A stretch of DNA of 64,000 nt from an uncultured Ignatzschineria sp. (GTDB lineage: Bacteria; Pseudomonadota; Gammaproteobacteria; Cardiobacteriales; Wohlfahrtiimonadaceae). Of the stretch, positions 1 to 64,000 are shown piece by piece. Under the pieces are notes generated by a model. That model was given only the letters and a program-made list of their open reading frames with translations, was not told the DNA's origin and searched no databases. The stretch spans positions 62,001 through 126,000 of the forward strand of contig CALZEE010000002.1 in assembly GCA_945639195.1 (NCBI GenBank), written 5' to 3'. The translations under genes and the position numbers were made by a program. How positions within the stretch are numbered: position 1 is the first letter of the stretch; each line of letters begins with the position of its first letter.

Positions 1-1
1 T

Positions 2-1588
2 AAAAATGGTGCCGTATTTACGGGGTTAGGGGAAGGCGCTGAGAATCTTGCTATCGCGATTGCCGGCGATAAAATATTACAAGTCGCATCTGATGCTGAT
101 ATTGCGAAGGTGATTCATGACGATACTGTCATCATTGATGCCAAGGGCAATACGGTAATGGCAGGCTTCCATGATGCGCATATGCATCTGATTCATGGGG
201 TATTGTTTGATGAATATGCTGTGCCATTGGGGGATATTAAATCCTTAGAGGCCGTACAAAAAGTTCTCGCAGAGAATAAAGCACTCTATTTAACGGGTGA
301 TTGGCTCATTGGAATGGGTTGGGATCATCTAGGTTGGGGGCATACGGAGTATCCTACGGCGGCAGATATTGATAAAGTGATCTCCGATCGCCCGGTTGTC
401 TTGATTCATGCCGAAGGGCATTATGTTTGGGTGAATAGTTTAGCCCTTAAAATGGCGGGCATTGATGCTTCAACACCCGCGCCGGATTATGGGGTAATTA
501 TTAAAGATGATGCCGGCAATCCGACTGGGATTTTAATTGAATCTGCCATTTCGTTAGTGGGAAGATATGCCTATCAGTTTTCTGAAGAGACAAAGACCGA
601 GATGGTCTTAAAGTTCCAAAAGCATGCACTGAGCTTAGGCGTTACGGCGGTCAATGAATTCTTCATGAGCCGGGCGCATGAGGATCTCTATGCTTATGAA
701 ACCTATAAAGCGCTAGATGAGGCAGGTCAGCTCGCGATGCGAATCCATGTTTGGCCTCCGATGAATGGGGACTTAACACAGGCTAAAGATCTTCGCGCAC
801 GATTCCAATCACCTCATTTAAAAGTGGGCGGTGTAAAGCAGTTCATTGATGGTGTTGTCACAGGACATACGGCATTGATGGTGGATGAATATAAAGATGC
901 CCCCGGCAATTTTGGTGAAACAGGTTATAGCTATGAGCAACTGGAGGAATGGGTCATTGAAGCGGATGCTGAAAAGTTCCAAATTCGCTTCCACTCTATT
1001 GGTGATGGTGCCGTAAGAATGGGCTTAGATCTTTTTGAGGCGGCGCAAAAACACAATGGCGTCAGGGATTCAAGACATTCGTTAGAGCATTTAGAAGTTG
1101 TGGATCCGCTTGATCTTCCTCGTTTAAAAGCGTTGGGTGTTCAGGCATCTATACAACCTGCACATATTGCCTTAATGCCAAAAGAGTCGCATATTGATCG
1201 CGTGATCGATAGTAAGCATGATTTTATCTACAATAGTAAAACCTTTATTGATCAAGATATTTTAGTGCCTTACGCCAGCGACTATCCTATTACTGAGCTC
1301 AACCCATTTTTAGGGGTTTATCACGCGGTGACAAGGCATGATTATCTGGGCGACGTTTGGAATGAAAAAGAACGCGTGTCTTTAGCAACAGCGCTTAAAG
1401 CCTATACGATTGAAGCGGCGAAAAGTACCTTTAGAGAAGCGGAATTAGGCACATTGGAAGCAGGGAAGTTTGCAGATATTGTGATCTTAGATAAAGATCT
1501 ATTTGCAAGCAGTGATGCCGAGCTTAAAACGGCAAAAACGTGGATGACACTCACAAGTGGTAAAGTGCGCTTTAATGCGTTGGATTAG
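2..1588 (+). CDS. Amidohydrolase family 3 (YtcJ-like), 5' end cut by the window
   Basis: Metal-dependent amidohydrolase of the YtcJ type, acting on an unidentified amide or imine substrate. The frame is open from base 2 with no start codon, and the part before the GTG at 110 already reads as the usual N-terminal beta-sandwich (ending in the typical 'DAKGNTVMAGFHDAHMHL' join at about 130-205). The true start therefore lies upstream of the window and the GTG is not the start. The HxH metal motif follows this join. A C-terminal segment with 'GTLEAGKFADIVILD' is the standard closing composite domain of the family. An intrinsic terminator follows at 1675. Substrate cannot be told from sequence. 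Confidence 0.85.
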   Translation, partial: KNGAVFTGLGEGAENLAIAIAGDKILQVASDADIAKVIHDDTVIIDAKGNTVMAGFHDAHMHLIHGVLFDEYAVPLGDIKSLEAVQKVLAENKALYLTGDWLIGMGWDHLGWGHTEYPTAADIDKVISDRPVVLIHAEGHYVWVNSLALKMAGIDASTPAPDYGVIIKDDAGNPTGILIESAISLVGRYAYQFSEETKTEMVLKFQKHALSLGVTAVNEFFMSRAHEDLYAYETYKALDEAGQLAMRIHVWPPMNGDLTQAKDLRARFQSPHLKVGGVKQFIDGVVTGHTALMVDEYKDAPGNFGETGYSYEQLEEWVIEADAEKFQIRFHSIGDGAVRMGLDLFEAAQKHNGVRDSRHSLEHLEVVDPLDLPRLKALGVQASIQPAHIALMPKESHIDRVIDSKHDFIYNSKTFIDQDILVPYASDYPITELNPFLGVYHAVTRHDYLGDVWNEKERVSLATALKAYTIEAAKSTFREAELGTLEAGKFADIVILDKDLFASSDAELKTAKTWMTLTSGKVRFNALD

Positions 1589-1674
1589 CCTGTCGTAATC
1601 GTGACTTCGAATCATATATCAGCCCCTATATAGCCGTCTATTATGAAATAAAATAGATATCGCACTATATATGC

Positions 1675-1726
1675 GTAAGCCCCCATCAAAAATGATAATA
1701 ATAGTTCTTTTGGGGGCTTACTTTTT
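1675..1726 (+). terminator. Intrinsic terminator after the amidohydrolase
   Basis: Perfect 11-bp inverted repeat (GTAAGCCCCCA at 1675-1685, TGGGGGCTTAC at 1711-1721) with a 25-nt loop, directly followed by five T. Confidence 0.85.
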
Positions 1727-1856
1727 AGTGGGAAATAATTTAGTCTGATCCTTGCAAATTAAACATTTTTTGGCAGCTTTTAGCGAGGATCATGATCGAT
1801 GAAAGTGGCGATTTTCAAAAAATATTATAAAAAGATATTAAAAGGATGAATGAGAT

Positions 1857-2315
1857 ATGAATCGTTTAACAAAAATTGCCAGCATTGCGGCATTAACGGC
1901 ATCGGTTGCTTTAATGCCGATCGCACAAGCAGGGCCTGTTGAAAATTTCTCTAATTGCTTAATTAGTAGCACCTCAGAAAAAGATCGTTTAGATCTTATT
2001 CGTTGGATTTATGGAGCAATGTCAGTGCATCCTGCTATTGAGGATATGAGTAATGTTTCTGCTGCTGCAAAAGAGGGCAATAATAAAAACCTCGCAAACG
2101 TATTTGAACGCTTAATGGTGAAAGATTGTAAGACAGAGTTTAGAGCCTTAGCACTTTCAGGAAATGCCGAAGAGGGGATTGAAGCCGCTTTCTCTTATTT
2201 GGGTGAAGTGGCAATGCTCGATTTAATGCAGAACAATGCAGTGCTTGAGAGCCTTGAAGCGTATACAGAGTATTTGGATGAAGCGACCTTTATGGAAGCA
2301 ATGATGACGCCTTAA
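1857..2315 (+). CDS. Small exported protein of unknown function
   Basis: I do not recognise a family. The 152-residue product has a clear Sec signal peptide (basic MNRLTK, hydrophobic core, cleavage expected after AQA at about residue 25), so the mature protein of about 127 residues should be periplasmic or secreted. It is mostly helical by composition, acidic, and has two cysteines (about residues 34 and 91) that could form a disulphide. The gene has its own AAAGGA ribosome-binding site and a terminator on each side (1675 and 2361), so it is a single-gene unit. No neighbour suggests a role. Confidence 0.75.
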   Translation: MNRLTKIASIAALTASVALMPIAQAGPVENFSNCLISSTSEKDRLDLIRWIYGAMSVHPAIEDMSNVSAAAKEGNNKNLANVFERLMVKDCKTEFRALALSGNAEEGIEAAFSYLGEVAMLDLMQNNAVLESLEAYTEYLDEATFMEAMMTP

Positions 2316-2360
2316 GCCGTGTGATGTTTATTTCATGAGGCCAATTAGATGACTGATAAT

Positions 2361-2397
2361 CCCCGTTGTTGTACAAAGTACTCCAACGGGGTTTTTT
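2361..2397 (+). terminator. Intrinsic terminator after the small exported protein
   Basis: CCCCGTTG (2361-2368) pairs with CAACGGGG (2384-2391), followed by six T. It separates this gene from the convergent phoR. Confidence 0.85.
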
Positions 2398-2428
2398 CGT
2401 GGAAAGCTTACGTATAGAATTTGTGCTT

Positions 2429-3718
2429 TTAGGGTCTTGGTAGCGCAAAAGAGAAGGTTGTGCCTTTATCAATAACACTTTTTATGACGAGCTCACTGCC
2501 GTGGTTATGAAGCGCATGTTTTACGATCGCAAGCCCAAGCCCACTCCCACCGGATTGATCCCTATTGCGGGAAGAATCGATGCGATAGAAACGCTCGGTA
2601 AGCTTGGGCAGATGTAAGGCCGAGATACCTTTACCTTGGTCACTGACTGAAACAAGAATCTGTTTTGGCGTAGCTTCTATCACCAGATGTACAGGTGTAT
2701 TGGCAGGATTGTGTTCAATCGCATTATAGAAGAGGTTGTTGAGTACCTGTTTCAGCTGATCGCTATCTCCAAAGCATTCAATATGAGGAGGAATATCAGC
2801 GGTGATAAATGCGTGGCTATCAGGATGATTGTGATGATAATCATGCACAAGACCTTGGGCAATTTCTGAGAGATTAAAGGCTGTAAAATGATCAGCTTTA
2901 GGGGCTGTTTCTAATCGAGTCAGTGTCATGAGTTGCTTAGCAAGCATTTGTAATCTGTCAATTTGTTCATCCATTCGCGCAAAGGCTTTACCTTCAAATC
3001 CATTTTTTTCGTGCGCCTCAAGATTTTCTTCGAGCATCTCAACATAACCTTTCAATACCGTTAAAGGTACACGAAGTTCATGATTAACGTTCGCAAAGAA
3101 CATTTGGCGTGTCCGTTCTGCCATCTCTCTATCCGTGACATCGCGAGCAATGATGAGGAGGTTGTTTTCAATATAAGGATAATAGAAGCGACACTCTAGC
3201 TCTCGATCTCCTCTTTTAAGGAGGAATGGCTTCTCATACGCCCCTTTTTTAAAATAGGCTAAAATTTCAGGTGTTCGAATGAGATGAAAAATAGATTGTT
3301 TCTCATCTTGTGGCCAACGCAGCTTCAGCAGGCGCTCAGCTTGGGGATTGCACCAATTTAGGCGGCCATCCTTATCACACAAAATTGTGGCATCGGGCAT
3401 TGCTTCAGCCCCTTTACGAAAGTAACGAATAAATTCTAACAATCGGTTTCGTTCTTTACGGCGCTCAAGACGCATACGTAATAAACCATGCAGGACGGGG
3501 AGCCAAGTTCCACGGCCTTCGGGCGGATAGAAGGAATGCTCAACCCAAATCCAGCGAGAGAGTCGATAAATTTGTCGATAGTGCCAAAAGAGCAGGAGGA
3601 GCGTAAAAAGAAATAGCCAAAGAAATAGATGACCCAAAAAGAAGGTGCAGAGCAGTGCCGGAATGAGAACAAAAAGGAGCTCGATAAAGAAATGCTTTAA
3701 TGAGAGATGACCTAACAT
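2429..3718 (-). CDS. phoR: Phosphate regulon sensor histidine kinase PhoR
   Basis: Membrane sensor kinase that phosphorylates PhoB when phosphate is scarce. The 429 residues hold two hydrophobic N-terminal segments (about 10-30 and 31-47) with almost no periplasmic loop, typical of PhoR. A PAS domain follows (about 100-200), then the HisKA box VNHELRVPLTVL with phospho-acceptor H213, the N box (NNLFYNAIEHNP), G1 (DQGKGI) and G2 (GGSGLGLAIVKHAL). The start has a good AGGAG ribosome-binding site. Oddly, phoR is separated from phoB by 228 bp rather than the usual few bases. The identification rests on domain order and on phoB next door. Confidence 0.93.
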   Translation of the reverse strand: MLGHLSLKHFFIELLFVLIPALLCTFFLGHLFLWLFLFTLLLLFWHYRQIYRLSRWIWVEHSFYPPEGRGTWLPVLHGLLRMRLERRKERNRLLEFIRYFRKGAEAMPDATILCDKDGRLNWCNPQAERLLKLRWPQDEKQSIFHLIRTPEILAYFKKGAYEKPFLLKRGDRELECRFYYPYIENNLLIIARDVTDREMAERTRQMFFANVNHELRVPLTVLKGYVEMLEENLEAHEKNGFEGKAFARMDEQIDRLQMLAKQLMTLTRLETAPKADHFTAFNLSEIAQGLVHDYHHNHPDSHAFITADIPPHIECFGDSDQLKQVLNNLFYNAIEHNPANTPVHLVIEATPKQILVSVSDQGKGISALHLPKLTERFYRIDSSRNRDQSGGSGLGLAIVKHALHNHGSELVIKSVIDKGTTFSFALPRP

Positions 3719-3946
3719 AGGGCGCTCCTAGTATCTTGTAATAACAGGCGACATTGACGCAATGTAATAACTCCTACTAACAATCTAATGGGGATGATTT
3801 TAACAGCGAATCATTGAGAAAATATTCAGTCTTCATTCTAACGCATTCAGTCGAAATATTAGGGAGAGATTAGCAGACGACTGATATGTATGATGTTGGT
3901 CTCTCTAAACACAGGGTAATACTGGTTTTTTGTTAAATAGGCGATA

Positions 3947-4645
3947 TTAAAGGGATTGTTTTGAAAAGCGGTAACCTTCGCCTCGTACGGTTTGCAACAT
4001 TTTTTGATGATCGCTGGGTTCTAATATTTTGCGAAGACGACCAATAGTGACATCTACGGTTCGCTCATCAACGTAGCTATCAATTCCCCAAACGTGATCA
4101 AGCAGTTTATCGCGGCTATAAACACGATCAATATGGGTCATGAAGAAGGCAAGCAGCCTAAATTCAATGGCACTTAAGCTGATAGGCTGATTATGAATGG
4201 TGATGCGTTGGGCGTCGAGATCAAGCTCAATGCCGGCAACTTTGATAATCTCATTCTCCTCTTCCACATACTCTTCAATACGGCGAAGCAGGGAGTTCAC
4301 CCGAGAGAGAAGCTCTTTCATGGCAAAAGGTTTGGGAAGGTAATCATCTGCGCCTGAATCAAGCCCTTCGAGGCGATCTTCAAGCTCGGCCTTTGCACTC
4401 AGCATAATTACAGGGATATGGCGCTCTTTACGGCTTGATTTTAGTTCTTTTAAGAGATCAATGCCGGACTTTTTCGGGAGCATCCAATCTAAAAGAATTA
4501 GATCAATTTTACTGTTTGCCGCAATAATCTCTTTAGCCTCAAGTCCATCATAGGCTTGAATAACCTCAAAGCCTTGACCGGTGAGAAACAGTTCAATCAT
4601 TTCAGAGATCGGAGTCTCATCTTCCACAATGAGTATTTTCTTCAT
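3947..4645 (-). CDS. phoB: Phosphate regulon response regulator PhoB
   Basis: OmpR/PhoB-class response regulator, 232 residues. The receiver domain (1-120) has the acidic pocket E8/D9/E10, phospho-acceptor D53 in LLDWMLP, S83 and K105. The C-terminal winged helix carries the PhoB-diagnostic stretch around FFMTHIDRVYSRDKLLDHVWG and ends in TVRGEGYRF. It binds Pho boxes and recruits sigma70 polymerase. One such box precedes this gene (4706-4723), so it should be autoregulated. Downstream is phoR. Confidence 0.95.
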   Translation of the reverse strand: MKKILIVEDETPISEMIELFLTGQGFEVIQAYDGLEAKEIIAANSKIDLILLDWMLPKKSGIDLLKELKSSRKERHIPVIMLSAKAELEDRLEGLDSGADDYLPKPFAMKELLSRVNSLLRRIEEYVEEENEIIKVAGIELDLDAQRITIHNQPISLSAIEFRLLAFFMTHIDRVYSRDKLLDHVWGIDSYVDERTVDVTIGRLRKILEPSDHQKMLQTVRGEGYRFSKQSL

Positions 4646-4689
4646 AGTGCTTATCTCATTATTCCTTAGAATATCTAAATTGAGTCATT

Positions 4690-4723
4690 AGTGTAGATGT
4701 CGATTATGACAATCTTGTAACAA
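4690..4723 (-). promoter_or_regulatory. Pho box and -10 of the phoB promoter
   Basis: On the minus strand, two 7-bp half-sites with the canonical 11-bp period (TTGTTAC, AAGA, TTGTCAT; 4723-4706) match the Pho box consensus CTGTCAT-N4-CTGTCAC. Exactly 10 bp further is TACACT (4695-4690) as -10. The layout is that of a PhoB-activated class II promoter, about 60 bp before phoB. Confidence 0.8.
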
Positions 4724-4743
4724 TTCTAAAGATGCCTAATAAT

Positions 4744-4777
4744 TTGTCACTTTCCTGTCATGAGGACAGCGTATCGT
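4744..4777 (+). promoter_or_regulatory. Second Pho box promoter, facing away from phoB
   Basis: On the plus strand TTGTCAC (4744-4750), TTTC, CTGTCAT (4755-4761) form a Pho box with correct spacing. TATCGT (4772-4777) sits exactly 10 bp downstream, the spacing of the -10 in PhoB-dependent promoters and in the phoB promoter opposite. It points into a region with no convincing gene. Confidence 0.7.
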
Positions 4778-4783
4778 GATCTG

Positions 4784-4988
4784 TTTCATTCAGCAATATT
4801 TTTTATACGCGCTATCATCGATGAACACAATGCCGGCATTTATGGCGGCATGAATATTACGGGAAGATCATGGTTGCGTTGTGAGACCTAAAGGGACTTC
4901 GGGGTTCTGGGCTCAGAGTTCTTAATAGTGATAGCAAGATTAAGAGAGAAATAGCAAGAAGGAGATCATAATGATCTCCTTCTTTTTT
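4784..4988 (+). ncRNA. Candidate PhoB-activated small RNA
   Basis: Predicted transcript of about 205 nt from the plus-strand Pho promoter to the T-run of the terminator at 4957-4988. No ORF of useful size lies inside; the only one starting with ATG (4821) codes about 10 residues and has no ribosome-binding site. The ends are predictions from promoter and terminator positions, not observed. I do not recognise an RNA family. Confidence 0.5.
4957..4988 (+). terminator. Strong plus-strand intrinsic terminator in the phoB-glmM gap
   Basis: Perfect 13-bp inverted repeat (4957-4969 with 4971-4983) followed by a T-run, strand-specific: the minus side lacks a T-run. Neither flanking gene is on the plus strand, so it implies a plus-strand transcript. 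Confidence 0.8.
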
Positions 4989-5073
4989 ATACTAGTTTTA
5001 AGCATAGTTTTATGCCTGTTTTAGATTGGCAAAAGCTTAATACATATCGGCTTCTTGGTCATGATGAAGTATG

Positions 5074-6393
5074 TTAAGCCGCTTCTGCACTAGCTCTGAT
5101 GATGTCCGCGAGTGCAATGGTATGCTTTTCGCAGGTATCAAAATCATGGCTCTCTACCATCACGCGCACAACAGGTTCTGTACCTGATGGACGAATCAGA
5201 ATACGTCCTTTGCCGGCAAGTGCTGTTTCGATCTCATCCATTGCTGTTTTGAGCGCAGGCGTATCCCACACAGTGTCTTTCGTAATACGTACGTTATGCA
5301 TGACTTGTACGGTTTTCGGAATCTCGTTTAAAATGGCGCCAAATGTCGCTCCAACGGTATTGAGCGTTTCTAATGTTTGAAGCGCAGCAATCATGCCATC
5401 CCCTGTTGAATGAGCATCTAGGCAAAGAATATGACCAGAGTTTTCGCCGCCAATGGTTAAGCCTTTTTCGTTAAGGAGTTCTAGAACATAACGATCTCCC
5501 ACTTTTGAGCGAAGGAGCTCGATGCCGCGCTCTTTTAGCGCTAATTCAAACCCAAGATTACTCATAATAGTGCCGACAACGGCTTTTTCTTTACGGGTGG
5601 TTGCAAGGAGATAGAGGATATCATCGCCATCAAATGGGCGGCCATTTTCATCAATAATCAACAATCTATCGCCATCACCATCAAATGCGATTCCGCAATC
5701 CGCTTTTTCCGCTTTGACACGTTCGATAATCGAGTTGGGTGCAGTAGAACCAACATTATCATTAATATTGCTGCCATTGGGCGCTGTGCCGACTTCGATC
5801 ACGGTAGCACCAAGGCGCTTAAAGAGTTTTGGCGCGACTTCATAAGTGGCACCATGTGCGCAATCGAGAACGATCTTTTTCCCCGATAGCGATAAATTTT
5901 TCACGCTATTAAAGCAGAAATCAATATATTCTTCTGCTGCGGTAGGAAGATGGGAGATCACCCCAATCGTACCATTCTCTAAGATCTCCATTGCCTCATC
6001 AATACCTTTCTCAATCGAAAGTTCTACAGCATCATCCAGCTTTTCGCCTTTGCCGTTAAAGAACTTAATCCCATTGTCATAAAAAGGATTGTGCGATGCA
6101 GAAACAACGATGCCGGCAACTAAACCATGCTTCATGGTTAAATGCGCAATGGCAGGGGTAGGGAGAACGCCAGCAAGAATGACATTCACGCCTGCATAAG
6201 TAAGACCTGCGGCAAGCGCCGCTTCAAACATATCGCCTGAAATACGGGTATCTTTCCCAATAAGTACGGTGGGATTAGGGCTTGAAGCAAGGGCTTTGCC
6301 TGCTGCGAAACCTAATTTAAGGGCAAATTCTGGGGTTAAGGGGAATGTTCCCACTTTGCCACGAATACCATCTGTACCGAAATATTTTCTCAT
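5074..6393 (-). CDS. glmM: Phosphoglucosamine mutase GlmM
   Basis: Converts glucosamine-6-phosphate to glucosamine-1-phosphate for UDP-GlcNAc, feeding peptidoglycan and LPS. At 439 residues it is normal length and starts with the family signature RKYFGTDGIRG. Active-site serine S100 lies in VSASHNPFYDNGIK, the Mg loop is DGDGDR (238-243), the sugar loop is GGENSGH, and the phosphate loop is RPSGTEP near the end. The start has an AAGGA ribosome-binding site. In enterobacteria it follows ftsH-folP; here it stands alone. Confidence 0.96.
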   Translation of the reverse strand: MRKYFGTDGIRGKVGTFPLTPEFALKLGFAAGKALASSPNPTVLIGKDTRISGDMFEAALAAGLTYAGVNVILAGVLPTPAIAHLTMKHGLVAGIVVSASHNPFYDNGIKFFNGKGEKLDDAVELSIEKGIDEAMEILENGTIGVISHLPTAAEEYIDFCFNSVKNLSLSGKKIVLDCAHGATYEVAPKLFKRLGATVIEVGTAPNGSNINDNVGSTAPNSIIERVKAEKADCGIAFDGDGDRLLIIDENGRPFDGDDILYLLATTRKEKAVVGTIMSNLGFELALKERGIELLRSKVGDRYVLELLNEKGLTIGGENSGHILCLDAHSTGDGMIAALQTLETLNTVGATFGAILNEIPKTVQVMHNVRITKDTVWDTPALKTAMDEIETALAGKGRILIRPSGTEPVVRVMVESHDFDTCEKHTIALADIIRASAEAA

Positions 6394-7012
6394 GTCTAAT
6401 CCTTGTGAGTAACAGGTTGATCATGAATGAGAGGATGAACCCACTCTCATAGAGATCTTAATGTTGCGCTATTGAGATAGATAGGCAACCTCTAATTAAA
6501 TTTGGTCAACCGTGAAAGTGTGCGGTGCTCGTGTAGAAGATTGCAATGAATCTACTTTCCGGTGATACGTTTTGCCTATTGCACCAAATAACCATGTAAT
6601 ATGCTCCGTATTTTACGGATGGTTTTAATGGATTGATGGCGATGCAACATGCTGACAAAACTTTATCTTATTTTTACGTGTTCGTATTCTACCCCCAGAG
6701 ACTGTGAAGAATCCAGTAAATGGCTCTTAAAAACGAAATAGCTGGCAATAAATCGATATTTATCAAGAATGCGCTATATTGGTGCCGGCAAATATTATGA
6801 TATAAACATGTCGAATATTTTCTTTCAGCAAGCACTATTTTGTAAAAAATGCCGGACAAAGGGTATTTTTTAGACAGATTGTGGGGCAGATAAGATGATT
6901 AATGCATGAAAGCTTGATTTAGAGAGCTCGCATTTAATAAATTAGGTCCTAACCTAACTTTTTATTTGGTATACTCATCCGATAACTATTGACAACATAT
7001 TCAGGAGCGAAG
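6394..7012. other. 619-bp spacer between glmM and the NDUFA9-like gene
   Basis: Divergent promoter region, AT-rich, with no ORF worth calling. It contains one TGCCGGCA octamer (6783) and a near copy (6850). Near its right end is the palindrome and promoter described separately. I see no tRNA or riboswitch. Confidence 0.6.
6942..6975 (+). promoter_or_regulatory. Extended -10 promoter with a palindromic operator
   Basis: A TTAGGT/ACCTAA inverted repeat with 4-bp spacer (6942-6957) overlaps the expected -35 position of an extended -10 element (TG at 6967-6968, TATACT at 6970-6975). The -35 itself is poor. This suggests a regulator binding here for the gene at 7013; which one is unknown. Confidence 0.5.
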
Positions 7013-7975
7013 ATGAATAGGAAAAAAGTGAGTATCTTTGGCGGAACGGGCTTTATCGGCTCTCTTTTAACCGCTGCATTATCCAAAAACGGTTACCGTG
7101 TAACGGTTTTCTCTAGAGACCGAAATGTACAAAATAATGCATCATGCTTACCATTTGTGGAGTATGTGAATGAATGTAAGCTTGAAGATGAAGCGCTCAT
7201 TCGTGAACATCTTGCTGGCTCTGACTATGTAATCAATATGATTGGAACATGGGATAATAACAAACGCCGTGCGACAAAAGCGCATGTGGCATATCCTAAA
7301 CGTATTTTTGAAATCGCAGATGAACTCGGCGTAAAGAAAATGATTCACTTTAGTGCATTAGGTGCAAAAGAGGGTCGTCCTGGAACCTTCCTTTCAACGA
7401 AAGGGGCAGGGGATAAGGTATTATTAGATCTCGCACAAAATCGTAAGATGAAGCTTTCAATTGTAGCGCCTTCATTGGTGGTTGGTTATGAAGATGCCTT
7501 CTCTTATCATGTTGCACGTTGGATTCGCACTATGAAAGTGATGCTCTTACCGATGGCAAACGCACAGCTTCAACCTGTATTTGTAAACGATATTACGAAT
7601 GCAGTCTTAAAATTGCTTGAAAATGATTATGATCAAACAGTCTTTGAGTTAGCGGGTAAAGAGCGTTATACCTTAAAAGAGATCGCGAAAAAAATTGCAG
7701 CAGAAATCACGCCGAAAAAACGGACAATTATTGGTTTCCCTAATTGGATCGCAAGCTTCTACGCACTCTTCCTTGGTTTCGTTCCGCGCTTCCCTTATAG
7801 CCGTAATCAGATCAAAACATCTAAAACGCCATCAATCACTGATCGCGATGATTTTGCATTGATGGGCATTACGCCGGCAAGCTATGAATCAGTGCGTCAA
7901 TATGAGATGCCGACGACAGTATTAGATAAATATTACTACGATCGCCTAAATGCGCGTCGCCCAGTAAAACCTTAA
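7013..7975 (+). CDS. NAD(P)-binding oxidoreductase, complex I NDUFA9-like family
   Basis: Atypical short-chain dehydrogenase/epimerase fold protein of 320 residues. The nucleotide loop GGTGFIG lies at the N-terminus, followed by the NMIGTW strand and a conserved KGAGDKVLLD segment typical of NDUFA9-like bacterial proteins. The exact reaction is unknown; relatives bind NADPH and some act with quinone or isoprenoid metabolism. I chose the ATG at 7013 because AGGAG lies at the right distance; a TTG start 24 bp upstream lacks one. Single-gene unit with its own regulated-looking promoter and a terminator at 8001. Confidence 0.8.
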   Translation: MNRKKVSIFGGTGFIGSLLTAALSKNGYRVTVFSRDRNVQNNASCLPFVEYVNECKLEDEALIREHLAGSDYVINMIGTWDNNKRRATKAHVAYPKRIFEIADELGVKKMIHFSALGAKEGRPGTFLSTKGAGDKVLLDLAQNRKMKLSIVAPSLVVGYEDAFSYHVARWIRTMKVMLLPMANAQLQPVFVNDITNAVLKLLENDYDQTVFELAGKERYTLKEIAKKIAAEITPKKRTIIGFPNWIASFYALFLGFVPRFPYSRNQIKTSKTPSITDRDDFALMGITPASYESVRQYEMPTTVLDKYYYDRLNARRPVKP

Positions 7976-8000
7976 GATACAGATCGTATTCCGATAACAG

Positions 8001-8054
8001 CGTCCTTTTAAGACATCATAAGTAATTATAGTGTGCTTAAAGGGACGTTTTTTT
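8001..8054 (+). terminator. Intrinsic terminator after the NDUFA9-like gene
   Basis: 12-bp stem with one wobble (8001-8012 with 8036-8047), then seven T. Confidence 0.8.
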
Positions 8055-8256
8055 GTGGAGATCTGACGTAAAACTGCGGATAATTGAGTAATAAGGGATG
8101 ATTTAAGGGGTGAGAAGGCCCTATTTTTGTCCGAATATTTCTACCGTATCCTTTTTTGGTATAAAATCGGGAGATAAAATTTCAATGATTGAGGCAGCCT
8201 TCCCATAAAGGTGTTGTGAGAAGCGCGCGCAATCTATTTATAATAAAAGGATAACT

Positions 8257-8712
8257 ATGTTAAATGTAGATTTTAAGATTTTAGATGGCCGCTTAGGCAC
8301 CGAATTCCCATTACCAAGCTACGCGACGGAAGGTTCTGCAGGTTTAGATCTTCGTGCGATGATTGATGCGGATGTGGTCATTAAAGCCGGTGAGAGTATG
8401 TTTGTAAAAACAGGCATGGCAATCTATCTTAAAGATCCACGTTATGCGGCAATGGTTTTACCACGTTCAGGTCTTGGCGTAAAACATGGGATTGTTTTAG
8501 GTAACCTCGTGGGGTTAATTGATGCCGATTATCAAGGCGAACTGATGGTTTGTCTTTGGAATCGTAGTCAGGAAGACTTCACACTGAAAGTGGGTGAGAG
8601 AATGGCGCAGATGATCATTGTACCAGTGATTCAAGCGACGTTTAATCAAGTAGAATCTTTCGAAGCGACAGAACGCGGTGAAGGTGGGTTTGGACATACT
8701 GGTCGTGGTTAA
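8257..8712 (+). CDS. dut: Deoxyuridine 5'-triphosphate nucleotidohydrolase (dUTPase)
   Basis: Hydrolyses dUTP to dUMP and pyrophosphate, keeping uracil out of DNA and supplying dUMP to thymidylate synthase. The 151-residue protein has all five trimeric dUTPase motifs in order: [39 protein letters not shown], and the C-terminal [12 protein letters not shown] that closes over the substrate. An AAAGGA ribosome-binding site precedes the ATG. In many gammaproteobacteria dut sits by coaBC; here it stands alone. Confidence 0.96.
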
Positions 8713-8874
8713 TTGTTGAGCTAAATGCGTTTGTCCGCTGCTATTTAAGGCGATACCTTGAGTAATAACTCAGTAGCTAGATGGAAGACAATCTAGATTT
8801 AAAAGTACAAACGTATTGATGCATATCGAATATCGCGATAATCTTGAGAGAATACTCAAAAGATCATCATATAG

Positions 8875-8901
8875 AAAATCAGGCAACCACCTGATTTTTT
8901 T
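8875..8901 (+). terminator. Intrinsic terminator between dut and the MFS gene
   Basis: AAAATCAGG (8875-8883), six-base loop, CCTGATTTT, T-run to 8901. It abuts the first in-frame ATG of the next gene (8902), which argues against that ATG as start. Confidence 0.85.
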
Positions 8902-8949
8902 ATGGCTGTACTAAAAGGCAACAATCATAGAGAAGTGGGGAGAAGTTCG

Positions 8950-10155
8950 ATGACGAATATCGAGAAAAAAGCGCCAGCAGAAGCGCAATATGTGGTACCG
9001 ATTGCTTGCTTTTGGCTCGTGTTTTTAGCAACGAGCTCGCTTCGTGTGACGCTCACTTCCTTAGGGCCAGTTATGAGCGATATTGCTCAGGATTTAGGGC
9101 TTTCAAGTGCAGTAGTGAGTTTCTTGGTGACGATCCCGATTATTTGTATGGGCGTATTTGCGCTGCTCGCCTCTCCCTTGAGTAACCGTTTTGGGATGGA
9201 GCGGGTCATTACGATGAGTCTTTTTCTGGTGGCCATTTCAACGCTCACACGCAGTTATTTCCAAAGTACATCGTTACTCTTTTTCTCCTCTTTCTTAATG
9301 GGAATAGGGATTGCCGTTGCCGGACCTTTATTGTCGGGTTATGTGAAGCATCACTTTAAAAAGCGTAGCAATATCGGGATGATTTTTTATACCTTTGGCA
9401 TTAGTATTAGTGGTGTTTTAGGATCAATGAGCAGTTCTGTATTGAATCAGTATCTCGGATGGGATTGGTCTGTCACGCTACAGGTTTGGGCATTGCCTAT
9501 TTTAGTTGTCTCGGGAATTTGGGCGGCATTTTATCTTTTTAAAACAGGAGAGAGCGCCAATTCAAAGGCCCCTAAAGCTAAAATGCCCTGGAGAGAGCCG
9601 CGGGCATGGATGTTAGTCGCCTGTTTTGGAATGCAGTCAGGGCTTTTTTATACGAATGTCGCGTGGCTATTACCCTTTTTACTAGAGAAGGGAATCCCGG
9701 CATTTCATGCTAATGCACTCTTTAATCTCTCCATCTTTATGGGAATTATCGGGGGCTTTTTAGTGCCTGTTATTGTCATTCGGGTGGGTTTGAAGCGTAC
9801 TAGCATTAGTGCGGTTTCAATTGTAATCGCATGTGTTTTAACATTATTGATTGCCGGCAATAATCTCGTTTTACTCTATGGCGTTGTAGGGGTTTTAGGC
9901 ATCCTTGTCAGCTCAGGGCTATTTTCAATTACGATGTTGCTCCCCTTTAACGAAGTAGATGATGGTAACGCAGTTGCCAGTTGGACTGCAATGATGCTCT
10001 TTGGGGGCTATTGCTTCGCAGCATTTGTGCCAACGCTTTTGGGATTGCTATATGACTTAACAGGTACTTATGATGCAGTCTTTGTCGGATATTTATTGAA
10101 TGCCAGTATATTGCTATGCATTTTTATCTTCTTCTTCCGTAAAAAGAGTACATAA
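8950..10155 (+). CDS. MFS transporter, CynX/NimT family
   Basis: Inner-membrane major facilitator carrier of 401 residues with about 12 hydrophobic segments. A CynX/NimT-like opening (GPVMSDIAQDLGLSSAVVSFLVTIPI) precedes the loop SPLSNRFGMERVI. This branch includes the cyanate and nitroimidazole transporters, but the substrate here cannot be told. I chose the ATG at 8950 because it has a GGGGAG ribosome-binding site; the in-frame ATG at 8902 lies in the terminator. No catabolic partner gene adjoins it. Confidence 0.82.
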   Translation: MTNIEKKAPAEAQYVVPIACFWLVFLATSSLRVTLTSLGPVMSDIAQDLGLSSAVVSFLVTIPIICMGVFALLASPLSNRFGMERVITMSLFLVAISTLTRSYFQSTSLLFFSSFLMGIGIAVAGPLLSGYVKHHFKKRSNIGMIFYTFGISISGVLGSMSSSVLNQYLGWDWSVTLQVWALPILVVSGIWAAFYLFKTGESANSKAPKAKMPWREPRAWMLVACFGMQSGLFYTNVAWLLPFLLEKGIPAFHANALFNLSIFMGIIGGFLVPVIVIRVGLKRTSISAVSIVIACVLTLLIAGNNLVLLYGVVGVLGILVSSGLFSITMLLPFNEVDDGNAVASWTAMMLFGGYCFAAFVPTLLGLLYDLTGTYDAVFVGYLLNASILLCIFIFFFRKKST

Positions 10156-10306
10156 AAGCGCTATTAAGCGGGAAAATAAGGGAATAAATGGCTGATAATT
10201 TCAAAAATAATGCCTTTGATGATTAATTGACCAAATGGCACTAGGATTTTACAGAATGATCTCGTATATTGATGATCGGGCTCACGCCTTTTTAGGGGTG
10301 TGACGT

Positions 10307-10312
10307 TATAAT
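10307..10312 (+). promoter_or_regulatory. -10 element of the leuB promoter
   Basis: Perfect TATAAT 66 bp before leuB. No good -35 is visible at the expected distance, so this is a tentative call. Confidence 0.4.
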
Positions 10313-10378
10313 AGTGTGCGTTAATGAGTTTGAAACTAACGCAGTGATAAACTTTGAGTTCTGGAGAGCGCTTTTAAA

Positions 10379-11449
10379 ATGAAAGTATTAATTTTAGCAG
10401 GGGATGGCATTGGTCCTGAAATTGTTGGACAAGCTGAGAAAGTCTTAAACTTTGTAGCAGATAAACATGCTTTAGATATTTCGGTTGATCGCGCCCTGAT
10501 TGGGGGAATTGCTGTTGATGAAACGGGAAGTCCTTTTCCTGCTGAAACATTAGCAAAAGCACAAGCTGCTGATGCGCTCTTACTCGGTTCTGTCGGTGGT
10601 CCTAAATATGATGCGCTCCCACGCAATATTCGCCCAGAGCAAGGATTGCTTGCAATCCGTAAAGAACTTAATCTCTTTGCAAACCTACGCCCAGCACAGG
10701 TATTTAAAGAGCTTTCTCATGCATCGAGCCTTAAAGATGAGCTCGTTGCAGGCTTAGATATTATGATCGTGCGTGAATTAACCGGCGATATCTACTTTGG
10801 TCAGCCACGTGGTATCGAAGTACGTGATGGTGAGCGAGTCGGTTTTAACACGATGATCTATTCAGAATCAGAGATCCGTCGTATTGCCCATGTAGCTTTC
10901 CAAGCGGCGCAAAAACGCAATAAACGTCTCTGTTCAATCGATAAAATGAACGTATTAGAAGCAACGCAACTCTGGCGTGATGTTGTGACAGAAGTAGCAG
11001 CGGAATATCCAGAAGTGGAATTAACGCATCTTTTAGTGGATAACGCGGCAATGCAACTTGTACGTGCCCCTAAACAATTTGACGTGATGCTTACCGGGAA
11101 TATCTTTGGGGATATTTTATCGGATGAAGCATCGATGTTAACCGGTTCAATCGGGATGTTGCCATCAGCATCACTTGATGAGAATAATAAAGGACTTTAT
11201 GAGCCTATTCACGGTTCAGCACCTGATATCGCGGGCAAAGACATTGCAAACCCATTAGCAACCATTTTATCAGTCGCGATGATGTTCCGTTACACCTTTG
11301 ATCGTAACGATATCGCTGATGAAATTGAAAATGCTGTGAAAAAAGTGCTTAGCGAAGGCTATCGTACAAAAGATATTGCGACAAAAGATGAAGCCGTTAT
11401 CGGTTGTGTGGCAATGGGTAATGCAGTATTGGCGGCATTACAAGCTTAG
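10379..11449 (+). CDS. leuB: 3-isopropylmalate dehydrogenase
   Basis: Third step of leucine synthesis: oxidative decarboxylation of 3-isopropylmalate to 2-oxoisocaproate with NAD. The 356 residues show the family opening [11 protein letters not shown], the [10 protein letters not shown] segment, the substrate Arg region LFANLRPA, the [14 protein letters not shown] loop that separates LeuB from its malate and tartrate relatives, and the [17 protein letters not shown] loop. GGAGAG precedes the start. leuA and leuCD are not adjacent, but asd follows as in pseudomonads. Confidence 0.95.
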
Positions 11450-11509
11450 TTGTTTGATCTGTCTTGGGACATCTCAAGACATTCGATATTTTTTATTAAA
11501 GGGTACATC

Positions 11510-12634
11510 ATGAAAAAGTTGGGTTTAATTGGTTGGCGTGGAATGGTTGGTTCTGTTTTGATGGAACGAATGACGATTGAAAATGATTTTAATGGCATTC
11601 ACACCACCTTTTTCTCAACCTCAAATGCGGGCGGGAAAGCGCCAACAGTCTCAGGAAGCTTTGCTTCGGAGCTTGTGGATGCTTATGATATTGAGGCGTT
11701 AAAAGCGCAAGATATCGTCATCAGTTGCCAGGGCGGGGATTATACCTCTGCTGTATTCGAAAAGCTTCGTGCAACCGGTTGGAATGGTTATTGGATTGAT
11801 GCCGCATCCTCGCTCCGTATGAATGATGATTCGATGATTATTTTAGATCCTGTGAATCGTGACATTATTGATAGAAGTATTGATCAAGGCATCAAAAACT
11901 TTATCGGTGGAAACTGTACGGTGAGCTTAATGTTGATGGCGCTCGGATCACTCTTTAAAGAAGATTTAGTGGAGTGGGCGACCTCGATGACTTATCAATC
12001 AGCATCAGGTGCCGGTGCACAAAATATGAAAGAGCTTCTCGAGCAGATGGGCGCGATTCACGGTTTAGTGGCGAAAGATCTCTATAATCCTGCAAAGAGT
12101 ATTTTAGAAATTGATCAGATGATTACGGACTCTTTCAGCACTGACCAATACCCAAAAGCACGTTTTGGTGCACCACTTGCCGGTAGTTTAATCCCTTGGA
12201 TTGATTCTGAGCTTGAAAATGGACAGAGTCGTGAAGAGTGGAAGGCAATGGCAGAGAGTAATAAACTCCTTCAGTTAGACAAACATGTCCCCATTGATGG
12301 AACGTGTGTGCGTGTTGGGGCAATGCGTTGTCACTCACAGGGTTTAACCTTAAAGCTTAAAAAAGATGTGCCATTAGCAGATATCGAAGCCATGATTAAA
12401 GAGAGCAATCGTTGGGTAAAAGTTGTGCCAAATCATCGTGATATCACGATGCAGCAGCTCACTCCTGCAGCAACGTCGGGCACAATGACGATTCCTGTAG
12501 GACGCCTTCGTAAAATGAATATGGGACCTGAATTCCTGAATGCCTTTACGGTAGGAGATCAGCTTCTATGGGGAGCGGCAGAACCACTTCGCAGAATGCT
12601 CAATATTCTTTTAGAGCGTGAAGCGTCTTTATAA
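11510..12634 (+). CDS. asd: Aspartate-semialdehyde dehydrogenase
   Basis: Makes aspartate semialdehyde from aspartyl phosphate with NADPH, the branch point to lysine/diaminopimelate, threonine and methionine. The 374-residue protein starts [21 protein letters not shown], very close to the enterobacterial enzyme, with catalytic C136 in GGNCTVSLM. The frame is open further back to the leuB stop, but only the ATG at 11510 has a ribosome-binding site (AAAGGG). It lies 60 bp after leuB with no terminator between, so the two are probably co-transcribed. Confidence 0.96.
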
Positions 12635-12662
12635 TTGCCCACGATAAATATACATATCGATT

Positions 12663-12696
12663 AAAAACCTTAAAGGAAATCCTTTAAGGTTTTTTT
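12663..12696 (+). terminator. Intrinsic terminator after asd
   Basis: 14-bp perfect stem (12663-12676 with 12681-12694), four-base loop, ending in a T-run. Confidence 0.9.
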
Positions 12697-13034
12697 ATGA
12701 GGCTATTGTGTGGATTCTAGCGAGTTTTAAGCGCGTGATCTCCAGAGTTGTTATTGATCATTGAAAGGGATAGATTTTAATGCTATTACATTATTTTTAT
12801 CTTCAGGTTTATTTTTAATATCGTTATATTATCAATAATTTAAGATTTCAGTTAATTTATAAATATTTATATCTATATAAATATTATAACAAAGTTTGAA
12901 TTACTAAAATCTTCCTCCTATAATGAAATTAAGCGGTAAATAAGGCTATTTAGGTTCATAATATTGGCTGTTTTGCTTGCTTTGAAACGGAGAATAACCG
13001 ATGTAACTTAATTTTGGTAACTGTGGAGACTTTT
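12697..13034. other. AT-rich spacer before yegP
   Basis: About 340 bp of very AT-rich sequence with short A/T runs around 12790-12900. Presumably holds the yegP promoter; I see no distinct element. Confidence 0.5.
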
Positions 13035-13376
13035 ATGAGTGGCAAATTTGAAATATTTTTAGCAAAAAATAGTGAGTTTTATTTTCGATTAAAAGCAGGA
13101 AATGGGGAAATTATTTTAGGAAGCGAAGGGTATACTACAAAAGCTAATTGTCATAAAGGTATTGCGTCTGTACAGAAGAATGCCCTTGCAGCAGAGCGCT
13201 TTGAAAAGAAAACCTCTGAAAGCGGCAAATTCTCATTTAATTTAAAAGCGACTAATGGGCAAGTCATTGGTACAAGCCAAAGTTATAAGACAGAGTCAGG
13301 TCGAGATAATGGGATCGCATCCGTTGCTAAAAATGCACCAGATGCCACGATTGTGGATTTAACAGAAGAAGTATAA
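13035..13376 (+). CDS. yegP: YegP-like protein (UPF0339/DUF1508, two repeats)
   Basis: Small soluble protein of 113 residues made of two tandem copies of the DUF1508 unit (about 1-50 and 56-105). Each has a GKFxFxLKAxNGQxI strand pair and a GIASVxKNAP turn. It matches E. coli YegP in length and layout. Function is unknown. The ATG at 13035 is preferred over an upstream TTG (13014) because GGAG lies just before it and the homologue begins there. Single gene with its own terminator. Confidence 0.9.
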   Translation: MSGKFEIFLAKNSEFYFRLKAGNGEIILGSEGYTTKANCHKGIASVQKNALAAERFEKKTSESGKFSFNLKATNGQVIGTSQSYKTESGRDNGIASVAKNAPDATIVDLTEEV

Positions 13377-13435
13377 CTAATAGTATTCAATTACTTGTAT
13401 TCAAGTGCTATCTGGATACTTAAAAGAAAATAGAG

Positions 13436-13466
13436 AAGGGCGCAATGAGTGAATTGCGCCCTTTTT
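13436..13466 (+). terminator. Intrinsic terminator between convergent yegP and ygiQ
   Basis: Perfect 11-bp stem AAGGGCGCAAT/ATTGCGCCCTT (13436-13446, 13453-13463) plus T-run. Confidence 0.9.
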
Positions 13467-13566
13467 GTTATTTACGCTTTATTTGAGCGGGGGAATTGGT
13501 AGAGAGATGATTAAATTCCCTGAATACTCTTTCAACAGGATGCTTATCATTCTGTGAATATTGCGG

Positions 13567-15726
13567 TTACTTTGACCGTTTTCGATCGCGTTGACGCGGT
13601 ATTCCTTGGTAATTGGTCGTAAATTTCTGGTGATTTTTACTGTTGCCGGCAGGAGCGCGTTTTGTTGCTGCACGTTCTCTGTGTGATTCTGCAGGAATGA
13701 GTTGCTCTTTGCCGGAACCTATGAGGTCACTTCTGCCCATATAACGAAGTTCTTGACGTAGTAGTGGCCAGTTATTAGGGTCATGATAGCGCAAAAATGC
13801 TTTGTGTAATTGCCGGCGTTTTAAGCTTTTGGCCGATCCCACTTGCTCTGAATCTTTGCGAATCGGTTTTAACGGATTACGCTCAGAATAGTACATGGCT
13901 GTGGCAAGAGACATTGGGGTTGGAAGAAAGGCTTGTACTTGGTCTGTCCGGAAGTTATTCGCTTTGAGCCAGAGCGCGAGATTTAGCATATCTTCGTCTG
14001 TTGTACCGGGATGAGCAGCGATAAAGTAAGGAATAATGTATTGCTCCTTTCCGGCTTCTCGAGAGTATTTTTCAAAGAGCTGTTTAAAATCATCATAAGC
14101 GCGCATCGATGGTTTCATCATTTTTGAAAGCGGACCTTCTTCTGTATGCTCTGGCGCGATTTTGAGATAACCCCCTACATGATGGGTCACTAGTTCTTTG
14201 ATATATTCCGGATCGGTTGCGGCGAGATCATAACGAACCCCCGAAGCGATATGAATACGTTTAACCCCTTCGATTTCGCGCGCCTTTTGGTAGAGTGAAA
14301 TAAGGGGCTTATGATCAGTATTGAGATTCTGACAAATGCCAGGGAATACGCAAGAGAGCTTCCGGCAATGCTTTTCGATATTGGGATCTTTGCAGGCTAA
14401 ACGATACATGTTCGCCGTTGGTCCGCCAAGATCAGAAATATAGCCTTTAAAGTCTGGGCTACGATCACGAATCTCGGCGACTTCATCCAGAATAGATTGC
14501 TCAGAACGGCTCTGAATAATCCGTCCTTCATGCTCTGTAATTGAGCAGAATGAACAACCGCCAAAACAGCCGCGCATTATGCTAATAGAGTGCTTAATCA
14601 TCTCCCATGCGGCAATATGGGCATCGCCATAACTTGGATGGGGCGCTCGCTCAAAGGGCAGTGCAAAGACGGCATCGAGCTCTTTTGTGGAGAGCGGAAT
14701 GGGTGGCGGATTAATCCATACATCGAGATCCCCATGTTGTTGCACCATTGGGCGTGCATTAAAGGGGTTAGTTTCCAGATGTAAAATACGGCTAGCATGA
14801 GCATAGAGTGTTGGGGTATTGGAAACATCTTCAAAGCTTGGGAGACGGATTGTGAGATCTGTTCTTGTGATATTTTCGCTCTTAATGGCTTGCGCTTTTG
14901 TGGGGGCTTCAAGCGCAACATTTGCCTCGCATTTGGTATCAAAAGATTCACCATAAGGATTAATATAGGGGTCAATTTTGCCAACGTGATCAAAATGGGT
15001 GGAATCGAGTTCATGGCGTTCAAAGTGATGTTTCCCATGAGGGCGAATGAGCGAAGAGCCACGAATATCAGTAATCGTTTCTATCGGCTCGCCTTTTGCA
15101 AGGCGATGGCTGAGCTCGACAATAGAGCGCTCGCCATTTCCAAAGAGTAGTAGATCGGCGGCGCTATCAATTAAGATGGAGCGACGAATCGTTTCAGACC
15201 AGTAATCATAGTGCGCCACGCGGCGAAGAGAGGCTTCGATACCACCAATAATAATAGGAATTCCTTTATATGCTTCCCGTAATTTTTGTGTATAGACAAT
15301 CACCGCGCGATCAGGACGTTTTCCGGCAATATCGCCGGCCGTATAAGCATCATTTCTGCGAATCTTACGATCGGATGTATAGTGATTGACCATAGAATCC
15401 ATATTGCCGGAATTAACGCCAAAATAGAGATTTGGTGCACCAAGTCTCATGAAGTCATCAGTTGAACGCCAATTAGGTTGAGAGATTACACCCACGCGGA
15501 ATCCTTGTGCTTCAAGCAACCGACCTAAAATTGCGGTCCCAAAACTAGGGTGATCAATGTAAGAATCGCCGGTAACGATAATAATATCGCAGCTATCCCA
15601 GCCCAGTTGATCCATCTCATCGCGCGTTGTCGGGAGAAACGGTGCTGTGCCAAAGCGATGCGCCCAAAATTTTCGATAAGAGAAGAGCGGTTTAGCTTGT
15701 TCAAAATGACGCATATTAAGATCCAT
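13567..15726 (-). CDS. ygiQ: YgiQ family radical SAM protein
   Basis: Large (719 residues) radical SAM enzyme of unknown reaction, conserved in gammaproteobacteria. The N-terminal YgiQ domain includes [28 protein letters not shown] near residues 37-64. The 4Fe-4S/SAM motif is C387-x3-C391-x2-C394 in [10 protein letters not shown], and the C-terminal extension of the family is present. The basic tail (about 670-719) is rich in Lys/Arg and probably unstructured. An ATG four codons in (15714) is a possible alternative start. No partner gene adjoins it. Confidence 0.93.
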
Positions 15727-16228
15727 TTAGCCGTTATATAAAATCACAGAGAGTCATAAAAAGACGTGGTAATTACCAATGAAACAGTCGAATAAACGAT
15801 ATTTTATTTTTTAATTACCGATACTTGTATCATTTTTCAAGAAAATAGTGAAATTTAGAGAAGTAAGTAAGCTGTTTTGTCGCTGAGATTACTAAGAGGC
15901 GGAAGGAGAGGACGACAGGATTGATAAGGATTAGTGGAACGCTATATAACCATGGTTTACGGTAAGTGCAAATGGGGGATGTTTATTTGAATAATCTTAT
16001 AAATGTATAAATAGTAATCAAAATAGGCAGTTTCTAATGAGAAGTTAGTGCATTCGATTTATGAATCATTATTATTTATCAATTAATCTGATTCTAACCC
16101 ATTGTTAATATGGGGATTTTAGGAATATTGTGAATGGAGTATCAATCAACGTTATTTGGGAATCATTTTTGTTTGTAACCCTTTGATTATAGCGATTAAT
16201 CTCAACTCGTAATGCCGGCGAGAGTTGT
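15727..16228. other. Long spacer between ygiQ and bfrA
   Basis: About 500 bp, AT-rich, no convincing ORF. Around 16062-16080 is an A/T-rich run with a weak resemblance to a Fur box; I would not rely on it. TGCCGGCG occurs at 16213. Confidence 0.4.
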
Positions 16229-16234
16229 TATACT
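16226..16234 (+). promoter_or_regulatory. Extended -10 promoter of bfrA
   Basis: TGT followed by TATACT (16229-16234), about 90 bp before bfrA. No clear -35, which an extended -10 does not require. Confidence 0.5.
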
Positions 16235-16324
16235 GTAGGGGTCTTATTTGATGTGCGCCGTGATTTGGGGTGCTATCAATACAATAATTTAACAATCGAT
16301 ATTAATAATAAAAGGGAATAAATT

Positions 16325-16792
16325 ATGAAAGGTAATAAAGAGGTTATTGATTATTTAAACGTACTTCTTGCAGGCGAACTCGCAGCGAGAGATCAATATT
16401 TCATTCACTCATCAATGTATGAAGAGTGGGGTTATATGAAACTCTTTGAGCGCATTAACCATGAAATGGATGATGAAACGGGTCATGCAAAAGAGATCAT
16501 TGCTCGTATCTTATTGCTCGAAGGTACACCAAAGATGGTTCCAGATGCGATCAATATCGGGGCAACTGTGCCAGAGATGCTTCAAAGTGATTTAAATCTT
16601 GAGCTTTCAGTACGTGATGCGCTTAAAAAAGGCGTGGCACTTTGCGAAGCACATCAAGATTACGTGACGCGTGATATGTTAGTGGTTCAGTTGAAAGATA
16701 CTGAAGAAGACCACGCGCATTGGCTTGAAAAACAATTACGCTTGATCAATACGATCTCGCTTCCGCTCTATCTTCAAAATGAATTAGCTTAA
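16325..16792 (+). CDS. bfrA: Bacterioferritin subunit with ferroxidase centre, lacking the haem methionine
   Basis: Four-helix iron-storage subunit of 155 residues. The ferroxidase ligands of bacterioferritin are present: E18, E51, H54, E93 (position 94 in E. coli; one residue is missing in the loop), E127 and H130, with Y25. The haem-ligating Met52 is replaced by Thr52. It is therefore predicted to oxidise and store iron but not to bind haem on its own. The next gene has the opposite pattern, so the 24-mer is probably mixed, as in the two-subunit Bfr of Neisseria. Confidence 0.9.
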
Positions 16793-16832
16793 GTTAATAT
16801 CGGCTAAAATCGGTTAATCCCGGCATTTTAAG

Positions 16833-16865
16833 ACATCCCAGAATTGCCCGGCATTTCTGGGATGT
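16833..16865 (+). other. Hairpin between bfrA and bfrB
   Basis: Perfect 11-bp inverted repeat ACATCCCAGAA/TTCTGGGATGT with an 11-nt loop and no T-run. It probably acts as an RNA-processing or stability element that sets the ratio of the two subunits rather than as a terminator. Confidence 0.6.
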
Positions 16866-16897
16866 GAGTTGAATTATATTAAGTAAGGAGCGTTGTG

Positions 16898-17371
16898 ATG
16901 AAAGTTGAACGTACTGTTTTACAGCATTTAAATAAGGCTTTAGGCCAATACCTTATCTCGATTAACCAATATTTTCTTCATGCACGTATTTTGAAGAACT
17001 GGGGTTTTGAGGGATTAGGGCATCCGATCTATAAAAAATCGATTCAAGATATGAAAGAATCAGATGATCTGATCGAGCGTATCTTACTGCTTGAAGGTTT
17101 ACCAAATCTTCAAGAGCTCGGTAAACTACTTATCGGGGAAGATGTACCAGAAATTTTAAAATGTGATCTTGATCGTGAATATCAAAAACGTACGGTATTA
17201 GTGGATGCCATTACACATTTTGAAGAAGTGCAAGATTATGTTTCTCGTGATCTTTTAGCAGGAATGCTAGATGAGAGCGAAGAGTATATCGATTGGATTG
17301 AAACACAACAAGAAAATATCGGTCTATTAGGATTAGAAGTTTACTTACAGAACTTAATCGATAAGAAATAG
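16898..17371 (+). CDS. bfrB: Bacterioferritin subunit with haem Met52, degenerate ferroxidase centre
   Basis: Bacterioferritin of 157 residues. Met52, the axial haem ligand shared across the dimer, is present. Most ferroxidase ligands are lost: E18 is Tyr, E51 is Asp, H54 is Glu, E127 is Ser and H130 is Tyr; E94 remains. It should supply haem for iron release with electrons from Bfd but rely on BfrA for oxidation. AAGGAG supports the ATG at 16898; a GTG directly before it is also possible. It follows bfrA by about 100 bp. Confidence 0.9.
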   Translation: MKVERTVLQHLNKALGQYLISINQYFLHARILKNWGFEGLGHPIYKKSIQDMKESDDLIERILLLEGLPNLQELGKLLIGEDVPEILKCDLDREYQKRTVLVDAITHFEEVQDYVSRDLLAGMLDESEEYIDWIETQQENIGLLGLEVYLQNLIDKK

Positions 17372-17375
17372 ATTA

Positions 17376-17400
17376 AATGTTGAATGTTGAATGTTGAATG
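17376..17400. repeat. Short tandem repeat after bfrB
   Basis: About 3.5 copies of AATGTTG just past the bfrB stop. Non-coding. Confidence 0.8.
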
Positions 17401-17421
17401 ATTGTGACAGTGATCACAAGA

Positions 17422-17456
17422 AAAGGCTCAGAAGTAATAAACTTCTGAGCCTTTTT
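17422..17456 (+). terminator. Intrinsic terminator of the bfrAB unit
   Basis: 14-bp perfect stem (17422-17435 with 17441-17454), five-base loop, T-run. Confidence 0.9.
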
Positions 17457-17650
17457 ATATTGGAGTGAATTATGGATGTTGTCACATAATTCAAACTATT
17501 TTGCTTCGCTTTTGTGTCATGTCACAAAAGGGCAATCTATGGCAGATATCTATCGATTATATTGCTTAGATTTAATCTGAAAGAGGAATCTACGTATGTG
17601 TATGCTGCTAAAAAAGCACCATACGAAAATTTATTGAAGTGTAACGGTTA

Positions 17651-17860
17651 TTATCTCAGCTCGTAAGCTTGAGGAATCGCATGGCCTTGGCTTATAGGAG
17701 ATGCTTCTCCAGGAAGAAGGCTTCTTGCGATATCCGCGCATGATCCACAACCTGTGGCAACGCCTAATTTCATCTGTAAAGCTTCAAACGTTGTCACGCC
17801 ATTTTCAACAGCTTCAACAATCGCTTTATCGGTAATCCCATTGCAAAGACAAATATACAT
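17651..17860 (-). CDS. bfd: Bacterioferritin-associated ferredoxin
   Basis: Small 2Fe-2S protein of 69 residues that passes electrons to the haem of bacterioferritin to release stored iron. Cluster ligands are visible as C4-x-C6 and C38-x2-C41. The C-terminal dozen residues extend beyond the conserved fold. It lies convergent to bfrAB, which fits its role. An A/T-rich stretch at 17890-17915 upstream has a weak Fur-box look. Confidence 0.95.
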   Translation of the reverse strand: MYICLCNGITDKAIVEAVENGVTTFEALQMKLGVATGCGSCADIARSLLPGEASPISQGHAIPQAYELR

Positions 17861-18231
17861 GATTTATTCCTCTTATAACGTCATTTTTTATCATGTTAAT
17901 AGTAATTATTCGTATTTGCAAGTAGTAAGTGATTACATTCCAGAATGCGTCTTGCTTGTTTTAAGATGAAAATAATCGATCAGTAGCAAGAAATGCGGGT
18001 TTAGCGCTATACTATGAGCGTTTATAGCTGATAAATAAGCGATTGATTTTCGAGGAAATCATGCATTTATGATAGAAGTGGGGCGCTATAAACTAAGGGT
18101 TTTGCCATCAATTGTGAAGTATGGGTATACACAATTGATAGAATATCGGTGATAAACGGAGAAATGTTGAGTATCGAAAGGCTAGTGATCAGCATTTATA
18201 CGATGGATAATAGTTTATAAAAGAGGGCAGC
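17861..18231. other. Divergent spacer between bfd and epmA
   Basis: 371 bp carrying both promoters. Apart from the weak Fur-like stretch near bfd I see no distinct element and no small gene. Confidence 0.5.
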
Positions 18232-19194
18232 ATGCAGGGATCAGACACAAGGCGCGCGCAATTATGGGCGCGTGGAGAAGTATTTAGAGCAATTCGAGAG
18301 TATTTCTATCAGGAATCTGTCGTAGAAGTAGATACGCCGATTATGAGCCAATTTGGTAATCCTGATCCTGCGCTATTGAACTTTAAAGCGCCGTATAATG
18401 GTCCTGGAAAGCTTTATCAGCATGAGATGTATCTTATTACTTCGCCTGAATATCATATGAAGCGCTTACTCGCCGAAGGCGTGGGCTCTTGTTACTATCT
18501 TGGGAAGGTGTTTCGAGATGGTGAAATTAGTAAGCGTCATAATCCAGAATTTACGATGCTCGAATGGTATCGTTTAGATTATGATCTTGAGACCTTAATG
18601 GCGGAAGTTGTTGCGCTGATTCAGCGGGTTTCAGGCCAATCCTTGGAGGTCGTGTACTTGAGCTATTTAGAAGCATTTACATCGATTCTCGGCATTAATC
18701 CCTTCGATGAAAGCTTAGAATCACTGACAGCATTGATTCAAGCGAAAGGCATTGAGCTCACCTTTGCATTAAGAGATAAGGATGAAGCGCTAGATCTTAT
18801 TGTGTCGCACTTCATTGAGCCGGCATTTGATCCTGCAAAAATCACGTTACTCTATCATTATCCTGCAAGCCAAGCATCGCTCTCAAAGGTGGTTGAAGTT
18901 GATGGTTATCAGGTTGGAAAACGCTTTGAAGCGTATTGGAAGGGCTTAGAACTCGCCAATGGTTACGAAGAGCTCACGAATAGTCAGGAGCAACGTCGAC
19001 GTTTTATGGCAGAAAACATTACCCGTGCAGAGATCGGCTATGCGGCAGTCCCGATTGACGAGCTGCTACTTGAAAGCCTAGATAATGTGCCATTTTGTAG
19101 TGGCGTTGCACTGGGTGTGGATCGGTTATTAATGGCTATACAGAATATATTTGAAATTGATCAAATTATTCCCTTTGGGTTTGAAGAGGCGTAA
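18232..19194 (+). CDS. epmA: Elongation factor P--(R)-beta-lysine ligase EpmA
   Basis: Attaches (R)-beta-lysine to a conserved lysine of elongation factor P, which helps ribosomes pass proline stretches. It is a class II lysyl-tRNA synthetase core without the anticodon-binding domain. The 320 residues match EpmA rather than the roughly 500 of LysS. Motif 2 is FRDGEISKRHNPEFTMLEWYR-like (about 102-122) and motif 3 is GVALGVDRLLM near the C-terminus. epmB and efp are not in the window. The start has a GAGGGC ribosome-binding site. Confidence 0.93.
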   Translation: MQGSDTRRAQLWARGEVFRAIREYFYQESVVEVDTPIMSQFGNPDPALLNFKAPYNGPGKLYQHEMYLITSPEYHMKRLLAEGVGSCYYLGKVFRDGEISKRHNPEFTMLEWYRLDYDLETLMAEVVALIQRVSGQSLEVVYLSYLEAFTSILGINPFDESLESLTALIQAKGIELTFALRDKDEALDLIVSHFIEPAFDPAKITLLYHYPASQASLSKVVEVDGYQVGKRFEAYWKGLELANGYEELTNSQEQRRRFMAENITRAEIGYAAVPIDELLLESLDNVPFCSGVALGVDRLLMAIQNIFEIDQIIPFGFEEA

Positions 19195-19320
19195 AGGGGT
19201 GGGGATTTAGTTATTTAAATATGTTTTGAGCGTACTAAATGTATTTAGAAATTGATTGTATTGTCAGTCAATAGAATTGGAAATGTAGCGTTGTATGGGT
19301 ATTTATTACAAATACACATG

Positions 19321-19344
19321 TAAACATAAACATAAACATAAATG
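19321..19344. repeat. Short tandem AAACAT repeat
   Basis: Three and a half copies of a 6-bp unit in the spacer after epmA. Confidence 0.8.
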
Positions 19345-19353
19345 ATAGAGATA

Positions 19354-19389
19354 AAAAAGAGAGGCTTCTGAGTGAAAGCCTCTCTTTTT
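19354..19389. terminator. Bidirectional terminator between epmA and the betaine ABC operon
   Basis: 14-bp perfect stem AAAAAGAGAGGCTT/AAGCCTCTCTTTTT (19354-19367, 19376-19389) with A-run on the left and T-run on the right, so it works for both converging transcripts. Confidence 0.9.
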
Positions 19390-19442
19390 AAGGGGATGAT
19401 TTAAGTATTGCTTCTAAAAAGTTTATCTAGAAACAATCAGTT

Positions 19443-20294
19443 TTACTGATTAAACCAACCATCAATTTCTGCTTGATATTTCTCGTAGAACTTCTTCGCA
19501 CCTTCTTCAGGTTTGCGATCATTCTCGCCGACCATCGCCATGAGCTCATGGAGTCGATCTGAGTTTAGTTTAAAGTTACTAAAGAATACTTCTGCTTCTG
19601 GATGATCCTCTTTAAAGCCTTGGCGAGAAAGAATTTGGATCTGATCAATCAAGAAGACATCTTTAGGATCTTCAAGTAATTTTATGTCGTACATATCCCA
19701 CATATAATGAGGTTTCCAGCCAGTAATGATGATTGGCTCTTTGGCAGCAATAGCGCGGCGAAGTTCCGCCATCATTGAGCTTTCTGAAGATGTTATTTGC
19801 TCAAATTCTAATGGGTATTCTGCAATCGCACGGATAGTGTGACCATGGAGTCCCGCTCCGGCACCAATACCATAGATTTTCCCATTAAACATTTCGCGAT
19901 TTGCATTGAGCTCATCGATTGAATCGATCTCGACATAATCTGGAACCACTAAACCACTGCTCGCATCATCAAAGACAACCCCAACAACTTCGAGCTTATC
20001 GCCGAAACGTTCCCAGTAATCTTTATGTGTATGAGGAAGCCAAGCATCTAGGTACAGATCCGCATCGCCTTTAGAGAGCGCTGCATAGAGAGGACCTGGT
20101 TCAATTAAGGTTGTTTCTACCTCAAAGCCTTTCTCATCAAGAACATATTCTGCTAAGTGCGTCATCGCAACGCCTTCTGCCCAGCTTGGATAGAGAATCT
20201 TGATAGGCTTGTTGTGATCATCAGAGCCGCATGCAGCGAGAGTGAAGAGCGAGACTGCCGCGACGGCAATCGTTTTAAATAATTTATTCATCAT
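19443..20294 (-). CDS. Glycine-betaine-type ABC transporter, substrate-binding lipoprotein
   Basis: OpuAC/ProX-family binding protein of 283 residues anchored as a lipoprotein (lipobox LAAC, lipidated C22). Three tryptophans at W38 (YPSW), W85 (DAWLPH) and W193 (GWKPHYMW) fit the aromatic cage these proteins form round a quaternary ammonium head. Last gene of the operon after ATPase and permease. The ligand could be betaine, carnitine, choline or proline betaine; the carnitine genes nearby make carnitine plausible, but that is inference. Confidence 0.88.
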   Translation of the reverse strand: MMNKLFKTIAVAAVSLFTLAACGSDDHNKPIKILYPSWAEGVAMTHLAEYVLDEKGFEVETTLIEPGPLYAALSKGDADLYLDAWLPHTHKDYWERFGDKLEVVGVVFDDASSGLVVPDYVEIDSIDELNANREMFNGKIYGIGAGAGLHGHTIRAIAEYPLEFEQITSSESSMMAELRRAIAAKEPIIITGWKPHYMWDMYDIKLLEDPKDVFLIDQIQILSRQGFKEDHPEAEVFFSNFKLNSDRLHELMAMVGENDRKPEEGAKKFYEKYQAEIDGWFNQ

Positions 20295-20408
20295 TTTATC
20301 CTTTATGTGTTGAAACTAAAGTATTGAATCTAACGTATTGAATTTTGAATATTTATAGGGAGTCTAAAATAATATGAAGACTCAAAAATCGAATCGAGGT
20401 TATTGAAC

Positions 20409-21272
20409 CTATTTTGTTCGACCGACAGCTTGAGTGATACGGTCGAGAATAATGGCAAGAATAACGATAGAGAGTCCGGCTTCAAACCCGAGTGCCATAT
20501 CTGCTTGTTGGATACTGGCGTATACGCTTTCACCAAGTCCACCGGCACCCACCATTGAACAGATCACCACCATCGATAATGCAAGCATGATGGTTTGATT
20601 AACCCCGGCAAGAATAGTCGGCATTGCGAGAGGAATCTGTACCTTGTAGAGCATTTGTGAGTTCGTACACCCAAAGGCAAGGGAAGCTTCGATAATATCT
20701 TCCGGGACTTCTTTAATCCCAAGACTGGTCATTCTGACAGCAGGCGGGAGTGAGAATATAACGGTTGCCAAAACACCAGGAACATCTCCTACAGAGAAGA
20801 AGAGAATCGCCGGAATTAAGTAGACAAATGCCGGCATTGTCTGCATAAAGTCGAGAATAGGGCGAACGGTTGCATCTGTTTTAGGGCTCTTTGCGCAGAG
20901 AATGCCAAGGGGAATACCGATAAGAAGGATAATCACCGTTGAAACAATTACCAGCACTAAGGTATCGATTAATTGTGACCAAAACCCCATTAAGGAGATA
21001 AGCGTTAATCCTAGAAGTACAAAAACGGGTAAGCTGAAAGATCTCCGATAGTTTTTAATCCGAGTAGGAAAGCTACGAATACCCGTCATTGCTATGAGCG
21101 CAATAAGCGCGATGATTGCGATCATTAGCGGCGTTGGAATTGCATTGAGTATCACTTGTAAGTTTTTAACAGAAGTCCCGATAATATACGCGACCTGATC
21201 AAAGAAAGGTCGACCTACTGTTGAAAGCCAATCGACAAATTGTTCTACATATTTACCTATTTCAATTGTCAT
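20409..21272 (-). CDS. Glycine-betaine-type ABC transporter, permease
   Basis: ProW/OpuAB-like inner-membrane permease of 287 residues with about six to seven membrane spans. The binding-protein-dependent transport loop lies in the second half (around EDIIEASLAFGCTNSQMLYKVQIPLAMP), which contacts the ATPase. The N-terminal amphipathic stretch before the first span is usual for ProW. Its start lies 3 bp past the ATPase stop with AAGGAG inside the ATPase end, so it is translationally coupled. The gap to the binding protein is about 110 bp. Confidence 0.9.
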   Translation of the reverse strand: MTIEIGKYVEQFVDWLSTVGRPFFDQVAYIIGTSVKNLQVILNAIPTPLMIAIIALIALIAMTGIRSFPTRIKNYRRSFSLPVFVLLGLTLISLMGFWSQLIDTLVLVIVSTVIILLIGIPLGILCAKSPKTDATVRPILDFMQTMPAFVYLIPAILFFSVGDVPGVLATVIFSLPPAVRMTSLGIKEVPEDIIEASLAFGCTNSQMLYKVQIPLAMPTILAGVNQTIMLALSMVVICSMVGAGGLGESVYASIQQADMALGFEAGLSIVILAIILDRITQAVGRTK

Positions 21273-21275
21273 GAA

Positions 21276-22550
21276 TTATGCTCCTTCTTCCGTCATAATC
21301 GTTTTCTCATCCAGCGCATGCATTGCATTTGCTGACTTATCCGAGGATTCGTGCCCGATAATAGGATTCTCATCATCAGACATCATCTCGACCACTTTGG
21401 TATAGCGCAGATAGCCTTGAGGACGGAAACGGCCATCTAATACGGCTAAAGGATAAGTGTGACCGGCAAAATGTGCGAGGGATTCCAAGACAGGAGAATC
21501 CTGATCAATCGTTGGAATTTCAATTAAAAGCTCCGTTGGAATCTTATCGGCTTTTTCGCGTAGCAGGCGTCTAGCGGTATTGATAGGAAGATAACCTACA
21601 AATAAATTACCCCGAGCAACGACCGGCAAGAAATGATGTCCTGCTCGCTCCATTCGTCGAACTGCCGTTGCTGGACCATCTTTTTCAATATGGATACGTT
21701 CGCTAAAGGGCTTCATGAGCCTTGCTGCGGTAATGACTTTTGTTGAATCGACATCATTAACGAATGAACGAACATAATCATCTGCAGGATTTAAAAGAAT
21801 GTTTTCGGCACTATCTTGCTGAACAATCACGCCATCTTTCATAATAGCTATGGTATCGCCAAGCTTCAGTGCTTCATCAAGATCATGCGTAATAAAGACA
21901 ATGGTCTTTTTAAGTTTATCTTGAATTTCAATAAGCTCATCTTGCATTTGTGAACGAATTAAAGGATCTAGCGCACTAAAGGATTCATCCATGAGGAGAA
22001 TTTCTGAGTCATTCGCTAAGGCTCTTGCAATCCCAACACGTTGCTGCATTCCCCCACTAAGCTGATGAGGATAGGAGTTTTCATATCCTTTTAAGCCGAC
22101 CATTTCTAAGACTTCCCGCGCTTTTTTATGGCGCGTTTCTTGAGACATCTTTTTAATTTCGAGTCCAAAGGCAACATTATCGAGAATCGTTTTATGCGGA
22201 AGTAGAGCAAAGTGTTGAAAGACCATCCCAATTTTCTCGCGACGAATATCGATGAGCGCTTTTTTAGAAACCTTTGTGATATCTGTATCACCAATAAATA
22301 CAGCACCTTGGGTAGGGACATTCAGCATGTTAAGGCATCTTAGAAGAGAGGATTTACCACTTCCTGAGAGACCGATAACAACAAAAATTTCTCCCTGTTG
22401 AATTTCAAAGTTTGCATTATTCACTGCAATCACTGCTTTAGTCTTTTCAAGGATCTCATCTTTAGATGCGCCCTTGTTGAGCATTGCTGCGGCTTGTTTT
22501 TTGTTTGCGCCATAAATAAGCGACAAATCTTTTACACTAATAATAGCCAT
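21276..22550 (-). CDS. Glycine-betaine-type ABC transporter, ATP-binding subunit with C-terminal CBS region
   Basis: ProV/OpuAA-like ATPase of 424 residues. Walker A is GLSGSGKS (60-67), the signature is LSGGMQQR, Walker B is ILLMDESFSALDP, and the H-loop is THD. The roughly 30-residue insertion between the first strands (about 17-40) is typical of the ProV group. Residues after about 290 form the paired CBS-like region that in OpuA senses ionic strength. First gene of the operon, about 215 bp from the predicted promoter. Confidence 0.92.
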   Translation of the reverse strand: MAIISVKDLSLIYGANKKQAAAMLNKGASKDEILEKTKAVIAVNNANFEIQQGEIFVVIGLSGSGKSSLLRCLNMLNVPTQGAVFIGDTDITKVSKKALIDIRREKIGMVFQHFALLPHKTILDNVAFGLEIKKMSQETRHKKAREVLEMVGLKGYENSYPHQLSGGMQQRVGIARALANDSEILLMDESFSALDPLIRSQMQDELIEIQDKLKKTIVFITHDLDEALKLGDTIAIMKDGVIVQQDSAENILLNPADDYVRSFVNDVDSTKVITAARLMKPFSERIHIEKDGPATAVRRMERAGHHFLPVVARGNLFVGYLPINTARRLLREKADKIPTELLIEIPTIDQDSPVLESLAHFAGHTYPLAVLDGRFRPQGYLRYTKVVEMMSDDENPIIGHESSDKSANAMHALDEKTIMTEEGA

Positions 22551-23098
22551 AAATTATTAATTTTTCCTTTTCCTGAAGACGTGTAGAAACGTGACCTTCA
22601 AGCGGGTCTATTGTTTAATAAATTTTTTTTAGGCAGATAACCTCAGTGGTTATTGAAGAGGGGAAAAGCGAGGAAAAAATGAACGAATCACTTATACAAA
22701 AACTCAAACTTTTCAAATTGTGTAACTACCATTTGCGGTCTGAAACGACATTAACCGTTTGCGACCTAAATAATTATACGGCAGTAACTTATTAATTCAA
22801 CGAGAGGTTTTTAGGGAATATAAAGCCTTGACAAAAAAAGACAAGCATAGTGATTCTATGGAATCGGGGTTGAGGACTTCCATTTGCCAGATTCAAAAAA
22901 AGTCGTTTTTTTGTAGAAAAGCCCTTTTAAATTATGTTAAATTGTATAAATATTACTCATTAATGAAGTATGATAGGCTGATAACACCGCTTTAACAGCC
23001 TCTATTTATCCTGTTTATCCTTTTATATCTCTTTTTAGGTATATTCTATAAGCTATAGTGCTATTAAAAGAGATGAGAATAAGATGAGGAACTAATCC
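22551..23098. other. Spacer between the betaine operon and gbsR-like gene
   Basis: 548 bp without a gene. Holds the operon promoter and operator described separately, and an inverted repeat AGGCTG/CAGCCT around 22973-22999 without T-run. Confidence 0.6.
22737..22800 (-). promoter_or_regulatory. Promoter and candidate operator of the betaine ABC operon
   Basis: On the minus strand TTGAAT (22800-22795), 16 bp, perfect TATAAT (22778-22773). Just downstream, over the expected transcription start, lies an imperfect inverted repeat GGTCTGAAACG/CGTTTGCGACC (22737-22747, 22756-22766; 9 of 11 paired). A repressor bound there would block initiation; the neighbouring GbsR-like protein is the obvious candidate. 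Confidence 0.55.
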
Positions 23099-23650
23099 TT
23101 ATTTCTCTTCTTTTTTTGCACCTAGAATAAAGCGCATCAATCCAGAACCGGTTTTCATGAGGCGCTTTAAACCTGTCGAAGAGAATGAAAGAAGTTGATC
23201 TCCTAAGGCATTTAATGCGTGTAGAAGGGCGATACTCTCTTTGGCTCGATCTTGGAAGACCTGACGTTCATTTTTGAATTCAGGATCATTAATAAGATCT
23301 GTGAGCATCATTTCCGTAGGTTTGAGTTCTTGCTCTATGCGTTCTTTGGCGATAATTTTAAAGAGTTCCCAAACATCACCATAGGTTTCAAAGTAATCTT
23401 TACGATCATTAAGTTGATGCGATCGTTTGACAAGTCCTAAACGTTCTAATTCCTTAATGCTATTGCTCGCATTAGAGCGCGCAATATTCAGCAATTCACA
23501 GATGGCTTCCGCACTGAGCGCTTCACCACGAATAAAGAGTAATGCATGAATCTGGGCAACGGTACGATTAACCCCCCAACGACTTCCCATTTCTCCCCAA
23601 TGGAGAATAAACGCAAGCTCTTTAGTGGTTAATTGATTCTCTTGATTCAT
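23099..23650 (-). CDS. GbsR/MarR-family transcriptional regulator
   Basis: Winged-helix regulator of 183 residues resembling GbsR, the choline/betaine-sensing repressor. The N-terminal MGSRWGVNRTVAQIHALLFI segment and the helix-turn-helix SAEAICELLNIARSNASNSIKELERLGLV (about 46-75) are characteristic, followed by a helical effector/dimer region. It lies upstream of and co-oriented with the betaine ABC operon, which it probably represses. A 16-bp perfect palindrome overlaps its own promoter, so it may also be autoregulated. Confidence 0.85.
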   Translation of the reverse strand: MNQENQLTTKELAFILHWGEMGSRWGVNRTVAQIHALLFIRGEALSAEAICELLNIARSNASNSIKELERLGLVKRSHQLNDRKDYFETYGDVWELFKIIAKERIEQELKPTEMMLTDLINDPEFKNERQVFQDRAKESIALLHALNALGDQLLSFSSTGLKRLMKTGSGLMRFILGAKKEEK

Positions 23651-23732
23651 GATTACTCCGATTTAAGACCTGTTTATGGGTAAATAAGGGCTCTGTTTAA
23701 AAGTTCCTTAAAATAACACCCTGCTAAAAAAT

Positions 23733-23760
23733 ATCATACCAAATTTCTGTAATTACAGAA
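23733..23760 (-). promoter_or_regulatory. Promoter and 16-bp perfect palindrome upstream of the gbsR-like gene
   Basis: TTCTGTAATTACAGAA (23745-23760) is a perfect palindrome placed a few bases upstream of an extended -10 (TGG, then TATGAT at 23738-23733 on the minus strand). It covers the -35 region, a usual position for a repressor site. Confidence 0.6.
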
Positions 23761-23798
23761 TGAAATGATTCAATCGCTTCAGAACTATCCCTATCTAT

Positions 23799-24713
23799 TT
23801 AAAATCCCTTTGCTGTTAAGCGGATTGAGATGTGTTTTTCTAGAAAATCAACGCAGGCCTTCAGTTTGGCACAGTTGCTCAATCTTGTGGGGTATATTGC
23901 CCAGATATTTGCATCTTGATAGTAGTCGGGAAGAATACGGATTAACTTCCCTTGGGCGATTTCTGGGGCAACATCCCACAATGATCTCAACATAATGCCT
24001 TGACCTGCTAAAGCCCACTGCCGGACAAGTTCCCCATTATTGGAAGAGAGATTCCCCGATACTTTAATATGCGCATCGCCTCGAGGCGCGCTTAACTTCC
24101 AGAGAGCATATGCCGAATCGCGCTCTTGAATCACGAGACATGAATGGTTTAGGAGCGCTTGCGGCGACATGGGGGTGCCATGCATCGCAAGATATTCCGG
24201 GGATGCGCAGAGAATACGAATATTGTCAGCGAGTTTTTTTGCAATTAGGTTGGGGGCGATTTGATTACCGATATGGATATCTAAATCAACATGCTGGGTA
24301 ATCAAATCTTGCATCTTATCGATTGTATCGAAGCGCACGCGGATTTTAGGATATTGTTTTACAAATTCAGAGAGCATTGGGGCGATATGTTGTCGACCAA
24401 ATCCTAAGCTACTGGTAATTGTAAGATTGCCTTGAGGGTCGGTAATATCATCGGTAAGATCTTCCGTCATTTTTTGCATATCGAGCAGAATTTCTTGTGC
24501 CCATGCATGCACTTTCTCCCCTTGATGCGTCAGTTCAATAGAGCGGGTGGTGCGATATAAAAGTTGATGATTAAGGGTATCTTCTAAGACCTGTATTCGT
24601 TTAGAGACGTAAGAACGTGAAAATCCTAATTCATCAGCAGCTTTAATAAAGCTCTTGTTTTTAACAACAATCATAAACACATGGAGATCATGCGTTTGGG
24701 GAAGGGTGATCAT
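23799..24713 (-). CDS. dmlR: LysR-family regulator, probable DmlR (activator of dmlA)
   Basis: LysR-type regulator of 304 residues: helix-turn-helix at about 5-65 (SFIKAADELGFSRSYVSKRIQVLE) and a two-lobed effector-binding domain thereafter. It is divergent from dmlA, the arrangement of E. coli dmlR-dmlA, where DmlR activates D-malate use. The frame runs back to a TTG at 24761, but the ATG at 24713 gives the usual LysR N-terminus; no strong ribosome-binding site is visible for either. The symbol rests mainly on context. Confidence 0.75.
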   Translation of the reverse strand: MITLPQTHDLHVFMIVVKNKSFIKAADELGFSRSYVSKRIQVLEDTLNHQLLYRTTRSIELTHQGEKVHAWAQEILLDMQKMTEDLTDDITDPQGNLTITSSLGFGRQHIAPMLSEFVKQYPKIRVRFDTIDKMQDLITQHVDLDIHIGNQIAPNLIAKKLADNIRILCASPEYLAMHGTPMSPQALLNHSCLVIQERDSAYALWKLSAPRGDAHIKVSGNLSSNNGELVRQWALAGQGIMLRSLWDVAPEIAQGKLIRILPDYYQDANIWAIYPTRLSNCAKLKACVDFLEKHISIRLTAKGF

Positions 24714-24914
24714 AGGAGATATCTCTGTTATAGGTCGGTTATTAGAAAGTAGAAGCAACAAGCTATTTTAATGTAATATTTCAGTATTCAATTGTCCACA
24801 TAATAAAGATTAAGAGTTTCTAAAATGTCTTCAATCATTCGCGTGATTTCTGTCATTATGTGATCAAGAGCCGATATAAGATAGATTGCAGAGATTCATA
24901 AAGGAGATTGAATA

Positions 24915-26003
24915 ATGGAGAGAAGATTTAAAATTGCTGTTTTAGCGGGTGACGGGATTGGTAAAGAAGTAATGCCTGAGGGATTAAAGGTTTTGCAACA
25001 TATTGCGAAAAAGCTCAATCTACAGCTCGATTTCGAATGCTTTGATTGGGCCAATTGTGATTATTATGCCGAGCACGGGGTAATGATGCCGGATAATTGG
25101 TTTGAGTTATTAAGTCCCTTTGATGCCATCTATTATGGCGCAGTTGGTTGGCCGGAGTTAGTGCCCGATCATGTATCATTATGGGGATCTTTACTACAAT
25201 TTAGACGCCGGTTTGATCAATATGTGAATTTACGACCTGTCCGTTTATTGCCGGGAGTTACATCACCGTTGGCGAATAAAGTGCCGGGAGATATTGATTT
25301 TTATGTTGTCAGAGAAAATACAGAAGGGGAATACTCGGCGATTGGTGGGAAGGTTTACGAGGGAACCGCACACGAGTTTGTCTTGCAAGAATCTGTCTTT
25401 AGTAAGCGCGGGATTGATCGGATTTTGCATTATGCATTTGAGTTTGCGAGCAATCGCCCCCGTAAAAAACTGACGAGCGCGACAAAATCTAATGGGCTTG
25501 CTATTAGTATGCCGTACTGGGATGAACGTGTTGAGGATGTTGCGACGCAATACCCAGATATTACTTGGGATAAGCAGCATATTGATATACTTTGCGCCCG
25601 TTTTGTGATGAAACCTGAGCAGTTTGATGTGGTGGTTGCCTCTAATCTGTTTGGGGATATTCTGTCAGATCTCGGACCTGCATGTACCGGAACAATGGGC
25701 TTAGCACCTTCTGCAAATATTAATCCAGAGCGTACTTATCCTTCTCTGTTTGAACCTGTTCATGGCTCTGCTCCAGATATTTATGGGCAAAATATTGCAA
25801 ATCCCATTGCAATGATCTGGTCGGGCGCCATGATGCTGAATTTCTTTGGTGATTTAGAGGGTTGTGAGCAATATAAAACCGCTCATGATCTTATCTTACA
25901 AGCGATAGAGGCAGTATTAGTTGAAGGACCTCATACGAAAGATATGAATGGCAATGGCTCAACGCAGGATATCGGGGATGCGATTGTTGCAAGGATTGGT
26001 TAA
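24915..26003 (+). CDS. dmlA: D-malate/tartrate dehydrogenase (decarboxylating)
   Basis: Beta-decarboxylating dehydrogenase of 362 residues, homologous to LeuB but of the YeaU/tartrate dehydrogenase branch. Evidence is AVGWPELVPDHVSLWGSLLQFRRRFDQYVNLRP and RENTEGEYSAIGG in place of LeuB's [10 protein letters not shown]. It oxidises (R)-malate to pyruvate and CO2 with NAD and Mn/Mg. The start has AAGGAG at ideal spacing. Flanked by dmlR and the carnitine oxygenase genes, it would take the D-malate derived from carnitine. Confidence 0.9.
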   Translation: MERRFKIAVLAGDGIGKEVMPEGLKVLQHIAKKLNLQLDFECFDWANCDYYAEHGVMMPDNWFELLSPFDAIYYGAVGWPELVPDHVSLWGSLLQFRRRFDQYVNLRPVRLLPGVTSPLANKVPGDIDFYVVRENTEGEYSAIGGKVYEGTAHEFVLQESVFSKRGIDRILHYAFEFASNRPRKKLTSATKSNGLAISMPYWDERVEDVATQYPDITWDKQHIDILCARFVMKPEQFDVVVASNLFGDILSDLGPACTGTMGLAPSANINPERTYPSLFEPVHGSAPDIYGQNIANPIAMIWSGAMMLNFFGDLEGCEQYKTAHDLILQAIEAVLVEGPHTKDMNGNGSTQDIGDAIVARIG

Positions 26004-26125
26004 GCATTCAATACAAGCTGTTAAAATCAGCATTGAAGACCCTCATCCTCATAGCGTATTTATATCATTGATATAAATTTCGCGAGATATCGCTCGATAT
26101 TGATAGGGGATATAAGGTGTGATAG

Positions 26126-26170
26126 ACCCCATGGCATGATGTTGAAAATGCCATGGGGTTTTGTTGTTTT
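26126..26170 (+). terminator. Intrinsic terminator after dmlA
   Basis: Perfect 12-bp stem ACCCCATGGCAT/ATGCCATGGGGT (26126-26137, 26148-26159), then an interrupted T-run. Confidence 0.8.
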
Positions 26171-26390
26171 TATTGTGGAAAAAGAGCCGCCCAGGCACGA
26201 CAAATTTCCTGAAGGGATGGGTGATGATTATTTATAGGGATTAATTAAAGCGTTCTCTAAAAGAGATGATAGAATCGAGACATTAATAAATCTCAATGAT
26301 TCATGCAAATTGGCATGTACAATCATATGATTAATCAGAAATGTGAGTCTAAAGTTATTTGGATGCATAAAAAAGAGGTTCCCCTTTAAT
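26171..26390. other. Leader of the HTH-PAS regulator gene with two palindromes
   Basis: CATGC/GCATG (26302-26317) and a perfect 12-bp AATCATATGATT (26321-26332) lie 60-90 bp before the regulator start and may be its own binding sites. The rest is featureless. Confidence 0.45.
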
Positions 26391-27299
26391 ATGAGTACTC
26401 AAGAAACATTTGGAGATAGGCTCCTTGCATTATTAAAACAACATAAACTGAGTCAGCAAAAAGTGGCAGAGGCTTTAGGCGTATCGCGTACGGCTGTCAA
26501 TAAGTGGACAAAAGGGGGGATGATCGATGATATGAATCTCGAGAATCTCGCTGATTTTCTGCAAGTAGATAAAATTTGGTTGAAGTATGGTGAATATCAA
26601 ACAAATGAGACGGCTGAAGAGTTCCCCCTATCAACCCGCCATATTAATGATTTCTATCTTCAAGAATCGAATAAAATTGTGACGTGGGAATGGGATATCC
26701 TGACAGATGATTTACGTTACTCTGATAATGTTGAGCAGATATACGGCATTCCTATTCATACTAACCAAGACTTCTTATCGTTGATGTCTGAAGGGGCGCA
26801 AGAAAAACTTTTGGTTGAGTATGCCAAGATCATTCAACATGGTGGTGCACATGAGATTGATTTTAAGATCAGCCTCAATGGAGAGATCCGGTGGATTACG
26901 TCGCGAGCTGCAGGAATGAAAGGGCCCAATGGCAAAATCACGAAAATTGTAGGCATCAGTCTCGATAATACGGCGCGTAAAAAAAACGAGCTCTTTTTGC
27001 GACAATTCAAAGGTTTTTTTGAGCTGTTATTGCAAACATCTCCCCATTTAATAGTATTTATTGACCCTGCTGGAGAGATTTTGGCGAGTAATTGCTTAGA
27101 TAAAAAAGTGGATTACCTCAATTTACAGAGCTTTCTCTATCAGTTAGCCATGGAAGAAAAAAAACAGATCCTGCATATTTGTGAGCAAGCACAAGGGACA
27201 ATTGTGTTTCAGGAAAAAGTGCTAAAAGTCACTAAAGGCACAGATAATGAGGGAGTAATATTTTTAATGCTAGAGATAGCCCCTGAATTGTTGGTCTAG
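26391..27299 (+). CDS. XRE-type helix-turn-helix regulator with PAS domain
   Basis: DNA-binding regulator of about 302 residues. The XRE helix-turn-helix is at about 5-60 (LSQQKVAEALGVSRTAVNKWTKGG). A PAS/PAC domain follows (about 78-195, with WEWDILTDDLRYSDN and a closing IVGISLDNTARKK), and then a less clear second PAS-like region to the C-terminus. The ligand is unknown. It sits between dmlA and cntB, so it may control the carnitine genes; carnitine clusters known to me use LysR-type regulators. The start is uncertain: the ATG at 26391 has a distant AAGAGG, and a GTG at 26343 would add 16 residues. Confidence 0.75.
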   Translation: MSTQETFGDRLLALLKQHKLSQQKVAEALGVSRTAVNKWTKGGMIDDMNLENLADFLQVDKIWLKYGEYQTNETAEEFPLSTRHINDFYLQESNKIVTWEWDILTDDLRYSDNVEQIYGIPIHTNQDFLSLMSEGAQEKLLVEYAKIIQHGGAHEIDFKISLNGEIRWITSRAAGMKGPNGKITKIVGISLDNTARKKNELFLRQFKGFFELLLQTSPHLIVFIDPAGEILASNCLDKKVDYLNLQSFLYQLAMEEKKQILHICEQAQGTIVFQEKVLKVTKGTDNEGVIFLMLEIAPELLV

Positions 27300-27321
27300 T
27301 TTTTTGTGTTGAAATGGTAAA

Positions 27322-27351
27322 ACAGAGAATATCATTAGGATTATTCTCTGT
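27322..27351 (-). terminator. Probable terminator of cntAB (minus strand)
   Basis: 10-bp perfect stem ACAGAGAATA/TATTCTCTGT; on the minus strand it runs into TTTT, on the plus strand no T-run follows. Confidence 0.55.
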
Positions 27352-27418
27352 CTTGATTGTGGCTCAGTCTGACTGGATCTCTTTTGCTTTGGCTTTACTT
27401 TAGTTTCATGATGATTAT

Positions 27419-28369
27419 CTAAAGATCTAAAACGATTTTTTTACCTTTGGCTCTAGAGACGCAAATCATCATCGATTTCTGCGCGGCTTGCTCCTCTTCA
27501 TCAAGATAGAGATCCTTATGAAGCGCCTCGCCTTCGAGGATTGCTGTTTCGCATGTGCCACAGATGCCATTGCGGCAGAGGCATTCAACTTTAATGCGCT
27601 TATCGGCTTCTAATGCTTGTAAGATTGAGGTATTTTCATCAATCATTAATGAGAAACCCGATTTCTCAAATACGACCTCAAAAGCGTCGCCAGAACTTCC
27701 TGTTTCAGTGAAGTTTTCAAAATGGACGTGGTCTGCCCCTAAGATATCAGTGCCATGTTTTATGACGGCATCCATTAATGATTGCGGGCCACATACATAA
27801 ACATGTGTATTCTTAGGTTGTTGCTCAATCAGCGCTTTTACATCGAGATGATGGTTGAGCGAGTTGTCATAAAGCGAAAGTTGATCTTTTAAGGAGTCCT
27901 CTAATGCTGAAGCAAAGGCCACATTTTTACGATCTCTAAAGCAATAATGAAGCTCAAAAGGAAGATCTTTTTTCTCGATAGCGTGAAGGTATGAAATAAA
28001 GGGCGTAATCCCAATGCCTCCGGCAATAAAAAGATGCTTTATAGAGGTGTCTTCAAGTAACGGGAAAAAGTTTTCCGCAGGAGAGATCTCTATTACATCG
28101 CCTTCTTTGAGTGATTGGTGCATATAAGCAGAGCCGCCTTGAGATTGCTCGCTTAATAATACCGCAATTTGATAATGATCCGTGCAATCAGGATCACTAA
28201 TCAAAGAGTATGCTTTGGTGGTATCGATATCATCTAAATGAAGACGGATATGACTGCCGGGGCTAAATGGTAAGAGTGATTCATGTAGGGGGTGAAACTC
28301 AAATTTTTTGATATTAGCGCTCAATTGTTCAATAGAGCCTACTTTTACAGGAATTTTAACAGTTGCCAT
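27419..28369 (-). CDS. cntB: Carnitine monooxygenase reductase component CntB (YeaX-like)
   Basis: Electron-transfer partner of the CntA oxygenase, 316 residues. Domain order is an FMN-binding barrel (1-105), an NAD-binding domain (about 110-215, FIAGGIGITPF at 115-125 and YVCGPQSLMD), and a C-terminal plant-type 2Fe-2S ferredoxin with C265, C270, C273 and C303. This layout is shared by phthalate dioxygenase reductase and VanB. The assignment to carnitine rests on the gene following cntA on the same strand, 163 bp away. Confidence 0.9.
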   Translation of the reverse strand: MATVKIPVKVGSIEQLSANIKKFEFHPLHESLLPFSPGSHIRLHLDDIDTTKAYSLISDPDCTDHYQIAVLLSEQSQGGSAYMHQSLKEGDVIEISPAENFFPLLEDTSIKHLFIAGGIGITPFISYLHAIEKKDLPFELHYCFRDRKNVAFASALEDSLKDQLSLYDNSLNHHLDVKALIEQQPKNTHVYVCGPQSLMDAVIKHGTDILGADHVHFENFTETGSSGDAFEVVFEKSGFSLMIDENTSILQALEADKRIKVECLCRNGICGTCETAILEGEALHKDLYLDEEEQAAQKSMMICVSRAKGKKIVLDL

Positions 28370-28433
28370 AAAAAGCCTCTTTTAGATATATGTGCGTTTT
28401 GTAAAATAGTCAGATGTGGTGCGTATACGCTTG

Positions 28434-28473
28434 CTTAGCCCGTGCATAAGCTCGCTTATACACGGGATCTAAG
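28434..28473 (-). other. Hairpin in the cntA-cntB intergenic region
   Basis: Long inverted repeat: CTTAG, CCCGTG, ATAAGC paired with GCTTAT, CACGGG, CTAAG, with single mismatches. No T-run follows on the minus strand, so it is more likely a stability or processing element than a terminator. Confidence 0.6.
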
Positions 28474-28532
28474 TGCCATTATTTATTGTGATCAGTCTAT
28501 TAACTCTATTAAGTAGATTGATTGTTTTAATA

Positions 28533-29660
28533 TTATGACTGATGCGCTCTTGCGATATGTTGGTGGAAGTGGGCAACCCCATGTTCACTAATCCCACTAC
28601 GTTGGCGGTCTGCCATGATTCTGCCTTGACCACGATATCCACGAGAATTCAGGCCTTTTTGCACCCCTTCTACTAAACGTAAGTCTTCAGGGCGGAATAC
28701 TGTGCGATACCATTCAATGAGTTCTTTTTGGTAAGTTGAGAGTTCTTCATTGAGGAAATAGATATCATAATATTGTAAGGTCTGACCGGCGCTTACAGGG
28801 AATTCATAAATAACGGTCATGAAATCACCGCCCGGGGGCATATTAAACATCGTGCAAGGCCAGATCCAGAATCCGTAGAATTTAGGATCTTGTAGTGACT
28901 CATCAAATTGATAAGAGGACTCAGAGGGTTTTGCCTGACCAACTTGAACCGTCCAGTTTTCATAGAGATGATGATCATATACATTAACATCAACAGAGCT
29001 TGCAAAGCTCACGTGATTCGTGGGGCAGTGATAGCACTCAATATAGTTATCGACGATTGTTTTCCAGTTAGCGGCGGTAGGGTTTACAAAGCGCGCTGCA
29101 AGTTTGAGATCAGGGATAACAGGGCAAGCCTTTTCCATTGCTTCTTTCAAACCAGGTAACTGCTCTTCAATAGGCGTGGGCGTATCTCTTGTTAAGTTAA
29201 TATACACGAATCCAGCATGTTCAGTGACATGGAAACTACTTAAGCTCATTGCATCTGCTTCGAAGTTATTCACATTTTCGCAGTTAGTCGCATGTGCTAG
29301 TTCGCCATCAAGCTTAAATGCCCAAGCATGGTATGGACAGGTGATAACATTTTTAGCCTTGCCGCCCTCGCCACTCATTAATTGATGACCTCTATGCGGG
29401 CAAACATTATAAAAGCCTCTTAGGACATTATCTCTACCCCGAATAAGAATCAGGCTTTCTCCGATGATCTCACGAATAATATAGGCGTTTTTTTCTGCAA
29501 GCTCACTGATATGAGAAACGCAGATCCATGAGTTCGCGAATATGGCTTCCTTCTCAACCTCAAAAATTTCTTCCGAGGTGTAATACTGGGCTGGAATGGT
29601 CCATGCATTGTCGAGATCTAAGTGATCTTGTAAAGAAATTGTTTTTTTTATAGTTGTCAT
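28533..29660 (-). CDS. cntA: Carnitine monooxygenase oxygenase component CntA (YeaW-like)
   Basis: Rieske non-haem iron oxygenase that cleaves L-carnitine to trimethylamine and malic semialdehyde. The 375 residues carry the Rieske ligands C87-x-H89 and C108-x2-H111. The mononuclear iron ligands H211, H216 and D326, and the E208 that in CntA replaces the usual bridging aspartate, all shift by three from the Acinetobacter enzyme. The C-terminal run RGYRGQGRIMADRQRSGISEHG is CntA-specific. Glycine betaine oxygenase GbcA is longer and differs there, so I prefer carnitine. Confidence 0.92.
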   Translation of the reverse strand: MTTIKKTISLQDHLDLDNAWTIPAQYYTSEEIFEVEKEAIFANSWICVSHISELAEKNAYIIREIIGESLILIRGRDNVLRGFYNVCPHRGHQLMSGEGGKAKNVITCPYHAWAFKLDGELAHATNCENVNNFEADAMSLSSFHVTEHAGFVYINLTRDTPTPIEEQLPGLKEAMEKACPVIPDLKLAARFVNPTAANWKTIVDNYIECYHCPTNHVSFASSVDVNVYDHHLYENWTVQVGQAKPSESSYQFDESLQDPKFYGFWIWPCTMFNMPPGGDFMTVIYEFPVSAGQTLQYYDIYFLNEELSTYQKELIEWYRTVFRPEDLRLVEGVQKGLNSRGYRGQGRIMADRQRSGISEHGVAHFHQHIARAHQS

Positions 29661-29974
29661 GACTTTCTCCTTTGATAGTTTTGTAAACTTCAGGTTTACT
29701 TTTTATGATCCTATAACAAGATGGATAGGGGGTCAATGAACTTTTATAAATTTCAAATAAAAAAAACCTTAAACGGCTTTAAATGCCAATTAAATGATAT
29801 TTATCAGTAGTTTTGATAGTTGATATATTTATTGTTTGATACTAATCAATGAAAGTTATTTTAGTAGTAAGTAAATATCTTATTGACGGATGGGGGAGAT
29901 ATGGGCTAAAAGTGTAAACCATGGGTGACTTTTGTGTTGCCAATAATAAAAATAATATAATGGAGGATTATATA
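29661..29974. other. Divergent control region between cntA and the BCCT gene
   Basis: 314 bp, AT-rich. Contains the cntA promoter and operator listed next. It may also hold a BCCT promoter (TTGACG at 29883-29888, 18 bp, TAAAAG), with a single GTAAAC half-site at 29913-29918 near its start point. Confidence 0.5.
29683..29736 (-). promoter_or_regulatory. cntA promoter with GTAAAC inverted repeat at the start point
   Basis: On the minus strand TTGACC (29736-29731), 17 bp, TAGGAT (29713-29708). The inverted repeat GTAAAC-N5-GTTTAC (29683-29699) covers about +2 to +18, a typical repressor position. Confidence 0.6.
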
Positions 29975-31516
29975 ATGATGAGGAGCAAGAAAGCGGTATT
30001 TTATATCTCTTTAGGCTTAAGTTTGCTGATTATAGCCTTAGGGGTAATGATACCTGACCAAGTAGAGCGGTTTTCGAAAGGGTCGTTAGTGTTTATTTAC
30101 AATAATTTGGGCTGGTTTATTTTAGGTTCTGTTTTAGTATTCTTTCTCTTCTGTATGTATTTAGCAGTTACAAAATTTGGACATATTCGATTAGGGGATG
30201 ACAATGATCGACCGGAATATAATACGGCGACTTGGATAGGAATGCTTTTTAGTGCCTCTATTGGTATTAGTTTAGTCTTTTGGGGCGTTGCTGAACCTGT
30301 ATCGTATTATATCGATCCTCCAGTAGGAGAAGGTTATACGGAGCAAGCTGCAAAAACGGCAATGCAGTATGTCTATTTGCATTGGGGAGTATCTGCATGG
30401 GCTTGTTATGCTTTGGTGGGGGTATCTTTAGCTTTCTTCCAATTTAGAAAAAAACTACCCGCATCTTTAAGTTCCGTTTTTTACCCATTAGTGGGTGATC
30501 GTATTAGGGGTGCATTTGGGAAGTGGATTGATATTTTAGTCATTTTCTCTGTTGTAATTGGTATCGCGACATCCCTTGGGTTTGGGACTTTACAAGTGAA
30601 TAGTGGCTTGAATTTATTATGGGACGTTCCTGTATCAACGCAAGTGCAGTTTGGCATCATTGCGATTGTAACGGTGATCTATGTTTCATCGACCATTTCA
30701 GGATTACAGGGAGCGATTAAGCACCTTTCAAACCTCAATATGTTCTTAGCATTTGCATTATTAGGATTTGTACTCTTCTTGGGCCCAACGCAAACAATTT
30801 TTAAAGTCATGTTCCAAGGATTAGGGGATTACGCCCAAAACTTTATTAATATGTCATTACGCACAGAACCCTATGGTAATGGTGATTGGATCGCAAACTG
30901 GACACTCTTCTATTTTGGATGGTGGATTGCTTGGGCACCTTTAGTGGGGAGCTTTGTGGCGAGAATCTCAAAAGGAAGAACAATCAGAGAGTTTATGATT
31001 GGTGCCGTATTTATCCCTGTAATAGGTTCTTTCTTCTGGTTTGCCGTGATGGGAGGAAGTGCTATTCATATTATTCAAAATCTTGGTGAAACAGCGCTTG
31101 CTCAGGCAGTTGCCAATGATGTTACTTCTGCTTTCTTTGTCTTCTTGGAATATTTCCCATATCCTGTATTTACCAGTATTTTAACGATGGTATTAGTGAT
31201 GATCTTCTTTATCACTTCTGCAAACTCGGCACTGTTTGTTTTAGGTATGGTGAGTGAAAATGGCAATCCTAATCCATCTAATAAAGTGAAAGTGATTTGG
31301 GGGATCGTAATTGGTGCGATTTCTACCGTTTTAATTATTACAGGAGGATTGGCAGGATTACAGTCGGCGTTAGTGGCAATGTCTATTCCGCTTGCGGTGA
31401 TGATGTTAGCGATTTGTGTGTCGACCTATAAAGGATTAAAGAGTGAGCTAAAGTTAGAGAAAGAGCGCTCTAAACAGCGAAAGGCATTAAAACGTGCTAA
31501 AACACTCACTCCCTAA
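29975..31516 (+). CDS. BCCT-family quaternary amine transporter (carnitine/betaine/choline)
   Basis: Secondary transporter of 513 residues with 12 predicted spans. The BCCT signature is present (NWTLFYFGWWIAWAPLVGSFVARISKGRTIREF region, about residues 305-337), as is the substrate/sodium helix FSASIGISLVFWGVAEP. E. coli yeaV occupies the same place beside yeaWX, so carnitine import is likely, but betaine or choline cannot be excluded. The ATG at 29975 has GGAGG eight bases before it, whereas the in-frame ATG at 29921 has no such site. Confidence 0.88.
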   Translation: MMRSKKAVFYISLGLSLLIIALGVMIPDQVERFSKGSLVFIYNNLGWFILGSVLVFFLFCMYLAVTKFGHIRLGDDNDRPEYNTATWIGMLFSASIGISLVFWGVAEPVSYYIDPPVGEGYTEQAAKTAMQYVYLHWGVSAWACYALVGVSLAFFQFRKKLPASLSSVFYPLVGDRIRGAFGKWIDILVIFSVVIGIATSLGFGTLQVNSGLNLLWDVPVSTQVQFGIIAIVTVIYVSSTISGLQGAIKHLSNLNMFLAFALLGFVLFLGPTQTIFKVMFQGLGDYAQNFINMSLRTEPYGNGDWIANWTLFYFGWWIAWAPLVGSFVARISKGRTIREFMIGAVFIPVIGSFFWFAVMGGSAIHIIQNLGETALAQAVANDVTSAFFVFLEYFPYPVFTSILTMVLVMIFFITSANSALFVLGMVSENGNPNPSNKVKVIWGIVIGAISTVLIITGGLAGLQSALVAMSIPLAVMMLAICVSTYKGLKSELKLEKERSKQRKALKRAKTLTP

Positions 31517-31599
31517 ATGCCCACATATCGATGTGTAAATAATCAATCAAGATGATGCGTTTTTGCGAATAGATAATCCTTAAGCAACAATCATTCTTT

Positions 31600-31626
31600 A
31601 AAAGTCAGCTTTTTGCTGGCTTTTTT
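31600..31626 (+). terminator. Intrinsic terminator after the BCCT gene
   Basis: 9-bp stem AAAGTCAGC/GCTGGCTTT (one wobble), five-T loop, then a T-run. Confidence 0.75.
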
Positions 31627-31721
31627 AATGGATAAAATGCCGGTGTTATTTCAAGGTTGAGGGACCATGTTAACGATGCAGTTGACAGCGTAATGGATCC
31701 ATATCGCTGAAAACTTTCCAT

Positions 31722-31763
31722 AAAAAAGCTCCCAACAAGAGAATCTCTTTGGGAGCTTTTTTT
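31722..31763. terminator. Bidirectional terminator before the thioesterase gene
   Basis: 13-bp perfect stem AAAAAGCTCCCAA/TTGGGAGCTTTTT with A-run left and T-run right; serves the minus-strand thioesterase. Confidence 0.85.
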
Positions 31764-31809
31764 AAGAAGCATTCATTATTCTCTAATGAATGCGCTTTAA
31801 ATTTGTGGT

Positions 31810-32304
31810 TTATTCGTCGTCAGACTCATCTTTGATCTGCGCTTTATCAAAGGCGAGACGTGAATTTAAACGAAGTACGGCATTATCGAAACGACGTTGG
31901 TCGGTTCTGTTACGAATTTCGAGTCTTGGAATAGGGGTTGGCTTACCATTGTCGTTTATCGCAACCATGGTGAAGTAGCAACTGTTTGTGTGACGAACTT
32001 CACGCGTTTTAATGTTTTTTGCTTCAACGCGGATACCGATCTCCATAGAAGTGCGGCCAACGTAGTTTACATTTGCGTGGAAGGTTACGAGCTCTTGCAC
32101 GTAAATGGGCTGTTTAAAAACAACTTTGTCTACAGAGAGCGTTACAACGTAACTTCCGGCATACTGGCTTGCGCATGCGTATGCTACTTGATCGAGTAAC
32201 TTAAGAATATTCCCCCCGTGAATGTTGCCCGAGAAGTTGACCATATCTGGTGTCATCAGAACTGTCATACTCAACTCACGTGTTGGTGTTTTCGTATCAA
32301 TCAT
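31810..32304 (-). CDS. Acyl-CoA thioesterase, YciA-like hotdog fold
   Basis: Single hotdog domain protein of 164 residues that hydrolyses acyl-CoA thioesters. The family signature is PDMVNFSGNIHGGNILKLLDQVAYACA, with the catalytic Asp on the long helix, followed by the VDKVVFKQPI and GRTSMEIGIRVEA strands. The C-terminal 35 residues are charged and extend past the YciA core. I start at the ATG at 32304 because AGGAAAA precedes it; the upstream TTG has no ribosome-binding site. Chain-length preference unknown. Confidence 0.87.
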   Translation of the reverse strand: MIDTKTPTRELSMTVLMTPDMVNFSGNIHGGNILKLLDQVAYACASQYAGSYVVTLSVDKVVFKQPIYVQELVTFHANVNYVGRTSMEIGIRVEAKNIKTREVRHTNSCYFTMVAINDNGKPTPIPRLEIRNRTDQRRFDNAVLRLNSRLAFDKAQIKDESDDE

Positions 32305-32470
32305 TTTTCCTGTCTCATTCCAAGTCAATAAAAGGTATAATCGCTCTCTATTATAGGGGGTTATTCCAGAATCATACAGCGATAACCCATTCTTTTTTTA
32401 TATGGGAGTCATAGCGGTTGCTAATTCTCCGCTCCTCTTTATATCACGATAAAATATTCCGGCAAGATAA

Positions 32471-34723
32471 ATGAGTTATTTAGAACAATTAAATAAGAGT
32501 CAATATGAAGCAGTTACAGCCCCTCTTGGCCCTGTAAGAGTCCTTGCGGGCGCAGGATCTGGGAAGACGCGTGTACTTATTTCTAGAATCGCTTGGTTGT
32601 TAGAAACAGAACAGTCAGAATCTTACGGCATTCTTGCCGTGACCTTTACTAATAAAGCGGCCTTTGAGATGCGTACGCGCCTTGAAGATACCCTGCGATT
32701 TTCTGCGCGGGGTATGTGGATTGGGACTTTCCACTCCTTGTGTCACAGGATGTTGAGAACTCATCATCGTGAAGCAGGGCTCGTCGATAACTTTCAAATT
32801 CTCGATAGTGATGATCAAACCCGACTTTGTCGCCGTGTCATCCGGGCGCGGGGTATGGATGAGAAGCTTTATCAGCCCAAAATTTTAGCATCATTTATTA
32901 ATGGGCATAAAGAAGAGGGCAGACGTGCACAACATATCGAGTCTTATAATGATGCATTTACGCGCAATTTAATCGAGCTCTATAAAGATTATCAAGCGCT
33001 GTGTGATCAGTCTGGATTGGTAGATTTTTCGGAGATCCTTCTTCGCTCATTGGAGATGCTGAGAAATAATCCACCGATCCTCAATCATTATCAAGAACGA
33101 TTTAAATTCGTGTTAGTAGACGAGTTTCAAGATACCAATAGTGTGCAGTATGCTTGGTTACAGATGATGTCTGGGAAATCACGCAATCTTTTTGTTGTTG
33201 GGGATGATGATCAGTCTATTTACGGCTGGCGCGGCGCAAAAATTGAGAACATTCTCCATTTTGACGAGCATTTTGACGATGTGACAACGGTGCGTCTTGA
33301 GCAGAATTATCGCTCAACGAAAGCGATTTTAGAAGCGGCTAACCACGTGATTGAAAAAAACGCGGATCGTTTAGATAAAAGACTCTGGACAGAGAACGAG
33401 TCAGATCAGCCAATTATCGCTTATCGCGGGACCGATGGTTATGATGAGGCGCGTTTTGTCGTAGAAACCATTAAAGAGAAGCTTCGCGAAGGTTATAAAA
33501 AATCTGATATCGCGATTCTTTATCGATCCAACGCGCAATCGCGACTCTTTGAAGAGTTGTTGTTACGCGGCCAAGTTCCATATCGTGTTTATGGTGGATT
33601 ACGATTCTTTGACCGGGCTGAGATCAAAGATATTATGTCTTATCTTCGCATGGTGATTAATCCGCAAGATGATGTTTCGCTTGAAAGAAGTATGACAACG
33701 CCGCCCAAAGGAATTGGCCAAGCAACAATCGAAACCATTCGAGAATTTGCTGCTGAGAATCGTTTATCGCTTTGGGACTCAATGCATTTATTGCTTGAAA
33801 ATCAAGCGCTCTCTAAACGGGCTCATAATGTTCTTATGGCGTACTACGAGCAAGTGATCGATCTCGGGCAAAAAATCATGAGTATGAAGCTCGATGAGTT
33901 CTTTGGCTATGCGATTGAAGCCAGTGGTTTAAAACCGCACTATAAAAAAGAACCTCTGAATCGTGGGGAAGACCGTATTGATAACTTAAACGAGCTGATT
34001 ACCGCTGCGGAATACTTTATGATGAGCGATCAAGTCGAGCTCGCATTTAGTGAGGAGCTCGTGGATGTGAAGACGCTCAGTACGCGAGAGCAACTCGATG
34101 CCTTTATGGGACAAACATCACTAGATTCAAGTGAAGCACAAGCGGAAGCGGATGAAGATAGTATTCAGCTTATGACGCTCCATGCTTCAAAAGGGCTAGA
34201 ATTCCCAATTGTCTTCTTAGTCGGGATGGAAGATGGCATGTTCCCGAGTGATGCAGCGATTAATGAAGCCGGAAGAATTGAAGAGGAGCGCCGTTTGGCT
34301 TACGTGGGGATTACGCGTGCGGAGAAGATCCTCTATATGTTAGGGGCAGAGCAGCGAATGATTTATGGTAAAACCCTCAGAATGCCACCATCACGCTTCT
34401 TAAGAGATATTCCAGAGCACTTAATCCAAGCGATTGGTCCGGCGGTGGAGATTCGCCAAACCTTATCTGGTTATAATCGAGGATCATCAGGATATGGTGG
34501 CTATGGTTCTCAATCTGTGGCTGCTAGAACACGCAATACCGCAACGCTTGATGATAATATTGATGGCTACAAGATTGGTCAATTTGTCTCACATCCGAAA
34601 TTTGGCGAAGGCGTGATTCAGGGCTTTGAAGGTGTAGGTGCAAGTACGCGTGTGATTGTGGAGTTCTCTCAATCAGGGCGAAAAGTATTAGTGTTAGGCT
34701 ATGCGAATTTAACGATTATGTAA
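32471..34723 (+). CDS. uvrD: DNA helicase II UvrD
   Basis: 3'-5' superfamily 1A helicase used in mismatch and nucleotide-excision repair, 750 residues. Motif I is GAGSGKT (27-33), motif Ia VTFTNKAA, Ic WIGTFHSL, II LVDEFQDT, III GDDDQSIYGWRGA, IV QNYRST, V LMTLHASKGLEF and VI YVGITRAEK. The last about 45 residues (YKIGQFVSHPKFGEGVI) form the UvrD/PcrA C-terminal Tudor-like domain that contacts RNA polymerase, joined by a Gly/Tyr/Ser-rich linker. The sequence matches UvrD more than Rep. Confidence 0.94.
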   Translation: MSYLEQLNKSQYEAVTAPLGPVRVLAGAGSGKTRVLISRIAWLLETEQSESYGILAVTFTNKAAFEMRTRLEDTLRFSARGMWIGTFHSLCHRMLRTHHREAGLVDNFQILDSDDQTRLCRRVIRARGMDEKLYQPKILASFINGHKEEGRRAQHIESYNDAFTRNLIELYKDYQALCDQSGLVDFSEILLRSLEMLRNNPPILNHYQERFKFVLVDEFQDTNSVQYAWLQMMSGKSRNLFVVGDDDQSIYGWRGAKIENILHFDEHFDDVTTVRLEQNYRSTKAILEAANHVIEKNADRLDKRLWTENESDQPIIAYRGTDGYDEARFVVETIKEKLREGYKKSDIAILYRSNAQSRLFEELLLRGQVPYRVYGGLRFFDRAEIKDIMSYLRMVINPQDDVSLERSMTTPPKGIGQATIETIREFAAENRLSLWDSMHLLLENQALSKRAHNVLMAYYEQVIDLGQKIMSMKLDEFFGYAIEASGLKPHYKKEPLNRGEDRIDNLNELITAAEYFMMSDQVELAFSEELVDVKTLSTREQLDAFMGQTSLDSSEAQAEADEDSIQLMTLHASKGLEFPIVFLVGMEDGMFPSDAAINEAGRIEEERRLAYVGITRAEKILYMLGAEQRMIYGKTLRMPPSRFLRDIPEHLIQAIGPAVEIRQTLSGYNRGSSGYGGYGSQSVAARTRNTATLDDNIDGYKIGQFVSHPKFGEGVIQGFEGVGASTRVIVEFSQSGRKVLVLGYANLTIM

Positions 34724-34766
34724 AAATAGAGAAATATTTTCTAGAAGAATAATCAGCTTTTTTGAT

Positions 34767-34799
34767 AAAACTCTCATAGATTTTCTATGAGAGTTTTTT
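34767..34799 (+). terminator. Intrinsic terminator after uvrD
   Basis: 14-bp perfect stem (34767-34780 with 34784-34797), three-base loop, T-run. Confidence 0.9.
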
Positions 34800-34974
34800 A
34801 ATCCCGTTTTATTTCATTTGTTCCAAATAAGAAAAATAGATTTTCTAATCTACTGTCTTTTAAAAACAATTGTTTGTAATTATTATTAGTGTGTTGCGAT
34901 AGAGGTTGCTAGGTGGAACTGAGGTGATTTTTAATTTCTCAGACAACAATTATAAATTATAAGGGATATGAAAA

Positions 34975-35659
34975 ATGAAGTATAAAAGAATGATTATTGC
35001 AGGCACATTACTTTCTGTCATTGGCTTAGCTAGCGCACAAACAGAAGAGGCTTACTACGTTTCTGGTAAATTGATCTATGCAGAGCATAAGGCAAAAAAT
35101 ATGGATACAAGTGCGAGACCAGGGATCGGGGCATTTGTCTCAGGAGACAATAGTAAAAAATATATGAGCGGATCAGTCGCTTTAGGTTATCAATTCGCTT
35201 CAGATTGGAGAGTAGAGGGGGAATATACTATTCCTAAAAAAAAATGAGTATACAAGTGGTTCTACGGCATTTTCTACGAGCTTTAATCATCATAAAATTA
35301 AAGCTCAGCGATTGATGGTGAATGTATATAAAGACTTTTATTTAACGCCAGAATTTGGTCTATACGCCACAGCCGGACTTGGTGTTTCTGAACTGAAATC
35401 AAGTGGCTGGCAGGGAAATGAGAGCCGTCAATATCATAAAAATACTGATCGTAATATTACTTATTCAGTTGGTGTAGGCGCAACTTATCGCCCAATTGAA
35501 AAGCTTAATATTGATTTTGGTTATCGATTTGTTGATATGGGAAAAACAGAGAGTGGTTGGAATGCTTTCGGTAATGCTAGAGGACTTCAGGATGAACAGA
35601 TGAAAGCAAAAGTCGAATCCAACGAGCTCTATTTGGGTATCAGATACACTATTCCATAA
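34975..35659 (+). pseudogene. Opacity-type outer-membrane beta-barrel protein, frame broken at an A9 tract
   Basis: The first frame (34975-35247) gives a signal peptide (cleavage after ASA, about residue 21) and three beta strands, then stops right after nine A. Reading with eight A joins it without loss to the next frame, which continues NEYTSGSTAF and further strands to the stop at 35659. That gives a 227-residue eight-stranded opacity/OmpA-like barrel. Both halves keep barrel alternation and join mid-strand, so the gene is intact apart from one base. It is either phase-variable and OFF here, a sequencing slip, or a fresh mutation. The last residue is Pro, not the usual aromatic. Confidence 0.8.
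35236..35244 (+). repeat. Homopolymer A9 inside the barrel gene
   Basis: Nine A in the coding region, exactly where the frame breaks. Loss of one base (A8) restores the full frame. Confidence 0.95.
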
Positions 35660-36001
35660 ATTGAAGTCCCTATTGAGTCATTGGCGATTATGGGGGTAAT
35701 GGGAACATGCTAAAAACATGTTGTAGATCAATATGTCAAAGTAGAAGGCTGTTACACTACCAAACATTCCCTAGTAGTAAGTCTCTCTTATAAATCTTGG
35801 TGACTCCATTCTCTTGAGATTTTCTTTGTGAGGGGCTTGCAATTGTGGCTGGTTTTGACAATCGTTGAAGCCAGTTTTTTTTGTCCAAAATTTGTAGAAA
35901 GAGACAATATTAGTAGGGCGAGCGAATAGGATTACAGATTTACATTGCGCTTTCATCGCGTTACTCTGTTGATTCCTTCCCTCTGTCAGGAGTTAGTTAA
36001 A
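35660..36001. other. Spacer between the barrel gene and acuI-like gene
   Basis: 342 bp, no gene. Around 35843-35882 a short GGCT/AGCC stem precedes eight T and may act as a weak terminator; otherwise featureless. Confidence 0.4.
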
Positions 36002-36988
36002 ATGTTCAAAGCCCTTGTTTTAAATAGTGAGCCTACTTTTTCATGCGAAGAGACTTTATTGCCAGAATCACTCTTGCAACAAGAGCGTGGAGATACTTTA
36101 GTCGAGGTTCATTATTCAACACTTAACTATAAAGATGCGCTAGCTATTACCAATAGTGGCAAGATTGCTAGGCGCTTTCCGATGATTCCCGGGATTGATT
36201 TCTCCGGCATTATCCTTGAGACAAGCTATCCGGATTTAGCTGTGGGAGATAAGGTCTTTATGAATGGACTTGGATTGGGGGAGAATCATTTTGGTGGACT
36301 TGCTGCAAAAGCATACGTTGCCGGAGAAAATCTCTTAAAAGTGCCGGAAGGCTATACGCCAGAAAGTGTCATGGCATTTGGTACAGCGGGTTATACGGCA
36401 GCACTCTGCGTGAATCGTTTATTAGATCATGGGATAGAACCTTCTGCCGGTGAAATTTTGGTTTCAGGCGCATCAGGTGGCGTTGGAATGGTCGCAATTA
36501 TGTTGCTCTCGAAACTTGGTTTTGAGGTCGTAGCCCTCACATCGAAGCAGCAAGAAGTGGATTTCTTTAAAGCATTGGGCGCTTCAAGAATTGAAGATGG
36601 AACCGCTTTTTATGAGGCGGGAGGGATGCTTCAAAAATCTCGCTACCAAGCTGCGGTAGATGTCTTGGGATCTGTACCATTGAGTAATATCTGTGCGCAG
36701 TTGCAATATGGCGGGATTGTTGCTGCCTGTGGTTTGGCGCGAGGAATGGATCTACCTACAACGATGGCACCCTTTATTTTACGCGATATCACTTTAGCAG
36801 GAGTAGACAGCGTGATGGCGCCTAAAGCAAAGCGTTTGCGCGCATGGGAATTATTAAGTCGCCTGATTTCAGAAGCTAACATCATGAGACATGTTGAGCA
36901 CATTCACTTTGATGAGGTGATTGGTGTTTCCGAAAAGATGATGCGTGGGGAGATCCGTGGTCGATTTGTTGTAGAAATCGGCGCATAG
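36002..36988 (+). CDS. Quinone-oxidoreductase-like MDR protein, AcuI/YhdH family
   Basis: Zinc-free medium-chain dehydrogenase of 328 residues. The N-terminal catalytic domain has LNYKDALAITNSGKIARRFPMIPGIDFSG, which marks the AcuI/YhdH group, then FGTAGYTAALCV and the nucleotide loop VSGASGGVGMVA. AcuI reduces acryloyl-CoA to propionyl-CoA with NADPH, so that is the likely activity. The ATG at 36002 has AGGAG; the frame extends upstream without one. No dimethylsulphoniopropionate genes are nearby. Confidence 0.87.
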   Translation: MFKALVLNSEPTFSCEETLLPESLLQQERGDTLVEVHYSTLNYKDALAITNSGKIARRFPMIPGIDFSGIILETSYPDLAVGDKVFMNGLGLGENHFGGLAAKAYVAGENLLKVPEGYTPESVMAFGTAGYTAALCVNRLLDHGIEPSAGEILVSGASGGVGMVAIMLLSKLGFEVVALTSKQQEVDFFKALGASRIEDGTAFYEAGGMLQKSRYQAAVDVLGSVPLSNICAQLQYGGIVAACGLARGMDLPTTMAPFILRDITLAGVDSVMAPKAKRLRAWELLSRLISEANIMRHVEHIHFDEVIGVSEKMMRGEIRGRFVVEIGA

Positions 36989-37060
36989 GTTTTTGTATTC
37001 ATCGTACTTTAAAGCAAGTTAAAAATTGGCGTAAGCATGGCGTAGGGCGTATAAAACGAA

Positions 37061-37573
37061 CTACGCCTCTTTATTGCGCGGTAGTTCATGAAAATTACGA
37101 TTAAAATAGATGAGTGCATCCCCTTCATCTCGCATGGTCATATTATCAAGCTCTAAAATAAAGAGCGTATGAGTTCCCACTTCATAGGTTGCGACAATAG
37201 AGCCTTCTAGGTTCGCAATGGCGCCTTGAAGAATCGGGAGCTTTCCTTTTCCTTCAATGAAGGCAAATTTTTCAAAGCGTTCTTCCATTGTGACAGGGTG
37301 CATCCCACCAAAGTATTCAGCGGCCAGTTGTTGGTCAGCGCTGAGAATATTCACCGCCATTCGAGAGTTTGCTTTGAATGCCTCGTTCGTGGCACTATTG
37401 CGGTTAATGGAGACCATCATCGTAGGAGGAGAATCTGTGATTGAGACAACCGCCGTTGCAGTAAGGCCACAACGACCTGCGATCCCATTTGTGGTGATCA
37501 CATTTACGCCGGCACCGAGTGTTGCCATGGCATCTCTAAAGATTATCTTGATATCTTGATGTATGTCATCCAT
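37061..37573 (-). CDS. HpaC-like NAD(P)H:flavin reductase
   Basis: Flavin reductase of the HpaC/RutF family, 170 residues, which supplies reduced FMN or FAD to two-component monooxygenases. The conserved core is FRDAMATLGAGVNVITTNG, GLTATAVVSITDSPPTMMVSINR and the closing GTHTLFILELDN and LIYFNRNFH. The closest familiar relative is HpaC of 4-hydroxyphenylacetate hydroxylase, but no hpaB is in the window, so the partner is unknown. Confidence 0.85.
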   Translation of the reverse strand: MDDIHQDIKIIFRDAMATLGAGVNVITTNGIAGRCGLTATAVVSITDSPPTMMVSINRNSATNEAFKANSRMAVNILSADQQLAAEYFGGMHPVTMEERFEKFAFIEGKGKLPILQGAIANLEGSIVATYEVGTHTLFILELDNMTMRDEGDALIYFNRNFHELPRNKEA

Positions 37574-37788
37574 TTACCCCTCCTTTTTCTTGACTCTCTG
37601 ATTTTAGCGCTTTAAGAATGATTTGCAAAAAATAATGGTTTTATATTTTGAGATAACGATTTTTTGACACAAAAGGCATTACTATTAGGTCTATTAAGAT
37701 CATACTTTTTTACGCGAAGATTTAGATGGTTATTTTGAATAATTGATTGATAACAATACGCTCATAGAGCTCTTATAGGAGATGATTA

Positions 37789-38088
37789 ATGACACTACGC
37801 TTAATCGCTGAAGATTTTATTGACCCAAAGCAGATCAGCAAAGTTTTACCACTTTACGCAGAGTTAATCACACAAACTCGAAAAGAACCAGGCTGCCGCG
37901 CTTATGAACTCTGCCGAGATCTTAAACAACCCGGGCATTTTCTGTTTATCGAAGAATGGGTGGATGATAAGGCATTAGCAGAGCATGTTGCGACAGAGCA
38001 TTTCCAAAGATTAGTGCCGCTCATTGATCAGTATAGTATTCAAGCATCACGATTTACGCATATGACGACGGTTAATTGCGAGAGTTAA
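37789..38088 (+). CDS. Antibiotic-biosynthesis-monooxygenase-domain protein (YgiN-like)
   Basis: Small ABM-domain protein of 99 residues forming the dimeric ferredoxin-like fold of YgiN, a putative quinol monooxygenase. Seen are the segments LPLYAELITQTRKEPGCRAYEL and FLFIEEWVDDKALAEHVATEHFQ, which are diagnostic. It needs no cofactor in relatives that have been tested. It is divergent from the flavin reductase, which may be coincidence. GGAG precedes the start. Confidence 0.85.
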   Translation: MTLRLIAEDFIDPKQISKVLPLYAELITQTRKEPGCRAYELCRDLKQPGHFLFIEEWVDDKALAEHVATEHFQRLVPLIDQYSIQASRFTHMTTVNCES

Positions 38089-38295
38089 AAAAAGGGGGAA
38101 GCGTAATCTCTTTTTTCATACTCTTTTCTTACGGCTTTATTTTCTTTGCGTTTAGAGATATCCGCTATGGAATTACCTTGAGATCAAATTTTTATACTAT
38201 ATGAGGATTGTGGCAGGATCGAATCATTTATTGCGGATGATTTTTGTTATAGTGAATAGGTGACTTCTTTAATAATATTTATTTGTGAGGTATTT

Positions 38296-39345
38296 ATGAA
38301 AGCAGCAGTATGGCATGGTAGAGAAGATATTCGTGTAGTAGAGCGCACACTTGCGCCGTTAAAAGGCAATGAAGTAACGATTCGTGTTGCATGGGCCGGC
38401 ATTTGCGGGAGTGATTTGCATGAATACGCTGAAGGGCCTGTATTTATCCCGACTGAGAAGAAGGATCTACTTGCAGGCGGTATTGCACCTCTCACCATGG
38501 GTCATGAATTCTCAGGGATTATCGAAGCTGTGGGTACTGAAGTCACGCAATACAAAGTGGGCGATCGGGTATCTGTGAATCCTACATTAACGCATGGTCA
38601 TCGTAGTGAATATGATGATATTTATGACGGCTTTAGCTTTATTGGGCTTCATTGTGATGGGGGCTTTGCAGATTTTGTAAATGTCCCTGAATCTGCAGTT
38701 TATCAATTGCCGGCAGGTCTTTCTTTAGAGACAGCAGCATTGATAGAACCAACAGCCGTGGCTGTACAAGCGGTAAAAGAGGGTGGATTACGGTTTGGTG
38801 ATAGTGTTGCAATCTTTGGAGCAGGGCCGATTGGATTGGTAACGATTGCAGCGGCGAAAGCTGCCGGCGCGACGAAGATTATAGCGCTCGATCTATCTGA
38901 TTCACGCTTAGCAATGGCAAAAGCCATTGGTGCAACGCACGTTATTAACTCTGGCAAAGTGGATCCTGTTGCCGCAGTGAGAGATATTCTTCCTCGTGGG
39001 GCGGATGTTACTTTTGAAGTTGCCGGCGTACAGCAAACGGTGGAGCAATCCATTAATGTGACAAAGGCGCGTGGAACGGTAGTGATTATCTCTATTTTCG
39101 CAAATCCTATTACTTGGCACCCAATGCAACTGATCAATACGGGAGTGAAGATGACCTCTTCGATTGCTTACTCACCATCAAGTTTCCGCGAAACGATCGA
39201 GCTTATGGGCTCTGGTCAGTTAGATGTGACCTCCATTATCACAAAGCGTATCGGACTTGATGAGATTGTAACGGAAGGATTTGAGACACTGGTTAATGAT
39301 AAGACGCAAGCAAAGATCTTAGTGACTTTAAGCGGAGAGAAGTAG
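38296..39345 (+). CDS. (R,R)-butanediol dehydrogenase-like zinc alcohol dehydrogenase
   Basis: Zinc MDR enzyme of 349 residues resembling Bacillus BdhA, which interconverts acetoin and 2,3-butanediol with NAD. Catalytic zinc ligands are C37 (AGICGSD) and the GHEFSG motif; the nucleotide loop is GAGPIGLV. The usual four-cysteine structural-zinc lobe is replaced by a THGHRSEYDDIYDGFSFIGL stretch, as in BdhA. I use the ATG at 38296 with GAGG rather than an earlier in-frame start. Substrate is inferred from family only. Confidence 0.85.
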   Translation: MKAAVWHGREDIRVVERTLAPLKGNEVTIRVAWAGICGSDLHEYAEGPVFIPTEKKDLLAGGIAPLTMGHEFSGIIEAVGTEVTQYKVGDRVSVNPTLTHGHRSEYDDIYDGFSFIGLHCDGGFADFVNVPESAVYQLPAGLSLETAALIEPTAVAVQAVKEGGLRFGDSVAIFGAGPIGLVTIAAAKAAGATKIIALDLSDSRLAMAKAIGATHVINSGKVDPVAAVRDILPRGADVTFEVAGVQQTVEQSINVTKARGTVVIISIFANPITWHPMQLINTGVKMTSSIAYSPSSFRETIELMGSGQLDVTSIITKRIGLDEIVTEGFETLVNDKTQAKILVTLSGEK

Positions 39346-39404
39346 TTTCAATGATGAGTAAAAATGGCTAGGGATGTATATTTGTCTCTATCATCCGTGA
39401 TTTG

Positions 39405-39440
39405 AAAGCGAGTCCTTTATTGCAAAGGGCTCGCTTTTTT
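39405..39440 (+). terminator. Intrinsic terminator after the butanediol dehydrogenase
   Basis: 14-bp stem AAAGCGAGTCCTTT/AAAGGGCTCGCTTT (one wobble), then T-run. Confidence 0.85.
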
Positions 39441-39490
39441 GTTGTGCGGCATTGTGACTAGGAATTAGGAATCATGAATGAGTATCGGCA

Positions 39491-40819
39491 TCAATAACCA
39501 AGGTTAGAGACCATGTTAGAACTCCCCTCAGAAGACTCATCAGAATTGCTCTTGGAGTCAGGGTGGGGATTTAAATCTGAGTTCATGGCATTTTTCATCA
39601 TTAAGATCCGTGCATAAATTTCAGGGTAATGATCTTTCCAGAGATCGTGTCCGGCAATGAGATCGCTACAATCAATATTATGAATCCGTGGATGCGTTGA
39701 AGGAATCGGATAATAGCCGATAGGGCGACTCATTTTAAGTGTGGCAGCGTTATAGAGTTTATGCAGGACATCATCATTATTCGAATGGCAGTTATAGATG
39801 GCACCTGAAATTGCACCGGCAATCATCTCCCAATCTTGAGCATTGTTATCTATTGCACCACCAAGTAGCACAATATTGTCAACTTTCACCTCAGGATGAT
39901 GCTTTAAGAAATCCATCGCATAATAGATAACCCGGCAACCCAGTGAATGGGCGACCAGCGTATAGTGTTGATTGTGCGTTTTTAGTAAAATATTCCCGAG
40001 CAGTTCTCCGGCATCAGCGGCTTTCTTCATGGATACATGCCAAGGATTTGTGACAAGTCCATGGGCTACTTGAAGGAGTAGGGCTTTTTTAGAGAGAAGA
40101 TTCAGCGGGCTTGTTGAAATGAGGTTCTTGGTGAAATCCGTCATGGTCTTAGATGACCAAGTCAGACCATAGAGCTCAACATTATCGGGGATCAGCCGAT
40201 AAGCGCTGAGCCAATCCTCAAAGAGGCGATCTTTCTCTTTTAGAAAACCATTAATGAGAATGATCTTTTTGAGTGGTGGTGCATGTTGATTTAGCGGTGG
40301 GATGAGACTGCTTTCTTTTGAGGTATCCGATACTAAAGGGCGCTGAGAAGGCGGTAGGTGAAGAGGATCTTTAGCCGTTTTTTTAAGGCGAATGATATCA
40401 AATCGTTCATCATCTGCGAAATAGTCCGGCAAGAGATGTTTACCAATATTTTTAGAGATACTCAACTGACTATTACTTAAATTTATCAGTGTTTTAAATT
40501 CGGTAATATCGGCTAAATGGCATGTATTCTCTGTATCTGCGCCGGCAATCATTGAGCCATCATGAATCGCGCAGCGCTCATTATCCCATTTGAAAAAATC
40601 TTTAATGGACTCTTTAGAAGCGCCTTTAGCCATCGCCATGCATCCAGGACTCCGGCATTCTACTGTGTAATTATGGCATTGCAGACATTGATAAATATGA
40701 CGACGAATCCCCCGATTCTTTTGATAGCCTTGATGATCTGAGGTTTGATGACACCAAGAGCAGTAGCGGTTTTCAAGGCGCATTTCGGGCGCGTTGTTTT
40801 TCGAGATCACTTTAGACAC
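39491..40819 (-). CDS. Zinc-ribbon plus DUF726-type alpha/beta-hydrolase
   Basis: 442-residue protein with two parts. Residues 15-90 are cysteine-rich: C20-x2-C23, C45-x2-C48, C55-x4-C60 and C83-x2-H86, arranged like two zinc sites. Residues 180-400 are a DUF726-like hydrolase with strand KKIILINGFL, nucleophile elbow VAHSLGC (S292) and a following strand NIVLLGGAID. A histidine near the C-terminus (HDLWKDHY) could complete a triad. No signal peptide, so cytosolic or exported by a dedicated system. Function unknown; lipase or esterase activity is a guess. The tail is Ser/Asp/Glu-rich. Confidence 0.7.
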   Translation of the reverse strand: MSKVISKNNAPEMRLENRYCSWCHQTSDHQGYQKNRGIRRHIYQCLQCHNYTVECRSPGCMAMAKGASKESIKDFFKWDNERCAIHDGSMIAGADTENTCHLADITEFKTLINLSNSQLSISKNIGKHLLPDYFADDERFDIIRLKKTAKDPLHLPPSQRPLVSDTSKESSLIPPLNQHAPPLKKIILINGFLKEKDRLFEDWLSAYRLIPDNVELYGLTWSSKTMTDFTKNLISTSPLNLLSKKALLLQVAHGLVTNPWHVSMKKAADAGELLGNILLKTHNQHYTLVAHSLGCRVIYYAMDFLKHHPEVKVDNIVLLGGAIDNNAQDWEMIAGAISGAIYNCHSNNDDVLHKLYNAATLKMSRPIGYYPIPSTHPRIHNIDCSDLIAGHDLWKDHYPEIYARILMMKNAMNSDLNPHPDSKSNSDESSEGSSNMVSNLGY

Positions 40820-40927
40820 GGCTATTCCTTATCTCATATAGCATAGTAATGGCTATATAGATGGGGGTAAAAGCTGTTAAATCAAGGGGATGATGGCACA
40901 TTTGCAAGTAATGCCCGTAAAATGTGA

Positions 40928-41683
40928 TTAATCTCTGATATGTTGATGGCGATAACGATCAACCCACATGGCGGTTCCACCACAAATTGATGCCGGCATA
41001 ATAAAGAGATTCACAATCGGGATCATCGTTAAAATAGACACGCAAGCGCCAAACGGAAGATTATTCACGCGATCCTTTTTAAGCGTCTCTTTCATTGTCG
41101 GGAAAGAGATTTTATGGTTATCAAATGCGTAGTCACAATATTGAATCACCATCATCCACGAGCCAAAGAGGAACCAGAGTATCGGGGCGATCACATTAAT
41201 AACGGGAATAAAAGAGATGATTAAGAGAAGCAATGCCCGCGGAAGGTAATATCCTAATCTCACGATTTCGCGGTTGACCATTCGTGGTACATCTTTTGCT
41301 AGCTCTCCCCAAGACATACTATTTGCGGGAATGCCTCTTAGCATTTCTTCCACCTTTTCGGCTAATAATCCATTAAAGGGGGCGGCAATAATATTCGCTA
41401 AGGTACTAAAGAAATAGCCAAATATTAAAACGACCGAGGCTAATATAATAGGCCACAAGAGATAGCTTAACCAATGCAACCATGAAGGGAGATAGCTTAA
41501 AATTGCATCAACCCAGCCACCTACCTGATAAAAAAGCCAGATAAAAGCGGTTCCTAACACGAAGATGTTAATTAAAATAGGCATAAAGACAAAGCGCTTT
41601 AGACCTGGTTTCATCATAATGCTAAAGCCTTCCATAAAGTAATGAAGACCGCCTCTAGGGGTGCGTGGAGTTTGATTAGTCAT
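40928..41683 (-). CDS. cysZ: Sulfate transporter CysZ
   Basis: Inner-membrane sulfate importer of 251 residues, EI24 family. The opening PRTPRGGLHYFMEGFSIMMKPGLKRFVFMP, the span WLHWLSYLLWPIILASVVLIFGYFFST and the AAPFNGLLAEKVEEML motif follow E. coli CysZ closely. Four main hydrophobic segments are visible. I place the start at 41683 by comparison with the E. coli N-terminus; an ATG 24 bp earlier is possible and neither has a strong ribosome-binding site. No other sulfate-assimilation gene is near. Confidence 0.92.
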   Translation of the reverse strand: MTNQTPRTPRGGLHYFMEGFSIMMKPGLKRFVFMPILINIFVLGTAFIWLFYQVGGWVDAILSYLPSWLHWLSYLLWPIILASVVLIFGYFFSTLANIIAAPFNGLLAEKVEEMLRGIPANSMSWGELAKDVPRMVNREIVRLGYYLPRALLLLIISFIPVINVIAPILWFLFGSWMMVIQYCDYAFDNHKISFPTMKETLKKDRVNNLPFGACVSILTMIPIVNLFIMPASICGGTAMWVDRYRHQHIRD

Positions 41684-41865
41684 GTTGCAGGGCTCGTGTA
41701 ATCTCATAAAGAGAAGTATCTTAACGCATTGTAAGATAGGGGAAAAGTAAAAAAATCTGTAAAGCGGGAAAGGCGATGGGCAATATTGAAAACTATTATC
41801 TAGGAGTCGCTATCCCCATCATCAGCAGCATCGCCATAAGGATGCTATTGCCTTCTTCTTTGGGG

Positions 41866-42369
41866 TTATTGGAAGTCCCATATTTCAAAAGTGTAGTCAT
41901 AGCGGTTTTTTTCATCTTGCATATGACGCTCCTCGAAGGTGAGTGTTGCTTTACTGAAATCAAAAGGCGCCATCTGTGTATCACCTTCCACTTCTGCATG
42001 GACATGTGTCAAATAGAGGCGATTCATGAGGGGAATTGCTGCTTGATAGATCTGTGCACCGCCCATAATCATGATTTCGGGGGCATTGAGGGTCTCTGCT
42101 GCATAACGAATGGCGGCATCTAATGAAGCAAACACTTCGCAGCCTTCAATGGCTTTAGTTGTCCGAGAAATGACGAGGTTAGGTCTGCCGGGAAGGGGGC
42201 GACCGATAGAGTCATAGGTTTTTCTTCCCATAATAATGGGTTTTCCTAGTGTGCTTTTTTTAAAGAATTGAAGATCATTTGGTAAATGCCAAGGAAGGGC
42301 ATTGTTATGGCCAATTGTGCCATTATCTGCCATTGCAAGAATCAGTGAGATGGTTGGCTGATGCGTCAT
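41866..42369 (-). CDS. folA: Dihydrofolate reductase
   Basis: Reduces dihydrofolate to tetrahydrofolate with NADPH; the trimethoprim target. The 167 residues include ILAMADNGTIGHNNALPWHLPNDLQFFKKST (with the active-site acidic residue in LPWHLPND), IIMGRKTYDSIGRPLPGRPNLVISR and the IMIMGGAQIYQ nucleotide loop. AAAGGA supports the ATG at 42369 over the longer in-frame ATG at 42420. cysZ follows after 180 bp on the same strand. Confidence 0.95.
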   Translation of the reverse strand: MTHQPTISLILAMADNGTIGHNNALPWHLPNDLQFFKKSTLGKPIIMGRKTYDSIGRPLPGRPNLVISRTTKAIEGCEVFASLDAAIRYAAETLNAPEIMIMGGAQIYQAAIPLMNRLYLTHVHAEVEGDTQMAPFDFSKATLTFEERHMQDEKNRYDYTFEIWDFQ

Positions 42370-42547
42370 ATAAATGTCCTTTAAGTAAACAGATGGCAAA
42401 AACGTTGAAAAGCTTGGCAATGGGTTCTAAGTGCGCTTTAAATATTATCTTTTTAGCGATAAAAGCGTACATAGAACGAACTTCCGCTTAATAAAATAAG
42501 GGAGAGTGTTATAATACCATCTTCCTTATTTTAGGTGTCTTAGAAAA

Positions 42548-43435
42548 ATGACGAATCAAAAAGATGATAAAAACATCATCGCTAAAAAAAACAATAAAGT
42601 TTATATATTACCTAATCTCGTCACAACCATTGCAATGCTCTGTGGGTTTGCGGCGATTTTAATGGCACTTGATGCTTATTATGGGTCACATGCCGGTGAT
42701 ACTACACAGACTTTTACGAAAGCATCTATTTTAGTATTTCTTGCGATGATCTTTGATGGCTTAGATGGTCGCGTTGCACGTATTACCAATAGCTCAAGTG
42801 CATTTGGGGAGCAGTATGATTCTCTCTCTGATTTAATCTCTTTCGGGATTGCACCAGCGCTGATCATTTATTTATGGGCACTCAAAGAGAGCCATTTTAA
42901 TATGATTGGAGGAATTTCTTGGTTTGTGGCTTACATCTATCTTGCTTGTGCGGCGCTTCGTTTAGCACGCTTTAACGTGCAGATTGGTAAAGTTGATAAA
43001 CGCTTCTTTGTCGGTATGCCAAGTCCAACGGCCGCAGCCATTGTTGTGGGTTTTGTCTGGTTTGGTGAAAGCATTGATTTAGCAAGTCCTTGGAAAGATT
43101 ATATTGCACTCTTCTTGACGCTCTATAGTGGGCTCATGATGGTTACTAATATTAAATTCTTTAGCTTTAAAGATATTCGCTTCCAAAATCCAGTACCATT
43201 TTTTGTGTGGGTATTATTAGTGATGGCGGTTGGCTTACTCGCGGTTTGTGTTGTGAGATTCCCGGGACAAGCTATCTTTATCGTTCTCTTCCTTTATGGA
43301 TTATCCGGCCCCATCTACGCGCTTATTCGCTGCCGTAAAAAACGTCAGTTGAAAGGGCTTGAAAAGCCGAATCGTGCACGCGCAAAGAGTGTAGAGACGG
43401 ATACGGTTGAAGACGATGCACCGAAAGCAGAGTAA
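42548..43435 (+). CDS. pssA: CDP-diacylglycerol--serine O-phosphatidyltransferase
   Basis: Integral membrane enzyme making phosphatidylserine, precursor of phosphatidylethanolamine. The 295-residue protein has eight or so hydrophobic segments and the CDP-alcohol phosphotransferase motif D-x2-DG-x2-AR-x8-G-x3-D-x3-D (in FDGLDGRVARITNSSSAFGE and on, about residues 75-98). It is the multi-span type rather than the soluble E. coli-type PssA. The highly charged C-terminal tail is predicted cytosolic. The next gene begins 30 bp downstream and is probably co-transcribed. Confidence 0.92.
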   Translation: MTNQKDDKNIIAKKNNKVYILPNLVTTIAMLCGFAAILMALDAYYGSHAGDTTQTFTKASILVFLAMIFDGLDGRVARITNSSSAFGEQYDSLSDLISFGIAPALIIYLWALKESHFNMIGGISWFVAYIYLACAALRLARFNVQIGKVDKRFFVGMPSPTAAAIVVGFVWFGESIDLASPWKDYIALFLTLYSGLMMVTNIKFFSFKDIRFQNPVPFFVWVLLVMAVGLLAVCVVRFPGQAIFIVLFLYGLSGPIYALIRCRKKRQLKGLEKPNRARAKSVETDTVEDDAPKAE

Positions 43436-43465
43436 GCAAATCGATATCAAATAGGGATGAGATCA

Positions 43466-44473
43466 ATGGATGTAAGACAGGCAGAGTATCTGAAATTATT
43501 AGGAATCCAAGCTTGGTGTAAGCAGGAGGATCTTCCACGTATTCAGGCACATCTGCACGATCTTAAATCGGCCCCATCTACCGTCGATATTAAGAGTGCC
43601 TTACATCACGAAGGCGCCAACTCTTCTCACGAAAGTGCGAGTATTATGGCGCCGGCATCAAGTGCTGCGCAAATGTTGGCAAATGCAACGGATAGAACCA
43701 ATGCGCCGGGTTCAAGATCGCATCAACCGTCTCTTACCGCTACGCAAGGTCAAGTCAGTGCAGCGGGCGATTCTACAATAGATCCGCAGCGCTTTAGTCG
43801 GCAGTTGCAGGGCGTTGCAGATGGATTGCGAGTCAAGGTTGATCCTAAAGCGAGTGAATCGATTGAGGTTAAAAAAGCCTTTACTGCGCAGCCTTTTACG
43901 TTCCCTATGGATCAGTCAATTTTCAGTGCGCCATTTATTCAAGCGATTGAAAGTTGCGAGGGCTGTGATTTTTCTCAGAGTCGTAATCAGGTAACATTAC
44001 CCCGCCAGAATCCCCATGCAAAAGTGATGGTGATTACAGACATTCCTTTAAAAGAGGAGATGTTTCAGGGGAAAGTACTCGACAAACAGGATGAATCCTT
44101 CTTTTATAAAGCGGTTCATGCTGTCGGATTTTCACCAGATGAGCTCTATATCACGCCATTTATTAAATGTCGCCCACCAGAATTACGAGATGTTGCTGAG
44201 AAAGAGTGGCATGCATGTTTTCAGGTATTGAAGCGAGAGATTTTAGAGGTTAATCCTCAGGTGATCTTCTTGTTAGGACGAACATCTGTGAAGTTTTTAC
44301 TACAAAAAGAGCTCCCGTTTGAAGAACTCAGGCGTGAGCGACATACAATTGTGATCGAGGGTCGAGAATTCCCTGTGATCATCTCCCATTCCCCGAGAGT
44401 CTATGCGAAGAATTCGCGCTTGAAAGCGAACTTCTGGCAAGACATAAAGTTTCTTCGAAGACAGCTCGGTTAA
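43466..44473 (+). CDS. Divergent uracil-DNA-glycosylase-like iron-sulfur protein
   Basis: 335 residues. The C-terminal half (about 150-335) matches family 4-type uracil-DNA glycosylases, with four cluster cysteines C164-x2-C167, C235 and C251 and a late SHSP motif (H308). The water-activating motif A, normally GEAPG with an acidic residue, reads TDIPLKEEM here, so catalysis is in doubt. Residues 40-135 form a Ser/Ala/Gln-rich, probably disordered linker behind a conserved N-terminal stretch. The ATG at 43466 is better placed relative to AGGGA than the one at 43457. The rimI neighbour is common for this family. Confidence 0.8.
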   Translation: MDVRQAEYLKLLGIQAWCKQEDLPRIQAHLHDLKSAPSTVDIKSALHHEGANSSHESASIMAPASSAAQMLANATDRTNAPGSRSHQPSLTATQGQVSAAGDSTIDPQRFSRQLQGVADGLRVKVDPKASESIEVKKAFTAQPFTFPMDQSIFSAPFIQAIESCEGCDFSQSRNQVTLPRQNPHAKVMVITDIPLKEEMFQGKVLDKQDESFFYKAVHAVGFSPDELYITPFIKCRPPELRDVAEKEWHACFQVLKREILEVNPQVIFLLGRTSVKFLLQKELPFEELRRERHTIVIEGREFPVIISHSPRVYAKNSRLKANFWQDIKFLRRQLG

Positions 44474-44751
44474 TAAGCATTATATGAGAGGATGAGCACT
44501 TTAAGTAGGACTTATCTTGTTATCAGATGAATGACTTATTATCGAGCGGTAAAACTTTTGAAATCGGGTGAATTTGTTCAGTAGAGAGATCATTCTTTCT
44601 CTCTTAAGCAGATCGATCAACATTCAAGATGATGCCTGCAGTGAAGACTGTGGGCATGATATGTATTGGTTTACGAAATACACTTTTGATGAGGTCGATC
44701 TTGAAATCGCGTACTGAAGCGCTCAAAGAAGCGTTTGTTAGGAGATAGAAA
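44474..44751. other. Spacer between the UDG-like gene and rimI
   Basis: 278 bp without a gene; contains an imperfect hairpin around 44631-44658 (ATGCCTGCAGT/ACTGTGGGCAT) and a GAGAGA/TCTCTC stem. No T-runs, role unknown. Confidence 0.4.
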
Positions 44752-45237
44752 ATGGATATGCACGCATATTTAAATATAGAAGAAGCAACACTTAACGATC
44801 TTGATAAAATCTTAGAGATTGAAGCAAGAGCGTATCCTGTCCCGTGGAATCGTGAGCAGATGATGGATGTCTTTTCACAAAAAGTGATTCGTATGAAGCT
44901 GACTTATAAAGATGACCTTATTGGTTATGCTTTTGTTTCTGTGATTTTAGACGAGGGACACTTGCTTCATATTACGGTAGATCCTGAATATCATGGTAAG
45001 CGATTAGGTCGTTACCTTTTAGAAGCAGTATTAGCCTTGGGCGAGAAGCATCAATTAGCGACGATTTTCTTAGAAGTAAGAGAAGGAAATACGCCAGCAA
45101 GAGGGCTCTATGATCGCATTGGATTTAATCAAATTGGTGTAAGAAAAGGGTATTATCCCTGCAATGTAAATGGTCGAGAAGATGCCATTGTAATGGCTTA
45201 TACTGTTCCCTCTGATACCTTTAATTTTCAATTATAA
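44752..45237 (+). CDS. rimI: Ribosomal protein S18-alanine N-acetyltransferase
   Basis: GNAT-fold acetyltransferase of 161 residues that acetylates the N-terminal alanine of ribosomal protein S18. The first motif region is EARAYPVPWNREQMMDVF, the acetyl-CoA loop is about HITVDPEYHGKRLGRYLLEAV (R/Q-x2-G-x-G/A type), and the C-terminal stretch FLEVREGNTPARGLYDRIGFNQIGVRKGYYP is RimI-specific. GGAG precedes the ATG. No tsaB next to it. Confidence 0.92.
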   Translation: MDMHAYLNIEEATLNDLDKILEIEARAYPVPWNREQMMDVFSQKVIRMKLTYKDDLIGYAFVSVILDEGHLLHITVDPEYHGKRLGRYLLEAVLALGEKHQLATIFLEVREGNTPARGLYDRIGFNQIGVRKGYYPCNVNGREDAIVMAYTVPSDTFNFQL

Positions 45238-45347
45238 GGATCAATGAGCGATAAATCCTCATCGCTGATAGCGTATGAATAGATGGCATATTGCAGAGAA
45301 TTTTCATTTGATCAATGAGTTTAGTATTTTGAATCAATTGAGTTAAC

Positions 45348-45413
45348 GATATCCTTTGATGGCTTTTACGATCAATAGCCATCAAAGGATATCTTAAATG
45401 TTCATTTAAGATA
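45348..45413 (+). promoter_or_regulatory. Two overlapping hairpins in the tusA leader
   Basis: Stem A: perfect 17-bp arms 45348-45364 and 45377-45393. Stem B: perfect 11-bp arms 45390-45400 and 45403-45413. The last four bases of stem A are the first four of stem B, so full forms exclude each other. They end 26 bp before the tusA ATG, without a T-run. Confidence 0.65.
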
Positions 45414-45438
45414 GTGAATCAGAAAGGAAGAAGGAAAC

Positions 45439-45687
45439 ATGGTTGTAGATAGCGCATTTGAAGATGCCATAGAGATTGATTTAACCGGTTTAAATTGTCC
45501 CATGCCTATTTTGAAAACAAAGCAGGCGCTCATGAAGGCAAAAAATGGCGATAAGCTCCGCATTTTAGCGACGGATCCTCATGCGGAAATAGATTTTAAG
45601 GCGTACTTAACACGAACGCATCATCAACTTCTATACTTTGGAGAAGCGGACGGTATTTTTACGTTTATTATTGAAAAAGCTGAATAA
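45439..45687 (+). CDS. tusA: Sulfur-carrier protein TusA
   Basis: Small sulfurtransferase of 82 residues that takes persulfide from IscS and passes it on for tRNA 2-thiouridine and other sulfur uses. The persulfide-carrying C20 lies in the CPxP motif LNCPMPILKTKQAL. Size and layout are standard. AAGGAAG precedes the ATG. The leader carries two alternative hairpins, unusual for such a short gene. Confidence 0.93.
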   Translation: MVVDSAFEDAIEIDLTGLNCPMPILKTKQALMKAKNGDKLRILATDPHAEIDFKAYLTRTHHQLLYFGEADGIFTFIIEKAE

Positions 45688-45802
45688 TAGGGCGATTACC
45701 ACCGCTGATACTCGATTGAGTGATTAATAAGTCAATGAACGAATCAATCAACCGATCTCTATTTATTTTGAAATTCTTCTTCTCTCTATAAGACCTGCCA
45801 TT

Positions 45803-47527
45803 ATGAAAATTATTCGTCGCGATCGCCAACATCAACATGCTTCTCCTCATCATTCACCTCTCTTACAAGCCGTTTTACAAAATCGTGCGGTAGAGAATGT
45901 AGCATCGTTAGATCTCTCTTTAAAAGGACTCTATCCTTACCATTCATTAAGTAATATTGAAGCCGCAACAGATCTCCTCGTACAGGCGATTTTAGCGGAG
46001 AAAGATATCCTGATTGTTGGGGATTATGACGTTGATGGGGCAACAAGTATTGCGCTAGGTATGCGTGTTTTACGAGAGTTTGGTGCACATAATGTTCGTT
46101 ATACCGTGCCACATCGTATTTTGGATGGCTACGGATTATCTCGCTCATTAGTACAGAAGATTTTGCGCAATCCGCCCGATCTCTTAATTACAGTTGATAA
46201 TGGTATTTCTAATATTGAGGGCGTCGCGCTCGCACGAGAAAATGATATTGATGTCATTATTACAGATCACCATTTACCGCCGGAAGAACTCCCTAATGCA
46301 AACGCGATCGTTAATCCAAACCTAGTGGGCGATGCTTTCCCGAGTAAGGCGCTTGCAGGCGTTGGCGTGATTTTTTATCTTCTTTCGAGCGTTCGCGCAA
46401 AACTGGTGGAGATCGGATACTTTGGTGATCGCCCAGCCCCTAATTTAGGGAAGTATCTTGATATTGTTGCATTAGGAACGATCTCAGATCTAGTGCCATT
46501 AGATGGGAATAATCGTAAGTTAGCGCAACAAGGATTACTCCGGATGCGCCAAGGCGTTATGATTCCTGGTATCGGTGCATTGATTGATGTTTCTAATCGT
46601 AAAAAAGAGACACTTTCTACGAGTGATATCGGTTTTGGCGTTGCACCGCTTCTCAATGCTGCGGGACGACTTGATAATATGCAAGTAGGAATAGAACTTC
46701 TCTTAACTAATCAGCCAGAAGAAGCGACAGCGATTGCCAATGAACTCTTCACGATGAATGAAGAGCGTAAAACGATTGAGCAAGAGATGCGTGAAACGGC
46801 AGATTCTATTTTAAAAGAGATCACACTCGATAGTGAAGATCTCCCGCTCTCTATTTGTCTTTATGACGAGTCTTGGCATCAAGGGATTACCGGCATTGTT
46901 GCATCGCGAATTAAAGAGCAGCATTATCGCCCAACCTTTATCTTTGCCTATGACAACGAGGGTTTATTGAAAGGATCGGGGCGCTCTATTCGGGGGATTC
47001 ATCTACGGGATCTTATGAGCAATGTGGCGCGCGATCATAAGGGATTAATTCAAACTTTCGGTGGACATGCGATGGCAGCGGGGCTCTCTATTTACGAAGA
47101 TCGATTGCCGGAGTTTCAAGCCGCAATGAATCAAGAGATTGACACATTTTTAGCGAGTCAATCCAATAGTGATGAGCTGTTAAGCCAGAAAATCTATAGT
47201 GATGGGGCATTGCCGGCAGAAGGTTTTAATATTCCCTTTGCGGATGAAATTAAGCTCGCTTATCCCTGGGGGCAACAGTTCCCTGAGCCGCTTTTTGATG
47301 ATCAGTTTGAAGTCATTGATTATCGGATTTTAAAAGGGGCGCATCTCAAATTTACGTTAAAAATCCCTCAAACGGCAATGACATTTGAGGCAATGGCGTT
47401 TTTCCAAGCACATCAGCTAATTGATAATGTCCGTAAAATACATTGTGCTTTCAAGCTAGATATTAATGAATGGCGAGGAAATCGTAATTTACAGTTGATT
47501 GTGGATTATTTTGAGCCGATTGATTAA
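45803..47527 (+). CDS. recJ: Single-stranded-DNA-specific exonuclease RecJ
   Basis: 5'-3' exonuclease of the DHH superfamily used in recombination and repair, 574 residues. DHH motifs are VGDYDVDGATS, TVDNGISN and ITDHHLPPEELP; a DHHA1-type segment follows with KGSGRSIRGIHLRDL and TFGGHAMAAGLSI. The C-terminal oligonucleotide-binding-like domain ends the protein. Residues 70-190 hold the metal site. The gene follows tusA by 115 bp on the same strand; a good ribosome-binding site is not visible. Confidence 0.94.
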   Translation: MKIIRRDRQHQHASPHHSPLLQAVLQNRAVENVASLDLSLKGLYPYHSLSNIEAATDLLVQAILAEKDILIVGDYDVDGATSIALGMRVLREFGAHNVRYTVPHRILDGYGLSRSLVQKILRNPPDLLITVDNGISNIEGVALARENDIDVIITDHHLPPEELPNANAIVNPNLVGDAFPSKALAGVGVIFYLLSSVRAKLVEIGYFGDRPAPNLGKYLDIVALGTISDLVPLDGNNRKLAQQGLLRMRQGVMIPGIGALIDVSNRKKETLSTSDIGFGVAPLLNAAGRLDNMQVGIELLLTNQPEEATAIANELFTMNEERKTIEQEMRETADSILKEITLDSEDLPLSICLYDESWHQGITGIVASRIKEQHYRPTFIFAYDNEGLLKGSGRSIRGIHLRDLMSNVARDHKGLIQTFGGHAMAAGLSIYEDRLPEFQAAMNQEIDTFLASQSNSDELLSQKIYSDGALPAEGFNIPFADEIKLAYPWGQQFPEPLFDDQFEVIDYRILKGAHLKFTLKIPQTAMTFEAMAFFQAHQLIDNVRKIHCAFKLDINEWRGNRNLQLIVDYFEPID

Positions 47528-47564
47528 GACACTTTAGGCTGATTTTCGCACTTAGAAAACATGT

Positions 47565-47598
47565 AAGCTATTCGTATTAGACGAATAGCTTTGATTTT
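47565..47598 (+). terminator. Intrinsic terminator after recJ
   Basis: Perfect 11-bp stem AAGCTATTCGT/ACGAATAGCTT, five-base loop, then GATTTTTT. Confidence 0.85.
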
Positions 47599-47764
47599 TT
47601 GCAAGAAGTTGATGTTAGGTCTTAAGTTGATGCTTGATCAGATGCTGAATATTTATCCAATTGATTTATTGGAATAAATTCTCACCGTGGTAGGCTATTT
47701 CTTATTATAATTTTTTTGAGAATGTTCTCAGGAAAGATCAGTAAGACAAAATAAGGTAAATAGC

Positions 47765-49276
47765 ATGGCAAAAGTCAAAACCCAAGATAATGCATTCTTT
47801 GGGCACCCAAGACCGTTGAGTTCGCTCTTTTTTACAGAGATGTGGGAGCGCTTCTCCTTCTACGGGATTCGGCCGCTGCTTATTCTCTTTATGGTCGCAA
47901 CGGTGAATAATAATGGGCTAGGGATTGATGCCGTTACAGCTTCGGCGATTGTAGGGATCTTTGGGGGTGCTATTTATCTCTCTGCACTTCCCGGCGGTTG
48001 GATTGCAGATAACTGGTTAGGGCAGGAACGAAGCGTTTGGTACGGTTCGCTCATTATCGCCTTTGGTCATCTCTCGATTGCTCTTTCTGCGTGGCTTTCG
48101 GTGCATTTTTTCTATCTTGGATTAATTTTTATCGTCATCGGTTCGGGGCTTTTCAAAACCTGTATTTCTGTGATTGTCGGGATGCTCTATAAAGAGGGTG
48201 ATCATCGCCGAGATAGTGGTTTCTCTATCTTCTATATGGGAATTAACTTAGGGGCTTTCTTAGCCCCAATTGTGGGCGGAGTGTTAAATAAGCACTTTGG
48301 TTGGCATGCAGGATTTGCTGTCGGGGGCATTGGAATGCTTGTGGCGCTCGTTATTTTTCGCTTAAAAGCGATGCCGGCAATGGATCAATTTGCCGCTTCA
48401 GAGAAGATTGAAAATGATTGGGGAACGCCTAAAGTTGTAACACGAAGCACCAAGAACTGGGTGATCGGTGCGATCCTCTTTTTAATGATCCTCTTTGTGG
48501 GGGTGAGTATTGGTTGGATTCCTTTCTCACCAACCACCATTGTTAACTATACAACGGTGATTATTTTAGTGTCTGTAATTGCCTATTTCTTAGGGTTATT
48601 TTTCTTTGCTAAGCTTACTAAAAAAGAGCGTTTTCAGTTGATTATCTGTTTAATTCTCTTTATCGCCGCCGCCTTTTTCTGGTCGGCCTTTGAGCAGCAA
48701 CCCACTTCCATGAATCTCTTTGTGGATAGTTATACAGATAGACATATCTTGGGGTATGAAGTGCCTACGGAATGGTTCCAATCAGTCAACTCGATCTTTA
48801 TTATTCTTTTTGCGCCGATTTTTGCAGCTGTTTGGCCATTGATGAATCGTTATCATATTGAGCCGAGCAGTATTACCAAGTTTGCTTTGGGGTTATTCTT
48901 TGCAGCGTTAGGATTTGTTTGCCTCTACATTGCCTCCACAATGGTGGTGAGTGGCGAAGCGTTGGCATCGCCTTCTTGGATGATTGCTTGTATGCTCTTT
49001 TTAACCTTTGGCGAGCTGTGCTTAAGCCCAGTGGGTTTATCGATTATGACGAAGATTGCGCCAAAGATGATTCGCGGACAAATCATGGGACTATGGTTTG
49101 CATCGCTCTCTTTAGGAAATCTCGTTGCATCGAAGGTCGGAGGAAATGTCAAAGCTGATACGATTGCGGATCTACCGGGAATTTTCTATACCATTATTGT
49201 TGCTCTCGTGATTGTTGGCGTGATTTTATTATTAATCAATATTCCGATTCGTCGCATTGATAAGCAGTTAGATTAA
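47765..49276 (+). CDS. POT-family proton-coupled di/tripeptide transporter
   Basis: Peptide:H+ symporter of 503 residues, Dtp-like, with about 14 membrane spans. The ExxERF motif is EMWERFSFYGIR (near residues 26-37), followed by the family signature FYMGINLGAFLAPI and the WSAFEQQPTSMNLF segment of helix 7. Imports small peptides for nutrition. AAGG-like ribosome-binding sequence precedes the ATG. I cannot say which Dtp paralogue it matches. Confidence 0.9.
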   Translation: MAKVKTQDNAFFGHPRPLSSLFFTEMWERFSFYGIRPLLILFMVATVNNNGLGIDAVTASAIVGIFGGAIYLSALPGGWIADNWLGQERSVWYGSLIIAFGHLSIALSAWLSVHFFYLGLIFIVIGSGLFKTCISVIVGMLYKEGDHRRDSGFSIFYMGINLGAFLAPIVGGVLNKHFGWHAGFAVGGIGMLVALVIFRLKAMPAMDQFAASEKIENDWGTPKVVTRSTKNWVIGAILFLMILFVGVSIGWIPFSPTTIVNYTTVIILVSVIAYFLGLFFFAKLTKKERFQLIICLILFIAAAFFWSAFEQQPTSMNLFVDSYTDRHILGYEVPTEWFQSVNSIFIILFAPIFAAVWPLMNRYHIEPSSITKFALGLFFAALGFVCLYIASTMVVSGEALASPSWMIACMLFLTFGELCLSPVGLSIMTKIAPKMIRGQIMGLWFASLSLGNLVASKVGGNVKADTIADLPGIFYTIIVALVIVGVILLLINIPIRRIDKQLD

Positions 49277-49360
49277 GGTGGTAAATATCCCCATTTAGCA
49301 GTGGGCAGGCTCGATGTATGAGAATGCGTCATCTGTTGTAAGATCTGTGTGAAATTCATT

Positions 49361-49396
49361 AAAGAGAGATCCCTTTAAAAAGGCGATCTCTTTTTT
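49361..49396 (+). terminator. Intrinsic terminator after the peptide transporter
   Basis: AGAGATC/GATCTCT stem with an inner CCTTT/AAGG extension and a T-run; stem slightly imperfect. Confidence 0.7.
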
Positions 49397-49482
49397 GTGT
49401 CGAAAACTCCCCCCATTTAACTCCATCGCCTACGTTTAATGCTTCAACAGAGATTTATTTGAATGCGACAAGCGAGGTATTC

Positions 49483-50553
49483 ATGAGAATTAAAACCAAA
49501 AACAAAGCCAAAAATAACACCAGACACAATGTTATTCATCAAAAGCCTCTTTTTATAAAATCAGCTCTTAATGTTTCTCCGACGAGATATCAATCACCGG
49601 CAATATATGGTGAACGTTTTTTTGAGCCATTTTTAGGGGCTTTTTTGCATAAAAAATGGTCTATTAGTGCGCTGTTTTTGTGGCAATTAGGTGGTCTTTT
49701 TTTGATATTGGTCATATTTAGTGCCGGAAGTTTTCTACAAGCTGTGCCCCTTCATCATGGCAAAGCTTTAACACCTAAAATGCGAGCGTCATTAACGATT
49801 ACGCAATATTACGTGAGTGAAAAACTTGATGGTGTAAGAGGATATTGGGATGGTGAGCAATTAAGATCTCGCCAAGGATTAGCGATTGTGGCACCGCAAT
49901 GGTTTACGGAGAATTTAGGGAAAACTCCCATTGAAGGGGAGATTTGGTTGGGCAGAGAGACTTTTCAATCACTATCAGGGCTTATTGCAAGAAGTGATGC
50001 GCAGGACCCTTTATGGAATGATGTGACCTTTCAGATTTTTGATATGCCCGCTCATAAAGGTTCTTTTAACGAAAGAGTGATCGCGATGAAGCAGCATATC
50101 TCAATGCTGAGCTCTCAAAATCCGCATCTTAAGATGGTTTCCCAAGAGCGGGTAGATTCATGGGCATCAGTAGATGCACAGTTAAAGGCTGTTATCGCCG
50201 GTGGTGGCGAAGGGTTGATGCTGCATCATGAGCAGGCTGTTTATCAGCCTTATCTTCGTCATACAGATTTATTGAAGGTTAAGGAGATTGATGATGGTTG
50301 CGCAATTATACGGGGCTTCACTGCCGGGAAAGGGAAGTATCAGGAAATGGTAGGGGCGTTTGAGGTGGAAGTAATGATTGATGATGAGCTAAAACGATTT
50401 AAAATTGGCTCTGGCTTAACAGATAAGATTCGTCAAAATCCGCCAGAGATCGGCACAAAAGTCATCTATCTCCACAATGGGTTCACTGAGCGTGGCATCC
50501 CGAGGTTTCCTCGTTTAACAGAGATTAATGCTACCTGCAGCCATCCCGAATAA
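49483..50553 (+). CDS. ATP-dependent DNA ligase, LigE-like, with membrane-anchored N-terminus
   Basis: Minimal ATP-dependent DNA ligase of the LigE group. Adenylation lysine K114 lies in VSEKLDGVRGYW; motif III IFDMPAHKG, motif IV EGLMLHHE and motif V LLKVKE follow, then an oligonucleotide-binding fold with no other domains. LigE proteins are periplasmic with a cleaved signal; here about 60 basic residues precede a hydrophobic span (about 62-85), so the ligase core is probably tethered outside. Total 356 residues against about 270-280 usual. The ATG at 49483 has GAGG; the upstream TTG does not. Confidence 0.85.
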   Translation: MRIKTKNKAKNNTRHNVIHQKPLFIKSALNVSPTRYQSPAIYGERFFEPFLGAFLHKKWSISALFLWQLGGLFLILVIFSAGSFLQAVPLHHGKALTPKMRASLTITQYYVSEKLDGVRGYWDGEQLRSRQGLAIVAPQWFTENLGKTPIEGEIWLGRETFQSLSGLIARSDAQDPLWNDVTFQIFDMPAHKGSFNERVIAMKQHISMLSSQNPHLKMVSQERVDSWASVDAQLKAVIAGGGEGLMLHHEQAVYQPYLRHTDLLKVKEIDDGCAIIRGFTAGKGKYQEMVGAFEVEVMIDDELKRFKIGSGLTDKIRQNPPEIGTKVIYLHNGFTERGIPRFPRLTEINATCSHPE

Positions 50554-50707
50554 TAGGGGTGATTTAGGACTTATCTACATTGGGTAACCGAGGTTTAATA
50601 AGGGTCGTCGTCATCCTCATGCAAAAATATCCCTGATAATTGCTGATTTGGTATAATAAACTATAGTTTTTTGTAAACGCATATCAATTTCTAAAGAGGA
50701 TAAATGC

Positions 50708-51166
50708 ATGAAAAAAATGACAATGATTGGACTAGCCGTATTAACTTTAGCAGGCTGTACGAATTCAGGACAATATTCTGGAGATGTTTACTCTGGTGGT
50801 CAGGCGAAGACAGTGCAATCAGTCTCTTATGGAACGATTGTAAATGTCCGTCCTGTAACAATTCAGGGTGAAGGTTCTGGTTTAGGTGCGATCTCTGGTG
50901 CGGTGCTTGGTGGACTCGTTGGGAATACAATGGGCGGCGGAAAAGGCCGTAACTTAACGACAGCAACAGGCGCGATTTTGGGTGGACTTGCGGGCGATAA
51001 AGCGCAACAAGAGATGGGTAAAGTTGCCGCAGTTGAGCTTGAAATCAAAACTGATACCGGACAAACAATTGCAGTTGTACAAAAACAAGATATCTCGCGT
51101 TTCGCTGCAGGGCAACGTGTTCGTATGACTGGCAGTGGTCGTAACATTAACGTATCACCGCTCTAA
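50708..51166 (+). CDS. slyB: Outer-membrane lipoprotein SlyB
   Basis: Glycine-zipper lipoprotein of 152 residues. The lipobox LAGC (lipidation at about C17) ends the signal peptide. A glycine-rich pair of helices (GLGAISGAVLGGLVGNTMGGGKGRNLTTATGAILGGLAGD region) forms the 2TM glycine zipper, and a C-terminal small beta domain follows. SlyB protects the outer membrane under stress and is PhoPQ-controlled in enterobacteria; no such site is evident here. Its ATG has a GAGGA ribosome-binding site. Confidence 0.92.
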   Translation: MKKMTMIGLAVLTLAGCTNSGQYSGDVYSGGQAKTVQSVSYGTIVNVRPVTIQGEGSGLGAISGAVLGGLVGNTMGGGKGRNLTTATGAILGGLAGDKAQQEMGKVAAVELEIKTDTGQTIAVVQKQDISRFAAGQRVRMTGSGRNINVSPL

Positions 51167-51176
51167 GCAATCAATG

Positions 51177-51257
51177 ATTGCCATGAATTAATCATTCATG
51201 GCAATATACTATTCAAAGCGTACTTATACCGATCAGATCGGTGAGTACGCTTTTTTT
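51177..51257 (+). terminator. Inverted repeat and terminator after slyB
   Basis: A perfect 12-bp inverted repeat without T-run (51177-51188, 51194-51205) is followed by a true terminator: GCGTACT and ACCGATC paired with GATCGGT and AGTACGC (51218-51250), then seven T. Confidence 0.85.
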
Positions 51258-51375
51258 ATGTGAAATTTTTCTGTTTTGAGATTCTCATATTGAAGTCATA
51301 ATAACCTGAAGTATAAAGCATAAATGACCTCGTATCATTCGTGTGTATTTTAGAATATCGATCGTAGAGCGTTGC

Positions 51376-51450
51376 ACCATACATATAGATTACATCTGTA
51401 TGTATGGTGGATGTATTTGTGTATGTATGTCTTTGTGTGTGTACGTATGC
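51376..51450. repeat. Hairpin and TG/TA-rich low-complexity stretch
   Basis: A 15-bp stem with one mismatch (ACCATACATA...TATGTATGGT, 51376-51408) is followed by about 40 bp of TG/TA-rich sequence. Non-coding; no function evident. Confidence 0.6.
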
Positions 51451-51461
51451 TGTAAAATCGC

Positions 51462-51491
51462 AAAAGCCCTTTCAGATGAAAGGGCTTTTTT
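51462..51491. terminator. Terminator of the aromatic permease gene
   Basis: 12-bp perfect stem AAAAGCCCTTTC/GAAAGGGCTTTT with a four-base loop; U-rich ends on both strands. Confidence 0.85.
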
Positions 51492-51517
51492 GTATACGTG
51501 ATGGTGCTTGATACCTG

Positions 51518-52756
51518 TTATTTAAAGAAGTTTAACGCATCCACATTAAATACTTCTACGAGAAGATGCGAGATAATCGCAACGAGTCCGTAGATAATAA
51601 TGATGTAAGGCATCACTTTGCCACCAAAGGCACGGAAGGTGACTTTATTGTGAGATTTATCATGGCGCTTACGATAGTTAATCACCATCACAGCCGGGAC
51701 AATAACAGACCAAATCGCGGCAAAAAGACCGGCATATCCAATGGCGAGAATAAATCCGCTTGGGAAGATCATCCCTAAAATTGTCGGAGGTAAGAAGGTA
51801 ATAACTGCCGTTAAGAGACGACCTTTGTGGCTATCATCAATCTTAAATAGATCTGCAATGTAGTCAAAGAGCCCTAATCCTGCACCTAAGAATGAGGTCA
51901 CTACTGCAAAGAAAGCAAAGAAGCGTAAAGCAAGACCTGCAAATTGACTGGCACTGACTTGGTTGAGTAACCATGCGACTTGATCTTCACCGACAGAGAG
52001 GAAGCTTACACGGTCAATACTGCCCATAATTGCGACCATCCAGAAGAGATAGAAGATAAAGGTAATGATCATCCCCCAGATAATTGCTTTGCGAATTTTT
52101 CCGCTTTCGATGCCATAATATTTTACAAAGCTGGGCACACTTGCGTGGAAGCAGAAAGAGGTTAAGAAAAAGGGTAGGCTAGCAAAAGCATAGATCGCAT
52201 AGCGGCTCTCTCCATTGGGCTCAAATAGATAAGGAATCTCTATTTGTCCTAAAAGACCCGTCACTGCAGCAAAGAGTGTTATAAACATTCCGATCATTAA
52301 AATCGTAGAGATACGATCAACTGCTTTTGTACTCCACCAAACAATCGCGGTCAGTAGAAGTGCAAAGATAAAGGAAGATTGATAGCGAGGGAAGGCAATA
52401 TCATAGTTTTTCTCTAATGTATTACTAATCACGGAGCCAGAGCCCACGACATAAGCATAGAGAAGGATATAAAGCACAAAGGCGACAGAAAAACCATTAA
52501 TAATGCGCCAAGCATTACCAAGATTGTCTTTAACTAATGTATCGAAACTTGCCCCGGGATTATAATTCAGATTTACTTCTAGGATCTGTTCTGCGGTGAC
52601 GAACATAAAGAACACAGTCATTACCATAATGAGTGCAGTCCAACCAAACCACATACCCGCAGACGCTATGGGAAGGCTTAGCATCCCCGCGCCGATCATG
52701 GTTCCCGCCGCAATCATTGCGCCGCCTAGAACTGTCGGCGATTTATTTACTTTCAT
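51518..52756 (-). CDS. Aromatic amino acid permease (Mtr/TyrP, HAAAP family)
   Basis: Proton-coupled carrier for tryptophan or tyrosine, 412 residues and 11 predicted spans. The HAAAP signature opens the protein (VLGGAMIAAGTMIGAGMLSLPIASAGMWF), and the conserved PFFLTSFCFHASVPSFVKYYG lies in the middle. The ATG at 52756 is preceded by AAGGA and starts like the known proteins; the frame continues 22 codons upstream without a better signal. Whether Trp or Tyr is preferred cannot be told. Confidence 0.88.
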   Translation of the reverse strand: MKVNKSPTVLGGAMIAAGTMIGAGMLSLPIASAGMWFGWTALIMVMTVFFMFVTAEQILEVNLNYNPGASFDTLVKDNLGNAWRIINGFSVAFVLYILLYAYVVGSGSVISNTLEKNYDIAFPRYQSSFIFALLLTAIVWWSTKAVDRISTILMIGMFITLFAAVTGLLGQIEIPYLFEPNGESRYAIYAFASLPFFLTSFCFHASVPSFVKYYGIESGKIRKAIIWGMIITFIFYLFWMVAIMGSIDRVSFLSVGEDQVAWLLNQVSASQFAGLALRFFAFFAVVTSFLGAGLGLFDYIADLFKIDDSHKGRLLTAVITFLPPTILGMIFPSGFILAIGYAGLFAAIWSVIVPAVMVINYRKRHDKSHNKVTFRAFGGKVMPYIIIIYGLVAIISHLLVEVFNVDALNFFK

Positions 52757-53491
52757 CTCAATCCTTATTGATTTTATCGATAATAGGCGCACATAAAATA
52801 CTTCTGCTGGCATTTTAAGCAAGATGCCGAAGAAATCTTATGCGCGGAGCCAATCATTGTTTGCTAAATCATCAGTTTTTTGTGTATTTCAATAGGATAT
52901 TGATATTTAAAGGCAGTTAAAGCATCTTTATTATGCGGTTTCATCGAATAATATAGCGGCTTAACGTTCTGTATAAGCGCTTATAAAAATGAATAGAACG
53001 AATAAAAATGTTAAAAACCCCTTAAATTTTTTGTAAATATCTTATGGAAGATCACAACAATTCATAATCAAAATAGCGTTTTTAATATTAACATGATCCT
53101 AAGCTGCTGCAATCTTTAATCTAGGCATTGATCTAATATATCGCGCAATTTTCATGCATAGAATAAACTATATTCTTATTGAACTGTTGTGGTAGACTTT
53201 TTACACATATAGCAACAAAACTATAAAAATTTATTTATTAATATCACTTACTGCACCTTATTTGTTTTAATTTTTTTAAAAATGATTAATACGAAGCTAT
53301 GAAAATAGCTTTAATTCGTTTTAATAATTTTGCGTAAGTAGACTCTCACACTAATTAACGTTGCTATAGATAATATTCATGGGCATGCCCTGAAAAAATA
53401 CGCTGTTATAAAAGCTGACCATAAGAGTTGGTAAACAGACATATTCGGGGGAATTTCCACCATTTGAAGCACTTGAGGATAGAGAATAATA
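52757..53491. other. 735-bp AT-rich divergent spacer
   Basis: Lies between the permease and nhaC. Contains long A/T runs around 53010-53040 and 53220-53290. I found no RNA gene, no convincing promoter and no ORF with a ribosome-binding site. The largest gene-free stretch in the window. Confidence 0.6.
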
Positions 53492-54973
53492 ATGAGTATC
53501 GAATTACCGATTGAAGAAGCACCAGTACGTTTGCCAACCGTCTGGGAAGCTTTAATCCCTATAGTTTTTATGATGTTTTCTTTAGTTGTGGGAATCTTTG
53601 TTTGGGACGTGAGTCCGCATATTCCCCTATTGTTAAGTGTCTGTGTAGCCATTATGGTTGCAATGAGACTCGGTTATAAGTGGAAAGTAATTGAGACAGG
53701 AATGCTTGATGCCGTACGACTTGCACTCCAAGCGATTGTTATTTTACTTGTTATCGGAACGATCATTGCTTCATGGATTGCCGGAGGGATTGTCCCGACC
53801 TTAATCTATTATGGTCTCAATCTTCTTGCGCCAGAGTACTTCTTGGTTGCCGCTTGTGGAATTTGCAGCATTATCTCTATTGCGTCAGGTAATGCTTGGA
53901 CAGCAGCAGGAACCATTGGTATTGCGATTATGGGAATCGGTTTTGGTTTAGGAATCCCACCAGAAATGGTTGCGGGAGCGGTCATTTCAGGGGCTTATTT
54001 TGGTGATAAAATCTCCCCATTATCTGAATCAACAAACTTAGCACCCGGAATTGTCGGTGTTGATTTATTTGAGCATATTCGTTACATGCTATATACCACT
54101 ATTCCTGCATTAGTGATTTCGCTAATTTTATTTACAATCTTAGGCTTTACAGTCTCCGCTGATTTAACGAATACCGCGGCAAATAACTTAACCTTGCAAC
54201 AGGATCTTAAAGAGATTTTTGTGATCTCTCCTTGGTTATTGTTAGTGCCTGCTTCTATCGTATTAGTAATGATCTTCAGAATCCCGGCATTCCCAGGATT
54301 AATGATTGGTTCGATCTTAGGTGTTCTCTGTGCGATCTTCGTACAAGATGCTGATCCGAGCTTTGTACTTGGGGCGCTTTATGATGGTTACTCAATTGAA
54401 GTGACGAACCCAACGTTAAGTGAATTACTGAATAATGGCGGAATTATCTCTGTATTTGCGACAGTTTCGCTGGTGATTATCGCAATGTGCTTTGGCGGAA
54501 TCTTAGAATTCACCGGCATTTTCCAGACGTTAGTCATGAATATTGTGAAGTTGGCTAAAACAACGAAAAGCCTCATTATTGCAACAGTTGCGACTTGTAT
54601 TACCGGTAACGTTGTGGGATGCGATCAATATATGTCGATCATTATCCCTGGAAGAATGTATGCCGAAGAGTATCGTAAACGCGGGATTAAAGGCAAAGTT
54701 CTCTCAAGAACCTTAGAAGATGCCGGAACAATGACATCACCGCTTATTCCTTGGAATACCTGCGGGGCATTTATGGCGACAACGCTTGGCGTATCGACCT
54801 TTAGTTATCTTCCATACACATTCCTCTGTATCTTAAGCCCGATCATCGCGATCACTTATGCGGTGACAGGTTACACGATTGAGTATTACGAAGATGGCGA
54901 TGCACCAAAAAAAGTGAAGAAAAATGGTGCACCGATGAAATCTAGACGCTTCAAATTAGTAAAACGCTTCTAA
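53492..54973 (+). CDS. Na+/H+ antiporter NhaC family
   Basis: Inner-membrane antiporter of 493 residues with 11-12 spans. The NhaC motif GNAWTAAGTIGIA, the GAYFGDKISPLSESTNLAPG loop with its conserved Asp/Ser residues, and TGNVVGCDQYMSIIIPGRMY in the second half are seen. It exports sodium (malate/lactate exchange is known in some relatives). The C-terminal 40 residues are basic and cytosolic. Single-gene unit; no clear terminator follows. Confidence 0.9.
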   Translation: MSIELPIEEAPVRLPTVWEALIPIVFMMFSLVVGIFVWDVSPHIPLLLSVCVAIMVAMRLGYKWKVIETGMLDAVRLALQAIVILLVIGTIIASWIAGGIVPTLIYYGLNLLAPEYFLVAACGICSIISIASGNAWTAAGTIGIAIMGIGFGLGIPPEMVAGAVISGAYFGDKISPLSESTNLAPGIVGVDLFEHIRYMLYTTIPALVISLILFTILGFTVSADLTNTAANNLTLQQDLKEIFVISPWLLLVPASIVLVMIFRIPAFPGLMIGSILGVLCAIFVQDADPSFVLGALYDGYSIEVTNPTLSELLNNGGIISVFATVSLVIIAMCFGGILEFTGIFQTLVMNIVKLAKTTKSLIIATVATCITGNVVGCDQYMSIIIPGRMYAEEYRKRGIKGKVLSRTLEDAGTMTSPLIPWNTCGAFMATTLGVSTFSYLPYTFLCILSPIIAITYAVTGYTIEYYEDGDAPKKVKKNGAPMKSRRFKLVKRF

Positions 54974-55073
54974 TCTTCTTCTTTGCCTTCTAGTTCTAAT
55001 TTAGAAATAGAAATAAAGATAGAGATCTTAAAACGTCATCTTGAATTCCCAATACGCAGTAGCGTTAGGGCGA

Positions 55074-55877
55074 TCAAGGTGACGTTTTTGATTGCGTATG
55101 ATTATGCTGTTGTCGATAACGATCTGGGGTTGTGCCGGCAATATTCTGAAACATCGCGATAAAGCTTGAGGCTGAACGATAGCCTACAGAAAAAGCGATC
55201 TCCTCGACGGTATCGCCCTTTTCAAGTAGGGATGTGGCATGGATAAAACGCAGACGAGCACACCATTCACTAAAGCTCATCCCGAGCTCTTTTTGAAAGT
55301 AACGGGCCAGCGTACGCTCAGTGGTAAAGGTCTTGGTTGCCCACTCTTTAAGGGTGAGCCGAATTGCCGGATCAAGCTCCAGCGCAGAGAGAATTGGCTT
55401 TAAGAGTTTATGATCAGAATTGGGAAGGTAAGTGTGCCCAATCATGGCATCTTGGAGCTCATCGATAAATACTCGAGAACGTCGAAAGTCCCGGTCGCTC
55501 GTCGGAAGGTAGATCTCTCTTGCGAAAAAATCATCGATAATCGCCTTGGCAATAGGGCTTAAAGTAATGAGGGAAGGGCATTGTGGGAGTTTACTCGCTT
55601 CTGCCTCGCAGATATTGATCGACCGAAAGCGGGTGGTCTTTTGACTATAGCAAGTATGATTGGCATGTGGCGGAATCCAGATCGCGAATCCTGGCGGAGA
55701 GATAAACCGTTCTTGTTCAATTTCTAATGTAATTACGCCTCGATCAACAAAAATCATCTGTCCCCAATGATGTTGATGTAAGTGATATTCACTCGCACCA
55801 TGAATATGCTCATCAACCAGCATAATGAGCCGATTCGGGTGCGCATGAAATGTCTGAAGAGGTTGCTGTTGTACCAT
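55074..55877 (-). CDS. AraC-family regulator with N-terminal cupin
   Basis: Transcription regulator of 267 residues. The first 100 form a small cupin (HLHQHHWGQMIFVDRGVITLEI and PPGFAIWIPPHANHTC), and the last 100 hold two helix-turn-helix units of the AraC type (SFSEWCARLRFIHATSLLEKGDTVEEIAFSVGYRSASSFIAMF). The layout resembles NimR-like local regulators. It is divergent from the EamA transporter, which it most likely controls. The inducer is unknown. Confidence 0.9.
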   Translation of the reverse strand: MVQQQPLQTFHAHPNRLIMLVDEHIHGASEYHLHQHHWGQMIFVDRGVITLEIEQERFISPPGFAIWIPPHANHTCYSQKTTRFRSINICEAEASKLPQCPSLITLSPIAKAIIDDFFAREIYLPTSDRDFRRSRVFIDELQDAMIGHTYLPNSDHKLLKPILSALELDPAIRLTLKEWATKTFTTERTLARYFQKELGMSFSEWCARLRFIHATSLLEKGDTVEEIAFSVGYRSASSFIAMFQNIAGTTPDRYRQQHNHTQSKTSP

Positions 55878-56178
55878 AAGAATTGTCTTGTTATAAAAAG
55901 ATTGAAGAAGCAGGAATTTACGGTTATTATTCGACGTATTTTTCCGACCTATTGCGAATCATGATAGGGAATATTACGGATATTTGGAAAGCAGGGATTG
56001 TCTGAATTGCGTGAAAAAATGTCTGATTATCAGTATATAGATATTTTAAGACACATTATACTACCTCTCTAATGAAAATCATTCACATTTCTGTGATGAG
56101 TCGTTTAGCGTGTAGCAGCGAATGGGATGATTGGAACGTTTTGTACGATTAATTGTTTTGAAGAAAAGAGGAGTTGTC
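55878..56178. other. Divergent spacer between araC-like and EamA genes
   Basis: 301 bp with the Fur-like site listed next; otherwise AT-rich, no gene. Confidence 0.5.
56068..56086. promoter_or_regulatory. Fur-box-like site
   Basis: 19-mer with AATGAAAATCATT core matches 14 of 19 bases of the Fur consensus GATAATGATAATCATTATC. Located between the AraC and EamA genes. Could also be an AraC-family site by chance. Confidence 0.4.
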
Positions 56179-57042
56179 ATGAGAATCACTGCAATGATCT
56201 ATCCGTTACTCGCGGTATTGATCTGGGCGATGAATGCTGTGGTTAATAAATTATCGGCAGGCGTTGTTGAGCCTGAGACGATCTCATTTTATCGGTGGTT
56301 TGTAGCCTTTTTAATCCTGACGCCTTTTTGTTTAAAGGGCTCGATTAAAAACTGGGATAAAATTAAACCTTACTTAGGAAAGCTCGCATTTTTAGGGCTG
56401 CTCGGAATGGCGCTGTATCAGTGTCTTGCTTATTACGCGGCCTATACAATTTCTGCAACGATGATCGGGATTTTTGTCTCCTTAATTCCGCTTTTAACCA
56501 TTCTATTAAGCACGATTATTTTAAGAACCGGTATTACGCCCGGGCTGATTATCGGCAGCTTGCTCTCATTTTTTGGAATCACTTGGCTTATCAGTGGTGG
56601 TACGCCATCGATCTTACTGGATGTAGGGATCGGCAAGGGCGAGTTAATGATGCTCGTTGCAGCTTCTGCTTATGCGCTTTATGGTGTATTAACGATGAAA
56701 TGGAGAATTAAACTCTCCACTTGGCAATCACTCTATTGGCAGGTGATTTTTGGGGTGATTATCTTAATCCCACTCTTTATGTTTGCCGGCAATCGTGCGA
56801 TTACCGTTGAAAATGTGGGCTTGATTCTCTTTGCAGGGATTCCAGCATCGATTATCGCGCCTTTCTTATGGATTCGCGGCGTGGCAATTTTAGGCGCGAA
56901 CAAAACCTCACTCTTCATGAATCTCACGCCCCTCTTCACGGCGTTAATTTCTGTTGTTGTGTTACGTGAAAGCCTTGAGATGTATCATTTTATCGGTGGT
57001 GGTATCTCCTTATTAGGCGTGTTTATTGCGCAACGTTTTTAA
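56179..57042 (+). CDS. EamA/DMT-family exporter
   Basis: Drug/metabolite transporter of 287 residues with ten spans made of two EamA repeats (about 5-140 and 150-285). GAGGAG supports the ATG at 56179. Substrate unknown. Its divergent AraC regulator and possible Fur site suggest it exports a small molecule under controlled conditions, perhaps one linked to metals; this is speculation. Confidence 0.87.
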   Translation: MRITAMIYPLLAVLIWAMNAVVNKLSAGVVEPETISFYRWFVAFLILTPFCLKGSIKNWDKIKPYLGKLAFLGLLGMALYQCLAYYAAYTISATMIGIFVSLIPLLTILLSTIILRTGITPGLIIGSLLSFFGITWLISGGTPSILLDVGIGKGELMMLVAASAYALYGVLTMKWRIKLSTWQSLYWQVIFGVIILIPLFMFAGNRAITVENVGLILFAGIPASIIAPFLWIRGVAILGANKTSLFMNLTPLFTALISVVVLRESLEMYHFIGGGISLLGVFIAQRF

Positions 57043-57130
57043 AGGCGTTATGAGTCTTTATTATCGGAATGCATTCCTTTATAAATAATAGATTCTAAAT
57101 AATAAAAACATCACATAAAATTGCTTCACA

Positions 57131-57198
57131 AAAAAATCCTGATTCAAGTACGAAATTCTTTGATTGATAGAACTTCGCACTGTGAGTCAGGATTTTTT
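57131..57198. terminator. Long bidirectional terminator between EamA and sitD
   Basis: AAAAAATCCTGA (57131-57142) pairs with TCAGGATTTTTT (57187-57198), with further imperfect pairing inward; U-runs on both strands. Confidence 0.85.
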
Positions 57199-57282
57199 AG
57201 ATGAGTATCTTAATGAATATTCTACTCTTGATAACAGGATCAGAAATGGTATCTGTACCATTCATAGGCCATCATAGATCCT

Positions 57283-58134
57283 TTATACATTGGCGGCTTT
57301 ACTTGCCTTTGTCACAATCTTGCCTCTAACTCGATTATAGGTAAAGGCTAAGATAAAGAGCGCCGCTTGAGAAAGGACAATGCAGGGGCCTGTTTCGGCA
57401 TCAATATGAAAGCTTACAAGTACGCCAATAAATGACGAGAGAATGGCAGAAATGACCGCAATTGTCATCATGATGGGGAATCGCTTTGTGAGTAAGAACC
57501 CGATAATGCCGGGCGCAACGAGCATTGCGACGACTAAAATAACGCCTACTGCTTGTAGCGATGCCACGATACTCAGGGCGAGAAGAATGAGTAAAGTATA
57601 ATGTAAGAACTTTACCGGCAATCCAATCACTTGTGCCTGCACAGGATCAAAGCTATAGAGCATGAAATCTTTACGCTTTAAGAGCACTACGAGTAACGTT
57701 ACGCCGGAGATAATAATAATCTGCCAGAGCTCCGCGGGGAGAATCCCTAAGATATTGCCAAATAAAACATGCGTTAGATGTTGATCCGTCTTCACAAATG
57801 AGAAGAGGAAAATCCCTAATGCAAAGAGCCCAGAGAAGACAATTCCTAATACGGCATCCTCTTTCACACGACTATTTGCTTTAATGTATCCCGTTGCAAC
57901 TGCGCAGAAAAGTCCTGATGCAAATGCCCCTATAACAAGCGGCATACCCGTAATAAAGGCGAGTACAATGCCGGGAAGGACCGCATGTGAAATCGCATCT
58001 CCCATCAATGCCCAGCCTTTAAGGATGAGATAACAAGAGAGCACTGCGCAGACAATGCCGGCAATGACAGCACCAAGCATCGCTTGTTGCATAAATGGAT
58101 ATTGAAGTGGGTGCAAAATCAATGATTCAATCAT
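57283..58134 (-). CDS. sitD: Mn/Fe ABC transporter permease (SitD-like)
   Basis: ABC-3 family permease of 283 residues with about eight spans. Motifs LKGWALMGDAISHAVLPGIVLAF and LKTGYIK-like loops correspond to SitD. It overlaps the preceding permease by 4 bp, so translation is coupled. The family includes zinc transporters (ZnuB), but the two-permease layout belongs to the Sit type, which moves Mn2+ and Fe2+. Last gene of the operon. Confidence 0.88.
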   Translation of the reverse strand: MIESLILHPLQYPFMQQAMLGAVIAGIVCAVLSCYLILKGWALMGDAISHAVLPGIVLAFITGMPLVIGAFASGLFCAVATGYIKANSRVKEDAVLGIVFSGLFALGIFLFSFVKTDQHLTHVLFGNILGILPAELWQIIIISGVTLLVVLLKRKDFMLYSFDPVQAQVIGLPVKFLHYTLLILLALSIVASLQAVGVILVVAMLVAPGIIGFLLTKRFPIMMTIAVISAILSSFIGVLVSFHIDAETGPCIVLSQAALFILAFTYNRVRGKIVTKASKAANV

Positions 58135-59039
58135 GAGTTAGCCTCCTCAAGTTCGGCAGTTTCTAAAGCCTTTTGATGTCTTTTTGCGGCGCGGATTTTT
58201 GCCAATTGACCATGTTTGGGGGCAAAGACAAAAGTGAGTAAGAAGAGCGCTGTTTGTAAAACTACAATCAGACTTCCTGTGGAGCCACCGGGTAAAAAGA
58301 AGCTCACGTAAGCACCGACAAAACTCGTGATCGCACCAATGAAGACCGAGAGTGAGAGCATCACGCCAAAACGATCTGTTAAGAGATACGCCGTAGCGCC
58401 CGGTGTAATAACCATTGCGATAACTAAAATGGCACCGACCGTTTGCAGTGCCGCAACGGTACAGGCACTTAAGAGCACAAAGAAGAGGATTTTTAAGCGA
58501 TTGACCGGCATTCCGATCGTTGCTGCTTGAATTTCATCAAAGAAGATCAGCATGAGATCTTTCCAGAAGAAAAGAAGTACAACGAGTGAAACCACGGTAA
58601 TAATCGTTGCTTGCAATGCATCCCCATCAGAGATTCCTAAAACATTACCAAAGATAATAGAGTTGAGGCTAATCGGGGTAGGATTGAGTGAGATAATGAG
58701 TAACCCTGCGGCAAAGAAGCTACTAAAGACGAGGCCAATAATGGCATCTTCTCTTAGCTTCGTGAAATGCTTGACGAGCCCCATTGCCAGCGCAGCTAAA
58801 ATACCCGTAAAAAATGCCCCAATCGCATACGGTAAATTTAACGCATAAGCCCCGGCAACGCCCGGAACAACAGAGTGCGATAGTGCGTCTCCCATCAGTG
58901 ACCAGCCTTTTAAGACTAAATAGGTCGAGAGAAAGGCGCAGACAGCGCCCACAAGGACACACATAATGATCGCTTTCACCATATACTCATATTGGAACGG
59001 TTCCAATAGAGAAATATTTGCGAGAAATTCCATCATCAT
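58131..59039 (-). CDS. sitC: Mn/Fe ABC transporter permease (SitC-like)
   Basis: Second ABC-3 permease, 302 residues and about eight spans, parallel to Sit[25 protein letters not shown] in the first half and [22 protein letters not shown] later. The C-terminal 30 residues are charged and longer than usual. Overlaps both neighbours by 4 bp. Pairs with SitD to form the membrane channel. Confidence 0.88.
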
Positions 59040-59932
59040 TTCTCCTTATTGCGATCGCAGCAATCTTGATGCTTGCATTCAGGTTGGCGATTCTTTTTCA
59101 GGTTTTGCGTCTCATCACAGCCATAGAAAACAGCAGGGCGCTCATCATCCGTCAGCACCGTTACACGACGCGGATCATCGTCATCATGTAGATGATCTCC
59201 TTTCAGGGAGATTTCTCGAAGAACGCCGCCAAAGGTGCGGGTAAGATTCTCTTGTGTGTAAGTGGTTTCTGTCGGACCTTGAGCGAGCACTGTCTGATTC
59301 AATAGAATGACTTGGTCGCAAAACTCAGGAATAGAGCCGAGGTTATGGGTGGAAACGAGCATTAAATATCCCTCTTCTCGCAATGAGATAAGGAGCTCGA
59401 TAATGCTATCTTCTGTTTTTAAGTCGACGCCGGTAAACGGTTCATCAAGTAGTAATGTGCGGCTCTCTTGTGCGAGGGCACGCGCTAAGAAGACCCGTTT
59501 TTTCTGTCCGCCGGAGAGTTCGCCAATTTGGCGTTTACGAAAATCCGTCAGGTCAACACGCGCAAGCGCATCATTGACCATCTGATGATCGACTTTTGAG
59601 GGAATTCGTAAGAATCCCATTTTGCCATAACGCCCCATCATCACCACATCTTCCACTAATACCGGAAAGTTCCAATCAACTTCTTCGGTTTGGGGAACAT
59701 AGGCAATTTTATTGGCTTTTAAGGCCGTCTTAATGGCTTGACCTTCAATTAAAATCTCGCCTTTTGTCGGATTTACGAGTCCCATAATGGATTTGAATAG
59801 GGTTGATTTACCACTGCCATTAATCCCGACGAGCCCACAGATGGTGCCCGTATCTAAATGAAAATTCACATCATAGATGGCTCTATGACCATTGTTATAC
59901 GTTACAGAGACATTGTTGACTGAGATGCTCAT
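59036..59932 (-). CDS. sitB: Mn/Fe ABC transporter ATPase (SitB-like) with metal-binding-like tail
   Basis: ATP-binding subunit of 298 residues. Walker [10 protein letters not shown], signature [17 protein letters not shown], Walker B LLLDEPF and switch His in STHN. After the ATPase core, about residues 245-298 form an unusual tail with DHLHDDDD and a cysteine/histidine cluster (C272, C286, H288, C291, C292). The family is normally about 25 residues shorter. It could sense cytosolic metal. Overlaps its neighbours by 4 bp each. Confidence 0.9.
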
Positions 59933-60846
59933 TGTAAATCAAATCCTTTAACGATGGTTTCAACCGTTGTTTCTAAAAGGTTAATATAGGTTGGGACAGG
60001 ACCGTTTGCTTCAGAGAGTGAGTCAACATAGAGAACGCCCCCATATTTAGCCCCTGTCTCTTTTGCGACTTGTTTCGCCGGCTTATCAGAAATCGTGCTT
60101 TCGCTAAAGATTACCGGGATTTTATGCTCGCGAATCGTATCGATTAGGCGTTTCACTTGTTGTGGAGAACCTTCTTCATCCGCATTAATCGGCCAGAGAT
60201 ACGCTTCTTTCAAGTTATAATCTTGTGCAAGGTAGCCAAATGCACCTTCACTTGTGACAAGCCAACGATTCTCTTCAGGAATTTGATCAAGTTTAGCACG
60301 AAGAGGGGCATCTAATGCACGAATCTCATCACTATAACGCGCAGCATTGGCATTGTAGGTTTCGGCATTGTCGGGATCATACTTTACAAAAGCTTGGCGG
60401 ATGTTTTCAACATATATCAGCGCATTGTTCGGGCTCATCCACGCATGGGGATTCGGGGTTCCCTCATATTCACCTTCATAGATTGAGAGTGGGGTAATAC
60501 CGTCGGTCACTACGACAGAAGGGACATTTCGTAAGCTCTGGAAGAATCGCTCAAACCAGCGCTCAAGGTTAAGACCATTCCAGAGAATAAGCTCGGCATC
60601 TTGTGCTTTGACAATATCTTTAGGTGTTGGCTGATAATCATGGATCTCCGCGCCGGGCTTGGTAATTGATTCTACAACTGCCGCATCACCCGCAACATTT
60701 TGAGCAATGTCTTGAATGATGGTGAACGTTGTGATAACTTTAAACGGCTCTTTGGCAAAAGATGTTCCACATGCCGCAATGAGCGCAACTCCCAATAGGG
60801 CACTTCTCGCCCAACTTCTCACTTGAACAATATAAGATTTTTCCAT
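59929..60846 (-). CDS. sitA: Mn/Fe ABC transporter binding protein (SitA-like)
   Basis: Cluster A-I periplasmic metal-binding protein of 305 residues. Ligands expected for Mn2+/Fe2+ are H69, H134, E200 and D275, the family 2His-Glu-Asp set. No His-rich loop is present, which argues against zinc-specific ZnuA. The N-terminus is either a Sec signal cut after FA (about residue 31) or a lipobox ending at C26. First gene of the operon, preceded by a Fur-like box. Confidence 0.92.
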
Positions 60847-60873
60847 AACAGTAAGCCTCCATGACCTTTTATT

Positions 60874-60888
60874 CGAGAACCATTCTCA
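60874..60888 (-). promoter_or_regulatory. Fur-box-like site before sitA
   Basis: CGAGAACCATTCTCA, a 7-1-7 inverted repeat (5 of 7 paired), matches the Fur core TGAGAAT-N-ATTCTCA on the minus strand. It lies about 30 bp before sitA. Iron repression of sitABCD by Fur is well known in enterobacteria. Confidence 0.65.
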
Positions 60889-61191
60889 TTTGTGAATTTA
60901 TCGCATTGAGGTAAGTAAGTCAAACATTCAATATAATAAAGAATCTTTAAATGGCGCTATTTGCAATGATATTGAACGGTTTTATATATTTTTTGAAGGG
61001 TATTGAAATCGCTACTACCTTGATAGTGTGTGTTTCTTGTTCAATATAGATATCATTTTTAGCGGGGTTATCAGAATAGGGGAATTTTTTTAAATGGGCC
61101 ATAAAGGCGTCATCTTTTACTGAGAAACTTTGCTCCCTTTTTAAAGTCAATTTTGGTGACTCAATACAAGCTGCGGTTTGGGGTGACTTTT

Positions 61192-61242
61192 TTGAAACGA
61201 TCAGCTGAAAAGCTCTATAATAATGATATTAATGAATATCAT
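61192..61242 (+). promoter_or_regulatory. Promoter with palindromic operator for the DKNYY lipoprotein
   Basis: TTGAAA (61192-61197), 18 bp, perfect TATAAT (61216-61221), then ATGATATT-N4-AATATCAT (61223-61242), a perfect 8-bp-arm palindrome over the start point. A repressor site is likely; its binder is unknown. Confidence 0.6.
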
Positions 61243-61344
61243 GCGTGTGTGTATTGAGATCTATCCGGGAATATCTCGAGATACTAAGCACGTATTTTTA
61301 ATCGCATTGCTACATTGTTATAGTTATATAAGGGATGATGATCC

Positions 61345-62271
61345 ATGAAGCTACTTACGCTTTCCGGCACGCTGTTAGTTGTTGTAACAGGATGTGCCTC
61401 TACATATAATCATTATGCAGAGGGTACGCGCTATCCTGTGACGTACCAATCTTTTCCTGAATCTGCAACGGTCTCTTGTAATGGCGTAACGAAAGGCTAT
61501 ACGCCTGTGACGGTCTTTTATGATTTTGATCCTACCTTAATGAATGCCGGAGATTCTTTGGCGTTAACAGATTGTAAGGCTGTTTGGATGAGTGGTGTTT
61601 CGGTTGCTTATCCGCGACAAGTGAATATCTCCATGAATCCTAAAGGAAGTACGCTCGGGGCAGAGCGGCCGAAAGGTACTGCGGGATTGCAAAAAGATAT
61701 GGCCTTCGATTATGAACGTAAAGCCGCTGCAACCCGAGAAAAGAATGAATTAGAAACAAGGCAGTTAGAAGTGGCGCGTTTAAAGTTAGAAAAAGCGCGC
61801 CAAGAACGTGAAGCAGCGGCATTAAATCACGGATATCCAGGTTATGGATATCCGGGGCATATACAAAAGTATGACTATCATAAGGATCGTTGGGATGTTT
61901 TTTATGGTCCCCATAAGGTGAATGGTGCGCACTATTCTTCATTTGAGATACTCAATTACGGTTATGCAAAAGATACGTGGAATGTCTATTATCTTGGGCA
62001 GAAAATGCCGGCGGCCCGAGGATCCTCATTTGAGGTGTTAGGACCTTATTATGCGAGAGATACTTGGAATATCTACGCAGGCGAGCGACCCATTGCAGAC
62101 GTTAGTCGTCATACTTTTGAGATCTTAGGCTGGGGTTATGCAAAAGATGCTTGGAATGTCTATTATCACGGTCAAAAAATTGAGGGCGCGAATGCGATGA
62201 CTTTTAAAGTAGAGGGTGAAGGGCGCGCTTCGGATATACGTCATCGGTATGACCAAGGAAAGCGTCTCTGA
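61345..62271 (+). CDS. Lipoprotein with four DKNYY-type repeats
   Basis: Lipoprotein of 308 residues (lipobox VTGC, lipidated C17). The N-terminal beta domain to about 120 has a PEGA-like SATVSCNGVTKGYTPVT. A charged helical coiled-coil stretch follows (about 125-165), then four repeats of about 25 residues with the pattern Y-x-KD-x-W-x-VYY-x-G-x3-A-x3-FE-L (about 180-290). Such repeats resemble the DKNYY family. Function unknown. It has a strong regulated promoter and a terminator. Confidence 0.75.
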   Translation: MKLLTLSGTLLVVVTGCASTYNHYAEGTRYPVTYQSFPESATVSCNGVTKGYTPVTVFYDFDPTLMNAGDSLALTDCKAVWMSGVSVAYPRQVNISMNPKGSTLGAERPKGTAGLQKDMAFDYERKAAATREKNELETRQLEVARLKLEKARQEREAAALNHGYPGYGYPGHIQKYDYHKDRWDVFYGPHKVNGAHYSSFEILNYGYAKDTWNVYYLGQKMPAARGSSFEVLGPYYARDTWNIYAGERPIADVSRHTFEILGWGYAKDAWNVYYHGQKIEGANAMTFKVEGEGRASDIRHRYDQGKRL

Positions 62272-62338
62272 GAATAGTGCGAACGTTCAGGCTGTCATAA
62301 TCCTAAAAGTCTGCATTTTATCTTCACCTGCCTACAAA

Positions 62339-62375
62339 AAAACCTCATAGATAACCTGGATCTATGAGGTTTTTT
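62339..62375. terminator. Bidirectional terminator between the lipoprotein and DUF481 gene
   Basis: 14-bp perfect stem AAAACCTCATAGAT/ATCTATGAGGTTTT (62339-62352, 62360-62373) with A-run left and T-run right. Confidence 0.9.
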
Positions 62376-62440
62376 GTAGAGGTAGGGAATTTCGCTTTTT
62401 AGATAGATCTCCTAAAGAAGAGATTATCTTGGTAGATCAT

Positions 62441-63493
62441 TTACCAGTGATATCCTACGCCAATAGAGATCGTGCTATTACGTGCATCTCCGCGTTTTGC
62501 TTTGAGTTTTTCATAGTTGTAACCCGTTTTTAGTGCGAGGGATTCAGTAAGCTTGTAAGCGAGTGTGGCATTGAGATTGAGATCTAATGCAACATCTGCG
62601 TTAAAGCTTCGCCCCACAGAGCCTGTGGTATTAAACTTGAAACGTTGATTAAAAAAATATTGCTGAAAATCCCACTTTAACGTTGCTTGCGGGCTATTGC
62701 TTGATTCTCCCGTTTTATACTCTAGCTGTTGGAAGTTAAGCAGCGTCGCCATTGAAAAACTCGATCGTTCGTTATTCCATAACTGCCAACCAGGACCTGT
62801 ACCCACTAAAAGATTTTCGCGGATATCTTCAACCCAGTCATGCTGATAATCCACCGATCCTTGCCAGAAGAAACGGCGGCTAAAGAAGCGGTCAGCAGCG
62901 TAGTTAATATTGTAATTATGATTTTTTGTGCGGTCATTATCGCGTTTGCGGTAATAATTCACGCCCACATGATGACGCCATAATCCATGCTCTAGCTTAT
63001 AGTTTCCGCGAACACGATAGCGGGTGGTTTTGGACGTATCTTTATCTAAGTAAGCACTTAGATCGACATTCCCTGAATGCCGGAACTCTTCTGCCTTTAA
63101 CGTCGCGCCATTAATTTTGGCAACGAGTAATTCTTTATCAAAAGGAATGGATTTAGGGATTCCGTGGCTTTTAATGAGAAGCCTATTTTCAGCCCCTTTT
63201 TTAGAGCGATCAAACTCAATCTCCGTTGCCGGCATACTCTCTGTAAAGCGGTTCTCTTTAATGGAGACAGGCGCATTCATTTTAAATCGTTCAATATGAT
63301 GACTTTTAATGAGTAAGTTTCCGGCAAACTCCGTACGAATCATGACCGTATTCTCTTCAATAAGAATAATCTTCCCCGTAATATGGTCTCCATTTTTTAG
63401 CGAGATCGTATCTGCCATGGCATTGCTCATTAAGGTGAGAATGCAGAGTAAGCTCATGGATTGAATAGATAAAGGTAGCGATTTAATCGTCAT
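62441..63493 (-). CDS. DUF481 outer-membrane protein
   Basis: Outer-membrane beta-barrel of the DUF481 family, 350 residues. Signal peptide ends in AMA (about residue 27). A small N-terminal domain (DTISLKNGDHITGKI, to about 140) precedes the barrel, and the protein ends in GVGYHW, the aromatic signature for BAM insertion. Function of the family is unknown. It ends at the shared terminator; the gene upstream (cmoM) is on the same strand 297 bp away. Confidence 0.87.
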   Translation of the reverse strand: MTIKSLPLSIQSMSLLCILTLMSNAMADTISLKNGDHITGKIILIEENTVMIRTEFAGNLLIKSHHIERFKMNAPVSIKENRFTESMPATEIEFDRSKKGAENRLLIKSHGIPKSIPFDKELLVAKINGATLKAEEFRHSGNVDLSAYLDKDTSKTTRYRVRGNYKLEHGLWRHHVGVNYYRKRDNDRTKNHNYNINYAADRFFSRRFFWQGSVDYQHDWVEDIRENLLVGTGPGWQLWNNERSSFSMATLLNFQQLEYKTGESSNSPQATLKWDFQQYFFNQRFKFNTTGSVGRSFNADVALDLNLNATLAYKLTESLALKTGYNYEKLKAKRGDARNSTISIGVGYHW

Positions 63494-63790
63494 TTTGGGG
63501 CGTGTATCTCAGTGACTCAGGCGAAAAAAAGATGCCTGATTGCACAGGCTAGAATCTGTACAGGATAGAGAGAGAAAGTGACAAAATCAAATCTAAAAAT
63601 TAAATCAAATCCCCGGCGTTACAAGATCTTATATTGTGAAAATCTTTGGGATTAAACGGAAATGTTGAGCGTTAAGTTAATGATCTATTTTAAGAAATTT
63701 GATTCATGCTTTCAGCGCTCATTCAATGCGGGTAAAGGGAGTATGGCGCTAAAAGTATGGAAAGGTGGGGATGTTGATAGAGACGGTGTA
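63494..63790. other. Spacer between cmoM and the DUF481 gene
   Basis: 297 bp, AT-rich, no distinct element; open frames here lack start signals. Confidence 0.4.
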
Positions 63791-64000
63791 TTAAACCCTC
63801 TCAATCACCCAATGCAGATATCTTGCATGAGGCTGATAGTCCGAATTTTCTGAATAGTGTAGCTCCATTTTTAAATGATCTTCCTCACTAATACGATTAC
63901 GTGCTTCGCGGTTCATAAAGTCGTAATAGGTGCGAATTCCACTCTTTTTTAAGAGGGAATAGCCATTTTGTATGAGATGCGATTCAAGCGTCGGCGGATC
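63791..64000 (-). CDS. cmoM: C-terminus of tRNA 5-carboxymethoxyuridine methyltransferase (partial)
   Basis: Open frame entering from the right edge with a stop at 63791-63793, coding the last 69 residues. The sequence DPPTLESHLIQNGYSLLKKS, GIRTYYDFMN and the end ARYLHWVIERV lines up with the C-terminus of CmoM (E. coli SmtA), which has DPTQVYLWLEEAGW, GVRVFHDYL and GRYIHV. The methyltransferase core lies outside the window, so this call rests only on the tail. Confidence 0.6.
   Translation of the reverse strand, partial: DPPTLESHLIQNGYSLLKKSGIRTYYDFMNREARNRISEEDHLKMELHYSENSDYQPHARYLHWVIERV

Follow-up and report, generated by a model that had tools for sequence, protein, structure and literature searches.

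Why should the control region of phoB carry a second Pho box that points away from the gene? phoB is the master gene of phosphate starvation and encodes PhoB, and in one Ignatzschineria genome (G000, 2.45 Mb) two such boxes lie back to back between glmM and phoB (positions 4690-4988 of the window, by which we mean the whole 64,000-nucleotide stretch of DNA that was analysed). A preliminary description of the locus assigned one box to phoB and proposed that the other drives a small RNA made on phosphate starvation. Profile matches place both flanking genes on the minus strand, as had been stated there, in the order glmM, intergenic region, phoB, phoR. The upstream neighbour glmM (5074..6393; TIGR01455, E=1.7e-163) reads toward the phosphate response regulator gene phoB (3947..4645; TIGR02154 PhoB, E=1.3e-87), which is followed by phoR (3718-2429, minus strand). 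The phoB match of 292.8 bits is slightly below the TIGR02154 cut-off of 296.2, and that of the adjoining PhoR is above its own. The phoB loci closest to this one come from Ignatzschineria. We compared the region across nine species of the genus, which correspond to six independent lineages.

The box nearest to phoB (TGTTACAAGATTGTCA, 4707..4722, minus strand) consists of two tandem half-sites 11 bp apart, with one mismatch to TGTCA-N6-TGTCA. It is followed by a T, 10 nt and the hexamer TACACT (4695-4690), so that both TGTCA-like half-sites at an 11-bp period and a -10 about 10 nt downstream, the marks of a Pho-box promoter, are present. The identical variant TGTTA-N6-TGTCA was found in all nine species, as was TAnAnT at exactly 10 nt, an arrangement that none of 5000 shuffles equalled. 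The assignment of this box to phoB, with its -10 exactly 10 nt away, is confirmed by these observations. The site would function as a classical activating Pho box and take the place of the phoB promoter's -35.

The second box (TGTCACTTTCCTGTCA, 4745..4760, plus strand) has perfect half-sites, with no mismatch to TGTCA-N6-TGTCA, and remains perfect in all nine species. Because this motif has only three occurrences in the entire 2.45 Mb genome (here, in the phoX promoter and in an IS-like transposase region), the plus-facing box is far beyond chance. The outward-facing pair that had been described is therefore present not only here but throughout the genus. The two boxes are separated by 22 bp (4723..4744) when counted between 16-mers, which equals the 20 bp reported earlier when counted between 18-mers.

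The length of this gap is kept across the genus (22 bp in two species, 23 bp in seven), whereas its sequence is not, with an identity of 0.35 and no invariant column among the six lineages. Averaged over species pairs, identity is 0.84 and 0.77 in the two boxes and drops to 0.31 in the plus-side -10 and to a background value of 0.30 in the 90 bp that follow. The flanks vary in length, with 60-185 bp from box to phoB start and 224-867 bp from box to glmM stop. Since the gap length is fixed while neighbouring stretches are variable and downstream identity is at background, constraint, as read from these alignments, acts on both boxes and on their distance, and not on a transcript. In three species (G003, G006 and G005; loci L106-L108), a tract of G+C-rich repeat units, several hundred bases in all and located between the plus-facing box and glmM, seems to expand the glmM-phoB interval.

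Could the outward box be left over from a divergent Pho-regulated gene that has since been lost, or simply be an inert PhoB site? Inert PhoB sites are numerous in E. coli (PMC10294691), and in another gammaproteobacterium a clear outward Pho-box pair (L167) sits between truly divergent genes. Yet neither kind of site would remain perfect across nine species as the sequence around it drifts to background, and no gene is found there in any species compared; we consider this explanation very improbable.

Downstream of the plus-facing box, a T and 10 nt lead to TATCGT (4772..4777), a possible -10 of a divergent promoter, at the exact distance that had been claimed for it in this genome. All of the Pho promoters examined in G000 place TAnnnT exactly 10 nt past the box (pstS, TATACT; pstB, TACACT; phoX, TAGGAT; phoB, TACACT), so that TATCGT fits the rule of its own genome, and a PhoB-dependent plus-strand transcript in G000 alone is plausible on account of this shared distance. 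The pstB site (L150, G000:C2:57050-57065) is a Pho box inside the pst operon, additional to the one at pstS. Because TAnnnT is found at 2.9% of positions in the local background (0.029 at any given position), the hexamer by itself is weak evidence. Among the nine species, only G000 has TAnnnT at 10 nt on the plus side; it stands at 9 nt in G004 and in G002/G007. Every species has the box, and no -10 is kept at promoter distance across the genus. The combined plus-side signal at 9-11 nt over the six lineages reaches a p of about 0.01 against shuffles, and two unrelated positions among 100 shifted windows score at least as high.

Between glmM and phoB there is a single terminator-like hairpin, at 4956-4984, 195 bp beyond the plus-facing box. 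It has 13 pairs and a loop of 3, and the perfect 13-bp stem and plus-strand T-run had been correctly described. Terminator features are present on both strands: the tails are TTTTATACTA on the plus strand and GCTATTTCTC on the minus strand, the T-run being stronger on the plus strand and the minus strand scoring too. The hairpin lies 89-118 nt past the glmM stop here, and 59-154 nt past it in the five other species where a comparable hairpin was located. G001, G004 and G008 carry the T-run on the minus strand, and G002/G007 show no clear one. According to a base-rate count in 324 kb of G000, hairpins tailed on both sides are frequent, and terminator polarity was therefore rejected as proof of a plus-strand transcript. 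Its position in the genus as a glmM terminator, together with the frequency of such two-way hairpins, indicates that the hairpin most likely belongs to glmM.

Such a two-way glmM terminator would also end any divergent transcription from the outward box. PhoB-dependent transcription without function, yielding a short non-coding by-product in some species, is consistent with the marginal -10 signal across lineages and with the abundance of two-way hairpins in the genome. This explanation leaves the perfection of the plus-facing box at a fixed spacing in nine of nine species unaccounted for, and we regard it as possible but rather doubtful.

The preliminary description went further and proposed an RNA of about 205 nt (4784..4988, plus strand), activated by PhoB on phosphate starvation; in its full form this would be a trans-acting, species-specific small RNA. 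Its promoter box is real and kept in all nine species, the spacing of TATCGT matches that at phoB, pstS, pstB and phoX, and the stronger plus-strand T-run and an overall fold z-score of -4.15 would fit a structured transcript. When the hairpin is left out, however, the z-score is -1.30, and as the signal stems mostly from the hairpin, itself better explained as the terminator of glmM, the fold was rejected as small-RNA evidence. The body of the RNA stands at background identity and no homologue of it was detected in 39 relatives by a DNA search with the intergenic region as query; in the 40 genomes searched (these relatives and G000 itself), the matches besides its own locus were the box region in three species and one unrelated hairpin. 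An Rfam search of the window gave no match. The alignment of the interval in relatives, which had been suggested as a check, recovered both boxes in nine of nine species but not the RNA body, and the -10 and a plus-polarity terminator are missing in most of them. Of the two losses in close relatives that had been named as refuting the small RNA, that of the terminator applies to most and that of the box to none, and the earlier interpretation is supported in part. A conserved small RNA is accordingly not supported by the comparison, and a species-specific one seems unlikely to us. Our search turned up no Ignatzschineria transcriptome for phosphate-limited growth.

The proposed RNA has no usable reading frame, as had been noted: no plus-strand ORF of at least 40 aa begins inside it, and the only plus-strand frame nearby, of 43 codons, starts within the Pho box, upstream of the predicted transcript start. 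With no conserved plus-strand ORF, a small-peptide reading was rejected. An AAGGAG followed by ATG in the hairpin, read by eye, opens a 17-codon hydrophobic frame (MISFFFILVLSIVLCLF, window 4958-5025); as it arises from the palindrome, of which it is probably a by-product, we set it aside as noise. A different palindrome, TGCCGGCA, is present in 17 copies in the window versus 1.0 expected (for example at 511, 4231, 4831, 5211 and 6111), and one copy falls within the proposed RNA. This has the look of a short word over-represented in the genome, perhaps of the uptake type or another repeat word.

We favour, at a probability of roughly 0.55, the interpretation that this is the phoBR control region, with two predicted, outward-facing PhoB operator sites held at a fixed distance, of which the distal one tunes the autoregulation of phoB. 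The distal site, inverted and with the higher match, would be a second operator for PhoB-P, and this tuning would be its conserved role. It may do so by aiding or buffering occupancy at the activating box; alternatively, it may compete for RNA polymerase when PhoB-P is high. A weak divergent transcript may also arise from the distal box in G000 and end at the two-way hairpin, either as a by-product or as a young transcript. What the sequences establish is the sites, their spacing and conservation, and the genes around them; binding by PhoB, an effect on phoB and the direction of that effect are our inference. The operator interpretation agrees with the retention of the plus-facing box and the 22-23 bp gap in all nine species, and with a -10 that is kept for phoB and not on the plus side. 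The marginal plus-side -10 signal speaks against it, as a site acting on phoB only would not need one, and so do the L167 pair between divergent genes, the absence of the pair from the other family genera checked, and the want of a PhoB activation geometry known to us for such an inverted upstream site.

Additional PhoB sites were detected at the phoB region of several species. In G004 and G008 (L105, L104), a third, perfect plus-facing Pho box lies about 45 bp beyond the plus-facing one and has no TAnnnT at 10 nt, and in G002 and G007 (L109, L110) a plus-facing Pho-like site with one mismatch is found in the phoB leader, some 47-62 bp ahead of the phoB start. These examples indicate that extra PhoB sites in this region need no promoter. 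Family members from other genera are arranged differently: G009 and G012 carry tandem minus-facing half-sites, and in G011/G013 a distance of 2 bp separates the phoB box from a weak plus-facing site, which has TATAGC 10 nt beyond it. An array of several PhoB sites ahead of phoB seems common yet variable in the family, and the outward pair itself is absent from the other family genera checked. In a class-wide survey, the outward pattern was found in five of 369 genomes versus none in a reversed-pattern control; none of the four other genomes with the pair shows it at anything resembling a phoB locus.

The positive autoregulation of phoB serves as a model of the balance that two-component systems strike between speed and cost. 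A second PhoB site that nature has conserved in a fixed geometry would offer a clean comparative case outside the enterics, one that simple reporters could test. More tentatively, and with the odds clearly against it, we can imagine a genus-specific two-site operator in which the inverted, stronger upstream site, kept at a constant helical distance, determines the gain with which phoB regulates itself and in G000 also fires a PhoB-dependent non-coding RNA. The locus also teaches that a Pho box with a nearby terminator hairpin is insufficient for calling a PhoB-controlled small RNA.

To our knowledge, no PhoB activation geometry has an inverted site 38-39 bp upstream, measured centre to centre. 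Among small RNAs, the proposed transcript can be likened, by description and not by sequence, to EsrL, a phosphate-induced E. coli small RNA that Jia et al. 2023 (cited in PMC10294691) reportedly placed under PhoB; ChIP-seq in K-12 did not confirm its PhoB site (PMC10294691). The P. aeruginosa sRNA1060/1062 act on phoB yet are LasR-driven (PMC12506140), and were set aside as not comparable. In V. cholerae, a 2011 study, as far as it is cited in PMC6194859, describes activation and repression PhoB sites at phoBR, so that several upstream sites would likewise serve dual autoregulation. E. coli PhoB acts on its own gene in two ways, activating it from a Pho box and, at high concentration, repressing it through a weak opposite-strand site near the -10 (PMC6194859). 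Both promoters therefore have more than one PhoB site, one at the -35 position that activates and another on the opposite strand, and in principle the upstream site of Ignatzschineria resembles this autorepression site. The two differ in geometry: in E. coli the extra site is a weak one that overlaps the -10, a position at which we found no opposite-strand site with two or fewer mismatches in G000, whereas that of Ignatzschineria is the better match, lies upstream and faces outward. The leader site of G002/G007 comes nearer to the E. coli arrangement.
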